From contig JACPFF010000015.1 of NCBI GenBank assembly GCA_016183065.1, positions 1 to 64,000 on the forward strand: 64,000 nucleotides of DNA, in the 5' to 3' direction. Shown piece by piece: positions 1 through 64,000 of the stretch. The first letter of the stretch is position 1, and the number at the start of each line of letters is the position of its first letter. The translations under genes were made by a program, and so were the position numbers. A model generated the notes under the pieces. That model had not been told where the DNA came from, searched no databases, and worked only from the letters and a program-made list of their open reading frames with translations. This DNA comes from Deltaproteobacteria bacterium (GTDB lineage Bacteria > UBA10199 > GCA-002796325 > JACPFF01).

Positions 1-2
1 TT

Positions 3-110
3 CACAACGTATATTTTGAGAGCCTTGGCGATGTCATAGATGTGGTGGAGAAAACGTTTTGCGATTGGCGATTACGAAGTCAGGTTCTGCAATCGTTATG
101 CGTTGTTTGA
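3..110 (+). mobile_element. 3' end of an IS630-like transposase gene (fragment)
   Basis: An open frame runs in from the left edge and stops at TGA 108-110, leaving 35 codons. The peptide (beginning HNVYFESLGDVIDVVEKTF) looks like the extreme C-terminus of DDE transposases of the IS630 group, which end in a short helical tail after the HN-containing segment. No terminal inverted repeat could be identified between this stop and the broken gene that starts at 124. The family assignment rests on a short match remembered from family members, so it is tentative. Confidence 0.35.
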
Positions 111-123
111 TTTCGGCATTTAT

Positions 124-654
124 TTATGACGCCGAGTATAAAACTTTTTTTTGATCCTTGTTCACTCCACGCAGAGAGAATAAGTCAGACAATGTTTGAA
201 GTAATGGACGAATAAACTTGAAGGGAAGGAAGAAGATTATCACGTAATGCCCGACCGAAAAGTTTATCACTTTCTCGCCAGACGATACTTCGGCAATGAT
301 CAGTAAGAGCAATAAAGAAGCAACCACATTCAGAAACGCGAGCAAGCCGCTTGAACGGACAAAAACCATTGTACTGAAAAAGATGAGTGGCACCAAAAGC
401 CAAATAACGTCTTTGCTTATCCGCTTTCTGAAGATGTTTGCATTAGCAATAAACCCCGCTACAACAAGAATGACATAGAGGGGGAAGGCAACGCCTGGAA
501 TTTTTTCATAGAAAAAATAATCAAAAAACAAACCTAATACTAAAGACACTCCGGATACGGATCCGGCTTTTGCCAAGATGTTCGATTGTGAGTTTTGCAT
601 ATTCATAAGGGTTTGGCTCAGTGAACATTTCATTAATGCGAGCAAACCCCTCAT
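124..654 (-). pseudogene. N-terminal fragment of a DUF4173-type membrane protein
   Basis: This encodes 176 residues with about four hydrophobic membrane spans. The segment around FFDYFFYEKIPGVAFPLYV matches the first span and loop of DUF4173/DUF4153-type polytopic membrane proteins of unknown function, which are normally several hundred residues long. Here the frame stops right after a basic stretch (NKDQKKVLYSAS), exactly where an IS630-like transposase remnant begins on the other strand, so the gene looks cut by that insertion. Internal ATG codons at 633 and 606 are possible alternative starts. The base composition is clearly more AT-rich than the rest of the window, which suggests transferred DNA. 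Function unknown. Confidence 0.5.
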
Positions 655-678
655 CCTGAAAAATCATTGAGTTTTGAT

Positions 679-756
679 TGGTCGGGGTGAGAGGATTTGA
701 ACCTCCGACTTCTACGTCCCGAACGTAGCGCTCTAGCCAGGCTGAGCTACACCCCG
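679..756 (-). tRNA. tRNA-Pro (CGG)
   Basis: Read on the minus strand, this folds as a complete cloverleaf. The acceptor CGGGGTG pairs with CACCCCG, the D-arm has the usual AGCTCAG, the anticodon loop TTCGGGA gives anticodon CGG (proline), and the T-arm contains GGTTCAAATCC. The CCA tail is encoded. It lies between the AT-rich broken membrane gene and the VapBC pair; tRNA genes are common integration sites, which fits mobile debris on its far side. Confidence 0.95.
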
Positions 757-850
757 AAAATGTGTCGTGGCTGTAGCGAAAAACGCGCGATGTGGCAAGA
801 GGGAAGCCGCAAAAAAGTCAAGGTCCCCTGCCGAGGAACGGTGGGGTCTA

Positions 851-1285
851 CTATGCCGCCAAGACCGGGATGGCAACATCGGCACACACGGCGGCCAGGC
901 GGCGGTCAAAGGTGCACATCTGTATCGGTGTGGTATTTCGCTGTGTGAAGAACAGGGCCGTTGCAACATGCAAGGCGTCAAGCGTGCGACATGATGCGAG
1001 TTGCATCTCTTGGCGCACGATATCCAGAATCAGCGTATCAATGACACGGAGGGTGAGTTCGTCCAGCGCTTGGGCCAGAACGGCTTCAGCGTGGGCAAGC
1101 CATGCCAGGTCGTACCGTGTTGGCTGACGACGGTGGAGGCGGCGCAGCACGATGCGACACTCCGCCTCCACCAGGATGGAACTGACACGATCCTCATGCG
1201 CATGCCAGAGTGTTGCAGCCTTGGCTGCACGGCAGTCCTGTGTGAGGAGGGAGAGCATGACACTCGCGTCAAAGTAGACGGGCAT
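851..1285 (-). CDS. vapC: PIN-domain ribonuclease toxin (VapC-like)
   Basis: A 144-residue PIN-domain protein. The acidic metal-binding residues are visible: Asp6 in YFDAS, Glu40/Glu42 in LVEAECR, an Asp in RTLDALHVATA, and a C-terminal Asp in TFDRRLA. VapC toxins of this kind cleave tRNA or rRNA to arrest translation and are held inactive by a partner antitoxin. The ATG overlaps the TAA of the upstream antitoxin gene by one base, so the two are translated together. Length and motif order are normal for the family, and nothing suggests inactivation. The RNA target cannot be inferred. Confidence 0.9.
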   Translation of the reverse strand: MPVYFDASVMLSLLTQDCRAAKAATLWHAHEDRVSSILVEAECRIVLRRLHRRQPTRYDLAWLAHAEAVLAQALDELTLRVIDTLILDIVRQEMQLASCRTLDALHVATALFFTQRNTTPIQMCTFDRRLAAVCADVAIPVLAA

Positions 1286-1587
1286 TATTGGCGGTCCTCA
1301 CGGGTCTCATCGAGCAATGCGAGGCTATCGAGATCGGTCTGTTCTATCGGTTTTTTCACAAAGGCGCGACTCGTGCGATGTCGTGCCCGCCGGACCAGAC
1401 CGCGTTCGGCTTCCTCATTGAGGTAGGCGTCCCACCGGGTCGTTTGCCAGGACACCGGAGAGATCGGACGGTGAATTTCTGCAATGATTTCATCATGATC
1501 CGTGACAAAAATCAATGTCCCTTCGCGCACCATTTTCAGGTATCGACTCAGGTTGTTTTTCAGTTCTTTAATACCAACTGATTTCAT
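1285..1587 (-). CDS. vapB: Phd/YefM-type antitoxin of the VapBC pair
   Basis: A 100-residue antitoxin beginning MKSVGIKELKNNLSRYLKMV, the typical Phd/YefM N-terminal DNA-binding fold (start, basic helix, then a T/D-rich strand FVTDHDEIIAEI). The C-terminal half is charged and would wrap the toxin. The start at 1587 is preferred because family members begin right before this motif; an ATG at 1593 adds two residues but lies inside the operator palindrome. The gene probably represses its own promoter through the inverted repeat at 1592-1618. It ends overlapping the toxin start, as in most type II toxin-antitoxin operons. Confidence 0.85.
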   Translation of the reverse strand: MKSVGIKELKNNLSRYLKMVREGTLIFVTDHDEIIAEIHRPISPVSWQTTRWDAYLNEEAERGLVRRARHRTSRAFVKKPIEQTDLDSLALLDETREDRQ

Positions 1588-1591
1588 CTTC

Positions 1592-1618
1592 ATATAGTAG
1601 CTACAGTGGCTACTATAT
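1592..1618. promoter_or_regulatory. Inverted-repeat operator of the vapBC operon
   Basis: A perfect inverted repeat with arms ATATAGTAGC and GCTACTATAT and a 7-base centre lies right at the antitoxin start codon. Phd-type antitoxins bind such palindromes to autoregulate the operon. No good Shine-Dalgarno sequence lies before the antitoxin ATG, so transcription may start inside or next to this site. Confidence 0.7.
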
Positions 1619-1693
1619 GTCAACTGGTAACAGATATAGAACCATCATCGGCCAACGTGGGTGTGTCGCATTTGTTCTGTTGTTGACTGCCAC

Positions 1694-2263
1694 CTAAAAA
1701 TGAAACGCGAGGCCACCGCGGGCGGTGACGGGAAAGAGACCTTTGCCGTTATTACTCCCGAAGGAGTCGATCATGCCGATGGAATTGAAGGTGCCAACGG
1801 CATAGGCAGAGAGGGCCGGGGTGAAATAGCAGTCGAGGCCGAGGCCGGCCGTGGCGCCGAATCCAAAGGCCTTGGTCCCATCCCCGCGCGAGCCCTCTGA
1901 GGTAAGATGCAGGCCGATGCCGATCGCCGCAAAGGGATCGATGCGGCCGGCCGAGGGGAGAAAGTAGTATTTGAGCAAGACGCTCGGCATGGTGAAGAAA
2001 ATGATGTCGCCATCACCCGCGTTGGGACCGCTCCCATCCTGCATCTCCACGCCAAAGAGGAATTGCGCCGAGAGGTGCTGTGCAAAGCGGTAATCAAAAT
2101 AGACATGGCCGCCGATACCCGGATCGAGTTGCGGATGGCCTTCGATGAGGAAGAAGTTCCCGGTGGCCCCGACCCCAAACGACATGTTCTCCGCAGTGCC
2201 GAGCGCTGGCGTGAAACAGCTCAGGTGCAAGAGAGTGACGACGAGGGGCCATTTTCGGGTCAT
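1694..2263 (-). CDS. Small secreted outer-membrane beta-barrel protein
   Basis: A 189-residue protein with a signal peptide (MTRKWPLVVTLLHLSCF, cleavage near ALGTA). It is followed by alternating hydrophobic and polar strands rich in Gly and aromatic residues, and ends in a terminal Phe (GGLAFHF), the usual signature of outer-membrane barrels of the OmpW/OmpA-barrel type. The ATG at 2263 is chosen for its GAGGG ribosome-binding site 5 bases upstream; an ATG at 2275 is possible. About eight strands fit the length. Ligand and role cannot be told. It is transcribed divergently from the next gene, with both promoters in roughly 2264-2370. Confidence 0.6.
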   Translation of the reverse strand: MTRKWPLVVTLLHLSCFTPALGTAENMSFGVGATGNFFLIEGHPQLDPGIGGHVYFDYRFAQHLSAQFLFGVEMQDGSGPNAGDGDIIFFTMPSVLLKYYFLPSAGRIDPFAAIGIGLHLTSEGSRGDGTKAFGFGATAGLGLDCYFTPALSAYAVGTFNSIGMIDSFGSNNGKGLFPVTARGGLAFHF

Positions 2264-2370
2264 GCGGACCCTCATATCCAAAAGAGCGCGCGGAATCAAT
2301 CTTGATTCTTTTTCCGACCCTGACTAGTGACCGGCGGATGGTTCCACGCACAGGGAATGCGGCAGCGGAC

Positions 2371-3027
2371 ATGATGACGGAGAGCATGGTTGTCGCGCCA
2401 TCGTTGTCGTTGCGGCATCAGCTCCAGTGGTGGCGCAAGGTCATGCATATGACCACCGGTGCGATCGGCTTTTTCCTCTATGGACATCTCGGCTGGGACC
2501 GCTCGACGATGATCGTCGTCACCGGGGTTGCAGTGGTCATGGCGCTCGGTCTGGAGTGGTGGCGTCGCAACCATGCCGACGTCAATGACCGACTCTGTCG
2601 CTGGTTTGCCTGTTGTATGCGCGAACACGAGCGATGGGAGTGCTCCTCTGCCACCTGGTATCTCCTCTCCATGTGGGGGGTCTTTCTCTGTTGTCCGCGG
2701 GCCGTTGCGCTCTTGACGCTCTGGTTTGTCGCCTTTGGGGATACGGCGGCCGGGATCGTCGGGAGCCGGTGGGGGCGGCATCGGGTGACCCGACATGTCT
2801 CGCTGGAAGGCGCGGCAGCGGCGTTTGCCGTCTGTGCCCTTGGCGGGTGGATCCTGGCCCCGACCCTGGTACTTGACGGTGACGTGGTCATCCGTGCGTG
2901 GTTTGCCCTGATGGGGGGCCTGATTGGCATGATGGCCGAAGGGGCCTTTCATCTGTGGGACGATAACCTCTCCATTCCGCTTTTTTCCGCGCCATTGCTG
3001 TGGGGATTGACCACACTCTTCGCATAA
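2371..3027 (+). CDS. Dolichol/polyprenol-kinase or CDP-diglyceride-synthase-like membrane protein
   Basis: A protein of about 218 residues with six or seven hydrophobic spans. The central segment WFVAFGDTAAGIVGSRWG followed by SLEGAAAAF is the characteristic motif of the diacylglycerol/polyprenol (dolichol) kinase and SEC59 family, related to CdsA. These proteins phosphorylate lipid alcohols, usually with CTP, in the cytoplasmic membrane. The start is uncertain: ATG codons at 2338, 2371 and 2386 are all in frame and none has a strong ribosome-binding site. It stands alone upstream of the sucA operon, separated by a hairpin repeat. The substrate is unknown. Confidence 0.6.
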   Translation: MMTESMVVAPSLSLRHQLQWWRKVMHMTTGAIGFFLYGHLGWDRSTMIVVTGVAVVMALGLEWWRRNHADVNDRLCRWFACCMREHERWECSSATWYLLSMWGVFLCCPRAVALLTLWFVAFGDTAAGIVGSRWGRHRVTRHVSLEGAAAAFAVCALGGWILAPTLVLDGDVVIRAWFALMGGLIGMMAEGAFHLWDDNLSIPLFSAPLLWGLTTLFA

Positions 3028-3068
3028 GAAATCCCGCGATCGACGTTGCATCGAGCAGCGAATTGCGA

Positions 3069-3169
3069 TATGGTGCGTTAACTTTTCCTGAGCACATGCG
3101 TCATACGGTACCATAAGTATTTCTAACGTTTCATGAGCACATTTGTACTCATGAAACGTTAGAAATACT
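3069..3169. repeat. Dispersed hairpin repeat, copy 1
   Basis: A 101-base element whose right half is a perfect 22-base-pair hairpin (arms 3116-3137 and 3148-3169, loop CACATTTGTA). Its first 63 bases match a second copy at 47547 onward at 59 positions, and a third hairpin-only copy lies at 50258-50310. It sits in the long leader of the sucA operon. It could act as a terminator for the upstream gene, an RNA-processing site, or be a miniature mobile element. No run of T follows the stem, which argues against a classical intrinsic terminator. Confidence 0.85.
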
Positions 3170-3203
3170 ATATCTCGCCGCCTTGCTCTCCACGCGCCGT
3201 GTA

Positions 3204-3224
3204 ACGATATCATGACGATATCAT
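3204..3224. promoter_or_regulatory. Tandem direct repeat upstream of sucA
   Basis: The decamer ACGATATCAT occurs twice with one intervening base, an 11-base period (about one helical turn), each with a GATATC core. It ends about 12 bases before the sucA start and overlaps the region just upstream of the AAGGA ribosome-binding site. Its position suggests an operator or translation-control site; this is inference only. Confidence 0.35.
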
Positions 3225-3236
3225 AAGGATAGGGGT

Positions 3237-6029
3237 ATGCCGCGTATTGAGTTACTCCCATATCTGGGGAACGCCGGGATCGAGGCCCTGGATAGCCTCT
3301 ATCAGCACTATCTCGAGAATCCCGCTGCCGTGCCGAATGAATGGCGGCGTTTTTTTGAGGGGTTTCAGTTTGCCCAATCATCGGCCAATGGCCACACGGT
3401 CTCGGCCCGCGCCGCCGAACCTGGGACGACGGTTGGGGAGCGCGAAATCGCGGTCCTCAACCTGATCAATGCCTATCGCATGCGTGGGCACCTCTTTACA
3501 CGGACAAATCCGGTGAGGGAGCGGCGGCACTATCGTCCCACGCTGGACCTGGAAAATTTTGGACTCTCGGACCAAGACCTCGAGACGGTCTATGCCTCGG
3601 GGTGCGAATTGGGGCTCGGCCCCACGACGTTGCGGGAGATTCTGGAGTGCCTGCAGCAGACCTACTGCCGTTCCATTGGCGCGGAATATCAATATATCCA
3701 CGATCCGGAGACCGTGCGGTGGTGGCAGACGACGATGGAGTCGACGCGAAACAGGCCGCGTTTTTCGCGGGATGCACAGCACCAGATATTGCGAAAATTG
3801 GCGGAAGCGGTCCTTCTGGAGCACTTTCTCCATGGCAAGTTTGTGGGACAGAAACGGTTTTCACTGGAAGGCGTGGAGGCGGCGATTCCGGCACTTGATG
3901 CCTTGATTGATCGCGGATCGGCGTTGGGCGTTCAGGAGTTTGTCATCGGTATGGCGCATCGCGGGCGACTCAATGTGTTGGCCAATATTTTGGGGAAATC
4001 CTTTGAGCAGATTGTTGCCGAGTTCAAGGGAAATGGTTTCGAAGATACCTCCTTTGACGGGGACGTGAAATACCACCTCGGCTATTGCAACCACTACACC
4101 CTCCCGAATGGGCGCCGCGTGCAGCTGACGCTGCTCCCCAATCCCTCCCATCTGGAGGCGGTGGATCCCGTGGTCGAGGGGACCGTGCGGGCCAGACTCG
4201 ATCACGGATATGGCGGGAACTCCGATGCGATCTGTCCGGTGTTGTTGCATGGAGATGCCTCGATTGCCGGCCAGGGGGTGGTCTATGAGGTCTTGCAGAT
4301 GTCCCAACTCGACGGCTATGGCACCGGGGGGACGATCCATCTCGTCTTGAATAACCAGCTCGGCTTTACGACCCATTACCTCGACGGGCGGTCGAGCACG
4401 TACTGCACGGATGTCGCCAAGGTGACGCGGTCCCCCGTGTTGCATGTCAATGCCGACGACGTGGAGGCTGTGGTCTTTACCATGCACCTGGCGATTGCCT
4501 ATCGGCAAAAATTTCACCGGGATGTCTTTATTGACCTGCTCGGCTACCGCAAACACGGTCACAACGAAGGGGATGAACCGCGATTTACGCAACCGGTCCT
4601 CTACAAGCTGATCGAGCAACATGCGCATCCGCTGGCGATCTATCGGGAGCAGTTGCAGCAGGGGGGGGAGTGGACGGCGGCCGATCTCGATGCCGTGGAA
4701 CAGGCATGTCGCGAGCGGCTGGATCGGGCATTTGCCAGGGCAAAAGAGACGCCAACCGTGGGGCCCCACGGACTCACGCCCGTGGCACCCTGGGAGGAGG
4801 CTTCGCCTGAGCACGACGCCCCCCGGGCCGAAGAAGGGTGGGAGGGGATGCGGACCCCCACTGATGCGGAGGTTGCCCAGTCACCGGATACGGGCGTTGC
4901 CGATGGCCGGCTCCGCGCGCTCGGTGAGGCGATGTTGACGATTCCGCCTGACGTGACGCCATTCCGGAAGATTGAAAAACTCTTTGAAGATCGCCGCCGC
5001 CTGCTGCACGACGGGGAGCGGCTCGATTGGGCCCTGGGCGAATGGCTGGCCTATGCCACGCTCCTCGACGAAGGGATTGGCGTGCGCATCTCCGGGCAGG
5101 ATTGTGAACGTGGCACGTTTTCGCATCGTCACGCCGTCATCACGGTGAAGGATTCGGAAGAAGAGTTTGTGCCGCTCCGGCATTTGCATGAGGGACAGGG
5201 GCCCTTTGAAATTTACAACTCGCCATTGTCCGAATATGGTGTCCTGGGGTTCGAATATGGCTATGCCCTGGCGAGCCCGCAGACACTGGTCATCTGGGAG
5301 GCCCAGTTCGGGGACTTCATGAATGGGGCGCAGATCATCATCGATCAGTATCTCGCCGCCGCGGAAACAAAGTGGCAGCGGATGAATGGCCTCGTCCTCT
5401 TTTTGCCGCACGGCCACGAGGGGCAGGGGCCGGAGCATTCCTCGGCGCGGGTGGAACGGTTTCTGACGCTCTGCGCGGACAACTACCTGCAGGTGGCTAA
5501 TTGCACCACGCCGGCGAATTTTTTCCATCTGTTGCGTCGACAGATGCACCGTGATTTTCGGCGGCCACTCGTGGTGTTTACGCCGAAGAGCCTGCTGCGA
5601 CATCCGCAATGCGTCAGTCCGTTGGATGATTTTGCCCGTGGCGGTTTTCGCGAGGTGATTGACGATGCGACGGACGATCCGCGGCGGATTCGGCGGGTCC
5701 TCTGTTGCTCAGGGAAGATCTATTATGAATTGTTGGCCTATCGGACGGAGTATGCGCGGCATGAGGTCGCGATCGTGCGGTTGGAACAGCTCTCTCCCTT
5801 TCCCCGGTGCCAACTCGACCGACTCGTGCAGCGTTACCAGGCCGCCGAGACGTGGTCGTGGGTGCAGGAAGAACCGATCAACATGGGGGCCGCCGCATTC
5901 CTGCAGCGCGAGTGGGGGGGGATGCCGCTCACCATGGTGGCGCGGCGAGGTCGTGCCAGTCCGGCCACCGGATTCCCTTCGCATCATGCCCAGCAACAAA
6001 TAGCCGTGATTCAGGAGGCGTTTACGTAA
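3237..6029 (+). CDS. sucA: 2-oxoglutarate dehydrogenase E1 component
   Basis: A 930-residue thiamine-diphosphate enzyme that decarboxylates 2-oxoglutarate and passes the succinyl group to the lipoyl domain of SucB. The N-terminus ([20 protein letters not shown]) is the standard SucA E2-binding leader. Other hallmarks are the [11 protein letters not shown] core, the [19 protein letters not shown] diphosphate-binding segment, and the C-terminal transketolase part with [27 protein letters not shown] and [16 protein letters not shown]. Length is close to E. coli SucA. Odd: residues about 507-527, in the linker between the two halves, are encoded by a palindromic repeat also found in the Tad region. 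An AAGGA ribosome-binding site precedes the ATG. It is the first gene of sucA-sucB-lpd. Confidence 0.97.
4757..4817 (+). repeat. Palindromic repeat inserted in frame inside sucA
   Basis: These 61 bases match the reverse complement of 27834-27894 at 59 positions. They contain a GC-rich palindrome (GTGGGGCCCCAC) and a hairpin (CCACGG...CCGTGG). In sucA they are read in frame as [20 protein letters not shown] with no stop, in a linker that varies in length among SucA proteins, so the enzyme probably tolerates them. Confidence 0.9.
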
Positions 6030-6040
6030 AGGAGTCGCGT

Positions 6041-7231
6041 ATGTCCATTGCAATGAAGGCCCCGAGTCCGGGAGAATCGATCACCGAGGTGCAAATTGCC
6101 AAGTGGTTCAAGGCCGATGGGGATCCGGTGGCACAAGACGAACCACTCTGCGAAATCGAGTCGGACAAGGCCACGCTGGAAATCACCGCCGAAGCCGCAG
6201 GAGAAGTGCACATTGTCGCCGCAGAAGGGGAGATTGTTCCGGTGGGAGCCGTGATCTGCACGATCGATCCGTCAGCAGCCGGCGCCACACCGGTGAAAAG
6301 AGCGGAGATATCGTCCAGAGACGAAACGCGGAAGGCGGAGGATGAATCACTGGGGGTCGCCTCTCCGGCCGCGGGGAAAATTTTGCGCGAAAAAGAGATC
6401 ATGCCGGCATCAGTCTCCGGGACCGGTCGTGGAGGACGGATCACCAAGACCGATGCGCTGGCCGCGCAACCGCTGGACACACCGGAGGTCCGCCCGCAGG
6501 AAATGCCCGCAGAGCCCCCGGCGGATCCGCATCGACCGGTCCGGCGGGTTCCTCTCTCCATGCTCCGGCGGAGTCTCGCGAAACGGATGGTGGCGGTCAA
6601 AAACGAGACCGCGATGCTGACCACGTTCAATGAAGTCGATATGAGCGCGGTGATGGCGCTGCGCAGGGCCACACAGGACGCATTTCAGCAAAAATTTCAC
6701 GTCAAACTCGGGTTGCTCTCCTTTTTTGCGCGGGCGGCGGTGCAGGCCCTCCTGGCGTTCCCTGCCGTGAATGCGCGGATTGATGAGGGAACGATCGTCT
6801 ATCAGGACTTCATCGACATTGGCATTGCTGTCAGTGCCCCGAAAGGCTTGATGGTGCCGGTGTTGCACAATGTCGAGCGGATGCATGCCGGCGAGATCGA
6901 ACAGCAGATTCGCCACTTGGCGGAACGTGCCCAGGCCGGTCAGCTGGGCATTGCGGAGATGAGCGGGGGAACCTTTACGATTACCAACGGCGGGGTATTT
7001 GGATCCATGCTCTCGACCCCACTCATCAACCCACCGCAGAGTGCGATCCTCGGCATGCACAATATTGTCGAGCGCCCCGTGGCACTCGATGGGAAAGTGG
7101 TCATTCGACCGATCATGTACGTGGCCCTCTCCTATGACCACCGGATGATCGACGGCCGCGAGTCGGTCGGATTTCTCAAACGTGTCAAAGAGGAGATTGA
7201 GAGCCCGGAGCGCTTGTTGACGGGTCTGTAA
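6041..7231 (+). CDS. sucB: Dihydrolipoamide succinyltransferase, E2 of the 2-oxoglutarate dehydrogenase complex
   Basis: A 396-residue protein in three parts. A lipoyl domain (residues 1-75) carries the lipoylated Lys43 in [10 protein letters not shown] peripheral-subunit-binding domain lies around 106-140 ([14 protein letters not shown] to [10 protein letters not shown]). The C-terminal acyltransferase domain ends in the active-site motif [15 protein letters not shown]. It transfers succinyl from SucA to CoA. The ATG at 6041 has an AAAGGAG ribosome-binding site 11 bases after the sucA stop. The linker between the first two domains is short and charged rather than Ala/Pro-rich. SucB is favoured over a pyruvate E2 because it directly follows sucA. 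Confidence 0.96.
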
Positions 7232-7251
7232 GTGAAAGGCATGGGTGTGCG

Positions 7252-8649
<1,398 letters not shown>

Positions 8650-8665
8650 CGAAAGGAGCATGCGA

Positions 8666-9265
8666 ATGAAGCGGGGACTGATCATGACATTGGCAGTGAT
8701 CGTGGGGATTGTGGTCCTGTGTGCCGCGGTCTTTGGCGGGACGTACAACCGGTTGGTTGCTGGAGAGGAAACGGTATCGAGCGCGTGGTCGCAGGTCGAA
8801 AATGTCTATCAACGCCGCGCGGATCTCATCCCCAACCTCGTGGAAACGGTGAAGGGGTATGCCGCGCATGAGCGTGAGACCTTGCAGGGAGTGGTGGAGG
8901 CGCGGTCAAAAGTCTCGCAGATGAAACTCGGTGCGGACGTTGTGAACAATCCGCAGACCCTCACACAGTTTCAGGCCATGCAGGGTGAGCTCTCCTCGGC
9001 ATTGAGTCGTCTCATGGTCGTGGTTGAACGCTATCCCGATCTCAAGGCGAATCAAAATTTTCTCACCCTTCAATCACAACTCGAAGGGACAGAGAACCGC
9101 ATCGCGGTCGAACGGCGGCGCTTCAATGAGGCCGCACAGGCCTTCAACACCATACGGCGGACGTTTCCCAATGTCATCATCGCCAATGTGATGGGATTCG
9201 AGAAGAAGGCCTATTTTGAAGCCGCGGCGGGTGCCGAGCAAGCGCCCACCGTTGAGTTTGAATGA
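8666..9265 (+). CDS. lemA: LemA family membrane protein
   Basis: A 199-residue LemA protein. A single N-terminal membrane span (LIMTLAVIVGIVVLCAAVFG) is followed by the family signature YNRLVAGEETVSSAWSQVENVYQRRADLIPNLV and a long helical region with LTQFQAMQGELSSALSRLMVVVERYPDLKA. The GAAAGGAG ribosome-binding site 7 bases upstream decides for the ATG at 8666 over one at 8660. LemA proteins have no settled biochemical role, but they are often encoded with TPM-domain proteins, as here, where the next start codon overlaps the lemA stop. Confidence 0.93.
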   Translation: MKRGLIMTLAVIVGIVVLCAAVFGGTYNRLVAGEETVSSAWSQVENVYQRRADLIPNLVETVKGYAAHERETLQGVVEARSKVSQMKLGADVVNNPQTLTQFQAMQGELSSALSRLMVVVERYPDLKANQNFLTLQSQLEGTENRIAVERRRFNEAAQAFNTIRRTFPNVIIANVMGFEKKAYFEAAAGAEQAPTVEFE

Positions 9266-10206
9266 TTCGTACCTCTCAAAACCCCGTCATTCTGGCGGAA
9301 GCCGGAATCCAGGTGTCAGCCCGACCCCGGACTTCGATGTGGGGTCGGGATGGATTGCGGCGCTCCGTCGTGCAATTACTGTTCATCGTGATCGCTGCGT
9401 GGTTGTGTGTGACAGCAGCCTTCGCACTGGAAGTCCCCAAAACACCCGATGGCTATGTCACTGACCGCGCACAGGTGCTTTCGCCGGGTGTTGAGCAACA
9501 ACTCGAGCGAGAGTTGCAACGATATGAAGCCGCCACGTCGAATCAGATTGTGGTGGCAACGTTTCCGAGTCTGGAAGAAGAGTCACTTGAGGATTTTTCG
9601 ATTCGTCTGACCGAGGCCTGGCGCGTGGGGCACGTCAAAAAGGATAATGGCGTCATGCTCCTGATCTTTCCGAACGACCGACAGCTGCGCATCGAAGTGG
9701 GCTATGGTCTGGAGGGCGTCTTGACCGATGCGCAGGCCGATCAGATCATTCGGACCGTCATCACCCCGCAGTTTCGGGAAGGACACTTTGATGCAGGGGT
9801 GGTGCGCGGTGTGCAGGCCATCACGGAAGTGATCGCTGGAGAGTTTTCGGCACAGACCGAAGGCGGTCACCGCACGATGTCCCCGGGTGATCTCGCGCAC
9901 CTCCGCGTGCAAGGACGGGTGTTGGCGCGACTGATCGGTGGATTGGTCATGGTCCTCTTCCTGCTCGATCTCATCCGGTACCTGCGGTATCGACGTTCGC
10001 ATGCCACGTATCGCGGTCGATACTCATTTTGGGGCTGGTGGTTTCGATTTGCGGTGCTCCTCTTTGTCCTGAACATGCTCTTTCGCGTGGTCTTTTATGC
10101 CCTCCTCGTTTCCCGTGGAGGGATGTATGGCGGACGGAGCGGTTTTGGCGGGTTCTCTGGCGGTGGCGGCAGTTTTGGCGGTGGCGGAGCGAGTGGACGA
10201 TGGTAA
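9262..10206 (+). CDS. TPM-domain (YgcG-type) membrane protein
   Basis: A 314-residue protein starting with ATGA overlapping the lemA stop. After a hydrophobic leader (VVQLLFIVIAAWLCVTAAFA) comes a TPM domain (PKTPDGYVTDRAQVLSPG through GYGLEGVLTDAQADQI), then a C-terminal membrane hairpin and a Gly/Ser tail (GGFSGGGGSFGGGGASGRW) typical of YgcG proteins. The role is unsettled; TPM domains have been linked to envelope stress and photosystem repair. Residues about 5-18 are encoded by a dispersed imperfect-palindromic repeat, so the N-terminus looks lengthened by an insertion. An ATG at 9337 would bypass it and still keep the signal segment. Confidence 0.88.
   Translation: MIRTSQNPVILAEAGIQVSARPRTSMWGRDGLRRSVVQLLFIVIAAWLCVTAAFALEVPKTPDGYVTDRAQVLSPGVEQQLERELQRYEAATSNQIVVATFPSLEEESLEDFSIRLTEAWRVGHVKKDNGVMLLIFPNDRQLRIEVGYGLEGVLTDAQADQIIRTVITPQFREGHFDAGVVRGVQAITEVIAGEFSAQTEGGHRTMSPGDLAHLRVQGRVLARLIGGLVMVLFLLDLIRYLRYRRSHATYRGRYSFWGWWFRFAVLLFVLNMLFRVVFYALLVSRGGMYGGRSGFGGFSGGGGSFGGGGASGRW
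9286..9313 (+). repeat. Dispersed imperfect-palindrome repeat at the start of the TPM gene
   Basis: The stretch around CATTCTGGCGGAAGCCGGAA resembles the common bacterial intergenic repeat that reads GTCATTCCCGCGAAAGCGGG and is usually mistranslated as PAKAGIQ. Here it reads in frame as NPVILAEAGIQV. The arms ATTCTGGC and GCCGGAAT pair with one mismatch. Confidence 0.6.
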
Positions 10207-10664
10207 TGATGCACATTGCACGAAGTCGCGATCCGTACCTCTTCCTCTCGCATGAAGAGAAAACACGGGTGGTGCAGGCGATTCAGGCGGCGGAAAGGGC
10301 CACGTCCGGTGAAATTCGTCTCCATCTGGAGCGGAAGATTCCCGGCGATCCTCTTGCGCACGCCAGATCGATCTTCGAACACATTGGCATGACGAAGACC
10401 GCAGCGCGCAATGGGGTGCTGATTCTGCTGGGCGTGGCGAGTCATCGTGTGGTCATTCTTGGGGATCAGGGGATTCATGAGTGTGTGCCGGAAAGATTCT
10501 GGGACAGCGTGATGGAGGCCATGATACGCCACTTCCAGCACGACGCCTTTGCCGATGGGCTTGTCGAGGGGATTGGGCTGATCGGTTCCAGACTGTGTGC
10601 GGTTTTTCCGTGCCAGCGTGATGACCTGAACGAACTTCCGGACGAGATCTCCTACTCCCGCTGA
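10206..10664 (+). CDS. Second TPM-domain protein, soluble form
   Basis: A 152-residue protein related to the C-terminal part of TPM-domain proteins: ERATSGEIRLHLERK, then ARNGVLILLGVASHRVVILGDQGIHE and a helical end. No membrane span. It starts in TAATG overlap with the previous stop; ATG codons at 10200 and 10209 are also in frame. The arrangement lemA, YgcG-like, second TPM gene is common and suggests joint function at the membrane. Its 3' end overlaps the end of the convergent transporter gene by 13 bases. Confidence 0.8.
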   Translation: MMHIARSRDPYLFLSHEEKTRVVQAIQAAERATSGEIRLHLERKIPGDPLAHARSIFEHIGMTKTAARNGVLILLGVASHRVVILGDQGIHECVPERFWDSVMEAMIRHFQHDAFADGLVEGIGLIGSRLCAVFPCQRDDLNELPDEISYSR

Positions 10665-11812
10665 TCGGTGGTGACCGTGCGCAGGGCGTGAGGGACCACG
10701 AGACGTTCGAGGAGCAGAAAGGCGTATTCCGCGGTGATGGCCAGGAATGCCAGGCTCGGGATGGTTTGAAACAGTCCGACACACGCAAGCAGTGGCGTGG
10801 CAAGCCGCCGCCGCCGCGCAACGAGAATACCGAGCGGGAGGCCGGCCACGAGGCTTGCGGCCAGGGCAATTCCCGTCAGCTGCAGATGCTCCAGCAGCAA
10901 GGTCGTCAGTTGTCGCCCCCGTCCGTCACGAAGATCCTGTGTGGTGTCGAGCAACCCTTCTTGGCGCAAAAAGCCGTGGACAATGTCTGCAAAGGCCTGT
11001 TGCTTGACGTCCGCGCGGGCGTTGAGCCGCTGCATGAGCCTATTATCGATGCGGTGCGCCATGGATGACAGGACCTGCCGGAGCTCCGGGAATTTCGCGA
11101 GCACTTCCTCGCGGATCAGTGGCACGGCCTGATACTCCGGAAAAAAATGCTGGTCGTCCTGCAAGAGGGTCAGATCAAACGTCATCAGTTTTCCATCGGT
11201 GGAGTAGGCATCGGTGATGTCAATGCGGCCGTCCGCAATGGCCACATAGGTGAGACCATGCTCCATGCCACGGATGGAGGCCGGCGCGAGCCGATACGCG
11301 CGGGCGAGTGCCGGCCATCCATCGTTGCGTTGCAGAAATTCGTGACTGAGCCCAAAACGGAGTGTGGGATGGCGGCGCAATTGGCTGATCGCTGCGAGAC
11401 CGAGTTTTTTGGAGAGTGCTGCAGGAAGAGCAAGAGCATACGTATTGTTAAATCCGAGCGGCGGACCCATGGTGAGCGCATAGCGATTGGAGAGTTCCTG
11501 CTGCATCGTCTCGAATGCGGGCTGTTCCGGGTGCTTCAAAATGACTTCCTGAATGGTCCCCGTATATTCAGGATAGAGATCGATGGCGCCGGTGCGGAGG
11601 GCTTCAAAACAGATTTGCGTGCCGCCCATGCCGAAATTACGGACGACCGTATGATGCGTATGTGCCTCAATCAGTTGGGCGTACATTTCGCCGAGGATGT
11701 AGCTTTCCGTGAAATTTTTGCCGCCCACCACGATGGTTCCCGCCGAGCCGAGTGACGGCCACCAACAGAGAGCGAGGACGCAGAGCAGGCCGAGGCGACG
11801 TCCGAGGTTCAT
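10652..11812 (-). CDS. Osmoprotectant ABC transporter: substrate-binding domain fused to a truncated permease
   Basis: A 386-residue protein. The signal peptide is followed by an OpuAC-type glycine betaine/choline/carnitine binding domain (VGGKNFTESYILGEMYAQLIEA, RTGAIDLYPEYTGT, GLTYVAIADGRIDITDAYSTDG). The C-terminal part starts like the OpuCB permease (HLQLTGIALAASLVAGLPLG, then LFQTIPSLAFLA) but ends about 30 residues later (AEYAFLLLERLVVPHALRT), where family members continue for roughly 130-150 more residues. No other frame continues the permease, so it looks shortened by deletion next to the convergent gene. The start overlaps the ATPase stop. Import activity is doubtful unless another permease is supplied. 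Confidence 0.8.
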   Translation of the reverse strand: MNLGRRLGLLCVLALCWWPSLGSAGTIVVGGKNFTESYILGEMYAQLIEAHTHHTVVRNFGMGGTQICFEALRTGAIDLYPEYTGTIQEVILKHPEQPAFETMQQELSNRYALTMGPPLGFNNTYALALPAALSKKLGLAAISQLRRHPTLRFGLSHEFLQRNDGWPALARAYRLAPASIRGMEHGLTYVAIADGRIDITDAYSTDGKLMTFDLTLLQDDQHFFPEYQAVPLIREEVLAKFPELRQVLSSMAHRIDNRLMQRLNARADVKQQAFADIVHGFLRQEGLLDTTQDLRDGRGRQLTTLLLEHLQLTGIALAASLVAGLPLGILVARRRRLATPLLACVGLFQTIPSLAFLAITAEYAFLLLERLVVPHALRTVTTDQRE

Positions 11813-12585
11813 GGTATCCCCCCCACAAAGGCCGAGACCGCGTCGTTTGCCGGACATGATTTCAACTCCTCCGCCGTCCCGACTTGGAGAAGTCGTCCCC
11901 GGTCCATGAACGCAATGCGGTCGCCCAGGAGAAACGCCTCCTGAATATCGTGCGTCACCAGGACGATCGTTTTTTTGAGCGAAAATTCGAGTGAGAGAAA
12001 TTCGTGTTGCAGTTGTGTGCGCAACACCGGATCGAATGCGCCAAAGGGCTCGTCCATGAGCAAGACCATGGGGTCGAACAGCAAAGCCCGCGCAATGCCG
12101 ATCCGTTGTGCTTCTCCGCCGGAGAGTTGGTGTGGATATTTGTCGCGCTGCAGTCTGGGATCGAGTCCAACAAGTTCCAGCAGCGTTTCGACCCGCGCGT
12201 CGATCTGCGCGCGAGACCACTGCGCGAATCGTGCGACAAGCCCGATATTCTCTGCGACGGTCAGGTGTGGAAAGAGGCCGACCTGCTGGATGACATACCC
12301 AATGCGGCGTCGCAGCGGAATCAGGTGGTCACGATCGAGCGGCACGTCATCCCACAGAATCTGTCCGCGAGTCGGTCGGATCAAGCCGTTCACCATTTTT
12401 AACAGGGTCGATTTCCCGCAACCGCTCCCTCCGATGAGGACAAGCGTCTCATGCGACTTGACCGTCAGGGAGATGTCGCTCAGCGCCTGCATTCCATTCG
12501 GATAGCGATGGGTGATCTGATCGAGCGTAATCACGTGCGGGGAGTGACACCTTGTTTTTGTGCAAATGGCAAGGTGGACTGTCAT
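11809..12585 (-). CDS. Osmoprotectant/quaternary-amine ABC transporter ATP-binding protein
   Basis: A 258-residue ABC ATPase of the ProV/OpuCA group. It has Walker A GGSGCGKSTLLK, a Q-loop in GYVIQQVGLFPH, signature LSGGEAQRIGIARAL, Walker B VLLMDEPFGAFDP and the H-loop in LVTHDIQEAF. It would energise uptake of betaine-type solutes with the downstream fused protein. The C-terminus lacks the tandem CBS domains of longer OpuCA proteins. An in-frame GTG at 12534 just before ITLDQITHRYPNG could be the true start, since the first 17 residues are unlike the family. Four-base coupling joins it to the next gene. Confidence 0.9.
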   Translation of the reverse strand: MTVHLAICTKTRCHSPHVITLDQITHRYPNGMQALSDISLTVKSHETLVLIGGSGCGKSTLLKMVNGLIRPTRGQILWDDVPLDRDHLIPLRRRIGYVIQQVGLFPHLTVAENIGLVARFAQWSRAQIDARVETLLELVGLDPRLQRDKYPHQLSGGEAQRIGIARALLFDPMVLLMDEPFGAFDPVLRTQLQHEFLSLEFSLKKTIVLVTHDIQEAFLLGDRIAFMDRGRLLQVGTAEELKSCPANDAVSAFVGGIP

Positions 12586-12608
12586 GGCCCCCTATGTCGT
12601 AGGGGCAG

Positions 12609-13124
12609 TTATTGTAATTCCCAATAGAGATCGAGACAGGTGTGCGTGGCTTCATCTCCGGTGAGGAAGCCTGCGCGGACTCGGTCGCCAATCTTGATCG
12701 ACGTTCGATTTCGCAAATAGCCTTTCACAATAGTGCAAACGCCGGGCATTTTGACGTCGATCTGATAGTAGGGCGTCTCAATTTCAATACCAGTACCTCC
12801 ACGTTCGACATAGGTGTAGGAGTAAATATAGCCCATGGGATTCTTGATGGCTTCCCACACCATCGGTTGGTGGCAGTCCGGGCAATCGGCACGCGGCGGG
12901 AGCCAGAGCGGTTCGTCCATCTTCACCGGACATTTGCGGTTCGTGCATTTGGTTGCCAGGAGTCTCCCCTCGGTGAGGCCCTGAAAGTAGGGTGTCAGCA
13001 GACCATAGGTATGAAGATGTTCGCCTTCCTCACCAAAGCGGGGCACATGGACCACCCAGGCATTCCCCTGTTGTGTGATTTTGGAACGCCTATTCGGTTT
13101 GAGGCCGGTTTTTTCCATAGTCAT
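12609..13124 (-). CDS. DUF35 zinc-ribbon/OB-fold protein, partner of the thiolase
   Basis: A 171-residue protein with an N-terminal rubredoxin-like zinc ribbon (CTNRKC ... CPDCHQP) and a C-terminal OB-fold (YSYTYVERGG to VKGYLRNRTSIKIGDRV). DUF35 proteins bind SCP2-type thiolases; in archaea they form a thiolase/HMG-CoA synthase complex and channel CoA intermediates. An AAGGAGAG ribosome-binding site decides for the ATG at 13124. The gene directly follows the thiolase gene, as expected for a stable complex. The N-terminus has about 35 extra residues before the usual start of the fold. Confidence 0.85.
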   Translation of the reverse strand: MTMEKTGLKPNRRSKITQQGNAWVVHVPRFGEEGEHLHTYGLLTPYFQGLTEGRLLATKCTNRKCPVKMDEPLWLPPRADCPDCHQPMVWEAIKNPMGYIYSYTYVERGGTGIEIETPYYQIDVKMPGVCTIVKGYLRNRTSIKIGDRVRAGFLTGDEATHTCLDLYWELQ

Positions 13125-13131
13125 TCTCTCC

Positions 13132-14532
13132 TTACCAACCCTTTTCCAAAATGGAACAGACCACATGACTTCCGACGCCGGCGTGTGAAATTGCCAAGCC
13201 CCGCCGCGGGTCCTTCACCTGCAGACTTTCCCAGTCGGCGGGCTTGGTCTTGCCATAGCGGGTCCACATGCGTGGATCGCCGTGGAAGCGGTCATACTCG
13301 CCACGGAGTTGCCAAAAGACTTCTGCGGCTTGAAAAATCCCGGTGGCGCCGACCGCATGCATGGTTCCGAGCAATCCGCCCGAGAGATTGGCCGGACACT
13401 TCCCCTGTTTGCCGCTCTTCGGGTTCTTCAGATAACACTCCCCGGAGGTGACATAGTCTTGTTCCCGCCCGTAGCGGGTGAGTCCCACGTCGCCGTAGGT
13501 CTGCAGATCTGAAATCGTAAACGCGTCGTGGGTCTCGATGAGATCGAGGTCTTCGATGGGATGGTTGATGCCAGCCATATGGTATGCCATGTAGGCGGCA
13601 AAGCGGGTGGCCCCGAAACTTTCGAAGCCGGGCCAGCGCCCATCGGCCTTTGCCATCTCTTGATAGAGCTCTTGGTAATCCTCAACCGTTTCATTCGGGA
13701 GGAGGAGTATTTTCATCGGGCGCCGATCGCCAGTCCGCAACGTGTGCGAACCCCCTGCGGTAGAGAGTCGTACCGGGTGGTCGGTGAGTTGATACGCCAG
13801 CGCTTCGCTGCAGAGGAGGACCGCACTGGAGCCAACACTCATGGCACAGCACTCGAGAAAGCGGAGCGGGTCGCAGACAATGTCACCCGTCAACACCTCG
13901 TCGATGGTGTGATTGCCGGGTTGTTGTGCAAACGGCGAACGACAGGCATAGCGCCGATTTTTGACGGCAATGGCGGCGCGAACCCTTTCATCGACCTTGT
14001 ACATCTCGCCGAAGCGACGGGCCATGGCCGCGTAGTAACTGGCATAGATCCGGGCGAGTCGCGTTTCGAAGTCTTTACAGGCGGCGGCCGCAATGTAGTA
14101 GTTGCCGGTCCAGGTCTCGACTTCGTCCATCCGTTCCCATCCAAGGACCAGCGTGCAATCGGCATAGCCACTGGCGACCGATTGGGCCCCAGCCAGGAGT
14201 GCGGAACCTCCCGTGGCGCCGCCGGTTTTGATGCCATAGTTCGGGAGCAGATCGAGTCCCAGATAGTCGTGGACCTTGGCCTCACACAGGAGCTGATCTT
14301 GAAAATGATCGGCGAACTCCCCATAGCTGCAAAAGTTGATCAATCCCTTTACCTCGAGCGGATCCCGCTTCAGGCGATTCTCTTCCAACAGCATCCGGAA
14401 CGCCATCATGCAGAGTTCTTCGAGTTTTTTTTCAGGATATCGTTTGCGAAAATCGGTTGTCCCGGCGGCGACCATGTAGACCGGACGGGTCCACTGCGGA
14501 ACGCGTAAATTCCCTTCCTGAAACTCGATCAT
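13132..14532 (-). CDS. SCP2-type thiolase (acyl-CoA acetyltransferase-like)
   Basis: A 466-residue thiolase-fold protein of the group that pairs with DUF35. Visible motifs are VYMVAAGTTDFRKRYPEKKLEEL at the N-terminus, the C-terminal ETHDAFTISDLQTYGDVGLTRYG (family: HDxFT...E.LGL), NLSGGLLGTMHAVGATG and AISHAGVGSHVVCSIL. The loop that normally carries the nucleophilic Cys reads KTGGATGGSALLAG with no Cys, and the second catalytic Cys position reads HAG. It may therefore use another residue, act non-canonically, or be a structural homologue. A GGAGG ribosome-binding site 7 bases upstream supports 14532. The likely pathway is acyl-CoA breakdown with the hydratase upstream. Confidence 0.8.
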   Translation of the reverse strand: MIEFQEGNLRVPQWTRPVYMVAAGTTDFRKRYPEKKLEELCMMAFRMLLEENRLKRDPLEVKGLINFCSYGEFADHFQDQLLCEAKVHDYLGLDLLPNYGIKTGGATGGSALLAGAQSVASGYADCTLVLGWERMDEVETWTGNYYIAAAACKDFETRLARIYASYYAAMARRFGEMYKVDERVRAAIAVKNRRYACRSPFAQQPGNHTIDEVLTGDIVCDPLRFLECCAMSVGSSAVLLCSEALAYQLTDHPVRLSTAGGSHTLRTGDRRPMKILLLPNETVEDYQELYQEMAKADGRWPGFESFGATRFAAYMAYHMAGINHPIEDLDLIETHDAFTISDLQTYGDVGLTRYGREQDYVTSGECYLKNPKSGKQGKCPANLSGGLLGTMHAVGATGIFQAAEVFWQLRGEYDRFHGDPRMWTRYGKTKPADWESLQVKDPRRGLAISHAGVGSHVVCSILEKGW

Positions 14533-14597
14533 GGGGACCCTCCGTGCTGTCCGTGATTGGAACGACTGGGCCGTCCTAACACACGCGAGAGGCGCGA

Positions 14598-15380
14598 TCA
14601 ACCATTTCGGTACCATTGTGGGGCCCGTTTTTCGAGAAAGGCGGAGAGACCCTCCTGCGCCTCGGGCGTCACACGGATCTCCGCGAGTTGTTCGATCATC
14701 TCATCAATGCGACGTTGTGGAATGGCCGGCGTATTGTGCAAGATCATCGCCTTGGAGGCGGCAATGGCTTCGGGACCACCGGACAGAATCTGCGCCGTGT
14801 ATTGTGCGATCGTCGCGTCGAGGTGTGAGGCAGGGACGACGGTATGCACCAGCCCTAACCGCTCCGCGGTGCGGGCGTCGACCCGTTCACTCGTGAGAAA
14901 ATAGCGGCGCGATTGCGAGGCGCCGATTTTCGGTATGACATAGGGCGCGACCACGGACGGGATGATCCCGAGGCGGACCTCGGCAAAGCCGAATTGCGTC
15001 TCCTCTGCGGCGACCACGATGTCGGCCGTGGCCACGAGCCCAGCACCTGCCCCAATCGCGGCGCCCTGCGCACGTATGAGGAGCGGCTTGGGAAAATGGG
15101 CCAGCGTGGCCATCAGTCTGGCGATCAATTGGGCGTCGGCCAGATTGGTCTCGTGGTCGAGTTGTTGTGCGCTCCGCATCCATTCGATATCTGCGCCTGC
15201 ACAGAACACCGGACCGTTGCCTTGCAACACCATTACGCGTACTGCAGGATTCTTTGCACACGCCGCAGTCAGCGCGGTGAGTTGCTGCACCAGGGCCTTG
15301 GAGAGGGCATTGCGCTTCTCCGGGCGATTGAGCGTCACCGTCGCAATGCACCGGTCGATCTCCATGTGCAAAAGGGTCAT
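14598..15380 (-). CDS. Enoyl-CoA hydratase/isomerase family protein
   Basis: A 260-residue crotonase-fold protein: TLNRPEKRNALSKALVQQL, oxyanion-hole segments GPVFCAGADIEWM and GAAIGAGAGLVATADI, the catalytic Glu region FGFAEVRLGIIPSVVAPYV, and a helical C-terminus. The sequence leans toward methylglutaconyl-CoA hydratase or short-chain enoyl-CoA hydratases, but the substrate is not decidable. It is the first gene of a minus-strand set with the thiolase and DUF35 genes, so a role in degradation of a fatty, branched-chain or aromatic acyl-CoA is likely. Confidence 0.9.
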   Translation of the reverse strand: MTLLHMEIDRCIATVTLNRPEKRNALSKALVQQLTALTAACAKNPAVRVMVLQGNGPVFCAGADIEWMRSAQQLDHETNLADAQLIARLMATLAHFPKPLLIRAQGAAIGAGAGLVATADIVVAAEETQFGFAEVRLGIIPSVVAPYVIPKIGASQSRRYFLTSERVDARTAERLGLVHTVVPASHLDATIAQYTAQILSGGPEAIAASKAMILHNTPAIPQRRIDEMIEQLAEIRVTPEAQEGLSAFLEKRAPQWYRNG

Positions 15381-15425
15381 GGGCCCGGTATCTACTGAGG
15401 GGATGCGCAGAAGAACAAGGAAAAA

Positions 15426-15590
15426 ATGACGAAAGAGACGACAATGATGCCGCGCCCGGCGTTGAGTGAGCGATTAATTCGGGCTGAGTCCGCAATGGAC
15501 ATTCAGCCGATGGATCGCCCGAGAGAAGTGTTCATCGTGCGCCGTCATGCGCGTCGTGAGCCCCTTGCTTTTCGCTCCAGAGTGCGTTAG
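15426..15590 (+). CDS. Possible small basic protein upstream of mnmA
   Basis: An open frame of 54 codons starting ATG with AAGGA five bases upstream, ending TAG twelve bases before the mnmA start. It begins MTKETTMMPRPALSERLI and ends in an Arg-rich tail (RRHARREPLAFRSRVR). No family is recognised and no membrane span is present. The good ribosome-binding site and tight spacing to mnmA argue for translation, perhaps as a leader peptide; it could equally be chance in GC-rich DNA. Confidence 0.3.
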   Translation: MTKETTMMPRPALSERLIRAESAMDIQPMDRPREVFIVRRHARREPLAFRSRVR

Positions 15591-15601
15591 GAGCCTCAGG
15601 T

Positions 15602-16702
15602 ATGCGAAAGGCACAGGGAGAAGGACGCCGCGTTGCTGTGGCCATGAGTGGTGGTGTGGATAGCTCCGTGGCGGCGGTGTTGCTTCGTGACGCGGGTTAT
15701 GACGTCGTGGGCGTCACCATGACGCTCTGGAGTTGCCATCGATCGGACCGGGCCCGGAAACAGACCTGCTGCTCGACGCTCGACGTCGAAGATGCCCGGG
15801 CGGTCTGTGAGCGCCTTGGCATCCCGCACGTGGTGGCGGATTTTCGGACCGAGTTTCGTGCGCAGGTCATTCAACCATTTGTTGAAGAGTACGCTCGCGC
15901 ACGGACACCCATTCCGTGCATTGGTTGTAACCAACACTTTAAATTTGATCGCTTATGGAGCCTGATGCAACAGGAATATGGGGCGGAATATCTGGCCACG
16001 GGGCATTACGCTCGCCGTGTTCCTACTGATGGCGACGGGGGACTGGTGATGCAGCGTGCGGCGGATCAGCGCAAAGATCAGACCTACTATCTCTTTATCA
16101 TGACGGCTGCTCAACTCACGCATACACTCTTTCCGCTCGGGACCTTGAAGAAAGAGGAAGTACGTGCGATTGCAGCCCGGCATGGGCTGGTCACGGCCGA
16201 GAAGCCGGAGAGCTTTGAGATCTGCTTTGTCCCGGACAATGATTATGCGGGATTTATCGAGGATTTTTTTCCGGAACACGCCGGCCATGCCGGTCCCCTC
16301 ATCAATGCCGCAGGGGAGGTCGTCGGACGGCATCGCGGGACGCATGCGTATACGATCGGACAGCGGCGTGGCATAGGCCAGGGTTTTGGCGAGCGCCGCT
16401 ATGTGACCGCGATCGATGCGACAGGAGGATCGGTCACGGTTGGACCGCGGGAGGCACTGGCACGAATGTCTTTGACCGCGTCCACCTTCAATTGGCTCAC
16501 CCCAGCCCCATCAGTGGGCACGGTGATGCAGGCGACGGCCAAGATTCGCGCTCAACATACACCCGCGGCGTGTACGGCCAGGGTCTGCGACACCGGGGAC
16601 ATTCAGGTCGAGTTTTGCGAACCGCAATATGCGGTGACGCCTGGGCAAGCGGTCGTTCTCTACGACCACGAGACCGTCCTTGGCGGTGGATGGATTGCAT
16701 AA
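15602..16702 (+). CDS. mnmA: tRNA-uridine 2-sulfurtransferase
   Basis: A 366-residue enzyme that installs the 2-thio group on U34 of tRNA-Lys, -Glu and -Gln. The ATP-pyrophosphatase P-loop AMSGGVDSSVAA is at residues 14-25. The two catalytic cysteines lie in CIGCNQHFKFD and SFEICFVPD. The C-terminal beta-barrel (YTIGQRRGIGQGFG onward) completes the fold, and the length is standard. The ATG at 15602 follows a GGAG site. It starts a run of RNA-related genes continuing with mtaB, rnc and era, most likely one transcript. Confidence 0.97.
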   Translation: MRKAQGEGRRVAVAMSGGVDSSVAAVLLRDAGYDVVGVTMTLWSCHRSDRARKQTCCSTLDVEDARAVCERLGIPHVVADFRTEFRAQVIQPFVEEYARARTPIPCIGCNQHFKFDRLWSLMQQEYGAEYLATGHYARRVPTDGDGGLVMQRAADQRKDQTYYLFIMTAAQLTHTLFPLGTLKKEEVRAIAARHGLVTAEKPESFEICFVPDNDYAGFIEDFFPEHAGHAGPLINAAGEVVGRHRGTHAYTIGQRRGIGQGFGERRYVTAIDATGGSVTVGPREALARMSLTASTFNWLTPAPSVGTVMQATAKIRAQHTPAACTARVCDTGDIQVEFCEPQYAVTPGQAVVLYDHETVLGGGWIA

Positions 16703-16710
16703 GTGTCCGT

Positions 16711-18000
16711 ATGAAACGTGTGGCGATTACGACACTCGGCTGTAAGGTGAACCAGTTCGATAGTGCGGTCCTTATGGCGGCATGTCAGCAGGCGGGGTGG
16801 GCCATTGTCCCATTTGAAACAGTGGCCGATGCCTACATCGTGAATACCTGTACCGTGACGCAGAGTGCGGATGCGCAATCGAGACACCTCTTGCGGCGCG
16901 CGCGGCGAACCAATCCGGAGGCCATGCTCATTGCCACGGGCTGTTATGCCCAGGTGGCACCGGACGAGCTTGCGACGCTGGAGGGTGTAACGCATGTGAT
17001 CGGAACGAGTCACCGGCAGCGGGTCATCGACGTCTTACAGGAGTGCTGGCAGGGACATCCGAAGGACGAGCCATCGACACACCGGGAGATTGCCGCACAG
17101 CAACACCGTGTCCGCCCTTACCTCAAAATCCAGGACGGATGCGATCTCCATTGCACGTACTGCATTATTCCTCGGGCGCGCGGACACCAGCGGAGTATTC
17201 CGGTGCAGGAAGTCCTGGCCCATCTGGCGGCCTATGCGGACGCCGGATATGAAGAGGTGGTTCTGACCGGCATCCACATCGGGACCTATGGCCGGGATCT
17301 CGATCCCCCCACATCGTTCACGGGATTACTGGAACAGATCGTGCGGGTTGCGCCCTTGCGTTTTGTCCGGATCAGCTCGCTCGACCCCCATGAAGTCACT
17401 CCGCAGATGATTGACCTCCTGGCCTCGTCGCCGCGGTTTGCCCCCCATCTTCATATTGCCATCCAGAGCGGGAGTGATGCCGTGTTGCGACGCATGGGGC
17501 GTCGATATCGGCGTCAGACGGTCGAGCGGGTGCTGCACGACCTTGCCACGGCAATGCCGCACGTTGCCATTGGGACGGATCTGATCGTCGGTTTTCCTGG
17601 CGAGACCGAGGGCGACTTTGCCGCCTCATGTGCGCTCATTGCCGATTCCCCGCTCACCTACGCCCATGTCTTCCCCTATTCGCCGCGGAGCGGGACACCC
17701 GCCACCCGTCTCGATACCGCACTGCCGCAGGGAGTCATTGCGATGCGGGCCGAACAGCTGCGAAGACTTGCACAGCGGCGGCGAAGGGACTATTATCGCG
17801 CGCAGATCGGGCGGGTGACCGAGGCAATTTCCGAACGACGGCGCGACCGTCGCACCGGGAAAATGCGCGCCATGACCCCCCACTATGTGCCGCTGCTGAT
17901 CGAATCGGCGCGGATGGGGCCTGGGCGAAGACCCGAGGGATATCTTCCCGTCCGGATTCTCGACGCGACTGCAGACGAGGTCTATGCCACATGGATATAA
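16711..18000 (+). CDS. mtaB: tRNA t6A37 methylthiotransferase
   Basis: A 429-residue radical-SAM enzyme that converts t6A37 to ms2t6A in ANN-decoding tRNAs. The N-terminal methylthiotransferase domain holds three cluster-binding Cys in TTLGCKVNQFDS, VNTCTVT and ATGCYAQ. The radical-SAM cluster motif is CDLHCTYCIIPRARG. The RIGFPGET-type motif reads IVGFPGETEGDF, and a short TRAM region ends the protein. MtaB is preferred over MiaB from the GCKVNQ form of the first motif and the absence of the MiaB GCMN. Its last 10 bases overlap the start of rnc. Confidence 0.94.
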   Translation: MKRVAITTLGCKVNQFDSAVLMAACQQAGWAIVPFETVADAYIVNTCTVTQSADAQSRHLLRRARRTNPEAMLIATGCYAQVAPDELATLEGVTHVIGTSHRQRVIDVLQECWQGHPKDEPSTHREIAAQQHRVRPYLKIQDGCDLHCTYCIIPRARGHQRSIPVQEVLAHLAAYADAGYEEVVLTGIHIGTYGRDLDPPTSFTGLLEQIVRVAPLRFVRISSLDPHEVTPQMIDLLASSPRFAPHLHIAIQSGSDAVLRRMGRRYRRQTVERVLHDLATAMPHVAIGTDLIVGFPGETEGDFAASCALIADSPLTYAHVFPYSPRSGTPATRLDTALPQGVIAMRAEQLRRLAQRRRRDYYRAQIGRVTEAISERRRDRRTGKMRAMTPHYVPLLIESARMGPGRRPEGYLPVRILDATADEVYATWI

Positions 18001-18707
18001 GACGGACCGAGAAAGAGCGTCTCAAGGAGTTTCAGAAGCGTTTCGGGTACGCGTTCAAGCACCTGGGCCATCTGACCCGCGCCTTGATGCACCGCTCGTA
18101 TGCCAATGAATGTCGTTTGCCGGCCACGGAACATAATGAACGCTATGAGTATCTTGGGGATGCCGTTCTGGAACTGGCCATCAGCCATTTGTTGATGGCC
18201 CACTTTCCGGATCATCCGGAAGGGGATCTCTCCAAACTCCGTGCGGCCGTGGTGAATGAGACGCAATTGGCGCAACTGGCCCGAGCCGTGAACCTGGGCG
18301 ACTATCTCTACCTGGGCAAGGGGGAGGAACAAACGGGAGGTCGCGACAAGCCATCGCTCCTGGCGGATTGTTTTGAGGCGATTCTTGGGGCGATCTATCT
18401 CGATCGCGGTTTTCCGCGCGCGTTAGCAGTCGTCGAGCGGCATTATCTCCCGATTCTGCGTGAGGCGAGTGCCTGCGGGGAATTGATCCGGGATTTTAAG
18501 ACCAAACTCCAGGAAGAGGTCCAGCGCCGTTTCCGGATCGTGCCGCGGTATCGTCTCCTGCAGGAAAGCGGTCCGGACCATCATAAGACCTTTCACGTTC
18601 AGCTCCTCATCGGGCCGGAGGCGTACGGCATGGGGATGGGGAGTAGTAAAAAGGCGGCGGAGCAGGAGGCGGCGCGGAGCGCCTTGCACCGCCTCGGGTG
18701 TTTATGA
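17991..18707 (+). CDS. rnc: Ribonuclease III
   Basis: A 238-residue double-stranded-RNA endonuclease that processes rRNA precursors and structured mRNAs. The signature ERYEYLGDAVLELAIS (residues about 47-62) supplies the catalytic Glu and Asp. The second acidic cluster is in DCFEAILGAIYLDRGF. A double-stranded-RNA-binding domain occupies the C-terminus (DFKTKLQEEVQRRF to GMGSSKKAAEQEAARSAL). The start overlaps mtaB, and the stop overlaps the era ATG (ATGA). Coupling of rnc and era is a widely conserved arrangement. Confidence 0.97.
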   Translation: MDIRRTEKERLKEFQKRFGYAFKHLGHLTRALMHRSYANECRLPATEHNERYEYLGDAVLELAISHLLMAHFPDHPEGDLSKLRAAVVNETQLAQLARAVNLGDYLYLGKGEEQTGGRDKPSLLADCFEAILGAIYLDRGFPRALAVVERHYLPILREASACGELIRDFKTKLQEEVQRRFRIVPRYRLLQESGPDHHKTFHVQLLIGPEAYGMGMGSSKKAAEQEAARSALHRLGCL

Positions 18708-19579
18708 CGCACCGGTGCGGATATGTCGCGCTCATCGGTCTCCCCAATGTCGGCAAGTCCTCCGTGATGAATGCCCTCATCGGCGAAGAGGTGGCCATTG
18801 TCACACCGATGCCACAGACAACGCGCCAGCGGATTGCCGGGATCGCCTCCACACCGGAGTCCCAGGTCATTTTTCTCGATACACCGGGCGTGCATCTCTC
18901 AGACCGGGCCATCAACCAGGCCATGGTGGCCACGACCGAAGCCGTGCTGCGCGAGGCGGATGGCCGTGTCCTCGTGGTCGATGCGTCCCAGGTGGCGTCG
19001 AGCGTGCGACTCCCACCGGCATTCTTGTCACACCGATGGACCTGCATCGTCCTGAACAAAATCGATCTGCTCAGCGAGCGTGTGTGCACGCAGCTCCAAC
19101 AGCAACTGGGGAGGGAATTCGCGACCATGATCTCTCCCGTCTCGGCCGTGCGCGGTGACGGGATCGATTCCCTCCGGCACCATCTCGTGGCTGCGCTGCC
19201 GGAAGGGCCACCGCTTTTTCCCACTGATATCTACACCGAACACTCCGTCCGTTTTCTCGTCGCGGAATGGATCCGCAAGGCGGTCATTGAACACCTGGCC
19301 GAGGAGCTCCCGCATGCCATTGCCGTGGAGATCGAGGCCTTTCATGAAGACGCACCGTGCACACGGATCGAGGCCACCATCATTGTTGAACGGGAATCGC
19401 AAAAGGGGATGGTGATTGGCCGTGGAGGGCGCATGATTCGCGCGATCGGCACCACCGCGCGGCAGTATATGACCGCCTGCGTGGGGACGCACGTCTATCT
19501 AGGGTTGCGCGTCCGCGTCGAACGCCAGTGGCGCACACGGCCAGAACAGCTCCGCCGTTTCGGATTCATCCGTTCATAA
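18704..19579 (+). CDS. era: GTPase Era
   Basis: A 291-residue GTPase that binds the 3' end of 16S rRNA during 30S assembly. G1 is ALIGLPNVGKSS, G3 FLDTPGVH, G4 LNKIDL, and the C-terminal KH domain contains RIEATIIVERESQKGMVIGRGG. Start at the ATG overlapping the rnc stop; an upstream GTG at 18698 is also in frame. Its stop overlaps the end of the convergent pseudouridine synthase gene by six bases. Confidence 0.97.
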   Translation: MTHRCGYVALIGLPNVGKSSVMNALIGEEVAIVTPMPQTTRQRIAGIASTPESQVIFLDTPGVHLSDRAINQAMVATTEAVLREADGRVLVVDASQVASSVRLPPAFLSHRWTCIVLNKIDLLSERVCTQLQQQLGREFATMISPVSAVRGDGIDSLRHHLVAALPEGPPLFPTDIYTEHSVRFLVAEWIRKAVIEHLAEELPHAIAVEIEAFHEDAPCTRIEATIIVERESQKGMVIGRGGRMIRAIGTTARQYMTACVGTHVYLGLRVRVERQWRTRPEQLRRFGFIRS

Positions 19580-20437
19580 GCCATCATTACAGGGGTTCAC
19601 GTCCCCTGCAGCGAAGCCTCCGGGGACTTCCTCGTCCACCCGCTTTGCGGGAAAAGATACCTGCAGGAGCGTGGCGGGGATCCGTAGGGCGGTGCAGGGA
19701 TCGACAAACGTGGCGGGAAGTGGTGCCGTGACGAGCACCGGTGCCCCGGTGGCCGGCGAACAAAATCCGAGCTGCCAGGCATGGAGGAGGGGAGTGGCGG
19801 TGGGGTCGTCGGACGGATGAGGGCCGCCATAGAGCGGATCACCCACGATCGGATGACCGGCGTGGGCCAGGTGGACGCGAATCTGGTGTCGCACCCCCGT
19901 CGTGATCGTTACACAGAGGAGCGAATAGGGCGATGATCGCTGTTGATCGGGGTAGACGTGGCCACAGGTCGTGATCTCGGTCGCTGCGGCCTGCGGGTGC
20001 CCACGACACGCGATGTGGCGGGCTGGAACCACGAGCATGCGGTCCCATTTCCGTGGATGATGTGCAATCGGCCAGTGCCAGGTAGCGGTCGCTGGCGTCA
20101 TCCCATGGACGAGGGCTGCATACCGTTTGATGATCGTGCCGGCACGAAAGGCTGCACGCAGGGCATCATAGGTGGAGCGGTCCTTGGCGAGGAGCAGGGC
20201 CCCGGAGGTCCCATTATCGAGCCGATGGACCGGAAGGGAAGGGGCACACAGCGTGGCCACGGCCGGAAGTGTGTGTCGCGGATGGGCCAGTGTGGCAAGG
20301 CCCGCAGGCTTTGCCACGACGACCACGGAGTCATCTTCATAGAGCGTTGGAAGGTCCACGGGCCATGATATGTTATAAAATTGAGTAAAATCAATAAAAT
20401 AGATTGTGCTTTCCCCCGGGGTTTTTTTCGCAACCAT
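19574..20437 (-). CDS. RluA-family pseudouridine synthase with a repeat-encoded C-terminus
   Basis: A 287-residue RluA-type synthase without an S4 domain. It shows YEDDSVVVVAKPAGLATLAHP, the catalytic Asp in LPVHRLDNGTSGALLLAK, and TITTGVRHQIRVHLAHAGHPIVGDPLYG. It isomerises uridine in rRNA or tRNA; the target cannot be told. Start ATG 20437 has GGAG eight bases upstream, but the family fold only begins about 20 residues later. The last 20-odd residues (VDEEVPGGFAAGDVNPCND and neighbours) are encoded by a palindromic repeat related to those in the Tad operon, so the original stop was probably replaced. Confidence 0.88.
   Translation of the reverse strand: MVAKKTPGESTIYFIDFTQFYNISWPVDLPTLYEDDSVVVVAKPAGLATLAHPRHTLPAVATLCAPSLPVHRLDNGTSGALLLAKDRSTYDALRAAFRAGTIIKRYAALVHGMTPATATWHWPIAHHPRKWDRMLVVPARHIACRGHPQAAATEITTCGHVYPDQQRSSPYSLLCVTITTGVRHQIRVHLAHAGHPIVGDPLYGGPHPSDDPTATPLLHAWQLGFCSPATGAPVLVTAPLPATFVDPCTALRIPATLLQVSFPAKRVDEEVPGGFAAGDVNPCNDGL
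19590..19651. repeat. Palindromic repeat at the 3' end of the pseudouridine synthase gene
   Basis: The hairpin CAGGGG-TTCACGT-CCCCTG (19590-19608) is followed by GCGAAGCCTCC and a 28-base block (19624-19651) that matches 33851-33878 in the Tad operon at 25 of 28 bases. It has the same modules (GGGG-TCACGT-CCCC hairpin, CTCGTCCACC segment) as the other family members, here inside a coding frame on the minus strand. Confidence 0.8.
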
Positions 20438-20668
20438 TTCAGTGCTCCGCCGAATATTATTCTGTAAATGGAGTGCCGAGGCGAAAGGCGACCGTGTGAT
20501 TGAGCGCGCAGGAGATCTCCGGAGAGGAGCAACCGTCATGTCAGACCGCTCTGTACGACTCCCCTCTCAATGTCCTCTGGAAGGCGCCCATCGGGTGCAA
20601 CAGCGCGTATCTCTCGCATCAGAGCAGCACCGGATCAGTAGGACACTGTCACGGTGTGAGGTGCCCCG

Positions 20669-23600
20669 ATGAACGGCCGATACCGATATGGACCCCTGCT
20701 CGGGGTGCTCCTTGCGTGCCTCGTCCCGGTCGGGCCGATTTTCGCCTCAGGACCGACCGAGACGATGCAGACGTTGCTCGGTCGGTCGTCGCCAGCCGCA
20801 GAGGGGCCGGCACCAGAGAGTCCTGCGCCGCCTGCGCCGGAGACGCCGCCAGCAGAGTCCCCTCCACCCGCAGCGCCGCCGGGTCCAGAAGCAACCCCGC
20901 CGATGAGTCCAGACGAGGCCCCGCTTGCAGAGACCGACGCGCCGGCGAACGGCGTGACCGGCTGTGGGCCATCACCCATGCATGTCATTACACACTGCGA
21001 AGCCGGGAGTGGTTTCCTCTGTGTCAATACCCCTCCGGGCGGCGTGGTGGACGATCAGGTGGTGGTCACGGGATTGATCGATCGGGCGAATTTTCCCTTC
21101 GCCGGATTGAAAGTCGTCGTGCAGCATACGGAGACGAACATGATCCAGGAATTGCCCGCAGAGACGGCGGTGGACGCCGATGGCGCGTTTGCCATCGAAG
21201 TCCCGCTGACACAGCTGGGGGCCTATACGATTATCCTCCAGGCGCTGCGTGCCGGTGGAGAGCCGGTCATGGCACAGGTGGCGGTCAGTCGCGTGATCGC
21301 CCCAAATGGCAAAGCCGCGGCGGTAGAGATGACGCCTGCGCCGGATGTCTCGGGTCCTGTGATGGCCAGTGCCGTACAGCTCGATCTCGATCTGTTGCCG
21401 GAGTGCGAACGGTGCGACCTCATCGGGAGTGAGACCGGGGGCGTGCTGATCTCGGTCGTCAATACCATAACGACCTCCCAGGGGGCTCTCCAACAGGTCG
21501 AGCGAAAGACCGATATCGGCGTGGACGGACGATTTCACCTCTGCATCCCCGTTGGCCTCGGCGAGAATCACCTCGATATTGTGGCGTGCAATGCCGCGAC
21601 CGGTTTTGTACGCCCGCAGTGTGCGGTGGTGCCACCGGTGACCTTTTCGGCGGAGACGGGGCGTCCCGTGATTACGATGCATGAGCCAGCCAGCGCCGGG
21701 ACAACGATTTCCCCGGTTGCGCCGGATGAACCATTGGAGATCCGTTTTGCCGTCGAGGGGCTCACCAATGGCGCAATGTGCGAAGAGCAGGTGGAGTGGC
21801 GGTGGAATCGCGAGCCGGCCGTGGCGCTCTGTCCGGCCGCGGATGGATTCTATCATGTGACCCTGACCCCAACGACGGGGATCAATCTCGGGGTCATCCA
21901 TGTCGACGACCAAGACTTTCCCATGGAAGAATCGATCATCCTTGGAGGAGGGACGGTCAAGAGTCCCTGGCAGGGCCCCGGCGTGACCAAGGCCGATGGG
22001 GCATTGTGGGAGAGGGACGCGCTGACCGTCGGTCTCCGCCAGCAATTGCTGACGGAGACGCTCCGGACGCTCCTCAATCACTTTCTGGCATCGGACCAGA
22101 GTCAACAATTGATCCAGCAGTTGGTCCATCGGCCCGTGGTCTCCCCCCAGGGATCCACAGGGACTGCGCCCGTCGATTCCGCACGGGCCGAGGCCCTTGC
22201 CGCCATTCGTGCGGAGATCCCGGGGTGCAAGACGACAGGCGGGTTGAGCGATCTCCAACTCGAGTTTGTGGAACCGCCGGAGATTGGAGAGATGGAAGTC
22301 ACGCAGATGCGGTTGGTCGATGATGCCGTGCACTTGACTGTCGTCGCCAGCCCGCGCGCGGGAGAAAAGGTGGCGCTCGGGATGCATGTGCGGCTCTTTC
22401 GCGATGGCGACCGAGACGGTCGGCCCGATGGACCCGTTTTGCCGCTCAAACTCGGGTTTCGCAAATTGGCACTCTATCCGAGGATTCAATTGCAGCGCCA
22501 TGAACCGCCGATCGTCCTCCTCACGGCAGAGACGACCAATTGTGATTATCAGGATCCGCTCTATTGCACCGAGCGACCCGCGCTCTTGCTCCCAAAGAAT
22601 TTTGTCGGATCGGTCACCGGGAGTGGCGGTTTTGTCCTCTGCGATCACGAAGATCAACTGGTATCGTCCTCAGAGGCCGAAGGGTGCGCGGATTTGAATA
22701 TTCTCAACACGCAAACGGGCCTGCTGAGCGGCCAGGTCCTTGATGGGCTCAACGAGATGCTCTACTGCACGGGTTCGAGTCAATTGACCTACGCGCTGCG
22801 AGAGGGGGGACGCCATCTGCGGGTGCGGGTGGGGTGTGGACCCTTTCCCCCGGCATCCCCCGGGGAGATCGAGGTCGTGTTGCCGTTGTGGGATTGCGAC
22901 GCGGGGATCTTGCGCGACCGGCAGATCGACATGCCCCTCGGGCTCGATCTGGTCCAGCGCCTGATGCACCTGAGTGATCGGGGGATCTCGCTCCCGATGG
23001 CCACGAGGGTGGGGAGCGCGTCATGGTATCGGCAGCGCCCTGCCGATGTGCAACGGCCGACTCTGGGCTATCTGGTGGACAACGATGCCCCGCAGATGCC
23101 CGCGGATCTGGGGCTTGCAGGGTCGCGGGATCTCTTTGTCGGTCTGAGTGAACGGCTGATCAATCAACTCCTCTTTTTCTTCGCCATGGCGGGTGATCCG
23201 TCCAGTGGACAGGGCCTCCTCGATTGGGATCTCCATGAGCCGTTTTTCAGGGCCAACGGGATCGACTTGACGGCGGTGTGCGATGCGCTCGATCCGATGA
23301 GTCCCGAAGCGGCGGCCGTGTCGACGCTCTGCCAGGTCCGGCCACGGGTCAAAGAACTCCTCGGGAGTGCCTTGACGACCTACGAATATTTCCCGCCGAA
23401 TCAACCGTTGATGGTGCGGGTACGCGGCAGTCGGACCATGGTGCCGCACGTCCGTTTTTTTTCTGCAGAGGTCCCGGAGGCGATTGCCGAGGAGACCACC
23501 CCGACGACGTATCGCACCGGCACGTTTATCGATCTGCAGGTTCCCGATCTGGCGTTGAGTTTCTACGCCCTCGAGACCGATCCCGCCGGTGCGCCGGATG

Positions 23601-24157
23601 CCTATGGAAACCTCCCCATGTTGCTGGATGATGCTGGAGCCCCGCGCATTCACTCGCTCCGTCCCGATCTCGCCGATCCCTTTGACGGGCCAATTGTCCG
23701 GGCCACGATGACGTTCCTCCTCCCATTGGAACTGAGTCCGCTTCTGCCGGATCCCGAGGAGCCGTCGCAGCTGCGCCTCATGTTGCGGACCAATCCCGCA
23801 CTGACGCGTCTCCAGTTTCGCGTGGCCCCGGGCGACAACAATACGATTATTCCGGATACAAGCCTCCTCTCCAACCTGCGCGAGAAGCTCCTGACGGGAC
23901 TGAGCCTCTTTGCGTCTGAAGAGGATGCCATTACGCTCCCGATTCCCAAGCGTCTGGTCATGACGCCTGAGGATCCCACCACGAGCGATGACCTCCTCGC
24001 CCTGCTCGGCGTGCAGGAATGGCGATTGGCCAAAGAGGGACTGGCACTCGCCATCGACCCCGGTGGGGACTTTCTCACGATGAGCGCCAATTTCCATGTC
24101 GTCCAACAATTGGTGGTTGGTGGCGAGATGGTCGAATGGACCATTCCGGAGTATTAG
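20669..24157 (+). CDS. Large secreted protein of unknown function
   Basis: An 1162-residue protein with a signal peptide (LLGVLLACLVPVGPIFASG) and a Pro/Ala/Glu-rich linker at residues about 40-90. The following region contains many beta-strand-like segments resembling bacterial Ig-type domains (VVDDQVVVTGLIDRANFPFAG; DGAFAIEVPLTQLGAYTIIL). Cysteines are frequent and tend to be paired (CERC, CDYQDPLYC), suggesting disulfides outside the cytoplasm. No membrane anchor, autotransporter barrel or lipobox is seen. The ribosome-binding site GAGGTG is 7 bases upstream. It stands alone between convergent or divergent genes, 1.8 kb before the Tad operon. A surface or envelope role is likely; I do not recognise the family. 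Confidence 0.75.
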   Translation: MNGRYRYGPLLGVLLACLVPVGPIFASGPTETMQTLLGRSSPAAEGPAPESPAPPAPETPPAESPPPAAPPGPEATPPMSPDEAPLAETDAPANGVTGCGPSPMHVITHCEAGSGFLCVNTPPGGVVDDQVVVTGLIDRANFPFAGLKVVVQHTETNMIQELPAETAVDADGAFAIEVPLTQLGAYTIILQALRAGGEPVMAQVAVSRVIAPNGKAAAVEMTPAPDVSGPVMASAVQLDLDLLPECERCDLIGSETGGVLISVVNTITTSQGALQQVERKTDIGVDGRFHLCIPVGLGENHLDIVACNAATGFVRPQCAVVPPVTFSAETGRPVITMHEPASAGTTISPVAPDEPLEIRFAVEGLTNGAMCEEQVEWRWNREPAVALCPAADGFYHVTLTPTTGINLGVIHVDDQDFPMEESIILGGGTVKSPWQGPGVTKADGALWERDALTVGLRQQLLTETLRTLLNHFLASDQSQQLIQQLVHRPVVSPQGSTGTAPVDSARAEALAAIRAEIPGCKTTGGLSDLQLEFVEPPEIGEMEVTQMRLVDDAVHLTVVASPRAGEKVALGMHVRLFRDGDRDGRPDGPVLPLKLGFRKLALYPRIQLQRHEPPIVLLTAETTNCDYQDPLYCTERPALLLPKNFVGSVTGSGGFVLCDHEDQLVSSSEAEGCADLNILNTQTGLLSGQVLDGLNEMLYCTGSSQLTYALREGGRHLRVRVGCGPFPPASPGEIEVVLPLWDCDAGILRDRQIDMPLGLDLVQRLMHLSDRGISLPMATRVGSASWYRQRPADVQRPTLGYLVDNDAPQMPADLGLAGSRDLFVGLSERLINQLLFFFAMAGDPSSGQGLLDWDLHEPFFRANGIDLTAVCDALDPMSPEAAAVSTLCQVRPRVKELLGSALTTYEYFPPNQPLMVRVRGSRTMVPHVRFFSAEVPEAIAEETTPTTYRTGTFIDLQVPDLALSFYALETDPAGAPDAYGNLPMLLDDAGAPRIHSLRPDLADPFDGPIVRATMTFLLPLELSPLLPDPEEPSQLRLMLRTNPALTRLQFRVAPGDNNTIIPDTSLLSNLREKLLTGLSLFASEEDAITLPIPKRLVMTPEDPTTSDDLLALLGVQEWRLAKEGLALAIDPGGDFLTMSANFHVVQQLVVGGEMVEWTIPEY

Positions 24158-24186
24158 CAGGCTGTTGGGGTGTGTACAACGGCGCC

Positions 24187-25488
24187 CTACTGCTGCGCGA
24201 TGGCGTCCGGTTGCTGATTCATGGCGGCCAAAAAGGCCCGGCCGGATTTTTGCGGCACTTTGAGGGCATAGCCGGCCGGAAGTGATTGGCGGCCGGTGTA
24301 AATGGCCGCCGAATATCCGGGATTGAGTTCCCACAACGTCTCCAGCGGCACCTTGGTCTGCGTCGCCACATGGGGGAGTACCACGGATTTTTCCACGACG
24401 ACGGTGTCAAATCGGAGTGGCGGTGCGACTGGGATATTCCCGAATAATTTTTGCCGGTTTTCGAAGACCTCCAACGCGGCCAGAAATTCCGGGAAGAAAT
24501 TGCGCGAGGCAAATTGATATCCCGGGTGGGAAAACTCCCGGACAATCCGCGCGATCGAGGTGGTACCGAGCGTGCGCACCGCCTGCTTGAGGCGGCCAGG
24601 GCCGGCATTGTAAGCATTGATGGCGAGGGGCCACGTGCCGAGCGCGGCATAATTGCTTTTCAGCAACCGTGCGGCGGCACGGGTGGCGGCGAGGGGATCA
24701 TTGCGTTCATCGATGGTCTGATTCATGGTCAATCCCATCATGCGCGCGGTCCCCGGCATGAACTGCCAGATCCCCGAGGCCCCCACCTTGGAATAGGCCC
24801 GCAAATCAAACATCGATTCGACGAAGACGAGTCGCGTCACTTCCCACGGCATCGCTCCCTCGGCAAAGACGGCCTCGATCTGCGCAAGATACTTTCCGGA
24901 GGCGACAATGCCGGCACGAAACCGGTTGCTCAGACCCGTCTGGCTCCGGAGCCGTCTGGGTCCGGAGGCCGCGGCATACTTTTCCGGTCCTCCCGGGATC
25001 TGTTGAAAGAGCCGCACGGTTTTCCGCTCAAACGGGGTGATATCGCGACGTCCGGGGTTTTCCGCCAGTCGCTTCAATGACCTCCGGACGCGCTCCATGG
25101 CCTCCTCGACCCGGGCGAGTCGGGCCTTCTGCACGTCGGGAGGATAGGGGGCGAAGGGATCGATATCCGGGGAAATATCTGAGAGATCGACGACATCGTA
25201 GATGATCTCCAGGGCGTCCATGTCGTGCAGGACCACGTGGTTGCGATCATAGGCGGAATAGATGTCGCGCCAAAAGGCGACCGGCGCCTCGAGGCCCTTC
25301 GGGACACGAAATGGTGCGCTGAGGCGTCGCACGCGAATCTTCTGCCGGGCGATCGACTGTCGGGCGTGTTGCATGAGCCCAGTCCCGACCACAGCATGCA
25401 CGGGGCCTGGCAGTCCAACCACACCCGTGATGAGGGCAATGCCCAGGCCGATGAGGAGAGGTTTGTGAAGGAGGTGTTGCATAGTCAC
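24187..25488 (-). CDS. Membrane-bound lytic murein transglycosylase (MltD-like)
   Basis: A 433-residue exported protein. The signal peptide (LLIGLGIALITGVVGLPGPVHA) is followed by a helical region and an SLT (goose-lysozyme-type) domain. The catalytic Glu is in FVESMFDLRAYS; GASGIWQFMPGTARMMGL and INAYNAGPGRLKQAV complete the domain. The C-terminus (LETLWELNPGY to AGYALKVP) looks like one LysM-type repeat, as in MltD. It cleaves peptidoglycan to 1,6-anhydro products. Facing the pilus operon, it may open the wall for assembly, though housekeeping turnover is as likely. No lipobox seen. Confidence 0.88.
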   Translation of the reverse strand: MTMQHLLHKPLLIGLGIALITGVVGLPGPVHAVVGTGLMQHARQSIARQKIRVRRLSAPFRVPKGLEAPVAFWRDIYSAYDRNHVVLHDMDALEIIYDVVDLSDISPDIDPFAPYPPDVQKARLARVEEAMERVRRSLKRLAENPGRRDITPFERKTVRLFQQIPGGPEKYAAASGPRRLRSQTGLSNRFRAGIVASGKYLAQIEAVFAEGAMPWEVTRLVFVESMFDLRAYSKVGASGIWQFMPGTARMMGLTMNQTIDERNDPLAATRAAARLLKSNYAALGTWPLAINAYNAGPGRLKQAVRTLGTTSIARIVREFSHPGYQFASRNFFPEFLAALEVFENRQKLFGNIPVAPPLRFDTVVVEKSVVLPHVATQTKVPLETLWELNPGYSAAIYTGRQSLPAGYALKVPQKSGRAFLAAMNQQPDAIAQQ

Positions 25489-25575
25489 TTATGGTAACAT
25501 ACAGTGCGGTCTGTTGGGTAGTGAGAAGGACGCGCCCGACATTTTTTTCGCAGATGTGCACAGAAAGGGGGAGCG

Positions 25576-25854
25576 ATGTATCGGCAATGGATCGCGGGGG
25601 TCGTGGGGATGGTGTTGGTCTGCGGTTGGGGTGGCATGGCCATGGCGGATGGCTGTTATCTCTGCGAAGGTGGAGGGTACGTCACCTACACCGGAGACGA
25701 TACCTTTGCCAGGCGAAAGAAGGCCAAGGAGCAATTCGGATGCGTGGTGGTGGGGACGACATCGTCGTGCTCACAATCCAAAGGAACGGTCTCTTTCCTG
25801 AAATGGCCGGCGCCGATCACGATCGCAGTGACTGATATTCAGTCAGGTGATTGA
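25576..25854 (+). CDS. Small secreted cysteine-containing protein
   Basis: A 92-residue protein with a clear signal peptide (IAGVVGMVLVCGWGGMAMA). The mature part starts DGCYLCEGGGYVTYTG, with a CxxC pair and two further Cys (FGCVVV, SSCSQ), suggesting disulfides or metal binding. An AAAGGGGGAG-like ribosome-binding site precedes it. It lies just upstream of the prepilin genes in the same direction and could be part of the pilus locus. No family recognised. Confidence 0.6.
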   Translation: MYRQWIAGVVGMVLVCGWGGMAMADGCYLCEGGGYVTYTGDDTFARRKKAKEQFGCVVVGTTSSCSQSKGTVSFLKWPAPITIAVTDIQSGD

Positions 25855-25956
25855 ACCGACGCCGCCGCGCCGGTCGGGTGTCGTCACCGTCATCGCGATA
25901 TCTCCCCATATTTTCCTCCATGCGTCCTGGCATGCCTTCTGCAAGGTCGTCTCGCC

Positions 25957-26127
25957 ATGGCACGTGGGCAATCCCTGGTAGAATATCTCCTGACCATGGC
26001 ATTCCTCGTTGGCGGGATCGCCGCAGCCCTTGCGTCGCCCCACACAACTGCATGGATGGAGACGCTCTACCGCGCCGTGGTACAGACCGTTGCGCCCGCG
26101 CATGTGCCCGATCCGGAGGGGAGATGA
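25957..26127 (+). CDS. Flp-type prepilin-like peptide with class III signal
   Basis: A 56-residue protein beginning MARGQSLVEYLLTMAFLVGG. The G-QSLVEY sequence is the prepilin peptidase site of Flp/class III prepilins (Gly at -1, Glu at +5, then Tyr), followed by one hydrophobic helix. The mature peptide of about 52 residues is in the size range of Flp pilins. It stops in ATGA overlap with the next gene. It could be the major pilin or a pseudopilin; the soluble tail is Pro-rich. Confidence 0.75.
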   Translation: MARGQSLVEYLLTMAFLVGGIAAALASPHTTAWMETLYRAVVQTVAPAHVPDPEGR

Positions 26128-26336
26128 TCATGAAGCGGCTCGGTCATCGTGGCCAGACGGCCACGGAATATGTACTCATCCTGTCGGTGGTCGTGCTGGG
26201 GCTCCTCGCTGCGGCCTCCGCATTGATCCCCAGCATGGGGCAGGGCGTGACGCTCCTCACCGAGAGCCTCGCCAATCGCTTTGCCAACAATCCGCTCACC
26301 GAGTGTGGTCCAGGGGCTCAATGTGGCAACAAATAA
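26124..26336 (+). CDS. Second Flp-type prepilin-like peptide
   Basis: A 70-residue peptide; an in-frame ATG at 26130 gives 68. MKRLGHRGQTATEYVLILSV contains the same class III cleavage motif (G-QTATEY) and a hydrophobic helix ending in LIPSMGQG. The C-terminus carries two Cys (TECGPGAQCGNK) that could form a small disulfide loop. It overlaps both neighbours. Two tandem prepilins with the same motif but different tails suggest a major and a minor subunit. Confidence 0.75.
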   Translation: MIMKRLGHRGQTATEYVLILSVVVLGLLAAASALIPSMGQGVTLLTESLANRFANNPLTECGPGAQCGNK

Positions 26337-26646
26337 CCGTCGCGGGACGGCCCTGACGGAATGCCTGCTGTTGCTCCCCGGCCTGCTCCTGCTGTGCGGG
26401 ATTGCCCTGGGCTCTGCGCTCTTTTCGCTGGAGAAAATGCGTGCCATCTATGCCCACATGATGGCCGTCCGCGCCGGGAGTGTGGCGCAAACGCCGGACG
26501 TCGCGATGGAACACGCTGCCACACTGGCGATCGCCATTGCGCCGACCGTGGGGACCTGGCAACGGGTCCGGCCGCCGTGGCCCGTGCGGCATCTGCCGCA
26601 ACCGTGGGGTGGCAGTGCCACCGGGGGAGATAACCCCATTCCATGA
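26323..26646 (+). CDS. TadE-like pseudopilin
   Basis: About 107 residues starting from GTG at 26323, which overlaps the previous gene. The N-terminus NNRRGTALTECLLLLPGLLL is the TadE/TadF type: basic residues, a Gly, a conserved Glu five residues later, and a single long hydrophobic helix. The rest is a small extracytoplasmic domain. TadE-family proteins are processed by the prepilin peptidase and are needed for Flp pilus assembly. An earlier ATG at 26281 would overlap the upstream gene more and is less likely. Confidence 0.65.
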   Translation: MATNNRRGTALTECLLLLPGLLLLCGIALGSALFSLEKMRAIYAHMMAVRAGSVAQTPDVAMEHAATLAIAIAPTVGTWQRVRPPWPVRHLPQPWGGSATGGDNPIP

Positions 26647-27593
26647 CCACGATCCGCGGACAAGTGGCCGTCCTCATCCTGTTGCTCCTGCCGTTGGCGA
26701 TGCTGGTCGTCGCCCTCGTGGCCGATGTCGGCCTTGTCATTGTCACCAAAATGCGGCTGCAAGTGACCGCAGACCGGGCCGCGTATGCCGCGGCCCAATC
26801 ACTGGCAACCTCGCTGGCATCGCTGGCCACACAGAATGCCGAGATTCACCAGGAATTTACCGAGCAGGTGACCGAGCTCGCGGTGTCGCAACAACAGAAC
26901 GCCGCAGCCGGACGCGCCCGCATTGCCGCCCGCCAGGCCACGATCGACACAATGCGCACGGCCATGGATGCTACGGTCGAGCGCGGGTACGTGCGCGCCT
27001 GTGAAGCGGCATTGGGAGTGGTCGAAGCGGAGGCGCCATGGGCCCGGATGATCCCGCTCTATGGCCGGACGCGTGTCGTCGGACCGGCGGCCGAACAGCG
27101 CTGCCATGGTGGTGCGCCACTCTTTTCATTTTATCAGGATCACCTCTTTCCCGATCAATTTCCGTCACTATCGTACACATATCCTGCTGCCGGTACTGGA
27201 TGGGATGACCCGGCCCAGATCGAGGAGGCTGCGGCCCCCCTCTTGAGTTATCGGGCAAAGGGGCCCGGCGGGGGGCAGCAGGTGGCCTTCGCCCTCCGGC
27301 TGGAGAGCCCGCTCCCCGGTGGTGCCATGGGAGGCCTCTTGAGATCGAATGAGGAGACTGCGGAGCCAACGAATCCGTGGCTTTCGGCGGCGGCCGCCGC
27401 ACAACCCTTTGGAGGATCGATCGCGGATTTTGATCCTGCGTACGACGCGACGCTGGTCCCGCTCGACCTCTTGCGCGATGAAGACGCGGGGTATCAAGGC
27501 CTCTGGTACACCGACCCTGATGACATCGGGTCAGAGAACGTCCCTCCCGATGATGACACATGGATGCGCGATGATGGCTGGTATCTCCACTAG
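26643..27593 (+). CDS. TadG-like pilus assembly protein
   Basis: A 316-residue protein with the TadG/TadE N-terminal pattern: RGQVAVLILLLLPLAMLVVALVADVGLV, a membrane span followed by QVTADRAAYAAAQSLATS, typical of the Tad_N (TadG) domain whose AADAAALA segment it mirrors. The large C-terminal part is extracytoplasmic, rich in Pro, Asp and Trp, with no recognised von Willebrand MIDAS motif. It starts in ATGA overlap with the TadE-like gene. Just after the stop lies the sequence AGCAGGCGGTTGAAAAA, close to a repeat common downstream of genes in some bacteria. Confidence 0.65.
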   Translation: MTTIRGQVAVLILLLLPLAMLVVALVADVGLVIVTKMRLQVTADRAAYAAAQSLATSLASLATQNAEIHQEFTEQVTELAVSQQQNAAAGRARIAARQATIDTMRTAMDATVERGYVRACEAALGVVEAEAPWARMIPLYGRTRVVGPAAEQRCHGGAPLFSFYQDHLFPDQFPSLSYTYPAAGTGWDDPAQIEEAAAPLLSYRAKGPGGGQQVAFALRLESPLPGGAMGGLLRSNEETAEPTNPWLSAAAAAQPFGGSIADFDPAYDATLVPLDLLRDEDAGYQGLWYTDPDDIGSENVPPDDDTWMRDDGWYLH

Positions 27594-27729
27594 CAGGCGG
27601 TTGAAAAACCCCGTTCAGATCACCTTTTTGGGCTGGCTGAGGATCTGTGGGCAGAGGAAGGGGCGTGACCGCCGTGTGCAGGGAGGCACTCGCGGTCGCG
27701 CGTGGCGCTGTGGCATTCACGGCATTATC

Positions 27730-27894
27730 GGAGGGGCTCACGTCGCCCCCTCCAGCGGCAAAGCCGCTGGAGCCTCCCCTTCAACGCCGCGGTGCGGCTG
27801 GGTCGTGGGGCCCCGGACGTCAGTCCGGAGGGTGTCGTGCTCAGGCGAAGCCTCCTCCCAAGGTGCCACGGGCGTGAGCCCGTGGGGCCCCACG
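27730..27894. repeat. Composite palindromic repeat in the Tad operon
   Basis: A tandem set of hairpins: GGAGGGG-loop-CCCCCTCC (27730-27753), CCAGCGGC-AAA-GCCGCTGG (27752-27770), further GC-rich palindromes, and a 61-base block (27834-27894) that is the reverse complement of the repeat inside sucA with two differences. The first 21 bases are identical to 33777-33797. The whole 27594-27909 gap holds only these repeats and no convincing gene. It may split or attenuate the operon transcript. Confidence 0.85.
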
Positions 27895-27909
27895 CTCGGG
27901 AGCGTCCTC

Positions 27910-28014
27910 ATGGAGCTCCTTGCCCTGACCGTGGGGATCTCGTTCTTTCTCCTCGTCGTCACACGACTGGTGGCGCTCACGGCCACACGTCTCTTTGAGG
28001 TCGTCGGATGGTAA
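27910..28014 (+). CDS. Possible 34-residue membrane peptide
   Basis: ATG at 27910, with GGGAG about seven bases upstream, opens a 34-codon frame that starts MELLALTVGISFFLLVV, one membrane span with a positively charged continuation, ending FEVVGW. The stop overlaps the cpaB start. The frame is open further upstream through the palindromic repeats, so the gene could once have been longer and lost its start to the repeat insertion. No family recognised. Confidence 0.4.
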   Translation: MELLALTVGISFFLLVVTRLVALTATRLFEVVGW

Positions 28015-28814
28015 CACAATGGTCATGGCGTCATCGGGGGCTCAGGGCCATGGGGATGAGTGGGGTGGTTGCGCTCGCAGCCTTCATCTATTTTCTCCGC
28101 GTCGAGCGCGAGATTGTCAGTCGTGGGACGCCCATTGCACTCGTGATAGCTGCCACAGACCTCCCGGCCCAGATTGCGCTGACACCGGCGATGCTGGCCC
28201 TCCGTGAAATCCCGAGACAGTTTGTCCCGCCGGGGGCTCTGCAAGATCCCGAAGAGGCCATCGGGATGGTCACCGTCACGACCATGCGCGCCGGAGAGAT
28301 CCTCACGGTGACGCGTGTGGCTCCGGTGACCGATCCCCCGATCCTCTCGGCAACGATCGGCGGAGGCCGGCGTGCGATTGCCATTCCGGTCGATGACGCG
28401 CATGCCGCAGGCGGGCTGATTCGTCCCGGAGACCGGGTCGATCTCCTGGCGCGTTTTGACGTCGGAATGACGGGGATGACGCAACGCCATCTCGTCACCT
28501 TGTTGCAGGGCCTTCGAGTCCTGGCTGTGGGAAGCGCGATGGCCGATCTGTACGAGGAGCGACTGCCGTCCAAACCGCCAGCTCAGCGCCACGGGTTGTC
28601 CGGCACACCTGCGCAGCGTGCTGCGACGATCACGGTCGAGGTCTCGCGCGAAGAGGCACAATCCGCGCTCTTTGCCCTCGCCAATGGCGAGGTCTTTCTC
28701 AGTCTCCTGCCGGGCCTGGAGGTGCAGAGAGCTCCTCCCATTGCCCCCGCCACGGCCGCGTCAGTCACGGGGCTGACCTCGCTCGTGCCACGGAGGGAAT
28801 ATCGTGGGCGATAG
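28008..28814 (+). CDS. cpaB: Flp pilus assembly protein CpaB/RcpC
   Basis: A 268-residue protein with an N-terminal membrane span (VVALAAFIYFLRVE). It is followed by a SAF domain (VIAATDLPAQIALTPAML, REIPRQFVPPGAL) and the CpaB core ISATIGGGRRAIAIPVDD-like segment, AAGGLIRPGDRVDLLARFD and LLQGLRVLAVG. RcpC/CpaB links the inner membrane to the secretin in Tad pili. The start overlaps the preceding small gene, and the GTG of the secretin gene overlaps its last 11 bases. The length is typical. Confidence 0.88.
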   Translation: MVTQWSWRHRGLRAMGMSGVVALAAFIYFLRVEREIVSRGTPIALVIAATDLPAQIALTPAMLALREIPRQFVPPGALQDPEEAIGMVTVTTMRAGEILTVTRVAPVTDPPILSATIGGGRRAIAIPVDDAHAAGGLIRPGDRVDLLARFDVGMTGMTQRHLVTLLQGLRVLAVGSAMADLYEERLPSKPPAQRHGLSGTPAQRAATITVEVSREEAQSALFALANGEVFLSLLPGLEVQRAPPIAPATAASVTGLTSLVPRREYRGR

Positions 28815-30357
28815 GATGTGCATCCCCCCATGGCCCGGCGCATGGACGCTCTGGGGGCTTCTGGCCGCGGGTATCTGGAGTGTCATGGTGTCCCGTGCGC
28901 TTGCTGAGCGTCAGCCGATTGCCCTCGTGCAGGGACAATCGACCACGGTCGTGACCGAGTATGATATTGGTGATGCCGCCATCACCAATCCGGCGGTCTG
29001 CGACTTCCTGATTCGTGATTCACAGCGCGAAATTTATCTCAACTCCCGGGGCCCCGGCGTGGTCATGTTGACCCTCTGGGATGTCGCCGGGACTCAGCGC
29101 GATGTCATCCCCATCGAAGTGACGGATGTCGATCTCGAGGCGGTCATGACCACGGCGCGGCGTCAGCTGGGCGACATGCCGCAGGTGGCCTTTGTCCGCC
29201 GGGGCGACCGGATTGTGATGGAAGGGGAGGTCGGTTCGGAGACATTGCTCAGCGAGGTTGAACGTGTGGCCGCGGAACATCCGCATCTCGACAATCGTGT
29301 GCGGATTGGGCACGAGGCCCTGCGTGACCTGGCCGCGGAGATCGAACGCGCGGTCGGCCGTCCGGGGATCACGGTTCGTCACGTCAAGGACCGGCTCATC
29401 CTGGAAGGGGTGGCCTACAGCCAGACGGCTGCGCAACACGCGGAGCAGATCGCCAGGTTGTACAGCCGTGCCGTCCTCAATCTGATTGACGTGCGCGAGA
29501 CACAACGCCTCCCGGGGGACCGACCGCTTGTCTATCTCGATCTCTATTTCATGGAAATCAAGTCCGAGGCACTCCGGCACTTCGGGATCGAATGGTATCC
29601 CGGCGCACAGGACCGTCAGGGAGGAGAGGGATGGCTCTCCTCCATGGTCGGCGTTCTCTTCAATCTCCTGCCGAAAATCCGGACGATCCGTGAACGCGGT
29701 GACGGCAAGATCCTGGAACATCCGCGACTCGTGGTGAAGAGTGGGGATCGCGGCGAGTTTTTTAGCGGGATGGAGATTCCCTACACAACCGAACAGCAGA
29801 TTGCCTTCAAGAACGCCGGCATCTCGATCGACGTGGAACCGATTGCCTACGGCGCTTCCGTCGATCTCAAGATTGCGGTGGAGCTCTCGGTCCCTGCAGC
29901 AGGGGTCAACGGGGCGATCGATCGGCGGCGCATTGCCACCACAGCCTATTGTCGCAGCGGCCAGAGTCTTGTCCTGGGCGGTCTGTGGGGGGCGGCCGAG
30001 TCCACCGGGCGGAACCTCCTTCCAGGTGCTGTCGATCCCTCGACGGCACTGTTCACGCTGGCACACTCCAGGAAGCGGCAACACCGGGAGACTGATTTTG
30101 TGATCTTTGTGACGCCGCGGGTCGCCAGTGTCCCGGATTCTGCAGAGGCCGTCACGACCGCATGGCAGGAAGCGGTCGAGCCCCCCGCACCGCCGGTCTC
30201 GAAACGCCCATCGTCGGGGCACCGGCATGGGCAATGGCACCGCGGGGCGCGGGACGTGCGCGCCGCAGTGCCGCTGACCGCGAAACCGGGCGCCCTCCCG
30301 GTGCAATCACCGGAGACCCGGCCGCTCATCGATGTCCCGGAGTCGCTGCAGCAATGA
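28804..30357 (+). CDS. cpaC: Tad pilus secretin CpaC/RcpA
   Basis: A 517-residue outer-membrane secretin. Signal segment LWGLLAAGIWSVMVSRALA; pilus-type N domain IALVQGQSTTVVTEYDIGDAAITNPAVCDF; two BON-like segments; and the secretin core VKSGDRGEFFSGMEIPY, TTAYCRSGQSLVLGGLW and DFVIFVTPRVA. The C-terminal 60 residues are Pro/Arg-rich. It forms the pore through which the Flp-type pilus exits. GTG at 28804 is used because GGAGGG lies six bases upstream. The stop overlaps the ATG of the ATPase gene. Confidence 0.9.
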   Translation: MGDRMCIPPWPGAWTLWGLLAAGIWSVMVSRALAERQPIALVQGQSTTVVTEYDIGDAAITNPAVCDFLIRDSQREIYLNSRGPGVVMLTLWDVAGTQRDVIPIEVTDVDLEAVMTTARRQLGDMPQVAFVRRGDRIVMEGEVGSETLLSEVERVAAEHPHLDNRVRIGHEALRDLAAEIERAVGRPGITVRHVKDRLILEGVAYSQTAAQHAEQIARLYSRAVLNLIDVRETQRLPGDRPLVYLDLYFMEIKSEALRHFGIEWYPGAQDRQGGEGWLSSMVGVLFNLLPKIRTIRERGDGKILEHPRLVVKSGDRGEFFSGMEIPYTTEQQIAFKNAGISIDVEPIAYGASVDLKIAVELSVPAAGVNGAIDRRRIATTAYCRSGQSLVLGGLWGAAESTGRNLLPGAVDPSTALFTLAHSRKRQHRETDFVIFVTPRVASVPDSAEAVTTAWQEAVEPPAPPVSKRPSSGHRHGQWHRGARDVRAAVPLTAKPGALPVQSPETRPLIDVPESLQQ

Positions 30358-32285
30358 CCGCCTATCTCCTCATGGGTGCACGCGAGGGGATGGGGGCCTC
30401 GACACTGGCCGTGAATATCGCGCTCAGCATGGTGACCTTGACAGAACGTCCCATGCTCCTTGTCACCCTCGGGAGGCGTCAGCACGAAGATTGTGCCGTG
30501 CTGCTCGGCATTGCCTCACTGCGCACCATGGAGGCATTACAGCAGGTGATGTCCGATCTGCCGGATGCGGCATGCATGGGATGGCTGACCGATCCGCGCC
30601 GACGTGTGGGGACCCTGGCGCTCGAGGATCAGGTCATGGCACCATCCGTGGTCGATCGGCTCCAGCGACTCTTTCCATATTGGATCGTCGATGCGGGGGA
30701 GACCTTCACGGCGGCACATGCCGCGTTTGACCGGGAGCAGAGCTGGTGGGGACTCGTCGTCACTCCAGAACCCCGGGCTTTTCTTGCCGGCAACGCCCTC
30801 CTCGCGACCTGGAACGAGGCGTTTATCGCACGTCATCGGACGGTCTGCCTGGTGAATCGATGGGATCCCTCCAGCCGCATCACCGAGGCGCTGCTGCGTG
30901 AGACCCTGCACCGTGCCCCATCGCACTGGATTCCCGAGACCGCCTCGGCAACAGCCGCAGCGGCCGAAGGGGTCCCCCTGGTGATGCGCGACCCGCACGG
31001 ACCATTTGCGACGGTGGTTTCGCACCTGGCGGCGACGTGGATGGCCACCGTGCGAGAGGCGACGCCGGAAAGCGCCGTAGCCGTACAGATGCCGGTGGAA
31101 GGTCAACTCGCGGAGTCCTCATCGCTCGCGAACGATCGTGCCACGCTCCACGAAGAGATCCTGACCGCATTGTATCGGGAAGAGACGATCGCCACCGTGG
31201 CAGCGATTGTCGATCCGGCGCAGCTCCGTGAGGCATTGGCCGCCACGCTCCGCACGATCATTGCGGCGCTGCCATCGGCCCGTCTTTCGGGGGTTGATCG
31301 CGAGGCGCTGCTCCACGACGTTTGCAATGAAGCCATCGGGATGGGGCCACTGGAATCGCTCGTGACCGATGCCACCGTGACTGAGATCATGGTGAACGGG
31401 CCTTCGGCAATCTACTGCGAGCGTCACGGCCGCGTGGCATCCGTTGCGGCGACGTTTCGCAATGCCGCGCATCTGCGCCACCTCATCGGGCGGCTTCTGG
31501 CGCCGACCGGTCGGCGTGTCGACGATCGATCCCCCATTGTCGATGTCCGACTCCGCGATGGTTCACGACTCAATGTCGTGCTTCCTCCCGTGGCGCTTCA
31601 GGGTCCCCTCCTGACGATCCGTCGTCATCGATCCGAGACCTGGTGCATCAGCGACCTGCAGCGCGCCGGCGCAATGACATCGGCGATGGCGGCGTCCCTG
31701 ATTGAGGCCGTGCAGCGGCGGAAAAATCTCCTGGTCATCGGCGGCACCGGGAGCGGCAAAACGACGCTCCTTCGGGCATTGGCGACCGCGATTGCCCCGG
31801 ACGAACGGATCATCACCATCGAAGATGCCGCGGAACTCCGTTTGGCACAACCCCACGTGGTCCCCTTGGAGGCGCGGCCGCCCAACATCGAAGGGGCGGG
31901 GGAGATTACGATCCGCACGCTGGTCCGGACCGCCCTCCGTATGCGACCCGATCGCATCATTGTCGGCGAGTGCCGGGGCGGCGAGGCCCTCGACATGCTC
32001 CAGGCCATGCATACCGGCCACGAGGGCTCGATGACGACGCTGCATGCCAATACCCCCGATGATGCCATGACGCGGCTTGCGACCCTCGTCTATTTCTCCG
32101 GGGTGACGCTGCCGCTCCATGTGGTGCGCGAGCAGATCGCCGGGGCCATCCACTTGGTGGTGACCATGCGACGCGATACCACCGGGCATCGGCGGGTCAC
32201 GGCACTCCATGCCGTCTGCGGCGTGCAGGACGAACGGGTGGTCCTCTCGCCGCTCATTGTTTCATCCCCGGAGGATCTCTCATGA
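30354..32285 (+). CDS. cpaF: TadZ-TadA fusion: ParA/MinD-like domain joined to the pilus assembly ATPase
   Basis: A 643-residue protein. Residues 1 to about 240 resemble TadZ/CpaE, the MinD-like pole-localising factor. The altered P-loop is GAREGMGASTLAVNIALS, lacking the Lys residues of the deviant Walker A, followed by VDAGETFTAAH. Residues about 260-643 are TadA/CpaF, the secretion ATPase that powers pilus assembly: a helical N-domain, TEIMVNGPSAIYCERHG, Walker A GGTGSGKTTLLRAL, RPDRIIVGECRGGEALDML and the His box GHEGSMTTLHANTPDDA. The two are normally separate genes; here one frame is continuous with no stop. The start overlaps the secretin stop and the end overlaps tadB. Confidence 0.85.
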   Translation: MTAYLLMGAREGMGASTLAVNIALSMVTLTERPMLLVTLGRRQHEDCAVLLGIASLRTMEALQQVMSDLPDAACMGWLTDPRRRVGTLALEDQVMAPSVVDRLQRLFPYWIVDAGETFTAAHAAFDREQSWWGLVVTPEPRAFLAGNALLATWNEAFIARHRTVCLVNRWDPSSRITEALLRETLHRAPSHWIPETASATAAAAEGVPLVMRDPHGPFATVVSHLAATWMATVREATPESAVAVQMPVEGQLAESSSLANDRATLHEEILTALYREETIATVAAIVDPAQLREALAATLRTIIAALPSARLSGVDREALLHDVCNEAIGMGPLESLVTDATVTEIMVNGPSAIYCERHGRVASVAATFRNAAHLRHLIGRLLAPTGRRVDDRSPIVDVRLRDGSRLNVVLPPVALQGPLLTIRRHRSETWCISDLQRAGAMTSAMAASLIEAVQRRKNLLVIGGTGSGKTTLLRALATAIAPDERIITIEDAAELRLAQPHVVPLEARPPNIEGAGEITIRTLVRTALRMRPDRIIVGECRGGEALDMLQAMHTGHEGSMTTLHANTPDDAMTRLATLVYFSGVTLPLHVVREQIAGAIHLVVTMRRDTTGHRRVTALHAVCGVQDERVVLSPLIVSSPEDLS

Positions 32286-32860
32286 TGTCATGGTATGCCC
32301 GGTGGCGACAGCGGTGTCGGCAACAGCGGGCCCAGGCGCAGTTGCCCATGGCCCTCCATCTGTTGGGGAGTGCCTTGCAGGCGGGCGACACACTCTCGCA
32401 GGCCATGGCGGTGGTGGCGCTCGAGGCGCCATGGCCATTGCGCGAGGGCTTCCAGGACTGGGTCCGGGAAGAGGCCCTTGGGGTCCCCCTGGCGTCCCGG
32501 CTGGAGCGTCTGGCGGAACGGATCGGCGGGCGGGACCTCTTGCTGATCCGCTTTACCCTTCTTCTCCTCCATGATGCCGGCGGAAATCTCGTGGCCGCCT
32601 GCGACCGGTGGATTGCGGCCATCGATGCGCGAGTCCGGCTGCGGGACAAGGTCCACCTCGCCACCATCCAGGGCCGGATCAGCGGTGGCCTGATTGCGAT
32701 GATCCCGCTCGGTCTCCTGGGGGCCATGGCCCTGTGGATGCCGGCATTCGTGCAGCCACTGGTCACGACGTGGCCCGGGCGTGTGGCGGGCATTGGTGGC
32801 GTGCTGCTGAATGCCTGCGGTCTCTGGTGGATGCTGCGATGGTCGCGGGTCGATGTATGA
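32282..32860 (+). CDS. tadB: Tad pilus platform protein TadB-like
   Basis: A 192-residue inner-membrane protein of the T2SS-F family. The cytoplasmic part (LPMALHLLGSALQAGDTLSQAM; REEALGVPLASRLERLAER; HDAGGNLVAACDR) is typical, followed by two C-terminal spans (GLIAMIPLGLLGAMALWMPAF and a last helix). It is shorter than usual TadB (about 300 residues) because the N-terminal spans are missing. ATGA overlaps join it to both neighbours. With TadC it forms the platform on which the ATPase acts. Confidence 0.8.
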   Translation: MMSWYARWRQRCRQQRAQAQLPMALHLLGSALQAGDTLSQAMAVVALEAPWPLREGFQDWVREEALGVPLASRLERLAERIGGRDLLLIRFTLLLLHDAGGNLVAACDRWIAAIDARVRLRDKVHLATIQGRISGGLIAMIPLGLLGAMALWMPAFVQPLVTTWPGRVAGIGGVLLNACGLWWMLRWSRVDV

Positions 32861-33765
32861 GCGGACTCCTCTCCATCCTGGTGTGGTGTGTGATCCATGA
32901 CGCAATGGGCTGGTGGGAGACGCGTTCCCCCCGTCGATTGGATCTCCGCGGCACCATGGAGGACCCCCCGTGGGTGACCCGGTCGCTCCTCCTGCGGCTG
33001 ACCCTCCCTATGGCCCGGTGCAGCGCCGAGGCCGTGCGTCGTGGGGCGCAGCGCAGTCGATGGCGGTGGTGTCGGCAGGGGGTGCTGGTGTCCGGGGGGA
33101 CGGGGACCTATGCCGTCCCCTGTGGCGACTGGCTGACGATGACCATGCAGAGCCTGATCCTTGCCGGCTGCGGTCTGCTCGTCGGTTCCTGCGCACCGGC
33201 GGCCACGCACGTGGTGATGCTCTGCGGTGCCGGCAGTGGCGCGCTCCTGCCGTGGCATGCCATGCGGCACGGATTGCGCAGATGGCGCGCAGAGATCCTC
33301 CGCGACTGCGAAGAGATGGTGGAACTCTTTGCGCTGGCGGTCGAGGCGGGCCTTGAGATCCCGGTGGCACTGGCGCGGCTCGTAGAGGTCATGCCGGCAT
33401 CGCCCTGGCGGAACCTGATGGGGCAATTGCACTGTGAATTGCGGCTCGGCCAAGCGCCGACCAAGGCATGGCAGACCTTGGCAACCGCCGTGGCACTGCC
33501 GCCGGTGGATGCGTTTGTCACGTTGCTGCGCAGTGCCGACTCTCGCGGCACGCCGATCGCCACGCTCCTCCATCGCGAGGTCGAACGGATGCACGCTGCG
33601 CGCTATCGGCGGGCCGAAGTGGCGGGCATTCTGGCGGGACAGAAAATATTACTGCCGATGATCCTCTGCATTCTCCCCGGGTATTTCCTCCTCGTCTTGA
33701 GTGGCATTATTTTGCACCTGTTTGGTGCCGGCCTGACCCAGGGGCTGGGGGGATGGTTGTGGTGA
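32857..33765 (+). CDS. tadC: Tad pilus platform protein TadC-like
   Basis: A 302-residue T2SS-F family membrane protein. N-terminal cytoplasmic region, two spans (MTMQSLILAGCGLLVGSC and the following helix), the core ILRDCEEMVELFALAVEAGLEIPVAL and LLRSADSRGTPIATLLHREVE, then C-terminal spans (ILLPMILCILPGYFLLVLSGI). The start at 32857 overlaps the tadB stop. Ends in GTGA overlap with the PAS-protein gene, showing translation coupling beyond the standard tad set. Confidence 0.82.
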   Translation: MSGLLSILVWCVIHDAMGWWETRSPRRLDLRGTMEDPPWVTRSLLLRLTLPMARCSAEAVRRGAQRSRWRWCRQGVLVSGGTGTYAVPCGDWLTMTMQSLILAGCGLLVGSCAPAATHVVMLCGAGSGALLPWHAMRHGLRRWRAEILRDCEEMVELFALAVEAGLEIPVALARLVEVMPASPWRNLMGQLHCELRLGQAPTKAWQTLATAVALPPVDAFVTLLRSADSRGTPIATLLHREVERMHAARYRRAEVAGILAGQKILLPMILCILPGYFLLVLSGIILHLFGAGLTQGLGGWLW

Positions 33766-34904
33766 ATGACACTATTGGAGGGGCTCACGTCGCCCCCCCA
33801 ACGGGCCAAGCCCGTTGGGTCCCCCCCTCTCGCGCGCGGTGCGCGCTGGGGGACGTCCTCGTCCACCTGCTTCGCGGGTGCCCGGACTCGGTCGTCGCAA
33901 CACCCCCGTGGGCCAGGTGGCGGCTCCCCCTCCTCCATGGCTGGCAGGTGGTGGAGGCGTGGGGGCATCGCGCGGGCTTCTGGATGATACCGCTCCTGCA
34001 AGGCGTGCTGGCCCTCGGGCTGCTGGGATGGGGGAGCGTGCAGTCCCATCACGATGTCACCTGGACAACGCATCTCGCCGACCAGTATCGAGCCCATGCC
34101 GTGCAGGCGATCTTTTCCGCACTGACCCGTCATGACGGGGAGTGGGATGTTGGGGCGGTGGTCCCCTGGCGGCAATGGTGTGCCGAGATCGGGGTCGTTG
34201 CATTGCGCGTGGAGGATGCGCGCGGAGAGACGGTCGGACGATGCGGGCCCTCGGAGGCACACGAGGGGATGGGTGCATGGTTGGCCACCCGTGCCGCACC
34301 ATTGCCGGATGATGCGCCGTGGATCGACCATGGCGAGTGCCAGCGCGCGCGACAGTGTTATGCCATGCACAGCTCACGCGCACACCTCGCCATCATGTTC
34401 GATCCCGTGGTCATGCGACAGAGTATGGGGTGCCCCGCATCGTTGTGGTGGGTCTTTCTCCTCAGTGCGCTCTGGGGGATCGGGTCGATCGGTCGTGGTT
34501 GCTCCGGTTGGCGGACCATCCATCGTCAACGTCGCGCGGCCTATCGCGAGGGTGCCCTGGCCGGGATGTTTGTCCAGCCGATCTGTCTGCAACAGGCCAT
34601 TGACAGTCTCCCGGTTGGTATCGCCATTTTTGACGGGGCCATGCGGCTCCGGATCATCAATGCAGCGCTGCGGGTCACGGGGCCTCCCGGGCAAGCGACT
34701 GATGAGGTCTCCATCCATCCGGTCCATCTCCTCGATTTCGCGCGCACCCGCGGATGGGAAGCGACGGCGCAGGCATTGGTGCGGACATTGTCGGGAGGGG
34801 AGCATTTGAGCGCCCACCAGCACGGGATGACGCTGACCCGATTGGCGACCCGCGAGGGGACATCGGGGTATTGGTTCGTCGTCCATCAGGAGGAGGCACC
34901 ATGA
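33762..34904 (+). CDS. Membrane-anchored PAS-domain protein without an output domain
   Basis: About 380 residues from a GTG overlapping the tadC stop. Order: a 40-50 residue N-terminus encoded by palindromic repeat, a first span (MIPLLQGVLALGLLGWGSV), an extracytoplasmic domain of about 130 residues with three Cys, a second span (SLWWVFLLSALWGIGSIG), then a cytoplasmic PAS-like domain (QAIDSLPVGIAIFDGAMRLR, IINAALRVTG). This is the layout of a sensor-kinase input half, but no kinase, GGDEF or HAMP-linked output follows. It might sense an external signal and act on the pilus machinery by contact. Its place inside the tad operon is unusual. Confidence 0.6.
   Translation: MNDTIGGAHVAPPTGQARWVPPSRARCALGDVLVHLLRGCPDSVVATPPWARWRLPLLHGWQVVEAWGHRAGFWMIPLLQGVLALGLLGWGSVQSHHDVTWTTHLADQYRAHAVQAIFSALTRHDGEWDVGAVVPWRQWCAEIGVVALRVEDARGETVGRCGPSEAHEGMGAWLATRAAPLPDDAPWIDHGECQRARQCYAMHSSRAHLAIMFDPVVMRQSMGCPASLWWVFLLSALWGIGSIGRGCSGWRTIHRQRRAAYREGALAGMFVQPICLQQAIDSLPVGIAIFDGAMRLRIINAALRVTGPPGQATDEVSIHPVHLLDFARTRGWEATAQALVRTLSGGEHLSAHQHGMTLTRLATREGTSGYWFVVHQEEAP
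33777..33878. repeat. Composite palindromic repeat at the start of the PAS-protein gene
   Basis: The first 21 bases are identical to 27730-27750. They are followed by the hairpin CAACGGG-CCA-AGCCCGTTG, a GCGCGC palindrome, and a block at 33851-33878 matching 19624-19651 at 25 of 28 bases. The repeat lies in frame at the 5' end of the coding sequence and is read as TIGGAHVAPPTGQARWVPPS and following residues. Confidence 0.85.
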
Positions 34905-35188
34905 CAGAGGGCAGGGTCCGTCAGTGGCCGCATCGCTGGTCTCTCGGCGTTGTGCTCGTTGTCGTCGGTGCGGCTGTGAGTCTCCCGGTGCCGCACCCGC
35001 ATGGCGATGTCACGGTCCATCCATCGTCGACGATCGTGCAGCGCCATGGGGAGGCTGACAAGGGAGAGAGGGCCGCGCGGGTGCGCAGGTATCGGCACGT
35101 CGCACGGTGGCACCATGAAGCCGGTCGGCGCATTGCGGCGGAGCATGCGCGACGTCTGGCAGCGGCATGGGGAACGCGAGAACCATGA
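34901..35188 (+). CDS. Small single-span membrane protein in the Tad operon
   Basis: A 95-residue protein with one membrane span near the N-terminus (WSLGVVLVVVGAAVSLPVP) followed by a very basic, His/Arg/Ala-rich helical tail (RYRHVARWHHEAGRRIAAEH). It is joined to its neighbours by ATGA overlaps on both sides. I do not recognise a family. The position between the PAS protein and the DUF192 protein suggests it serves the same operon. Confidence 0.55.
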   Translation: MTEGRVRQWPHRWSLGVVLVVVGAAVSLPVPHPHGDVTVHPSSTIVQRHGEADKGERAARVRRYRHVARWHHEAGRRIAAEHARRLAAAWGTREP

Positions 35189-35583
35189 CCGGGTCTCAGA
35201 TGGTGACACTCGTGCTCGACGATCGTCCCCTCCGACTGATGGTGGCAACGACGTGGTCCGCGCGTCGACGCGGTCTCGCCTATCGCGCCTACGCCGATTG
35301 GAGCGGGTACGACGGACTCCTCCTCCACTTTCCCTTCCGGTGGTATTGGCCCGTCTGGATGGTCGGGATGCAGTTTCCGATTCAGCTTTATTGGTGCGTG
35401 GGGTCGCGGGTCATTGCCACCTCGCGTCCGCTCGATCCCGGCCACCCGTGGGCCCTGCACTGGCCTCCACAGGCGGTGGACCGTATCATTGAGCTGATGC
35501 GACCACCGGATGCAGTTGATGGAGCAGCGTCCGGATGGTCGGCACCATCGCGTCTTCGGCCAGCGCCGAAAACCGCACGATGA
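35185..35583 (+). CDS. DUF192 domain protein
   Basis: A 132-residue protein. The segment LMVATTWSARRRGLAYRAYADWSGYDGLLLHFPF, then WPVWMVGMQFPIQLYWC, matches DUF192, where the family reads ...R..GLMfR......GMLFvF......FWMknt.iPLDi.f. The usual FWMKNT is WPVWMVGM here. DUF192 proteins are small, often exported, of unsettled function and sometimes encoded near pilus genes. No signal peptide is present. The last 98 bases overlap the 3' end of mfd on the opposite strand, so the C-terminal 30 residues may be an extension. Confidence 0.7.
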   Translation: MTGSQMVTLVLDDRPLRLMVATTWSARRRGLAYRAYADWSGYDGLLLHFPFRWYWPVWMVGMQFPIQLYWCVGSRVIATSRPLDPGHPWALHWPPQAVDRIIELMRPPDAVDGAASGWSAPSRLRPAPKTAR

Positions 35584-38500
35584 AGGCCCCATCGGGCCGG
35601 AGTTGATAGCGCCCCGGATCCTCGGCCACCATGTGGAAGAGCTGTTGCGGATCGACGCACGTTGATTGATGGAAGCGGAGTCGCAAGGTCGTCCCCTGCA
35701 CGTGGAGTTGCTCGATCCGCAGGCGAATGGCCGCAATGCGGAGCGCGATAATCTGGATCAACTGGATCCCCGCCGGCGGGAGAGGGCCAAACCGGTCGAC
35801 CAGCTCCTCTTCTTGCGCGCTTAAGTCTTCTTCCGTGAGACAACTGGCGAGGCGTTTGTACCATCCGAGGCGGAGACTCTCGTCGGCGATGTAGGCGGAG
35901 GGGAGCATGGCGGCGATGGGGAGCGTCATGTCCGGGTCGATATCCTCCACCGTCTCCTCCCCGCGCAATTGGCGGATCGTCCGCTCCAGGAGGCGCGTGA
36001 AGAGTTCGTATCCGATCTCGGCAATATGCCCCGATTGTTGCGCGCCGAGCAGATTCCCGGCGCCGCGCAGTTCCAGATCGTGCATGGCGATGGAGAAACC
36101 GCTGCCGAGTTCGGTATAGCGTGCGAGGGTGGCGAGGCGGCGTTGTGCGATCGGCGTCATCCCTTCACCCGTGTGCATATCGGCATGCGCGGGGACGAGG
36201 AGATAGGCCGCCGCCTGGACATTCGAGCGCCCGACACGTCCGCGTATTTGATACAATTGCGCGAGCCCGAAGGTGTCGGCACGATTGACGATCAGCGTGT
36301 TTGCCGCCGGGATATCGAGACCCGCCTCAATGATGCTGGTGCAGAGGAGCAGATCGGCCTCCCGCTGGATGAAGTGCCGCATGGCGTCTTCGAGCGCGTG
36401 TTCCTCCATCTGCCCATGGGCCACGACCAGGCGTGCCTCCGGGACAATCCGCCGGAGATGGTCCTGCATCGAGGCAATCGTCTGCACGCGATTGTGGACA
36501 AAGAAGATTTGACCGCCGCGCGACAATTCCCGCACGATGGCCTCGCGAATGAGCCGGTCGTCGAAGGGGACAATATAGGTTCGGATGGCATGACGATCTG
36601 CCGGTGGTGTTTGGATGATCGAGACATCACGGAGGCCGGAGATCGCCATGTGGAGCGTGCGGGGGATCGGCGTGGCCGAGAGCGTCAGTGTGTCAACGGT
36701 CGCGCGGAGCTTGCGCAGGCGCTCTTTGTGCGCCACGCCAAAGCGTTGTTCTTCGTCGACGATCAGGAGCCCGAGCCGCGGGATCTGGATGTCGCGCTGG
36801 AACAGGCGGTGCGTCCCGATAATCATATCCACCGCGCCCTGTGCCAGATCTGCCACGACCGCCTGCTGTTCCGGGCGCGCACGAAAACGACTCAAGAGCT
36901 CGATGCGGATCGGCATGGAGGCAAATCGTGCGGAGAAGGTCTGAAAATGCTGAAACGCCAGGAGCGTGGTCGGACAGAGGAGGGCGACCTGTCGGCCATC
37001 GGCTGTGGCGCGGTAGGCGGCCCGCACAGCCACCTCGGTCTTTCCGTATCCCACGTCGCCGCAGATGAGTCGGTCCATCGGTTGCTCGGCCTGCATGTCC
37101 CGGAGCGTGTCCTCGATGGCCTGCCATTGATCGGGGGTTTCATCATAGGGAAAGGTCGCCTCGAATTCTTCGAGGGCGAGATCGCGACCGCGAAATGCGT
37201 AGCCCTTTTGCACGCGGCGCGCCGCGTAAATGCGGAGCAGTTCATGCGCCATGGTGCGGATGCTCTGCTGTACCTTCTGTCGGATGCGGTTCCACCGCGT
37301 GCCGCCGAGGCGGTCGACGTGCGGCGGATGTTCATTGGTGCCGAGGTATCGTTGCAGGAGGCCGAGTTGATAGACCGGGAGATAGAGTTTATCGCCCCCG
37401 AGATATTCGAGCTGCAAAAAATCGGTCTCCGCCATACCGGGGAGGATCATCGTTTCGAGGCCCACATATCGTCCGATGCCGTAGCGTTCATGCACGACAT
37501 GATCGCCGGCCGTCAGATCCTGAAAGGTGGTGAATGCCTCGCCGGAACGCACCGGCGGACGTGGGCGCTGGCCCATTTTGCGGCCGAACAGCTCCGCCTC
37601 CGTCACAAAGGCGAGGCCATCGTCTTCGCCGAGAAACCCCGCCGACAGGGCGCCGCGGGTCACGGCAATGGCCCCGCGCCGTGACGGTGAGTCGCCGGCC
37701 GTTGTCTCCAGCCCGTGCCAGCGCAGCAGATCGCACGTGCGATCTGCTGCGAGCGTCGTATGGCAGACGATCGTGCACCGGACGCGGGCCTCCAGCAGTT
37801 GTCGCAACGCGGTCATCACCGGCGTCAGCGGATCTGCGGTCGGATGCGCGATCTGCGCCTCTCCCCGCAGGTGATCCGTCGCCACGGTGTGCACGTCGAT
37901 CGCGGCGGCCGGCGGATCCACCAAGGTCTCGGCAAGCTGTGCGCAGGGGTGCCCCCTGAGCGCGCGTTCGCAGGCCTCCCACGCGAGCGCGGCATCGTCG
38001 ACCGGGAGTAACGCTGCGAGTACGGGTTCCTCTGCCGCGGCAGTCCGCAGTCGCGTATGGTAGGCGTGCGCCACCTGCAGCAATTGCTCGGGATCGCAGA
38101 GAGAGATCCCCATCGTGGCGGGGAGATAGTCGCACAGTGTGGCGCAGTGTTGATAGAGGAGCGGCAACGCGCTTTCAAGGATCGGCGTGCGACGTCCCAG
38201 CGCGATGGCCTCCTGGAGCACGCGGCGGGACGGAACCGGGATGTCCGCTGCATCGGCGCGTTCCTTGATCACGCGGAGGGCCTCTCGCTGGAGGTCCGGC
38301 GTAAACAGCACGGCCTCCGCAGGGCCAATGACCGCTTCGTGCCATGTCTCCTGGCTTCGTTGCGTTGCCGGATCGAACGTGCGCAGCGAGACCATGGTGT
38401 CCCCCTCCCATTCGATGCGCAGCGGGTGCTCGGCGCCCGGAGGCCAGCAATCGATGAGACTGCCACGACGCGCCAGGGTGCCGATATCTTCGACGAGCGG

Positions 38501-38968
38501 CATTGCGCAATAGCCTCCATCAGTCAGCCATTGCCGCATCGACTCCTGGTCCATGACCATCCCGGTCCGAAAGGTTTGTGTCTGCTGGAGAACGAGGCCG
38601 CGGGGTGGCACTGGCTGCAGGAGCGCGGTGACCGGGGCAATAATGGTGGCCGGTTGATGGGCGGTCAATCGGCACAAGACCGCCAGCCGAGACGCCTTTG
38701 CTTCGACCGAGAGTGGATGGCCGCGGTACGGAAGCTCGCCCGGTGGAAAGGCGCACACGGCCTCGTCGGTGGTCGTCCTGGCAAAAAACGCCAGATCGCC
38801 CATCAAGGCAGTGGCTGCGGTCTCATCCGGAACGACAATGAGCCGCTGTTGCGTTGGCGCAGCAGCATGCAGGGCCCCCAGCAGATAGGCCCGTGCCGAA
38901 CCGCGCAGGCCAAGAACCGTTGCAGGTGCACGTTGCAGTTGCGAGATGACCTCTTGCAATCGGGCCAT
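35486..38968 (-). CDS. mfd: Transcription-repair coupling factor
   Basis: An 1160-residue Mfd, normal length. An N-terminal UvrB-homology part (LAFFARTTTDEAVCAFPPGELPY), the RNA-polymerase-interacting domain (GDHVVHERYGIGRYVGLETM; LEYLGGDKLYLPVYQL), a RecG-like helicase (Walker A GDVGYGKTEVAVRAA, DEEQ box IVDEEQRFGVAHKE, SATPIPRTL, QIRGRVGRS), and the C-terminal TRCF domain (LRLGWYKRL). It removes stalled RNA polymerase and recruits UvrABC. It is encoded alone; its 3' end overlaps the DUF192 gene from the pilus operon by 98 bases in antisense. Confidence 0.97.
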   Translation of the reverse strand: MARLQEVISQLQRAPATVLGLRGSARAYLLGALHAAAPTQQRLIVVPDETAATALMGDLAFFARTTTDEAVCAFPPGELPYRGHPLSVEAKASRLAVLCRLTAHQPATIIAPVTALLQPVPPRGLVLQQTQTFRTGMVMDQESMRQWLTDGGYCAMPLVEDIGTLARRGSLIDCWPPGAEHPLRIEWEGDTMVSLRTFDPATQRSQETWHEAVIGPAEAVLFTPDLQREALRVIKERADAADIPVPSRRVLQEAIALGRRTPILESALPLLYQHCATLCDYLPATMGISLCDPEQLLQVAHAYHTRLRTAAAEEPVLAALLPVDDAALAWEACERALRGHPCAQLAETLVDPPAAAIDVHTVATDHLRGEAQIAHPTADPLTPVMTALRQLLEARVRCTIVCHTTLAADRTCDLLRWHGLETTAGDSPSRRGAIAVTRGALSAGFLGEDDGLAFVTEAELFGRKMGQRPRPPVRSGEAFTTFQDLTAGDHVVHERYGIGRYVGLETMILPGMAETDFLQLEYLGGDKLYLPVYQLGLLQRYLGTNEHPPHVDRLGGTRWNRIRQKVQQSIRTMAHELLRIYAARRVQKGYAFRGRDLALEEFEATFPYDETPDQWQAIEDTLRDMQAEQPMDRLICGDVGYGKTEVAVRAAYRATADGRQVALLCPTTLLAFQHFQTFSARFASMPIRIELLSRFRARPEQQAVVADLAQGAVDMIIGTHRLFQRDIQIPRLGLLIVDEEQRFGVAHKERLRKLRATVDTLTLSATPIPRTLHMAISGLRDVSIIQTPPADRHAIRTYIVPFDDRLIREAIVRELSRGGQIFFVHNRVQTIASMQDHLRRIVPEARLVVAHGQMEEHALEDAMRHFIQREADLLLCTSIIEAGLDIPAANTLIVNRADTFGLAQLYQIRGRVGRSNVQAAAYLLVPAHADMHTGEGMTPIAQRRLATLARYTELGSGFSIAMHDLELRGAGNLLGAQQSGHIAEIGYELFTRLLERTIRQLRGEETVEDIDPDMTLPIAAMLPSAYIADESLRLGWYKRLASCLTEEDLSAQEEELVDRFGPLPPAGIQLIQIIALRIAAIRLRIEQLHVQGTTLRLRFHQSTCVDPQQLFHMVAEDPGRYQLRPDGAFIVRFSALAEDAMVPTIRTLLHQLHPVVASAQ

Positions 38969-39135
38969 GGCGCCCTCCAGTGCGGGATTTGTGCGCGAAA
39001 GTCAACAGGGCAAACTCGAACGTCCGCGTCGTGCAAAACCCCGCAATGACTTGACAAGTGGTCGGTTCTTGGTCCATTAGCCGCGCATTCTGCGTGTGAA
39101 GTGGCCGGGAGATCTCCTGCACGGCACGCAGTCAT

Positions 39136-39206
39136 TCGGGGATCGTCTAACGGTAGGACCGCGGACTCTGACTCCGCTAGTCTAGGTTCGAATCCTAGTC
39201 CCCGAG
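39136..39206 (+). tRNA. tRNA-Gln (CTG)
   Basis: A cloverleaf with acceptor TCGGGGA pairing with TCCCCGA and discriminator G. The anticodon stem GCGGA/TCCGC surrounds loop CTCTGAC, giving anticodon CTG (glutamine). The T-arm contains GGTTCGAATCC. CCA is not encoded. A discriminator G and a weak first acceptor pair are usual for tRNA-Gln. Confidence 0.93.
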
Positions 39207-39533
39207 CACCGGTGATGCCTCAACCGGGGGTGGGGGATCCCACAATCCCCGATCACGACCGTAGGAGACGACCGAAAGAAACGCTTGCCATCTGTGGCTA
39301 TCCGGGCTACACATGCTGTCACGCAGAGGATGCGGGTAGTAATGGTGGTTTGGAACGGTATGTCAAAAGCGGTGTTCTTTGCTTCTTTTCTTCTGTTTTG
39401 AATCACAGCAAAAAGCCAGATTTCGAGCCATTGCGGCCGTCGTGTGTCCGTACCTGTTGTCCGTGACACATTCGATGGGCGCGTTCAATCGGCGGCCGCG
39501 TTTTGCGGTGCGCCCATAGAGTAAGGATGTCAT
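39207..39533. other. Intergenic region without a recognisable gene
   Basis: This stretch of 327 bases between tRNA-Gln and rhlE shows no open frame with a ribosome-binding site and no strong palindrome. It must hold the rhlE promoter, but no clear -35/-10 pair stands out. The short-frame composition is ordinary. Confidence 0.5.
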
Positions 39534-40817
39534 ATGGAGCAACACACATTTCATGGGCTGAAGCTTGCGGAGCCCATCTGTAAGGCCCTGCAGGGAGAGG
39601 GCTATGAGCACCCGACGCCGATCCAGTTGGCCGCGATTCCCCATTTGCTGGCAGGTCGCGATCTCATCGGCTGTGCGCGGACCGGTACCGGCAAGACCGC
39701 AGCCTTTGCGCTGCCAATGCTTCAGCAGCTCTCGACCACACAGAAAAAAATCCCGCCCCGGGGTGCCCGCGCGCTCATTCTCACGCCGACCCGCGAGTTG
39801 GCCGTGCAGGTGGGCGAAAGCTTCAGGACCTACGGCCGGTATCTGCGCATCGATCATGCGCTCGTGTTTGGCGGCGTGGGGCAGGGCCCGCAGGTCAAGG
39901 CATTGCGGCGTGGTGTTGATGTGTTGGTTGCCACGCCTGGACGCCTGCTCGATTTGATCAATCAGGGGCATGCCAGTCTTGCGCAGATCGAGATTTTTGT
40001 CCTCGATGAAGCCGACCGGATGCTCGATATGGGGTTCCTCCCCGATATTAAGAAGGTCATTGCCATGCTGCCGGCCAAGCGTCAGACGCTCCTCTTTTCC
40101 GCGACCATGGCGCCCGCGATATTGAAACTTGCCGAGGGATTGCTGGTCGATCCCGTCAAGGTGGCGGTGGATCCGCCCGCGTCCACGTTGACGCAGATTG
40201 ATGAACGCGTCCTCTTTGTCGATGAAGGGAACAAGCGGGCCCTGCTGTCGGAACTGCTCAAATCCGAGGAGATCACCCGTGCGCTCGTTTTTACGCGGAC
40301 AAAACACGGTGCCAATCGCTTGGTGAAGCAGCTGGAGAAGTCGGACATCGCCGCGCGGGCCATTCACGGCAATAAGTCGCAAACCGCGCGCATGGCGGCA
40401 TTGCAGGATTTTCGCACAGGGCGTTGCCGACTGCTGGTGGCCACCGACGTGGCTGCGCGGGGCATCGATGTGGACGGCATTACGCACGTGATCAACTACG
40501 ACCTCCCAAATGAACCCGAGAGTTATGTGCATCGCATCGGCCGTACGGCGCGGGCAGGGGCATCCGGGATCGCGCTTTCGTTTTGTGGCGGGAGCGAGCG
40601 GCCCTTTTTGCGCGATATCGAGCGGTTGCTCAAACGGTCCGTTCCCGTCTGCAAGGACCATCCGTTTCATGCGTCGGGCATTGCGAATACGCGTGGTGGA
40701 ACGAGTGGGGGTGCGAAAATCACCGCACAACGGAACGGGTGGGGTGCCCATCGGCGACAGCGCACGTGTCCCCGATATGGCTGTGGAAGACGCGGACGAT
40801 TGGGCGCGGCCAAGTAA
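39534..40817 (+). CDS. rhlE: DEAD-box RNA helicase (RhlE-type)
   Basis: A 427-residue ATP-dependent RNA helicase. Q motif YEHPTPIQLAAIPHLL, motif I ARTGTGKTAAF, Ia PTRELAVQV, II VLDEADRMLDMGF, III LFSATM, IV ALVFTRTKHGANRLV, V ATDVAARGIDVDGI, VI HRIGRTARAG. The short basic C-terminal tail is RhlE-like. It unwinds RNA in ribosome assembly or mRNA turnover. Transcribed alone; the next gene is 120 bases on with its own promoter. Confidence 0.93.
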   Translation: MEQHTFHGLKLAEPICKALQGEGYEHPTPIQLAAIPHLLAGRDLIGCARTGTGKTAAFALPMLQQLSTTQKKIPPRGARALILTPTRELAVQVGESFRTYGRYLRIDHALVFGGVGQGPQVKALRRGVDVLVATPGRLLDLINQGHASLAQIEIFVLDEADRMLDMGFLPDIKKVIAMLPAKRQTLLFSATMAPAILKLAEGLLVDPVKVAVDPPASTLTQIDERVLFVDEGNKRALLSELLKSEEITRALVFTRTKHGANRLVKQLEKSDIAARAIHGNKSQTARMAALQDFRTGRCRLLVATDVAARGIDVDGITHVINYDLPNEPESYVHRIGRTARAGASGIALSFCGGSERPFLRDIERLLKRSVPVCKDHPFHASGIANTRGGTSGGAKITAQRNGWGAHRRQRTCPRYGCGRRGRLGAAK

Positions 40818-40888
40818 AGCGCACGGTTTCCCATCCATAGCGACACCGCAGCCTGGGAATGTCTTCTTTCCTCACGAATGTATTTTCG

Positions 40889-40917
40889 TTGACAGTCGGG
40901 TGCTGTAATCATATATC
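40889..40917 (+). promoter_or_regulatory. Sigma-70-type promoter for the Rrf2/nos genes
   Basis: TTGACA at 40889-40894, then 17 bases, then TATATC at 40912-40917. The start of the regulator gene is 24 bases downstream, so the transcript leader would be short. Binding by the Rrf2 protein itself to this region is plausible by analogy with NsrR and IscR autoregulation. Confidence 0.55.
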
Positions 40918-40940
40918 GACATGCGATTAGGTGGTTACAG

Positions 40941-41333
40941 ATGCTCTCCAAAACGAGTCTGCAGATCATCAAGGCCCTTGTGGAGTTGGCGCACCTGCCG
41001 CAGGGGCAGTCCGCAGGGGCGGCAAGGGTTGCCAAACGTATTCGGGCGCCGCAGAACTATCTGGGAAAAATGCTGCAGCAGCTCTCGCATAAAGGATTGG
41101 TCGTTTCGAAAAAAGGATTTGGCGGCGGCTTTCGACTCGCGAAATCTCCGGCGAAGATTCGGCTCTTTGATGTGATTAACCCGATTGACGACGTCGGCCG
41201 TTGGGACAGTTGTTTCCTGGGTCGCAAGCACTGCTCCGAAAAAAATGCCTGTCAGGTCCATCATCAATGGTCGGTGGTTCATCGGGGATATATGCATTTT
41301 CTCAAAAACGTCACGTTGGCCGATTTGATGTAA
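40941..41333 (+). CDS. Rrf2-family regulator (NsrR/IscR-like)
   Basis: A 130-residue Rrf2 protein. It has a winged helix with recognition region AKRIRAPQNYLGKMLQQLSHKGLV and wing SKKGFGGGFRLA, then three Cys spaced C-X6-C-X5-C (SCFLGRKHC, SEKNAC), the ligands for an Fe-S cluster. NsrR senses nitric oxide and IscR senses Fe-S supply. The position directly upstream of the N2O reductase genes favours an NO-responsive role. AGGTGG lies six bases before the ATG. Only 22 bases separate it from the cytochrome gene, so it is probably co-transcribed with nos. Confidence 0.85.
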   Translation: MLSKTSLQIIKALVELAHLPQGQSAGAARVAKRIRAPQNYLGKMLQQLSHKGLVVSKKGFGGGFRLAKSPAKIRLFDVINPIDDVGRWDSCFLGRKHCSEKNACQVHHQWSVVHRGYMHFLKNVTLADLM

Positions 41334-41355
41334 TCGACAGAAACAGGAGGGATCG

Positions 41356-41814
41356 ATGAAGGCAAAGAGTGTATCGATGGTGGGCGCGCTGTTAGCGCTG
41401 ATACCCCTGACGGCCTGCAATCCGCAAAAGGACTCGCCACAATCGACATCCGAGGCGGCACCAGTGACCAGTAGGGGTGTCGGGCCAATCACCAGTGTGG
41501 CGTTAGGGGCGCTCGATTCCCAGAAGGCCGCACGCGGCGAAAAACTGTTTCAGGAAAAATGCAGTGCCTGTCACAAATTCGAGGAAAAATATGTCGGTCC
41601 CGCACTGGCGGGAGTGACGACACGCCGTTCTCCCGCATGGATCATGAACATGATCCTGAATCCCGAAGAGATGACCAAAAGCGATCCAATCGCCAAGGAA
41701 TTATTGGCGACGCATTTCACCCAGATGACCTTTCAAAACGTGTCACAAGATGACGCCAGGGCCATTCTGGAGTTTTTCCGACAACACGATGCTCCGTCGG
41801 GAGGAAAGGAATGA
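41356..41814 (+). CDS. Lipoprotein c-type cytochrome of the nos cluster
   Basis: A 152-residue lipoprotein (lipobox PLTAC, modified Cys about residue 22) with one class I haem c site CSACH after ARGEKLFQEK and a Met ligand in THFTQMTF. It ends in the usual helix DARAILEFFRQHD. It resembles small monohaem cytochromes encoded next to clade II nosZ and is the likely electron donor to N2O reductase in the periplasm. A strong GGAGGGA ribosome-binding site precedes it; the stop overlaps the nosZ ATG. Confidence 0.88.
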   Translation: MKAKSVSMVGALLALIPLTACNPQKDSPQSTSEAAPVTSRGVGPITSVALGALDSQKAARGEKLFQEKCSACHKFEEKYVGPALAGVTTRRSPAWIMNMILNPEEMTKSDPIAKELLATHFTQMTFQNVSQDDARAILEFFRQHDAPSGGKE

Positions 41815-43712
41815 AAACATATCTACTCGTGTTTGCGGCGCTTTGCTGCATTGGTGCCTGCGGTCGGTCGATGTCCGACGAGAACATTCTGGCAATAGAT
41901 GCCGCGGAAAAGGTGTATGTTGCCCCGGGCGAAAAAGATGAGTTTTATTGGTTCATGTCCGGCGGGTATAGCGGGCAAGTGACCGTCTACGGCATTCCAT
42001 CGGGTCGACTGCTCAAGACCATCCCGGTCTTCTCCCAGTTTCCGGAAAACGGCTATGGATATGAGGAAGAGACCAAGGAGATGTTGATGACGTCGCATGG
42101 CCATGTGGTGTGGGGCGACGCGCATCATCCGGAGGTCTCGCTGACCCGTGGCGAACAGGATGGCCGCTGGCTCTTCATCAATGAAAATAATACCCCGCGC
42201 ATTGCCCGTATCGATTTGCGGCGCTTTGAGACCGCGGAAATCATCGAAATCCCCAATGCCGCGGGGAATCATGCCTCCCCATTCTTGACGGAAAATACCG
42301 AATACCTCATGGCCGCGACCCGGTTTTCGGTCCCGGTGCCACAACGAGACGTGCCGATTGCAAGTGCCAAGGAGGGGACCTTCAAAGGGACGATCTCCAT
42401 GGTCAAGGTCGATGGGGACACAGGGGAGATGAGTCTGGCCTTGCAGGTGTTGGTCCCTGGTTTCAACTACGACATCTCGCATTGCGGCAAAGGCCCGTCA
42501 CACGATTGGTGTTTTTTCAGTACCTATAATACGGAGCAGGCCTACAAGATGCTCGAGATCGAGGCCTCGCAAAACGACAAAGACTATACGCTCGCCTTCA
42601 ACTGGGTCCTGGCGGAACAATGTGTCGATGACGGGAAGGCGAAAGCTTTTCCCGGCGTGTATTATCACAACGTGCATCCGAGTAATCATGCCGTGGTGTC
42701 GGAAAAACAGAGTGGTGTCACAATGCTCGATCCGGTGGATTGTCCCGGCATGTTGTTTTTTCTCCCGACACCCAAGAGTCCGCACGGGACCGATGTCGAT
42801 CCCTCCGGCGAATATATTGTCAGTGGCGGCAAATTGGCGACCGTCATTCCGGTCCATTCCTTCAAAAAATTCGCGCAGGCCATTACCGATCCCGGCAACA
42901 TCATCACGTCCATTGAGGGGATTCCGGTGCTGAAATACGCATCGACGCTGGCGGGTGAGGTGGAAAAACCGTGTCTCGGTCCACTGCATACCGAGTTCGA
43001 TGGCAACGGATATGCCTATACGTCCTGTTTTATCAGTTCGGAAGTGATCAAGTGGAAACTGGGGACGTGGGAGGTCGTGGATCGTATTCCGGCGTACTAC
43101 AGCATTGGCCATCTCAGTATTGCCGGTGGCGATTCGTCCAAGCCGATTGGGAAATATCTCCTCTCGCTCAACAAGATCACGAAAGACCGCTATTTGCCGG
43201 TCGGGCCGGAATTAAGCCAGAGTGCACAGCTGTACGATATCAGCGGCAGGAAAATGCAGTTGCTCCTCGATTTTCCAACGACGGGAGAGCCGCACTACGC
43301 ACAAGGGGTTCCCGCCTCGCTCATTGCGGACAAGGTCGAAAAAATCTTCCCTCTCGATGAGAACAATCACCCCTCTGCGACCAAGAAAGAGGCAGACGCA
43401 CGCGTGGAACGCGATGGGCAGACGGTCCATGTCTACATGACGTCGATCCGGTCCCATTTCAAACCGGATACCGTGGACGTCAAGGTGGGCGATAGGGTCT
43501 ATTTCCATATTACGAACCTCGAGCAGGATTATGACATCGACCACGGCTTTGCCATTTTTGGCGCGGGGGCCCCGAACCTCCTCATTATGCCGGGCGAAAC
43601 CAAAACCATTCAGTACCAGGCGTCGAAACCGGGCATCTATCCTTTTTACTGTACCGACTTTTGCTCGGCCCTGCATCAGGAGATGCAACAGTATCTGCGG
43701 GTGACCCCGTAG
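41811..43712 (+). CDS. nosZ: Nitrous-oxide reductase, clade II
   Basis: A 633-residue enzyme that reduces N2O to N2. A lipoprotein signal with lipobox IGAC replaces the twin-arginine signal of clade I NosZ. CuZ-site histidines lie in WGDAHHPEVSLT, in HNVHPSNHAV and around SPHGTDVDPSGEYI. The C-terminal cupredoxin domain has the CuA motif FYCTDFCSALHQEMQQY, with the further His in DIDHGF. All ligands appear intact. It is coupled to the cytochrome gene by ATGA and followed by a nosB-like gene, nosL, nosD, nosF and nosY. Confidence 0.96.
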   Translation: MKTYLLVFAALCCIGACGRSMSDENILAIDAAEKVYVAPGEKDEFYWFMSGGYSGQVTVYGIPSGRLLKTIPVFSQFPENGYGYEEETKEMLMTSHGHVVWGDAHHPEVSLTRGEQDGRWLFINENNTPRIARIDLRRFETAEIIEIPNAAGNHASPFLTENTEYLMAATRFSVPVPQRDVPIASAKEGTFKGTISMVKVDGDTGEMSLALQVLVPGFNYDISHCGKGPSHDWCFFSTYNTEQAYKMLEIEASQNDKDYTLAFNWVLAEQCVDDGKAKAFPGVYYHNVHPSNHAVVSEKQSGVTMLDPVDCPGMLFFLPTPKSPHGTDVDPSGEYIVSGGKLATVIPVHSFKKFAQAITDPGNIITSIEGIPVLKYASTLAGEVEKPCLGPLHTEFDGNGYAYTSCFISSEVIKWKLGTWEVVDRIPAYYSIGHLSIAGGDSSKPIGKYLLSLNKITKDRYLPVGPELSQSAQLYDISGRKMQLLLDFPTTGEPHYAQGVPASLIADKVEKIFPLDENNHPSATKKEADARVERDGQTVHVYMTSIRSHFKPDTVDVKVGDRVYFHITNLEQDYDIDHGFAIFGAGAPNLLIMPGETKTIQYQASKPGIYPFYCTDFCSALHQEMQQYLRVTP

Positions 43713-43722
43713 CGGGCAGGCC

Positions 43723-44319
43723 ATGATGCAGAGACTCTCTCGGCGCAATCGGATGTTGGTTCTTGCCATTGGGGGCATGTTGGTTGCGATCTATTGTGTA
43801 CCCATCTGGAGCATCCATCTGGTTGCGCCGCAATATCCGGAAGGATTGGGGATGTATCTGTGGGCCGGGAAGATCACGGGACACGGTCCGTATGATCTGC
43901 AAAACATCAATCTCCTCAATCACTACATCGGGATGGCCCCGATTGTGGAAGCCTCGATCCCGGAGTTCCTTTTTATGCCCTACATCCTCGGCTATATGGT
44001 CGCCGGTGCCGTGGCGACGTTTTGGTACCCGCGTCGCTTTATGGTCTATCTTGGCATGATCAATCTGCTCCTGGTGGGTCTTGCCAGCTTCTATGATTTC
44101 TGGCGATGGGAATACAACTATGGCCACAATCTGAATCCCGAAGCCCCGATTTCCATTCCGGGCATGGCGTATCAACCACCGCTCCTCGGTTGCAAACAGC
44201 TCCTCAATATTACCTCATGCAGCTGGCCCCATGTCGGTGGCATTCTGCTCTGTGTGGTTGGCCTGGGACTCTCTTTTATACTGGTCACCGAATATGTACA
44301 ACGCAAGAGCAATGTCTAA
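43723..44319 (+). CDS. Multi-span membrane protein of the nos cluster (NosB-like)
   Basis: A 198-residue protein with four or five membrane spans (MLVLAIGGMLVAIYCVPIW; YILGYMVAGAVATFWY; LGMINLLLVGLASF; a C-terminal span before TEYVQRKSNV) and conserved-looking loops YLWAGKITGHGPYDLQNINL and FWRWEYNYGHNLNPEAPI. Clade II clusters characteristically carry such a gene, named nosB, right after nosZ. Its role may be electron transfer or copper-site maturation, but it is unproven. Confidence 0.7.
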   Translation: MMQRLSRRNRMLVLAIGGMLVAIYCVPIWSIHLVAPQYPEGLGMYLWAGKITGHGPYDLQNINLLNHYIGMAPIVEASIPEFLFMPYILGYMVAGAVATFWYPRRFMVYLGMINLLLVGLASFYDFWRWEYNYGHNLNPEAPISIPGMAYQPPLLGCKQLLNITSCSWPHVGGILLCVVGLGLSFILVTEYVQRKSNV

Positions 44320-44752
44320 GGCGCTGTGCTGCAGGATCGTGCCCATGCTGCTCTTGTGTGGGGCGTGCATGCACCGTGGGCCGGTCGATGTGCAACCAGG
44401 AGATGTGGCATGTGCCACCTGTGCGATGGGGATCGTGGAGATGCGCTTCAAGGCCCAGGGCATCTCCCCGAAGGGAAAGCGATGGCATTTTGATTCCATC
44501 GAATGTCTCATGCGGTGGAAACGGGATGATCCGCACCGGGTGGCCCATGCCTGGGTGACAGATACGTATCACCCCGCACAATGGCTTGAGCTGGAGAGGG
44601 CCTTTTTCCTGCGGAGTCAGACCTTGCCATCCCCGATGGGGGCCTTTTTGTCTGCCTATGCGACACCACAAGATCTGCAGAAGGCGCAGCAGGCCTTCGG
44701 TGGAACGGCAGTGACTCTGCGGGATCTTGAAGAGGGCATCTCCTCCCCATGA
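44312..44752 (+). CDS. nosL: NosL copper chaperone lipoprotein
   Basis: A 146-residue lipoprotein (lipobox LLLCGAC). The NosL metal motif CATCAMGI is followed by GKRWHFDSIECLMRW and a C-terminal FLSAYATPQDLQKAQQAFGG. NosL delivers Cu(I) for the CuZ centre of NosZ. The start at ATG 44312 overlaps the end of the upstream gene; an ATG at 44294 is also in frame. ATGA overlap leads into nosD. Confidence 0.9.
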   Translation: MSKALCCRIVPMLLLCGACMHRGPVDVQPGDVACATCAMGIVEMRFKAQGISPKGKRWHFDSIECLMRWKRDDPHRVAHAWVTDTYHPAQWLELERAFFLRSQTLPSPMGAFLSAYATPQDLQKAQQAFGGTAVTLRDLEEGISSP

Positions 44753-46002
44753 AAACTTTTGGGAGCGTGATGGTCATGAGCGTCCTCTGGTGCACAGCCG
44801 CCACGGCGACCGCGGCCATTTTGGATGTCTGTCGGGAGTGTCCCCTCCAGTCTGTCACCGCCGGCATCGCCAGGGCCGGCAGCGGCGACACGCTCCGTAT
44901 CCATGCCGGTCTCTACCAGGAAGGGACCATCGTCATCGACAAGCCGTTACAGATTGTCGGCATCGACGGTCCGGTCATTGATGGCAGGCATGCCGGGCAT
45001 GTGTTCCACGTCCGTGCCGATCAGGTGACGCTGGAAGGACTGACGATCCAGAATGGTGGGATGAGCGATATCGCAGATCTGGCGGGGGTTCGGGTGGAGA
45101 GGAGTCGCGGCTGTGCCATCCGGCGCAATCGGTTTTATCACAACACCTATAGTGTCTATCTGGCCAGGGTCACGGGATGCGACGTGCGTGACAATATCAT
45201 ACAGAGCGAGGCGCGCGGCGAGGTCTCCGGCGGAAACGGCATCCATTTGTGGCATGCGCAGGAGATTGATATTGCGGGGAACAGCATCACAGGGCATCGG
45301 GATGGTTTGTACTTTGAATTTGCCGAACGGTGCCGGATCGAAAAAAACTCCGTGCATGACAATATCCGCTACGGGCTCCATTTCATGTTTTCGCACGAGA
45401 ATCACTATGCAGACAACGTCTTCTCCCGCAACCAAACCGGGGTGGCCGTCATGTATTCCCGCCACATTCGCATGGTACGGAATCAATTTGCGGAGAGTTG
45501 GGGACGGGCCTCCTACGGATTGCTGTTGAAGGATATTGTCGACAGCCATATTGCCGAGAACGACTTTATCGGCAACACGATCGGCATCTATGCAGACGGA
45601 TCCAATCGGAATACGTTCCGGCACAATCGGTTTCACTACAACGGCTGGGCGGTGCATCTCTTGGGGAGTTCCGATGCCAATACGTTTGTTGAGAACGATT
45701 TTCACTCCAACTATTTTTCTGTGACGACAAATACCCGCCATCCGCTCAATACCTTTGCCCGGAATTATTGGGACGAGTATCAGGGATATGATCTCGACCG
45801 TGACGGGTGGGGGGATGTGCCGTTTCGTCCGATGAAGCTTTTCAACCTGTGGCTCAATCGCTATCCGGAGCTGATTGTGCTCTTTGGTTCTCCCGTGATC
45901 GAATTCCTGGAGGTCGCCGAACGGGTCTTTCCGGTGTTGACGCCCCGGATGTTGCAGGACACAATCCCCAGCATGCACCCGCTCGTGGCGGTGGCCCAAT
46001 GA
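44749..46002 (+). CDS. nosD: NosD periplasmic maturation factor
   Basis: A 417-residue exported protein. Signal peptide (SVMVMSVLWCTAATATAA), then a right-handed beta-helix of repeated GNTIGIYADGSNRN-like turns typical of NosD/carbohydrate-binding CASH repeats. The conserved end is NYWDEYQGYDLDRDGWGDVP. NosD works with the NosFY transporter to supply sulfur for the Cu4S CuZ site. The length is typical and it is coupled to nosF by ATGA overlap. Confidence 0.93.
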   Translation: MKTFGSVMVMSVLWCTAATATAAILDVCRECPLQSVTAGIARAGSGDTLRIHAGLYQEGTIVIDKPLQIVGIDGPVIDGRHAGHVFHVRADQVTLEGLTIQNGGMSDIADLAGVRVERSRGCAIRRNRFYHNTYSVYLARVTGCDVRDNIIQSEARGEVSGGNGIHLWHAQEIDIAGNSITGHRDGLYFEFAERCRIEKNSVHDNIRYGLHFMFSHENHYADNVFSRNQTGVAVMYSRHIRMVRNQFAESWGRASYGLLLKDIVDSHIAENDFIGNTIGIYADGSNRNTFRHNRFHYNGWAVHLLGSSDANTFVENDFHSNYFSVTTNTRHPLNTFARNYWDEYQGYDLDRDGWGDVPFRPMKLFNLWLNRYPELIVLFGSPVIEFLEVAERVFPVLTPRMLQDTIPSMHPLVAVAQ

Positions 46003-46715
46003 TTACCATCCGTAATGTCCGAAAGCGGTACCGGAAACAGACCGTGCTGAACGATGTCTCGCTCCACATTCCGGCGGGGGAGATCTTCGCATTACTCGGT
46101 CCCAACGGGTCGGGGAAGACGACGCTTTTGAAGCTGTTGCTTGGATTGGTCCATCCGGATGGGTCAGGGACCATGCATATTGCCGGCGCGTCGATTGTCG
46201 GGGAGCGCGCCTATCGGCGGCAGATCGGGTATATGTCGCAATGGCCACAATACCCGCCGCACCTCACCGTGTGCGAACTCATCACCTTGTTTGCACAACT
46301 GCGGAACGCCAAAGGGGTGCATACCGAAGCACTGCTCGAGGAGATGCAGATGCGGGCATTCTGGCAGAAGCCCTTTGGGGAACTGTCCGGTGGCATGGCG
46401 CAGAAGGTGAACATTGTACAATGCTTTATGTTCAACCATGCGCTCTTCATTTTGGACGAACCGACCGCCGGCCTTGATCCCCATACGGCTTTTTACCTCA
46501 AACGACTCATCCGAGAACGAAAAAAGAGCGGGGCCACTCTCCTCTTCACCTCGCACGTGATGTCGGAAGTCGATGCATTGGCCGATCACATGGCCTTATT
46601 GGTCGATGGCACTGTTTCTGTGGTGACATCGCCGGCAGAGCTGAAGCAGGCGCATCACACGACGTCCCTGGAGGAGGCCGTGCACCACGTCTGGAGGTCG
46701 GTGTCCGATGCATAA
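45999..46715 (+). CDS. nosF: NosF ABC transporter ATPase
   Basis: A 238-residue ABC ATPase: Walker A LGPNGSGKTTLLKLLL, Q-loop GYMSQWPQYPP, signature LSGGMAQKVNIVQ, Walker B ALFILDEPTAGLDP, H-loop LLFTSHVMSEVD. Partner of NosY in exporting the sulfur species or energising NosD-dependent CuZ assembly. The start overlaps the nosD stop and the end overlaps the nosY start by 8 bases. Confidence 0.93.
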   Translation: MITIRNVRKRYRKQTVLNDVSLHIPAGEIFALLGPNGSGKTTLLKLLLGLVHPDGSGTMHIAGASIVGERAYRRQIGYMSQWPQYPPHLTVCELITLFAQLRNAKGVHTEALLEEMQMRAFWQKPFGELSGGMAQKVNIVQCFMFNHALFILDEPTAGLDPHTAFYLKRLIRERKKSGATLLFTSHVMSEVDALADHMALLVDGTVSVVTSPAELKQAHHTTSLEEAVHHVWRSVSDA

Positions 46716-47517
46716 ACAGTTGCACAGCGCCGTGGGGACCATCGCCCTTTTTGAATTTCACGAAAATATCCGCAATTGGTGGCTTCTCACCTACTGCGCG
46801 GCTTTTTTGGTCTTGGGTGTGCTCATCACGTCCGTCGGGTCTGCCGATCCATTGCGGGCCAGCGCCTCACTCCTCAATCTCGTCCTCCTGCTGGTTCCGC
46901 TGTTTTCACTCGTGTTTGGGAGCCTCTCATTTTCTGAGGCCCTCTCTTTTCATGCCGTACTCGTGGCATTACCGATCTCGCGTCGCGACATTTTCCTTGG
47001 AAAATGGTTGGGGCTTGGCACGGGTCTCACGCTCAGTTTTGTGATCGGCATAGGGCTCGGGGCACTCTGGCAACTGCACCTTTCGCGGACCGGACTTGGC
47101 AGCTATCTTCTCTTGCTTGCACTGGGTGTCGTCCTGACGTTCGTTTTTTTGAGTATCGCATTCCTCATGGTCAATCTTGCCAGACGGCGCGAGCTGGTGT
47201 TTGGCTGGATGCTCCTCCTCTGGTTTTCTGTTTTTGTCCTCTATGACCTGTTGATCATGGGGATCGTCCTCGTCTTCGGAGAGTATCCATTGGAGGTTCC
47301 CATGCTCCTTGCCGTGTTGGCCAATCCGATTGACTTGGCACGCGTAATCTTCCTGCTCCATAACGATCTATCGGCCATGATGGGCTACTCCGGCGCGGTA
47401 TTTCAGCAATATCTTGGCGAGGCCACCGGCATCGGCGTTGCCGGGGCAAGTGGTCTCCTCTGGGTCCTTGTGCCATTTGTTCTCGGACTGCGGCGCTTTC
47501 AGCGGCGCGATTTGTAA
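46708..47517 (+). CDS. nosY: NosY ABC transporter permease
   Basis: A 269-residue membrane protein with six spans, opening with the cytoplasmic helix TIALFEFHENIRNWWLLTY and the PISRRDIFLGKWLGLGTG coupling segment typical of NosY-type permeases. It forms the NosDFY transporter with NosF and NosD. It is the last gene of the cluster; a hairpin repeat 30 bases downstream separates it from the convergent malic enzyme gene. Confidence 0.9.
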   Translation: MHKQLHSAVGTIALFEFHENIRNWWLLTYCAAFLVLGVLITSVGSADPLRASASLLNLVLLLVPLFSLVFGSLSFSEALSFHAVLVALPISRRDIFLGKWLGLGTGLTLSFVIGIGLGALWQLHLSRTGLGSYLLLLALGVVLTFVFLSIAFLMVNLARRRELVFGWMLLLWFSVFVLYDLLIMGIVLVFGEYPLEVPMLLAVLANPIDLARVIFLLHNDLSAMMGYSGAVFQQYLGEATGIGVAGASGLLWVLVPFVLGLRRFQRRDL

Positions 47518-47546
47518 CATTCGGAGAGGATTCCGCGGTGTCTTGT

Positions 47547-47648
47547 TATGGTGCGTTCACTTTTCCTGAGTACATGCGTCTTATGGTACCATAAGTATTT
47601 CTAACGTTTAACGAGCACGTTTGTACTCATTCAAACGTTGAAATACTT
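47547..47648. repeat. Dispersed hairpin repeat, copy 2
   Basis: A 102-base element. The first 63 bases match copy 1 (3069 onward) at 59 positions, and the hairpin (arms 47593-47615 and 47626-47648) is imperfect. It also contains a perfect 16-base palindrome CTTATGGTACCATAAG at 47580-47595. It lies between the convergent nosY and malic enzyme genes and reaches into the malic enzyme stop codon, so it may serve as a two-way terminator. Confidence 0.85.
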
Positions 47649-49360
47649 TAGGGCTCGTACCGGACCGGAAGGTACTCCGAGACCCACATGGCCGATTTCA
47701 CGCGGGCCTCGAGGTCATCGAGCATACCTGGCTCAGCCAAGCCCTCGGTAACGCCCTGTCGGATCACCGCACACGCAATGGCATGGGAGCAATCGCGGAT
47801 CATGGTCAGCGGCGGGAAGAGCGAGCCCATCTGGAGACGGTGCTCGGTGACCAGTGATGCCAACGTCTTCGACGCGGCAAAAAACATCCCGTCGCTAATG
47901 CGACGGATCTCGGCCGTCGTGACCCCGAGTCCCACGCCGGGAAAAATGTAGGCATTATTGCATTGGCCAATCTCGTGCCGTATCCCCTGGCAGGTCACCG
48001 GCGCGAAGGGACTCCCTGTGGCAATGATCGCACGACCATCGGACCAGCAGAGTGCGTCTTCCGGGGTACATTCTTCCTTCGAGGTCGGATTGGAGAGGGG
48101 GAAAATCATTGGCCTGGACACATGCCCAGCCATGGACCGGATGATCGACTCAGTAAAAAGCGACGGGGCACCAGAACAGCCGATCAAGATCGTGGGGTGC
48201 ACATTGGCAATCGTTTCCTCAAGCGTAATACGGTCACGGTTGCAACAGGCAAAATGCGCAATGTCACCGGCCGCCCGTGCATGTTTTTTCTTGAAGGTAT
48301 CGAGTGGCGTCCGGGTTTCCACCACCAGTCCCTGACTGTCCGTGGTCCAGATGCGATCCCTGGCCTTGGCGAGCGACAGACCTGCATCATGCATGGCGGC
48401 AATCAGGAGATCGGCAATCCCTTGCGCAGAGGCGCCAGCACCGGCAATGACGATGTGCTGATCAGACAGTGCCTCACCAGTGATACGGAGTCCCGAGAAG
48501 ATGCCGGCAAGCAGTACCGCTGCCGTCCCCTGAATGTCGTCGTTAAAACTGCAGATCTGCGTCCGATATCGATGGAGTTGCCTCATCGCATTTTCTTTCA
48601 GGAGATCCTCCCATTGGAGCAGGATATGGGGGAAGACTTTCTGCACGGCGGCGACAAAAGCGTCGATGAAGGCCTGATACTGCGCGCCCCGGATACGGTT
48701 GTGCCGCAAACCGAGATAGAGTGGGTCTTGCAGCCGGTGGGCATTATTGGTCCCGACATCGAGCAAGATCGGCAACGTGGAATACGGCGGAATTGCGGCA
48801 CAGAGGGTGTAGAGGCAGAGCTTGCCGATCGAGATCCCCATGCCGCCCGCGCCTTGATCGCCGAGGCCGAGAATCCGTTCGCCGTCCGTCACGACCATAA
48901 TCGTCGGTCGTTCGCAGGGGGTGTTCCGTAAAATGCGTTCGATCTGGTCGCGATGATCGTAACTGATATAGAGACCCTGCGGCTTGCGGTAGATATGGGA
49001 AAACTTGCGGCATGCCTCGCCGACGGTTGGGGTGTAGACAATCGGCATCATCTCTTCGATATGTTCTTCCAATAATCGATAAAAGAGTGTTGCATTGCGA
49101 TCGTGCAGGCTTTTCAGGTAGATATATTTTTCCAGGGGATCAGACTTGGCCAGATAACTTTCGTAGGTCCGTTCCAATTGTTGCGAGATCGTGCACACGG
49201 CCGGTGGCAGAAGCCCGTGCAGATCGAGAGCATCGCGTTCGTCTTCGGTAAAAGCCGGCCCCTTGTTGGTGAAGGGGTTCATCAACAAATCTTTCCCCTT
49301 CGTATCGACGCTTTGATAGGGACTCCGAGTCGAGGCGTCCCTTTTGATGGTCCAACGCAT
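47648..49360 (-). CDS. maeA: NAD-dependent malic enzyme
   Basis: A 570-residue malic enzyme of the long (MaeA/SfcA) class that converts malate to pyruvate and CO2. Signatures are LHDRNATLFYRLLEEHIEEM, PIVYTPTVGEACRKFS, VVTDGERILGLGDQGAGGMGI (substrate site with conserved Arg/Asp), LDVGTNN, FNDDIQGTAAVLLAGI and the nucleotide-binding GAGASAQGIADLL. AAGGAG six bases upstream supports the start at 49360. A monocistronic gene; links the TCA cycle to pyruvate. Confidence 0.94.
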   Translation of the reverse strand: MRWTIKRDASTRSPYQSVDTKGKDLLMNPFTNKGPAFTEDERDALDLHGLLPPAVCTISQQLERTYESYLAKSDPLEKYIYLKSLHDRNATLFYRLLEEHIEEMMPIVYTPTVGEACRKFSHIYRKPQGLYISYDHRDQIERILRNTPCERPTIMVVTDGERILGLGDQGAGGMGISIGKLCLYTLCAAIPPYSTLPILLDVGTNNAHRLQDPLYLGLRHNRIRGAQYQAFIDAFVAAVQKVFPHILLQWEDLLKENAMRQLHRYRTQICSFNDDIQGTAAVLLAGIFSGLRITGEALSDQHIVIAGAGASAQGIADLLIAAMHDAGLSLAKARDRIWTTDSQGLVVETRTPLDTFKKKHARAAGDIAHFACCNRDRITLEETIANVHPTILIGCSGAPSLFTESIIRSMAGHVSRPMIFPLSNPTSKEECTPEDALCWSDGRAIIATGSPFAPVTCQGIRHEIGQCNNAYIFPGVGLGVTTAEIRRISDGMFFAASKTLASLVTEHRLQMGSLFPPLTMIRDCSHAIACAVIRQGVTEGLAEPGMLDDLEARVKSAMWVSEYLPVRYEP

Positions 49361-49498
49361 CCCATGCTCCTTGTGAGATCAGCCGTGTACACCGAAGGGC
49401 TCACGAGGGGCAATCATGCGAAAATTTTTGGTCCGCACGATCCGCCAGCCTGAGCACGGCCATGAACGATACGGACGATGCGTGAGACGGTGCGGCGT

Positions 49499-49705
49499 TT
49501 AGCAACAGCCGCCGGAATGATTGTGCAGGTCGCGGTCTTTCACAGTCTTCCGCCCATCGTCCCGTGCGGCCATGATGGCCTTTTCGCACAGTTCCTGCAC
49601 GGCCTTCGAGAGAGCATCCAGGAAGGTGGCGGACGTATTCATGCCATCGGACTTCGACCGGATGTAATCTTTGACCTTTGATGCGACAACGAGAATCTCT
49701 GCCAT
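49499..49705 (-). CDS. Bacterial histone-fold protein (Bdellovibrio Bd0055-like)
   Basis: A 68-residue protein: MAEILVVASKVKDYIRSKSD, then NTSATFLDALSKAVQELCEK, then AARDDGRKTVKDRDL. This is a single histone fold (short helix, long helix, short helix, each before a conserved loop) with the SKVK start, the NTS...F..ALS helix and the GRKTV..rDL end seen in bacterial histones such as Bd0055 of Bdellovibrio. A C-terminal extension HNHSGGCC with two His and two Cys is unusual and could bind metal. AAAGGAGAG precedes the ATG. It is a stand-alone gene. It probably binds DNA as a dimer. Confidence 0.8.
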   Translation of the reverse strand: MAEILVVASKVKDYIRSKSDGMNTSATFLDALSKAVQELCEKAIMAARDDGRKTVKDRDLHNHSGGCC

Positions 49706-49787
49706 GATGCCTCTCCTTTGAGGGTGCGTCAGCGAAACCGCGCTCTATACAAGAGGAGACGAAAAAATCAAAGCCCCTTTTTTCCAT

Positions 49788-50135
49788 CTACCGCGGATTG
49801 ATCTGGCCGATCCCTTGCTCTAGAAGGTTCATGACGAGAATTTTTGGCAAAAAAATGACATCTACGTCGGTTTTGGCCGCGCAGGTCTGCTCATGGGAGG
49901 CTTCCTCAACTAAGTGGTAGATCCCGAGCAGTTTCTTGTGGTGGGGGGGCAGGGTGGGGTGGGCTGTTTTGGATTTTGGCTGGGTGAACTCGACATCACC
50001 CGATTGTAACCAGAAGAGGCCTGTTGGAAGATGCCCTGCATAAAAGAGGACTTGCCCCCCCCGAAAATGCAGGCGTTCTCCCTGTGGAAGTAACGACGGT
50101 AACGCATTTTCGATCACACGGATCGAAGACTCCAT
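49788..50135 (-). CDS. Cyclic-nucleotide-binding-domain-like protein, no DNA-binding domain
   Basis: A 115-residue protein that looks like the sensory barrel of CRP/FNR regulators: LHFRGGQVLFYAGHLPTGLFWLQSGDVEF, then a second half ending DVDVIFLPKILVMNLLEQG. The helix-turn-helix domain is absent; the frame stops after QINPR. It could be a truncated regulator, or a small single-domain regulator modulating its divergent neighbour, the FNR-type gene. A basic insertion (KSKTAHPTLPPHHKK) interrupts the barrel. Confidence 0.55.
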   Translation of the reverse strand: MESSIRVIENALPSLLPQGERLHFRGGQVLFYAGHLPTGLFWLQSGDVEFTQPKSKTAHPTLPPHHKKLLGIYHLVEEASHEQTCAAKTDVDVIFLPKILVMNLLEQGIGQINPR

Positions 50136-50257
50136 CCTGCCACTGTATGGAGGGTGGGGAAAAGGGTAAATGAGGTCTGTCAGACAGAGATATGATGTTG
50201 ATCATGTCTGCTCACTGCTTGACACTGAGGGGGTATAACAACTATGGGGGCCTCTAG

Positions 50258-50310
50258 AGTATTTCACCGTTTCATGAGTCCACATCTGCTCATGAAACGT
50301 GAGAGATACT
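50258..50310. repeat. Dispersed hairpin repeat, copy 3 (hairpin only)
   Basis: Arms 50258-50278 and 50289-50310 share CGTTTCATGAG / CTCATGAAACG and the outer AGTAT / ATACT with copy 1; the left 47 bases of the full element are missing. It lies 60 bases upstream of the FNR-type regulator start, in its promoter or leader region, between divergent genes. Confidence 0.75.
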
Positions 50311-50372
50311 GATGGTAATGCGAGGTGCGTGAACTCACGAAAAGGGAATGCACCATAACTTGGAGTCGATGC

Positions 50373-51095
50373 ATGCCACGGGTGCCAGTCCGACCGCGAG
50401 TGATTCACTGCGACACCTGTACCAGTCGGGGGAGTGGAGCGTTCTGCGAACTGAGCGAAAAACACCTCTGCGAATTGGACCGGGCAAAAACCACAAACCG
50501 CTACCATCCCCATCAGGTCATCTTCTATGAGGGGAATCACCCCTTTGGAGTGTATTGTGTCAGTTCCGGAAAGGTCAAGATCTACAAATCCGATCTCGAC
50601 GGCCATCAGGACATCGTCCGTATTGCCGGCCCTGGGGACCTCTTGGGATACCGCTGCATTCTCGCCGGAGAGGCCTATATGGCGACGGCAGAGACGTTAG
50701 ACGAGGCGGAAATCTGTTTTCTCGATCGGAAGACCTTTCTCCATATTGTCGAGACACACCCCGTGACCGCCCTGAAGATCATGCAGAGTCTCGCCAAGGA
50801 TCTGCGCGAGGCGGAGGACCATGTCTCGCGGGTCGTCCATCGGAGCGTGCGCGAACGATTGGCGGAATTATTCCTGATTTTTCAGACAAAATACGGCGTC
50901 AAGAGCGAACGGGGGGTGCGGCTCAATCTGGAATTGACGCGCGCAGAATGGGCCGAACTGATCGGAACGACCCAAGAGTCAGTTATCCGGCTGATGAGCG
51001 AATTTCGCCAAGAAAAATTGATCGGTGTCGAGGGGCGGCTCATTACGCTCTTTGACCTCTCTCGTCTGGCCACCGTAGCCAATCTGGTGGATTGA
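50373..51095 (+). CDS. FNR-type oxygen/redox transcription regulator
   Basis: A 240-residue CRP/FNR regulator. Four Cys suit an oxygen-sensing Fe-S cluster: Cys13, Cys16 and Cys25 (HCDTCTSRGSGAFC) near the N-terminus, and Cys115 in EAEICFLD, which aligns with the fourth ligand of E. coli FNR. The cNMP barrel has GVYCVSSGKVKIYK. The helix-turn-helix reads LTRAEWAELIGTTQESVIRLMSEF, keeping the Glu and Arg used for TTGAT recognition. ATG at 50373 with GGAG eight bases upstream is preferred over GTG at 50325. A natural candidate to control the nos genes and respiratory metabolism. Confidence 0.88.
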   Translation: MPRVPVRPRVIHCDTCTSRGSGAFCELSEKHLCELDRAKTTNRYHPHQVIFYEGNHPFGVYCVSSGKVKIYKSDLDGHQDIVRIAGPGDLLGYRCILAGEAYMATAETLDEAEICFLDRKTFLHIVETHPVTALKIMQSLAKDLREAEDHVSRVVHRSVRERLAELFLIFQTKYGVKSERGVRLNLELTRAEWAELIGTTQESVIRLMSEFRQEKLIGVEGRLITLFDLSRLATVANLVD

Positions 51096-51129
51096 TCGGA
51101 GAGTGCTCGCGTATATGACCGCACATCAC

Positions 51130-52398
51130 TTACGAGGAGGATGCCAGAAAGCTCGGCAGCTGATCGCGTCGCACCACGTCGTCGATCGTCTCCCGTGTCC
51201 GCATGAGATGGGCCGTGCCGGCATGGACCAGGATCTCGGCGGGGCGTGGCCGGCTGTTGTACGTGGAACTCATGGCCGCGCCATAGGCGCCAGTATCGCA
51301 GATCGCCAGGAGATCGCCTTCCCGTAAGGTCGGCAGGGAACGCTGCCGGCCAAAAAGATCGCCGGTTTCACAGATCGGACCGCAGATCGTGTAACGCTGG
51401 TCGGTGGGGGCATCCATCCGTTCTGCGGCCACGATATGATGATAGGCGTTGTAGAGAATGGGCCGCAGCAATGTGTGAAAACCCGCATCCACCCCCGCAA
51501 AGGTCACATGCGGTGTCGGTTTGAGCGTCGTGACCCTGGTGAGCAATACCGTCGATTCCGCCACGAGATACCGCCCCGGTTCCAAGAGGAGGTGGCGCTC
51601 TCCCCCGAAACATTCCTGAAAACGCGCCACCACGGTCCCCCCCAATGCCTGGAGATCGAGCGGCGGTTCCCCGGGTTGATACGGGATCCCAAACCCGCCG
51701 CCGAGATCAATCGTGTCGATGGCCACCGCCGGATGGTGCGCAATGCATTGATGGGCACGATGCATGGCATCGATCAGAATGAGAAAGGGGTCGGGATCGG
51801 TGATCCCCGAACCGATGTGGGCCTGCAGGCGCGTCAACTGGTGCCCATGACGATGCAAGAGATCGCACAGGGCGGGGAGCGTTTCCATGTGGAGACCAAA
51901 CTTGGTCTCTTCAGCGCCGGTCACGACATGCTCATGATGACCGGCCCCAACGCCGGGATTGATCCGCACGCCGAATGTGCCGCCGGTCACGAAGGGAAGG
52001 AGCCGTTCGGCCATGGAGAGGGAATCGAGGTTGATGGCCACGCCCTCCCTGGCAAGCCATTGCAGTTCGTCCGTGCGCGGCGAGGTCCCCGTAAAAAAGA
52101 TACGCTGCGGGGAAAACCCGGCCCGTCGGGCAATCTGGGCCTCTCCGACCGAAACGACATCCGTCGCAGCACCGGCACGCTGCAAGAGTGCGAGGATCGC
52201 GAGGGCCGTATTGGCCTTGACGGCATAGGCAATCGTGACTTGCGGGTGCCTGGCAAACGCCTGTTGCATGGCCTGATATTGGGCGGTGATGATGTCGGCA
52301 TCCGTGACGTAGAGTGGGGTATCATACGTGGCGGCTAGACGATCTACCCGCAGGCCTCCCACGATGAGCACGCCATGATCGTGTCGGAACGGCATCAT
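51130..52398 (-). CDS. lysA: Diaminopimelate decarboxylase
   Basis: A 422-residue PLP enzyme forming L-lysine from meso-diaminopimelate. The PLP Lys is in IAYAVKANTALAI; the glycine-rich loop reads LDLGGGFGIPYQPGEPP; the C-terminal domain has the catalytic Cys in GPICETGDLFG and the CDTGAYGAAMSSTYNSRPRP segment. Start ATG 52398. Its first 77 bases overlap the 3' end of the upstream membrane-protein gene, so the two are transcribed together. No feedback-kinase fusion is present. Confidence 0.94.
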   Translation of the reverse strand: MMPFRHDHGVLIVGGLRVDRLAATYDTPLYVTDADIITAQYQAMQQAFARHPQVTIAYAVKANTALAILALLQRAGAATDVVSVGEAQIARRAGFSPQRIFFTGTSPRTDELQWLAREGVAINLDSLSMAERLLPFVTGGTFGVRINPGVGAGHHEHVVTGAEETKFGLHMETLPALCDLLHRHGHQLTRLQAHIGSGITDPDPFLILIDAMHRAHQCIAHHPAVAIDTIDLGGGFGIPYQPGEPPLDLQALGGTVVARFQECFGGERHLLLEPGRYLVAESTVLLTRVTTLKPTPHVTFAGVDAGFHTLLRPILYNAYHHIVAAERMDAPTDQRYTICGPICETGDLFGRQRSLPTLREGDLLAICDTGAYGAAMSSTYNSRPRPAEILVHAGTAHLMRTRETIDDVVRRDQLPSFLASSS

Positions 52399-53101
52399 GG
52401 CGCCGTGTCGTATGCCATCGTGCCGCGTGTTGCAATCCGAAAAGCGTTGCTGCGAGGATGGAGGTTGACGCGAGAGCGAGTGTCCATGCCTGGATCGCGC
52501 AGGCAATGCCGATGCCAAAACCGGCTATGCCGAGATAGAAGAGGACGTCACACCCGTGGGGTGGCGCCTGCGGGCGTCTCCGGCACAACACGGGGAGACG
52601 CCACAGCCGCTGATTGGTGATGATCACCACCCATGGAACGAGAAACCATCCGGCAAAGTTGGAGAGGGGGATGCCAAAGTACGGTCCGGGATGGACATAG
52701 TCGTAGATCTGTCCGAGAAACCACTCGTTCCCCCGATGCGAGACCGGATCGACAATGACATCGAGGAACATGGTGGCACAGGCCCCGGCCAGCGCGACAC
52801 CCCAGGAACGCGCTGTTGCGAGCCGGTGCTCGGCCAGCGAAAAGCCGGCATAGATCATGAACGGGTAGGAAAGCGAATCCCACACCGGGACACCGAAGAG
52901 GAGGGGATCGGTGGTGAGTTGGTCGTAGTGATACGCATAAAGCCCGTACGGAATGCCGACCCGGATCGACAGGGCTTCCGAGCCGAGGGCGATGAGATAA
53001 CCGGAGGCGAGCCAGAGGAGCGTGCGCGCACTCCCCCATCGCCGGCCGGCCAACACGAGAAAAGTGACGAGAAAGAGGGTGACATACCACCGGTCCACCA
53101 T
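52322..53101 (-). CDS. Carotenoid-biosynthesis-type membrane protein (CruF/DUF422-like)
   Basis: A 259-residue protein with seven or so membrane spans. GSEALSIRVGIPYGLYAYHY, FGVPVWDSLSYPFMIYAGFS, ACATMFLDVIVDPVSHRGNEWF and YFGIPLSNFAGWFLVPW form the conserved core of the DUF422/CruF family (carotenoid 1',2'-hydratases and relatives). No other carotenoid gene is in the window, so the substrate is unknown. The end overlaps lysA, and the start lies six bases after the HD-GYP gene stop, suggesting a three-gene transcript. Confidence 0.75.
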   Translation of the reverse strand: MVDRWYVTLFLVTFLVLAGRRWGSARTLLWLASGYLIALGSEALSIRVGIPYGLYAYHYDQLTTDPLLFGVPVWDSLSYPFMIYAGFSLAEHRLATARSWGVALAGACATMFLDVIVDPVSHRGNEWFLGQIYDYVHPGPYFGIPLSNFAGWFLVPWVVIITNQRLWRLPVLCRRRPQAPPHGCDVLFYLGIAGFGIGIACAIQAWTLALASTSILAATLFGLQHAARWHTTRRHDAVPTRSWRAHRGRPAGRSSSRHV

Positions 53102-53106
53102 CCAGC

Positions 53107-54078
53107 TCACAAGACGCCCTGCCGCAAGAGATCGAGGAAGGCGCGCAGCAGGGTCGGATTCCATTGGCCGCTCTCCAGCTCACGTTCCAGAAGACCGATG
53201 GCCTCTTCGCGCGTGCGCCCCTTGCGGTAAGGCCGGTCCGTGGTGATGGCATCAAACGCGTCACTGATGGCCACGAGTTGGCCAAAGAGGGGAATGTCGT
53301 CGCCGGCCAGTCCATCCGGATATCCGGTTCCATCCCAGCGTTCGTGGTGGGACCGGATGCAGGGGAGGACGGGTCGCAGCGAGCGGAGGGGAAAACAGAT
53401 TTCATAGCCGCGTTGAGGATGACTCCGGATTTCCGCCATTTCTTCCGACGTCAACTTGTCCGGTTTTTTCAGGATGGCCTCACCGATGCCAATCTTGCCA
53501 ATGTCGTGAATCAAGGCCCCCCGCCGCAAATACTCCAGGTCGCGGTCGCCAAGACTGATCGTCTTGCCCAACCGGCAGGCCGCTGTGGCCACGCGCTCGG
53601 AGTGGCCCCGCGTATACGGATCCTTGGCCTCCATGGCCCGGACGAGGCTGAAGAGGACGTCTTCCGAACGCTCGAGGTCATCGTGCAAGGCCTTGATCTG
53701 GAGGAGGGAGCGAATCCGGGTCGTCAGTTCGATCTTGTTGAACGGTTTGACCAAGAAATCATCGGCACCAAGCTCGATCGCTTTCAATTTGTCATCCAGT
53801 TCCTGGAGGGCCGTGATGACAATGACCGGAATGAATTGGGTCTCCTCATCGTGTTTAATGGCACGACAGACTTCGTACCCGCTCACCTTCGGCATCATCA
53901 GGTCGAGCAGAATCAGATCGGGCGGGTCGCGGTGAATCTTGGCCAGGGCTTCTTCACCATCATAGGCGGCCTGGAGGAGATAATCGAACGGTTTGAGTTG
54001 CGCACGGATCAGTTCGACATTCACTTTGTTATCATCGACGATCAGGATTTTTGGTTGGGCGAGCGGCAGGAGTGGCAT
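53107..54078 (-). CDS. Response regulator with HD-GYP c-di-GMP phosphodiesterase domain
   Basis: A 323-residue RpfG-type protein. The receiver domain (residues about 10-125) has ILIVDDNKVN, the phospho-acceptor Asp in ILLDLMMPKVSGYE and the conserved Lys in FLVKPFNKIE. The HD-GYP domain has GHSERVATAACRLGK, ALIHDIGKIGIGEAIL, HHERWDGTGYPDGLAGD and AISDAFDAITTDRPYR. It hydrolyses c-di-GMP when phosphorylated. The catalytic HD and GYP residues are intact. It may influence pilus-dependent surface behaviour; the sensor kinase is not adjacent. Confidence 0.93.
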   Translation of the reverse strand: MPLLPLAQPKILIVDDNKVNVELIRAQLKPFDYLLQAAYDGEEALAKIHRDPPDLILLDLMMPKVSGYEVCRAIKHDEETQFIPVIVITALQELDDKLKAIELGADDFLVKPFNKIELTTRIRSLLQIKALHDDLERSEDVLFSLVRAMEAKDPYTRGHSERVATAACRLGKTISLGDRDLEYLRRGALIHDIGKIGIGEAILKKPDKLTSEEMAEIRSHPQRGYEICFPLRSLRPVLPCIRSHHERWDGTGYPDGLAGDDIPLFGQLVAISDAFDAITTDRPYRKGRTREEAIGLLERELESGQWNPTLLRAFLDLLRQGVL

Positions 54079-54173
54079 AGCGAATGACGGCTACCAGATT
54101 CGTGCCATGAAGACAATGCCCATTCGTTGAACCGACACTAGACAATGCCCGAATGATCGGGCAGATACGCGGC

Positions 54174-55955
54174 ATGTCCCGCATACAGATCTTGTCACCC
54201 GAGATCGCCAATCTGATTGCCGCCGGGGAAGTTGTTGAACGGCCGGCATCGGTGGTCAAGGAACTGGTCGAGAACGCGCTCGATGCCGAGGCCCATGATA
54301 TTCTGGTCGAATTGGAGGAGGGAGGAAAGGGGCGGATTGTCGTGCGCGATGATGGCGTTGGCATGACCCGCGAGGAGGTCCTCCTCTCCCTCGAACGGCA
54401 TGCGACGAGCAAGGTGCGATATCGGGAGGACCTGGAGCGCATTGCCACCTTTGGCTTTCGCGGCGAGGCGCTCCCTTCCATTGCTGTGGCGGGACATTTC
54501 TCCCTGACTTCGCGTGCGCGCCATGGCGCTGATGCGGCCGTGCGTGTCAGTATATCGCCGCCAGGGACCCCCACGGTCGTTACCGAGGTGGGAGCACCCG
54601 CCGGGACATGCGTCGAGGTGCGTCAACTCTTTGCCGACTTGCCGGCGCGGCGCAAATTTCTGAAGGCGACGCGGACCGAACTCGCGCACATTCACGAGAC
54701 GCTCACCCGGCTGGCCTTGGGGGCGCCGGAGCGCCGTTTTCGTCTCGTCCATGGCGGTCGAACGCTCATGGCGTGTCATGCCACCACGGGATTGTCCGAA
54801 CGGATTGCCGAACTCTTTGGGGCCACGCAGCGCGATCAACTCCTCCCTCTCGAGACGGAGGGTCCCGTGCGTCTCCGCGGGTATTGCGGACATCCCTCGC
54901 TGGCGCGCTCCAGTGGACAACACGGCTATCTCTTTGTGAATGGGCGCGCGGTGCGCGATCGCCTCCTCCAGCATGCCATCAACGAGGGATACCGGACCTA
55001 TCTGCCGCGGGGTGCGCAGCCGTTTGTGATCCTCTTTCTTGCATTGGCTGCGGACGAGGTCGATGTGAATGTCCACCCGACGAAATCGGAGGTCCGTTTT
55101 CTCCATGCCGGTGCCATCCATGATCTGGTGCGGACGGCCATCCAGAAAGCGCTGGGGACGGGGAACACCTTGCGCCATGCGATCACTCCGGAGCCCCGTG
55201 ATTTTTCTCTGTCGCGGGAGATCCCCTTGGCACAGGAGTCTCAGGGGGGAGGGGACCCTCTTGGCGGGCCGCTGGCACTCAGGGAGTCCGTGGTGTTGCC
55301 GTTGCCGGTCTCGGATGCCGGTTGGCAGCAGCATCTCCTGCCGGCGATGGGCCCCGATGACGCCCCGCATCCGGCCGGTCTGCGGCCGATCGGTCAGCTC
55401 GCAGCCACCTATCTCCTCTGCGCGACGGAGGAAGGGGGCCTCCTGGTGATCGATCAACATGCGGCCGATGAACGGATCGGTTTTGAAACCTTGAAGGCCG
55501 CGTATGCGGTACAAAACATCGCCACCCAATATCTCCTGGATCCGGTGATCGTCGATCTGTCGCCGCTCGATGTGGCGGCCATTGTGGAACATCAGGAAAT
55601 CCTGGCGCGTGTCGGTGTCCAGGTCGAGCCGTTCGGGGAGGGGAGCGTGGTGGTAAAGGCCCTGCCGGCGTTGCTCGCGCAGGCCGATGGGCGGCGGCTC
55701 CTCTCGGCCATTGCCGCCCAGTTGCGCGAGTGGGGGCGGTCGAATGCCGTGGAGGGAGAGGTCGACCATCTCTTCGCGACCATGGCCTGCCATCGCCAGA
55801 TTCGCGCGGGCGAGCATCTGCGGCCGGCACAGATTGCCGGCCTTGTGGGTCAGCTGACGCGGGGCGTATCGAAGGATCGCTGTCCGCATGGCCGCCCCAC
55901 TTGGACCTATTTTTCACCGGACGTGATCAAGGGATGGTTTCATCGACCGACGTGA
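54174..55955 (+). CDS. mutL: DNA mismatch repair protein MutL (endonuclease type)
   Basis: A 593-residue GHKL ATPase. N-terminus IQILSPEIANLIAAGEVVERPASVVKELVENALDA, ATP lid FGFRGEALPSIA, GTCVEVRQLFADLPARRKFLK, NGRAVRDRLLQHA and DVNVHPTKSEVRF. The C-terminal domain contains DQHAADERIGFE, fitting the DQHA-X2-E-X4-E metal-binding motif of nicking MutL proteins, and ACHRQIRAGEHL. So repair strand choice here is probably independent of Dam/MutH. Start ATG 54174. It is 46 bases ahead of miaA; mutL-miaA is a conserved pair. Confidence 0.96.
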   Translation: MSRIQILSPEIANLIAAGEVVERPASVVKELVENALDAEAHDILVELEEGGKGRIVVRDDGVGMTREEVLLSLERHATSKVRYREDLERIATFGFRGEALPSIAVAGHFSLTSRARHGADAAVRVSISPPGTPTVVTEVGAPAGTCVEVRQLFADLPARRKFLKATRTELAHIHETLTRLALGAPERRFRLVHGGRTLMACHATTGLSERIAELFGATQRDQLLPLETEGPVRLRGYCGHPSLARSSGQHGYLFVNGRAVRDRLLQHAINEGYRTYLPRGAQPFVILFLALAADEVDVNVHPTKSEVRFLHAGAIHDLVRTAIQKALGTGNTLRHAITPEPRDFSLSREIPLAQESQGGGDPLGGPLALRESVVLPLPVSDAGWQQHLLPAMGPDDAPHPAGLRPIGQLAATYLLCATEEGGLLVIDQHAADERIGFETLKAAYAVQNIATQYLLDPVIVDLSPLDVAAIVEHQEILARVGVQVEPFGEGSVVVKALPALLAQADGRRLLSAIAAQLREWGRSNAVEGEVDHLFATMACHRQIRAGEHLRPAQIAGLVGQLTRGVSKDRCPHGRPTWTYFSPDVIKGWFHRPT

Positions 55956-56001
55956 ATCATGTTATCCCCGCACACGCGGGAAACGGTCATGCAGCGGTAC
56001 T

Positions 56002-58240
<2,239 letters not shown>

Positions 58241-58241
58241 T

Positions 58242-58364
58242 GTCGTGTTCCAGAAATTCCTTTATGCTTCGTTGCCCACTCACTCGCGATCCTCACGTAC
58301 AACCACGTACGCTCCGGTCGCTCGTTCGCGGGCGCCTCGCCTAAAGAAATTTCTGGAACACGAC
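58242..58364. repeat. Long inverted-repeat element (MITE-like)
   Basis: The ends 58242-58266 and 58340-58364 are inverted repeats of 25 bases with about three mismatches (GTCGTGTTCCAGAAATT on the left, its complement on the right). The centre holds CACGTACAACCACGTACG-type secondary palindromes. It encodes no protein. It may be a miniature inverted-repeat element and probably also ends the eno transcript. Confidence 0.75.
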
Positions 58365-58393
58365 TGTAAAGAAGCATCAGGAGCACTACACTC

Positions 58394-58861
58394 ATGATCA
58401 CGCCGACGGATGTGCGTCTTCGCTCCTTCCAGCCCGCCGACCTGCCGGCCCTAGTCGCGCTGGAGGCCGCGCTCTTTCCTGATCCCTGGTCGTACGAGAC
58501 TTTTGCCTCGACATTGCACCATGCGACGACCGCAGCGTATGTGGCGGAGCACCGCGAACACCTGGTCGGCTATGCACTGGTTCGGACCGCCCATGATCAC
58601 GCCGACCTCCTGACCATTGGCGTTGCGCCGACGCACCAGCGGTGTGGTGTCGGCCGTTTGCTCATCGATACGCTCATCGGGCATTGCCGGCACGTTCGCG
58701 TGACGGCCCTCTTTCTTGAAGTCCGGAGGGAGAATCATTCCGCACAGGCCTTTTATCGGCGTCTCGACTTTGTCGAGATCGGCGTGCGACGCGGGTATTA
58801 TCGTCATCCGATCGATGATGCCATTGTCATGCAACGTGTCATCGGTGCCGTGCACGAGTGA
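58394..58861 (+). CDS. rimI: Ribosomal-protein-alanine N-acetyltransferase (RimI-like)
   Basis: A 155-residue GNAT acetyltransferase: VRLRSFQPADLPALVALEAALFPDPWSYETF is the RimI-type N-terminus, the acetyl-CoA loop reads IGVAPTHQRCGVGRLLIDTLI, and the end FLEVRRENHSAQAFYRRLDFVEIGVRRGYY is typical of RimI. It acetylates the N-terminal Ala of ribosomal protein S18 or other proteins. The start ATG 58394 lies 30 bases after the inverted-repeat element. Confidence 0.88.
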   Translation: MITPTDVRLRSFQPADLPALVALEAALFPDPWSYETFASTLHHATTAAYVAEHREHLVGYALVRTAHDHADLLTIGVAPTHQRCGVGRLLIDTLIGHCRHVRVTALFLEVRRENHSAQAFYRRLDFVEIGVRRGYYRHPIDDAIVMQRVIGAVHE

Positions 58862-58916
58862 TGCGGGGGTTGACGGCTCCGACCAAGGATGCCACAATGT
58901 TTTTTGAGGCACACCT

Positions 58917-59411
58917 ATGTTAATCGAAATGAAAGTGACGGGACTGACGATCGATCCCTTTACGAGTATGCCGATCATCATCTTGAAAGATCTGGAGGAG
59001 CGGAGTTCGCTCCCTATCTGGATTGGACTGATTGAGGCCAGTGCCATTGCCACCGAACTGGAGAAGATTCAGCTCGCCCGGCCGATGACCCATGATTTGC
59101 TCCGCAATATTCTGGACATCCTCGAGGCCAGCGTCCAGCGGGTTGCGGTCACGGATCTCGCGGATAATACCTTTTATGCCCGGATCTATATCCGCCAGGG
59201 GGAGAAGGAATATGAACTCGATGCGCGTCCCTCCGATGCGATCGCCCTGGCGTTGCGGACCAAGGCGCCGATTTTTGTGGAAAAGGCGGTAATCGAAAAG
59301 TCGCGAAAGATCGATCTCTCGACGGAAACCGAGGCCGAGGCCAAGCAGCAAAAATGGGCCGAGATCCTCGAAAATCTCAATCCGGAAGATTTCGGAAAAT
59401 ATAAGATGTAA
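58917..59411 (+). CDS. Bifunctional nuclease (DUF151) family protein
   Basis: A 164-residue protein with the BFN/DUF151 pattern: MKVTGLTIDPFTSMPIIILKD, LPIWIGLIEASAIATELE, RPMTHDLLRNILDIL and DARPSDAIALALRTKAPIFV. Members from plants and bacteria show RNase/DNase activity; the bacterial role is poorly defined. The gene's stop overlaps the next start (TAATG). The charged C-terminal helix is a common variant. Confidence 0.9.
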   Translation: MLIEMKVTGLTIDPFTSMPIIILKDLEERSSLPIWIGLIEASAIATELEKIQLARPMTHDLLRNILDILEASVQRVAVTDLADNTFYARIYIRQGEKEYELDARPSDAIALALRTKAPIFVEKAVIEKSRKIDLSTETEAEAKQQKWAEILENLNPEDFGKYKM

Positions 59412-59845
59412 TGGGAGCCCCTCACGTGACACGCAGGGTATTGCGGCGACGCGGCATGGCTTGGGTACTCCCGGCACTTGTCATGACGGCGATTGCCCTC
59501 TCTTCGCAGATTCCCGGTCGCGAACTTCCCGCACTCTTTTCGCATGCAGATACATGGCTCCATGGTCTCATGTATGGAACGCTCGGCTTTTCGTTCATTC
59601 GCGCCATGCGCTATTGGCGTCCCCCGCTGACGGTGCGGCATCTGGGCGTTTCGTTGCTGGTGACCATCGCGTTTGGCGCGATCGATGAATGCCACCAATA
59701 TTTTGTCCCGGGCCGATCGATGGAAGGCTATGACCTTCTGGCCGACGGCGTTGGCATCGTGCTTGGCATGGTGCTTTATCTTTGCTATTTTCGGACGCGC
59801 TATGTCGCACCGAAGACGTTTTCATCCGCTCCCTCTCCACTGTGA
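59411..59845 (+). CDS. VanZ-like membrane protein
   Basis: A 144-residue protein with four spans (AWVLPALVMTAIALSSQIPG; LMYGTLGFSFIRAM; HLGVSLLVTIAFGAIDECHQYFVPGR; GIVLGMVLYLCYF). The Asp-His pair in SHADTWLHGLMYG and the DECHQYFVPGRSMEGYDLLADGVG block are VanZ-family marks. The function outside teicoplanin resistance is unknown. It overlaps the start of tilS by 44 bases. Confidence 0.85.
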   Translation: MGAPHVTRRVLRRRGMAWVLPALVMTAIALSSQIPGRELPALFSHADTWLHGLMYGTLGFSFIRAMRYWRPPLTVRHLGVSLLVTIAFGAIDECHQYFVPGRSMEGYDLLADGVGIVLGMVLYLCYFRTRYVAPKTFSSAPSPL

Positions 59846-60989
59846 CCCCCGGTATTTCGAGCGCGGGCTGGTGCTCGGCATCTCCGGGGGGATCGATTCC
59901 GTGGTCCTCCTCCATCGGTGCATAGCCGTATGGAAGAACGTCGGGAAGGGGCCGCTCATTCCCGTCCATGTGAATTACGGTCTGCGACCCCAGGCCGACG
60001 AGGACCAACATTTTGTCGAGCAGTTGGCCACTGCCTACGGGCATCCCGCGCAGATCTATCGCGCGCCGCGCGCTCCGGACGGTGCCAATATCCAGGCGTG
60101 GGCGCGCACCATGCGGTACAATGTTTTTCAGGCCGTGGCAGAGACCCATCGGTGTGCCGCTGTTGCCGTCGCGCATCATGCCGACGATCAAATCGAGACG
60201 CTCCTCTGGCATCTGCTGCGGGGCACCGGGCTCGATGGCCTGGTCGGCATGGTGGCCGTCCGGCCCCTGACGGCCACGATCGATCTCTATCGCCCCTTCC
60301 TTTCGTATCGGCGCGCGGATTTGATGAGTTATGCGCGTGAGCACGATCTCTCTTTTCGCGATGACCTGACAAACAGCGGAGACCACTATACCCGCGGCCG
60401 AATTCGCCATGAACTCCTCCCCCTGTGCGAATCCATTCACGCGGGTGCCGGGCGCCATATGGCGGCATTGGCGACCTCGGTGGCCCCGGATGCCCTGCTG
60501 CTGCGTACGATGGCACAGACGGCCTGGGAAACCATGGCCACGCCGTGCGTTACCGGGGTCTCCTGGGAGCGGACGTCTTTGCTTGCGTTGGCGCCGGCCC
60601 TGCGGCCACGCGTGCTGTCCCTTGCCTATCGCAAGGCTGCGGGGACGTGGCACCACGTGGGGAGCGATCAGCTTCGGCGGATGCAGGAAATTCTCGAGAG
60701 GGGACGCGGAACCTACCACTTACCGCAGGGGATCACGTTCGAATGTCACCGCGGGGTATGTCGTATACGGAAAGGGCCATTGCGCTTTCTCTATGACCGT
60801 GCTAAAGGGATTCTCGCAACCGTACGGCGGCAACACCGGAAAAACATTAATGAAATCGGGAGGAGTTCGAGAGATCATGAAGCAATCACAACGGACATTA
60901 TTTCTCTGGATGATGATCGTTTTTGTCATTTTGGCGATCCTCCATGTTTTGGGGAGTCAACAACCGATGGTCGAACGGGTCAGTTTTAG
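59802..60989 (+). CDS. tilS: tRNA(Ile)-lysidine synthase
   Basis: About 395 residues from ATG 59802. The ATP-pyrophosphatase P-loop is [35 protein letters not shown] and [21 protein letters not shown] are TilS hallmarks. It modifies C34 of the minor tRNA-Ile so it reads AUA. The middle domain ends near [18 protein letters not shown]. The last 37 residues are read from DNA that also encodes the first 37 residues of FtsH in another frame, so the tail is likely not conserved. The 44-base overlap with the vanZ-like gene suggests coupling. Confidence 0.9.
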
Positions 60990-62787
60990 TGAATTTCTCG
61001 GTGCAGTCGAAGAGGGACGCGTCGTCAGTGTGGAAATTGAGGAGGAAGAATATCGCGGCCGATTCACCACAGGGGAACAATTCATGACCGTCGGTCCGAT
61101 CAACAGTGAAAAGGCCCTCGATCTCCTGACGAAATCGGATGTACAGCTCACCTATGAACGCCCGCGTGAGACGCCGTTGTGGCAGCATTTTCTTATTTCC
61201 TGGCTCCCCATGTTGTTGCTCTTCGGTTTTTTCTTTTTCTCCATGCGCCAGTTGCAGATCGGCGGTGGCAAGGCCATGAGTTTTGGTCGAAGCAAGGCAC
61301 GGCTCCTCGTGGAGCAGCACAAGAAGGTGACCTTTGCCGATGCGGCGGGCATTGACGAAGCCAAGGAAGAACTGGAAGAGATTATCGAATTTCTGAAAGA
61401 TCCCAAACGATTCACGCGACTTGGAGGTCGCATCCCCAAGGGGGTCTTGCTGATGGGACCGCCGGGGACCGGAAAAACCTTGTTGGCCCGTGCCATTGCC
61501 GGCGAGGCAGGTGTTCCCTTTTTCAGCATGAGCGGCTCCGATTTTGTGGAGATGTTTGTTGGCGTTGGTGCCGCGCGGGTCCGCGACCTCTTTGAGCAGG
61601 GGAAGAAACATGCCCCGTGTATCGTCTTCATCGACGAAATTGACGCCGTGGGACGGAGTCGCGGTGCGGGACTTGGCGGCGGCCATGACGAGCGCGAGCA
61701 GACCCTGAACCAGTTGCTGGTCGAAATGGACGGGTTCGAATCAAACGACGGTGTCATTATCGTCGCGGCCACGAACCGCCCGGATGTCCTCGATTCCGCA
61801 CTCTTGCGGCCCGGCCGGTTTGATCGGCGCATCATTGTCCCCTCGCCGGATGTCAAGGGGCGCGAGGGCATCCTGGCCGTGCATGCCCGGCGGGTGAAAC
61901 TCGATCTTGCGGTCGATCTGGCCGCGATTGCGCGTGGCACCCCCGGGTTTAGCGGCGCGGATCTGGAATCAGTCGTGAATGAAGCGGCACTCCTTGCCGT
62001 CCGGCGGAGCCACGAGATGGTCGAGCAGTCGGATTTTGAAATGGCCAAGGACAAGGTCTTGATGGGGTCCGAACGCCGGAGTCTCATTATCACCCCGGAA
62101 GAGCGGCGGACCACGGCCTATCACGAGGCGGGACACGCCTTAGTGGCCCGGATGACTCCCGGGACCGATCCGGTCCACAAGGTCTCGATTATTCCCCGGG
62201 GGCGGGCGCTCGGGGTGACGCAACAGCTCCCCACCGATGATCGATACACGCAATCGCGCACCTATTGTGAGCATACGATTGCCGTCCTGATGGGGGGACG
62301 CGCCGCCGAAGAACTCGTGCTGAAACAGCGGACGACCGGCGCGGGGAATGACATCGAAAAGGCCACGGCCTTGGCGCGTAAAATGGTCTGCGAATGGGGA
62401 ATGAGCGAGAAATTGGGACCGCTGACGTTCGGGAAAAAAGAGGAGATGATTTTTCTGGGTCGCGAAATTGCGCAGCCCTCGGAATATAGTGAAGAGACCG
62501 CGCGGGAAATCGACGAGGAGATCCACCGACTCGTGACCGAAAATTACCAGCGTGCCCTCGTGATTCTCGGGGAACATGAGGCCACACTCCATACGATGGC
62601 TGAGGCCCTGCTCGATCGCGAGGTGATCGATGCCCACGAAATCGACTTGATCCTGCACGGGAAACCGTTACCTCCGCGCCGCGTGGACCCGGCTGTCGTG
62701 CGGCCGTCTCCCTCCACACCGGTCAATAGTCCCTCATCCACGGTCGCCACCAAGCGGAAGCCGAGGACAGCTCCCAGCAAGGCATAG
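60877..62787 (+). CDS. ftsH: ATP-dependent zinc metalloprotease FtsH
   Basis: A 636-residue membrane AAA+ protease. Two N-terminal spans ([20 protein letters not shown] and [17 protein letters not shown]) flank a periplasmic domain. Walker [17 protein letters not shown], pore [15 protein letters not shown], Walker [16 protein letters not shown], the second region of homology [19 protein letters not shown], and zinc site HEAGH in [14 protein letters not shown]. The tail is Pro/Ser-rich. It degrades unstable membrane and cytoplasmic proteins. The start lies inside the 3' end of tilS, with AGGAG 11 bases upstream. Confidence 0.96.
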
Positions 62788-62793
62788 CCGGCC

Positions 62794-63606
62794 ATGACGG
62801 GAACGCGTTGCCAGATCATGGGGATTGTCAATGTCACGCCGGATTCCTTCTACACCGGCAACCGTTTTGCCAGTGCCGAGGCCGCGATCGATGCGGCCTG
62901 CCGGATGGTCGATGATGGCGCGGATCGGCTCGATATCGGCGGCGAGTCGTCGCGCCCCGGGGGAGTTGCGGTGAGCGCGACAGAAGAGTTGCGTCGCGTC
63001 ATCCCCGTGGTTGATGGTGTGCACGCACGATATCCTGCCATGCCGCTCTCCATTGATACGACCAAAGCCGTGGTCGCGCAGGAGGCCATTGCTGCCGGGG
63101 CGACGATGGTGAACGATATCACGGCAGGCCGTGGTGATCCGGCCATGATGCCGGTCGTTGCCACACACGGTGTCTCGTATCTCCTCATGCACATGCAAGG
63201 GACTCCGCAGACCATGCAGCAGGCGCCGCACTACGACGATGTCGAACGGGAGGTTGGCGATTTCCTGGCAGCACGTCTTCGTGCCGCGACCGCGGCAGGG
63301 ATCGATCCTTCTCGCTGTTACTTGGACCCCGGCATTGGGTTCGGCAAACGCCCCGACGACAACCTGCGACTCCTCAAGGCCCTTCCACGGTTGATTGCGG
63401 GGCCCACTCAGTGGGTCCTCGGTGTCTCCCGCAAGTCGATCATCGGTTTTCTGCTGGGTGGTGTGGCGGTGGAAGGGCGGTTGGAGGGAAGTCTGGCACT
63501 CGTTGCGTGGGGAGCCTGGCATGGGATTGCCATCGTCCGGGTCCATGACGTGGCCGAGACCCGCCGGTTTCTCACGGTGTGGGACGCGGTGGCCTCCGGT
63601 GGCTAA
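62794..63606 (+). CDS. folP: Dihydropteroate synthase
   Basis: A 270-residue TIM-barrel enzyme of folate synthesis (pterin diphosphate plus p-aminobenzoate). CQIMGIVNVTPDSFYTGNRF, DIGGESSRPGG, LSIDTTKAVVAQEAI, GATMVNDITAG, LLMHMQGTPQTMQ, LDPGIGFGKRPDDNL, LGVSRKS and IVRVHDVAETRRF are all standard. The start follows the ftsH stop by six bases. ftsH-folP-glmM order is widespread. Confidence 0.95.
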   Translation: MTGTRCQIMGIVNVTPDSFYTGNRFASAEAAIDAACRMVDDGADRLDIGGESSRPGGVAVSATEELRRVIPVVDGVHARYPAMPLSIDTTKAVVAQEAIAAGATMVNDITAGRGDPAMMPVVATHGVSYLLMHMQGTPQTMQQAPHYDDVEREVGDFLAARLRAATAAGIDPSRCYLDPGIGFGKRPDDNLRLLKALPRLIAGPTQWVLGVSRKSIIGFLLGGVAVEGRLEGSLALVAWGAWHGIAIVRVHDVAETRRFLTVWDAVASGG

Positions 63607-63648
63607 GGACGCTTGCGTTTCGGCCACTGGCGGGATAAGAAGGCCGCA

Positions 63649-64000
63649 ATGACCGTGGAACGGACGATCTTTGGGACCGATGGCGTGCGCGGCGTGGCGA
63701 ATGAAGAGCCGATGACGGTCGAGGTCGCCTTGCGACTCGGGCAAGCCGTGGCCTATCAATTTCGTCACCGACGGCGTCACGGCATTGTCATCGGAAAAGA
63801 TACGCGCCTCTCGGGATACATGCTCGAAACTGCGCTTGCCTCCGGCATCTGCTCCATGGGTGGCGATGTCCTCTTGGTGGGTCCGCTGCCGACGCCCGGG
63901 GTTGCCTATATCACCCGGGGCATGCGTGCGGACGCCGGGGTGATGATCTCGGCCTCGCACAACCCGTATCAAGATAACGGCATTAAATTCTTCGATGGGC
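63649..64000 (+). CDS. glmM: Phosphoglucosamine mutase, N-terminal part (cut by window end)
   Basis: An open frame of 117 codons with no stop before the window edge. It starts [20 protein letters not shown], as in Glm[21 protein letters not shown] and the phosphoserine loop [20 protein letters not shown] follow. It converts glucosamine-6-phosphate to glucosamine-1-phosphate for peptidoglycan and LPS. The start lies 43 bases after folP. Confidence 0.93.

Follow-up and report, generated by a model that had tools for sequence, protein, structure and literature searches.

Rickettsia palindromic elements (RPEs) are short palindromic repeats of ~150 bp, many of which lie in frame inside unrelated protein genes and for which no mobiliser is known (PMC10969869; PMC3733652). 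One end of RPEs is reported to bear a CGTC tag (PMC3733652), and a 2024 review regarded a similar mechanism as conceivable in other prokaryotes (PMC10969869). REPs within genes are also known (PMC3733652), and MITEs such as ERIC, RU-1/2 and NEMIS sometimes form fused reading frames (PMC10969869). In the open-licence papers that we searched, we found no report of the repeat family that we describe here.

We analyzed a stretch of 64,000 nt (the window) that, judging from its gene content and its relatives, appears to belong to a class different from that of Rickettsia. In the window, sucA (positions 3237–6029, plus strand) encodes a 2-oxoglutarate dehydrogenase E1 of 930 aa in which Pfam recognizes E1_dh, Transket_pyr and OxoGdeHyase_C; an acyltransferase gene (5807–7231) lies 3′ of it and is followed by a dihydrolipoyl-dehydrogenase-like gene (7252–8649), both assigned by Pfam. 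A preliminary description of this DNA had proposed that sucA carries a block of 61 bases that returns, on the opposite strand, in a Tad operon, and we found that positions 4757–4817 are indeed the reverse complement of positions 27834–27894 at 59 of 61 bases, with mismatches at 4772 (A/G) and 4790 (C/T). Within the block, a 25-base core matches the window at exactly two places, as compared to 0 expected from shuffles. The claim that sucA is read through the block also holds: the segment is in frame, contains no stop and sits between domains. When we matched sucA to the repeat family defined below, the match ran from 4758 to ~4826 on the plus strand (69 bp, with 4 mismatches to the consensus over 72 bp), indicating that the sucA copy is a truncated left-end fragment that retains only the left 69 bp of the element. 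It encodes approximately residues 507–530, between the E1 and transketolase-like domains, and in an AlphaFold2 model the element-encoded linker residues 507–529 have pLDDT values below 50. We compared the protein to SucA relatives, a check that had been suggested at the outset, and found that the segment is missing in 10 of them. When we scanned named genomes with SucA, all matches came from other phyla, at identities of 44–57%.

The second member of the repeat pair is a full-length, 170-nt element on the minus strand (about 27724–27893) between a TadE/G-like gene (26643–27593) and cpaB (28008–28814). Pfam finds Tad genes on both sides (the TadE/G-like gene, then RcpC/CpaB, secretin, T2SSE and T2SSF), in agreement with the location first given for this copy. 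The window contains two further partial elements, both on the minus strand. The first (33771–33907) consists of the right-hand modules and the right end and lies directly 3′ of a T2SSF-like gene (32608–33765); its antisense frame is open into a downstream, putatively coding ORF (33468–34904). The second (19591–19651) forms the 3′ end of a pseudouridine-synthase-like gene (19574–20539, minus strand). There is also a second, A+T-richer palindromic family in the window (CGTTTCATGAGCACA...TGTACTCATGAAACG; 3069–3172, 47547–47650 and 50268–50357), one copy of which lies directly upstream of sucA; a relative of this repeat is found elsewhere in the genome (locus L114, around 2120–2200).

To see how far the family extends, we searched the whole genome, as the preliminary description had recommended, and found many more copies, both intergenic and in frame within genes. 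With a 106-bp left part as query we obtained 48 matches at E≤1 (about 41 strong ones), and with a 242-bp form 65 matches at E≤0.01; in the stretches fetched from the genome, these merge into 68 places that hold the whole element or parts of it and total 11.7 kb. In the sense direction, the element starts with GTGGGGCCCCACGGG and ends with GAGCCCCTCCAATAGT, and its common lengths are 170, 242 and 227 nt. G+C-rich hairpins follow one another in a chain, and the element is modular: it has an 89-bp left module, a middle that is exchangeable or extended, and a constant right end. The 61-base block is thus real, but its extent had been underestimated, since it is a fragment of a composite of 170–242 bp that contains a 76-nt core. 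The 170-nt copies have a mean identity of 95%, suggesting that amplification of the composite is recent; in this genome, an ancestral core would have gained the 89-bp left module and the optional middle modules. Full-length elements do not have more open frames than dinucleotide shuffles (2.15 vs 2.44), indicating that the composite as a whole is not specially open and that only particular frames are. The lengths of 20 of 26 composites preserve the frame; however, only three length variants underlie this count, which thus does not serve as independent evidence.

Several copies have neighbors or parts that deserve description in their own right. Another hairpin repeat, located mostly at contig ends in one relative (G028; L031–L035), includes the left module's first 32 bases, so that this module may have a separate history. 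In the genome of the window, two element copies (L016, C13:74211; L011, C27:58761) are enclosed by the two arms of an inverted repeat that is older than they are, as though hairpins were targets, too, and at L114 (1465–1660; C8:65784–65984) a fragment of an IS200-type transposase gene is cut off by an element copy.

In relatives, we found only a shorter unit, without the composite. When we aligned 19 copies of this core from four genomes, RNAalifold gave a structure of 76 nt with three hairpins and 19 pairs in which 99.7% of cells are paired; a hairpin structure that we had drawn by hand was misplaced and was dropped in favor of the RNAalifold structure. Changes on both sides are seen in five pairs, against a mean of 2.0 for shuffles, and sliding the structure gives no number near this one. 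All five covarying pairs are in hairpins one and two; the third hairpin hardly varies. The core is flanked on the left by A-rich, AACC-like sequence and its right end is TRTAATAG. When we searched with a covariance model, 22 of the 46 class genomes contained the core (the genomes compared are drafts), with several to many copies in most of these, and we did not find it in about 245 genomes outside the class, a set that may not include Rickettsia. The core had no match in phage or plasmid records, its pattern had none in viral contigs, and the exact 29-nt left-end pattern had none in genome contigs or viral contigs.

Conservation of the core across families of the class, together with the covariation of its pairs, could mean that the element has been domesticated, with selection maintaining the inserted peptide or the mRNA hairpins because they regulate the host protein. 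However, the proteins hit are unrelated, as are the positions of the insertions within them, and the corresponding genes of relatives lack the inserts; compensated changes in the stems, moreover, alter the peptide freely. Domestication is thus an improbable explanation. Instead, we conclude with high confidence that a non-autonomous mobile repeat, which forms hairpins, has left a copy of itself in sucA, and that copies in frame within protein genes are tolerated and most likely translated. That the insertion is mobile and tolerated by proteins, as had been suspected from the window alone, is supported by the SucA relatives without the residues and by multicopy dispersal; we infer movement from the lineage-specific positions of insertions. 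New copies of the element would land at many places in the genome, insertions that are out of frame or bear stops in needed genes would be removed by selection, and the remaining mRNA segments would be translated and stay in the protein as a flexible loop rich in Pro, Gly and Ala.

To quantify how intragenic copies relate to the reading frame, we examined 117 core copies, nearly all of them from relatives across the class; these are the best-scoring copies, since scoring was limited to the 16 top candidates of each genome. On each strand, we took the longest frame that is open up to each side of the element, with the best frame chosen independently for each side, and we then considered the cases with at least 100 open codons on both sides. 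Among the 42 cases that pass this cut-off, 26 are in phase without a stop, 15 are out of phase and 1 has a stop. When we read the 16 exceptions singly, two were truly in frame (in a proton-translocating subunit and in RsmA) and the remaining 14 were gene borders or shadow frames. Counted in this way, there are 28 deep intragenic copies, all of which keep the frame and contain no stop, and none breaks the frame; under a chance of 1/3, the p value is about 4e-14, a descriptive figure given that we reassigned two of the cases after visual inspection. The in-frame, stop-free property of RPEs is found here as well. Most intragenic copies are read in one sense frame, and this usual frame is open in 90% of intragenic copies as compared to 65% of the others.

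By Pfam, the hosts include BipA, Mfd, LeuRS, PheT, MetG, PriA, RNase R, RseP, NadB, NadC, RsmA and PBP1A and, with shorter flanks, a cysteine desulfurase, YbeY and an RF-1-like protein. In LeuRS (residues 538/564) and PheT (904/931), the two sides of the insertion are contiguous or one codon apart in relatives, which align over the site with 24–26 residues missing. In one relative (G024), a gene for an RseP-like site-2 protease (L336, 1090–2679) carries the core twice, once in each orientation, and both copies are in frame. Because these are draft genomes and a related repeat is found at contig ends in G028, one could ask whether a repeat was wrongly joined into sucA and the other genes during assembly. 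We find this hardly credible: for every insertion that we tested, the sequences on either side align to a single gene in the correct order and frame; many independent genomes show the pattern again; and misjoins would break the frame.

The inserted stretch could also be removed before the protein is finished, whether by RNA splicing, by ribosomal bypassing (as for mitochondrial byp elements or T4 gene 60) or by protein splicing. The byp elements of yeast mitochondria are, like the element here, short hairpin DNA inserted in protein genes; the ribosome skips them and the frame need not be kept, whereas deep intragenic copies of our element always keep the frame. Two observations are in keeping with removal: the core folds into three stable hairpins, and there are copies near active-site motifs, where removal would be convenient (the P-loop of MurF and, in LeuRS, upstream of the SMSKSKG motif). 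However, removal would make frame and stops irrelevant, and the constraints on both that we see in the deep copies, together with the excess of open sense frames within genes, argue against splicing or bypassing. In addition, only two tRNAs in the window reach the gathering score in Rfam 15, such that the element is no known RNA family, and Pfam finds no intein domain at element sites. Taken together, these data make removal of the segment very improbable, and translation in frame remains the reading that we prefer.

In the genome of the window, we found the same pattern in other proteins. In MurF, an insert of 57 residues directly follows GITGSNGKSTTKEMIA, just past the P-loop; the host sequence runs to aa 137/138 and resumes at about 191–198, and relatives are contiguous there. 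The B12-dependent ribonucleotide reductase NrdJ is a 1686-aa open frame with two in-frame copies. The first is inside an intein, where aa 807 and then 890/891 are nearly contiguous in two relatives that have the same intein (G019 and G024); the second is in the linker before the C-terminal domain, a site that is uninterrupted by comparison with 19 relatives. The NrdJ intein (L062, 568–5625; contig C3:9567–14624) has a LAGLIDADG_3 domain, so that at this locus an element lies within an intein within an enzyme gene, a mobile element nested in a mobile element. Further open insertions are found in a LysM/SLT protein, in CinA near the C terminus, in an alpha/beta hydrolase, in an SLT protein after the signal peptide and in an ABC ATPase near the start; the last two are weaker cases because the left side is short.

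As described above for the phase of intragenic copies, the element resembles RPEs in being a short palindromic repeat that is inserted in frame and without stops into unrelated genes, with a preferred frame. In contrast to RPEs, it is found across what appears to be another bacterial class, it is a G+C-rich chain of three or more hairpins, its hosts include MurF, LeuRS, PheT, PriA and MetG, and its composites reach 242 bp and more. We looked for the CGTC tag; in the core, this motif is confined to hairpin C and is read on the reverse strand, whereas the element's ends are AGCC... and ...TAATAG. The published description of the ends and host of RPEs therefore sets the element apart, and we do not file it as an RPE because the tag is missing at its ends and we found it only in what appears to be another class. 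Thus, the likeness to RPEs that had been proposed stands for the way of working and falls for family membership.

The element also shares features with GTAG REPs and their RAYTs, since REPs are dispersed extragenic hairpins that are sometimes intragenic (PMC3733652) and there is a RAYT-like gene in this genome. However, the element has no GTAG at its ends, it is 76–242 bp long as compared to 20–40 bp, and its presence does not track Y1 genes across the class: a Y1 transposase is found in 18 of 22 element-bearing and 20 of 24 element-free genomes (Fisher p=1), Y1 genes rarely adjoin copies (2 of 31 loci), and a genome that is 98% complete (G016) has element copies and no Y1 gene. We rejected a RAYT as the mobiliser, as neither the presence nor the position of Y1 genes is associated with the element. 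We likewise rejected reverse transcriptase, which shows no association across the 46 genomes of the class (7 of 22 element-bearing vs 8 of 24 element-free genomes; Fisher p=1). The RAYT-like transposase gene (L113, 1270–2090; contig C2) is flanked by other inverted repeats, GGGTACGTCATAC / GTATGACGTACCC, and not by the element; these repeats also adjoin the element copy at C27:58761.

Like the MITEs ERIC, RU-1/2 and NEMIS, the element is non-autonomous, structured and within a range of 70–300 bp (PMC10969869); it differs from them in that the core has no terminal inverted repeats and copies in this genome have no direct target-site duplications above shuffles. We suppose that the repeat moves as folded hairpin DNA and that its enzyme is provided in trans; since copies lack long terminal inverted repeats and hardly ever show target duplications, our first and tentative guess is a single-strand transposition mechanism. 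Alternatively, the element, still mobile and tolerated, could spread by recombination or template switching between hairpins and not by a transposition-like reaction with its own enzyme, an explanation that differs from the one we favor only in the origin of new copies. The elements are mosaics of modules, no transposase tracks them, and direct duplications of 18–45 bp flank 4 of 44 sampled copies, nearly all of which are from relatives, all consistent with such a process. Constant element boundaries, with the AACC-like left flank and the TRTAATAG right end, do not fit it as well; finding the same boundaries from copy to copy points to a specific joining reaction, and we consider spread by recombination rather unlikely. 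The duplication-flanked copies are L256, L257, L267 and L301, at least three of which are at the 3′ ends of genes or tRNAs; at L256, where the 3′ end of a protein-coding sequence is duplicated, most differences between the two copies are at positions that look synonymous.

In-frame palindromic inserts have so far been treated as a peculiarity of Rickettsia, and here we see them in genomes from across a bacterial class, where well-understood enzymes carry dozens of natural examples. It is conceivable, although we would not yet favor it, that the repeat is a class-wide, long-lived selfish hairpin element adapted to translation, for which protein genes, essential ones included, are a normal habitat and whose mover is an enzyme of a kind not previously connected with such repeats. 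These insertions make testable the open question of how selfish DNA can add segments to proteins without destroying them, and the element copies are natural maps of insertion-tolerant sites in enzymes like MurF, LeuRS, PheT and NrdJ. In working core enzymes, selfish DNA appears to turn into a harmless loop.
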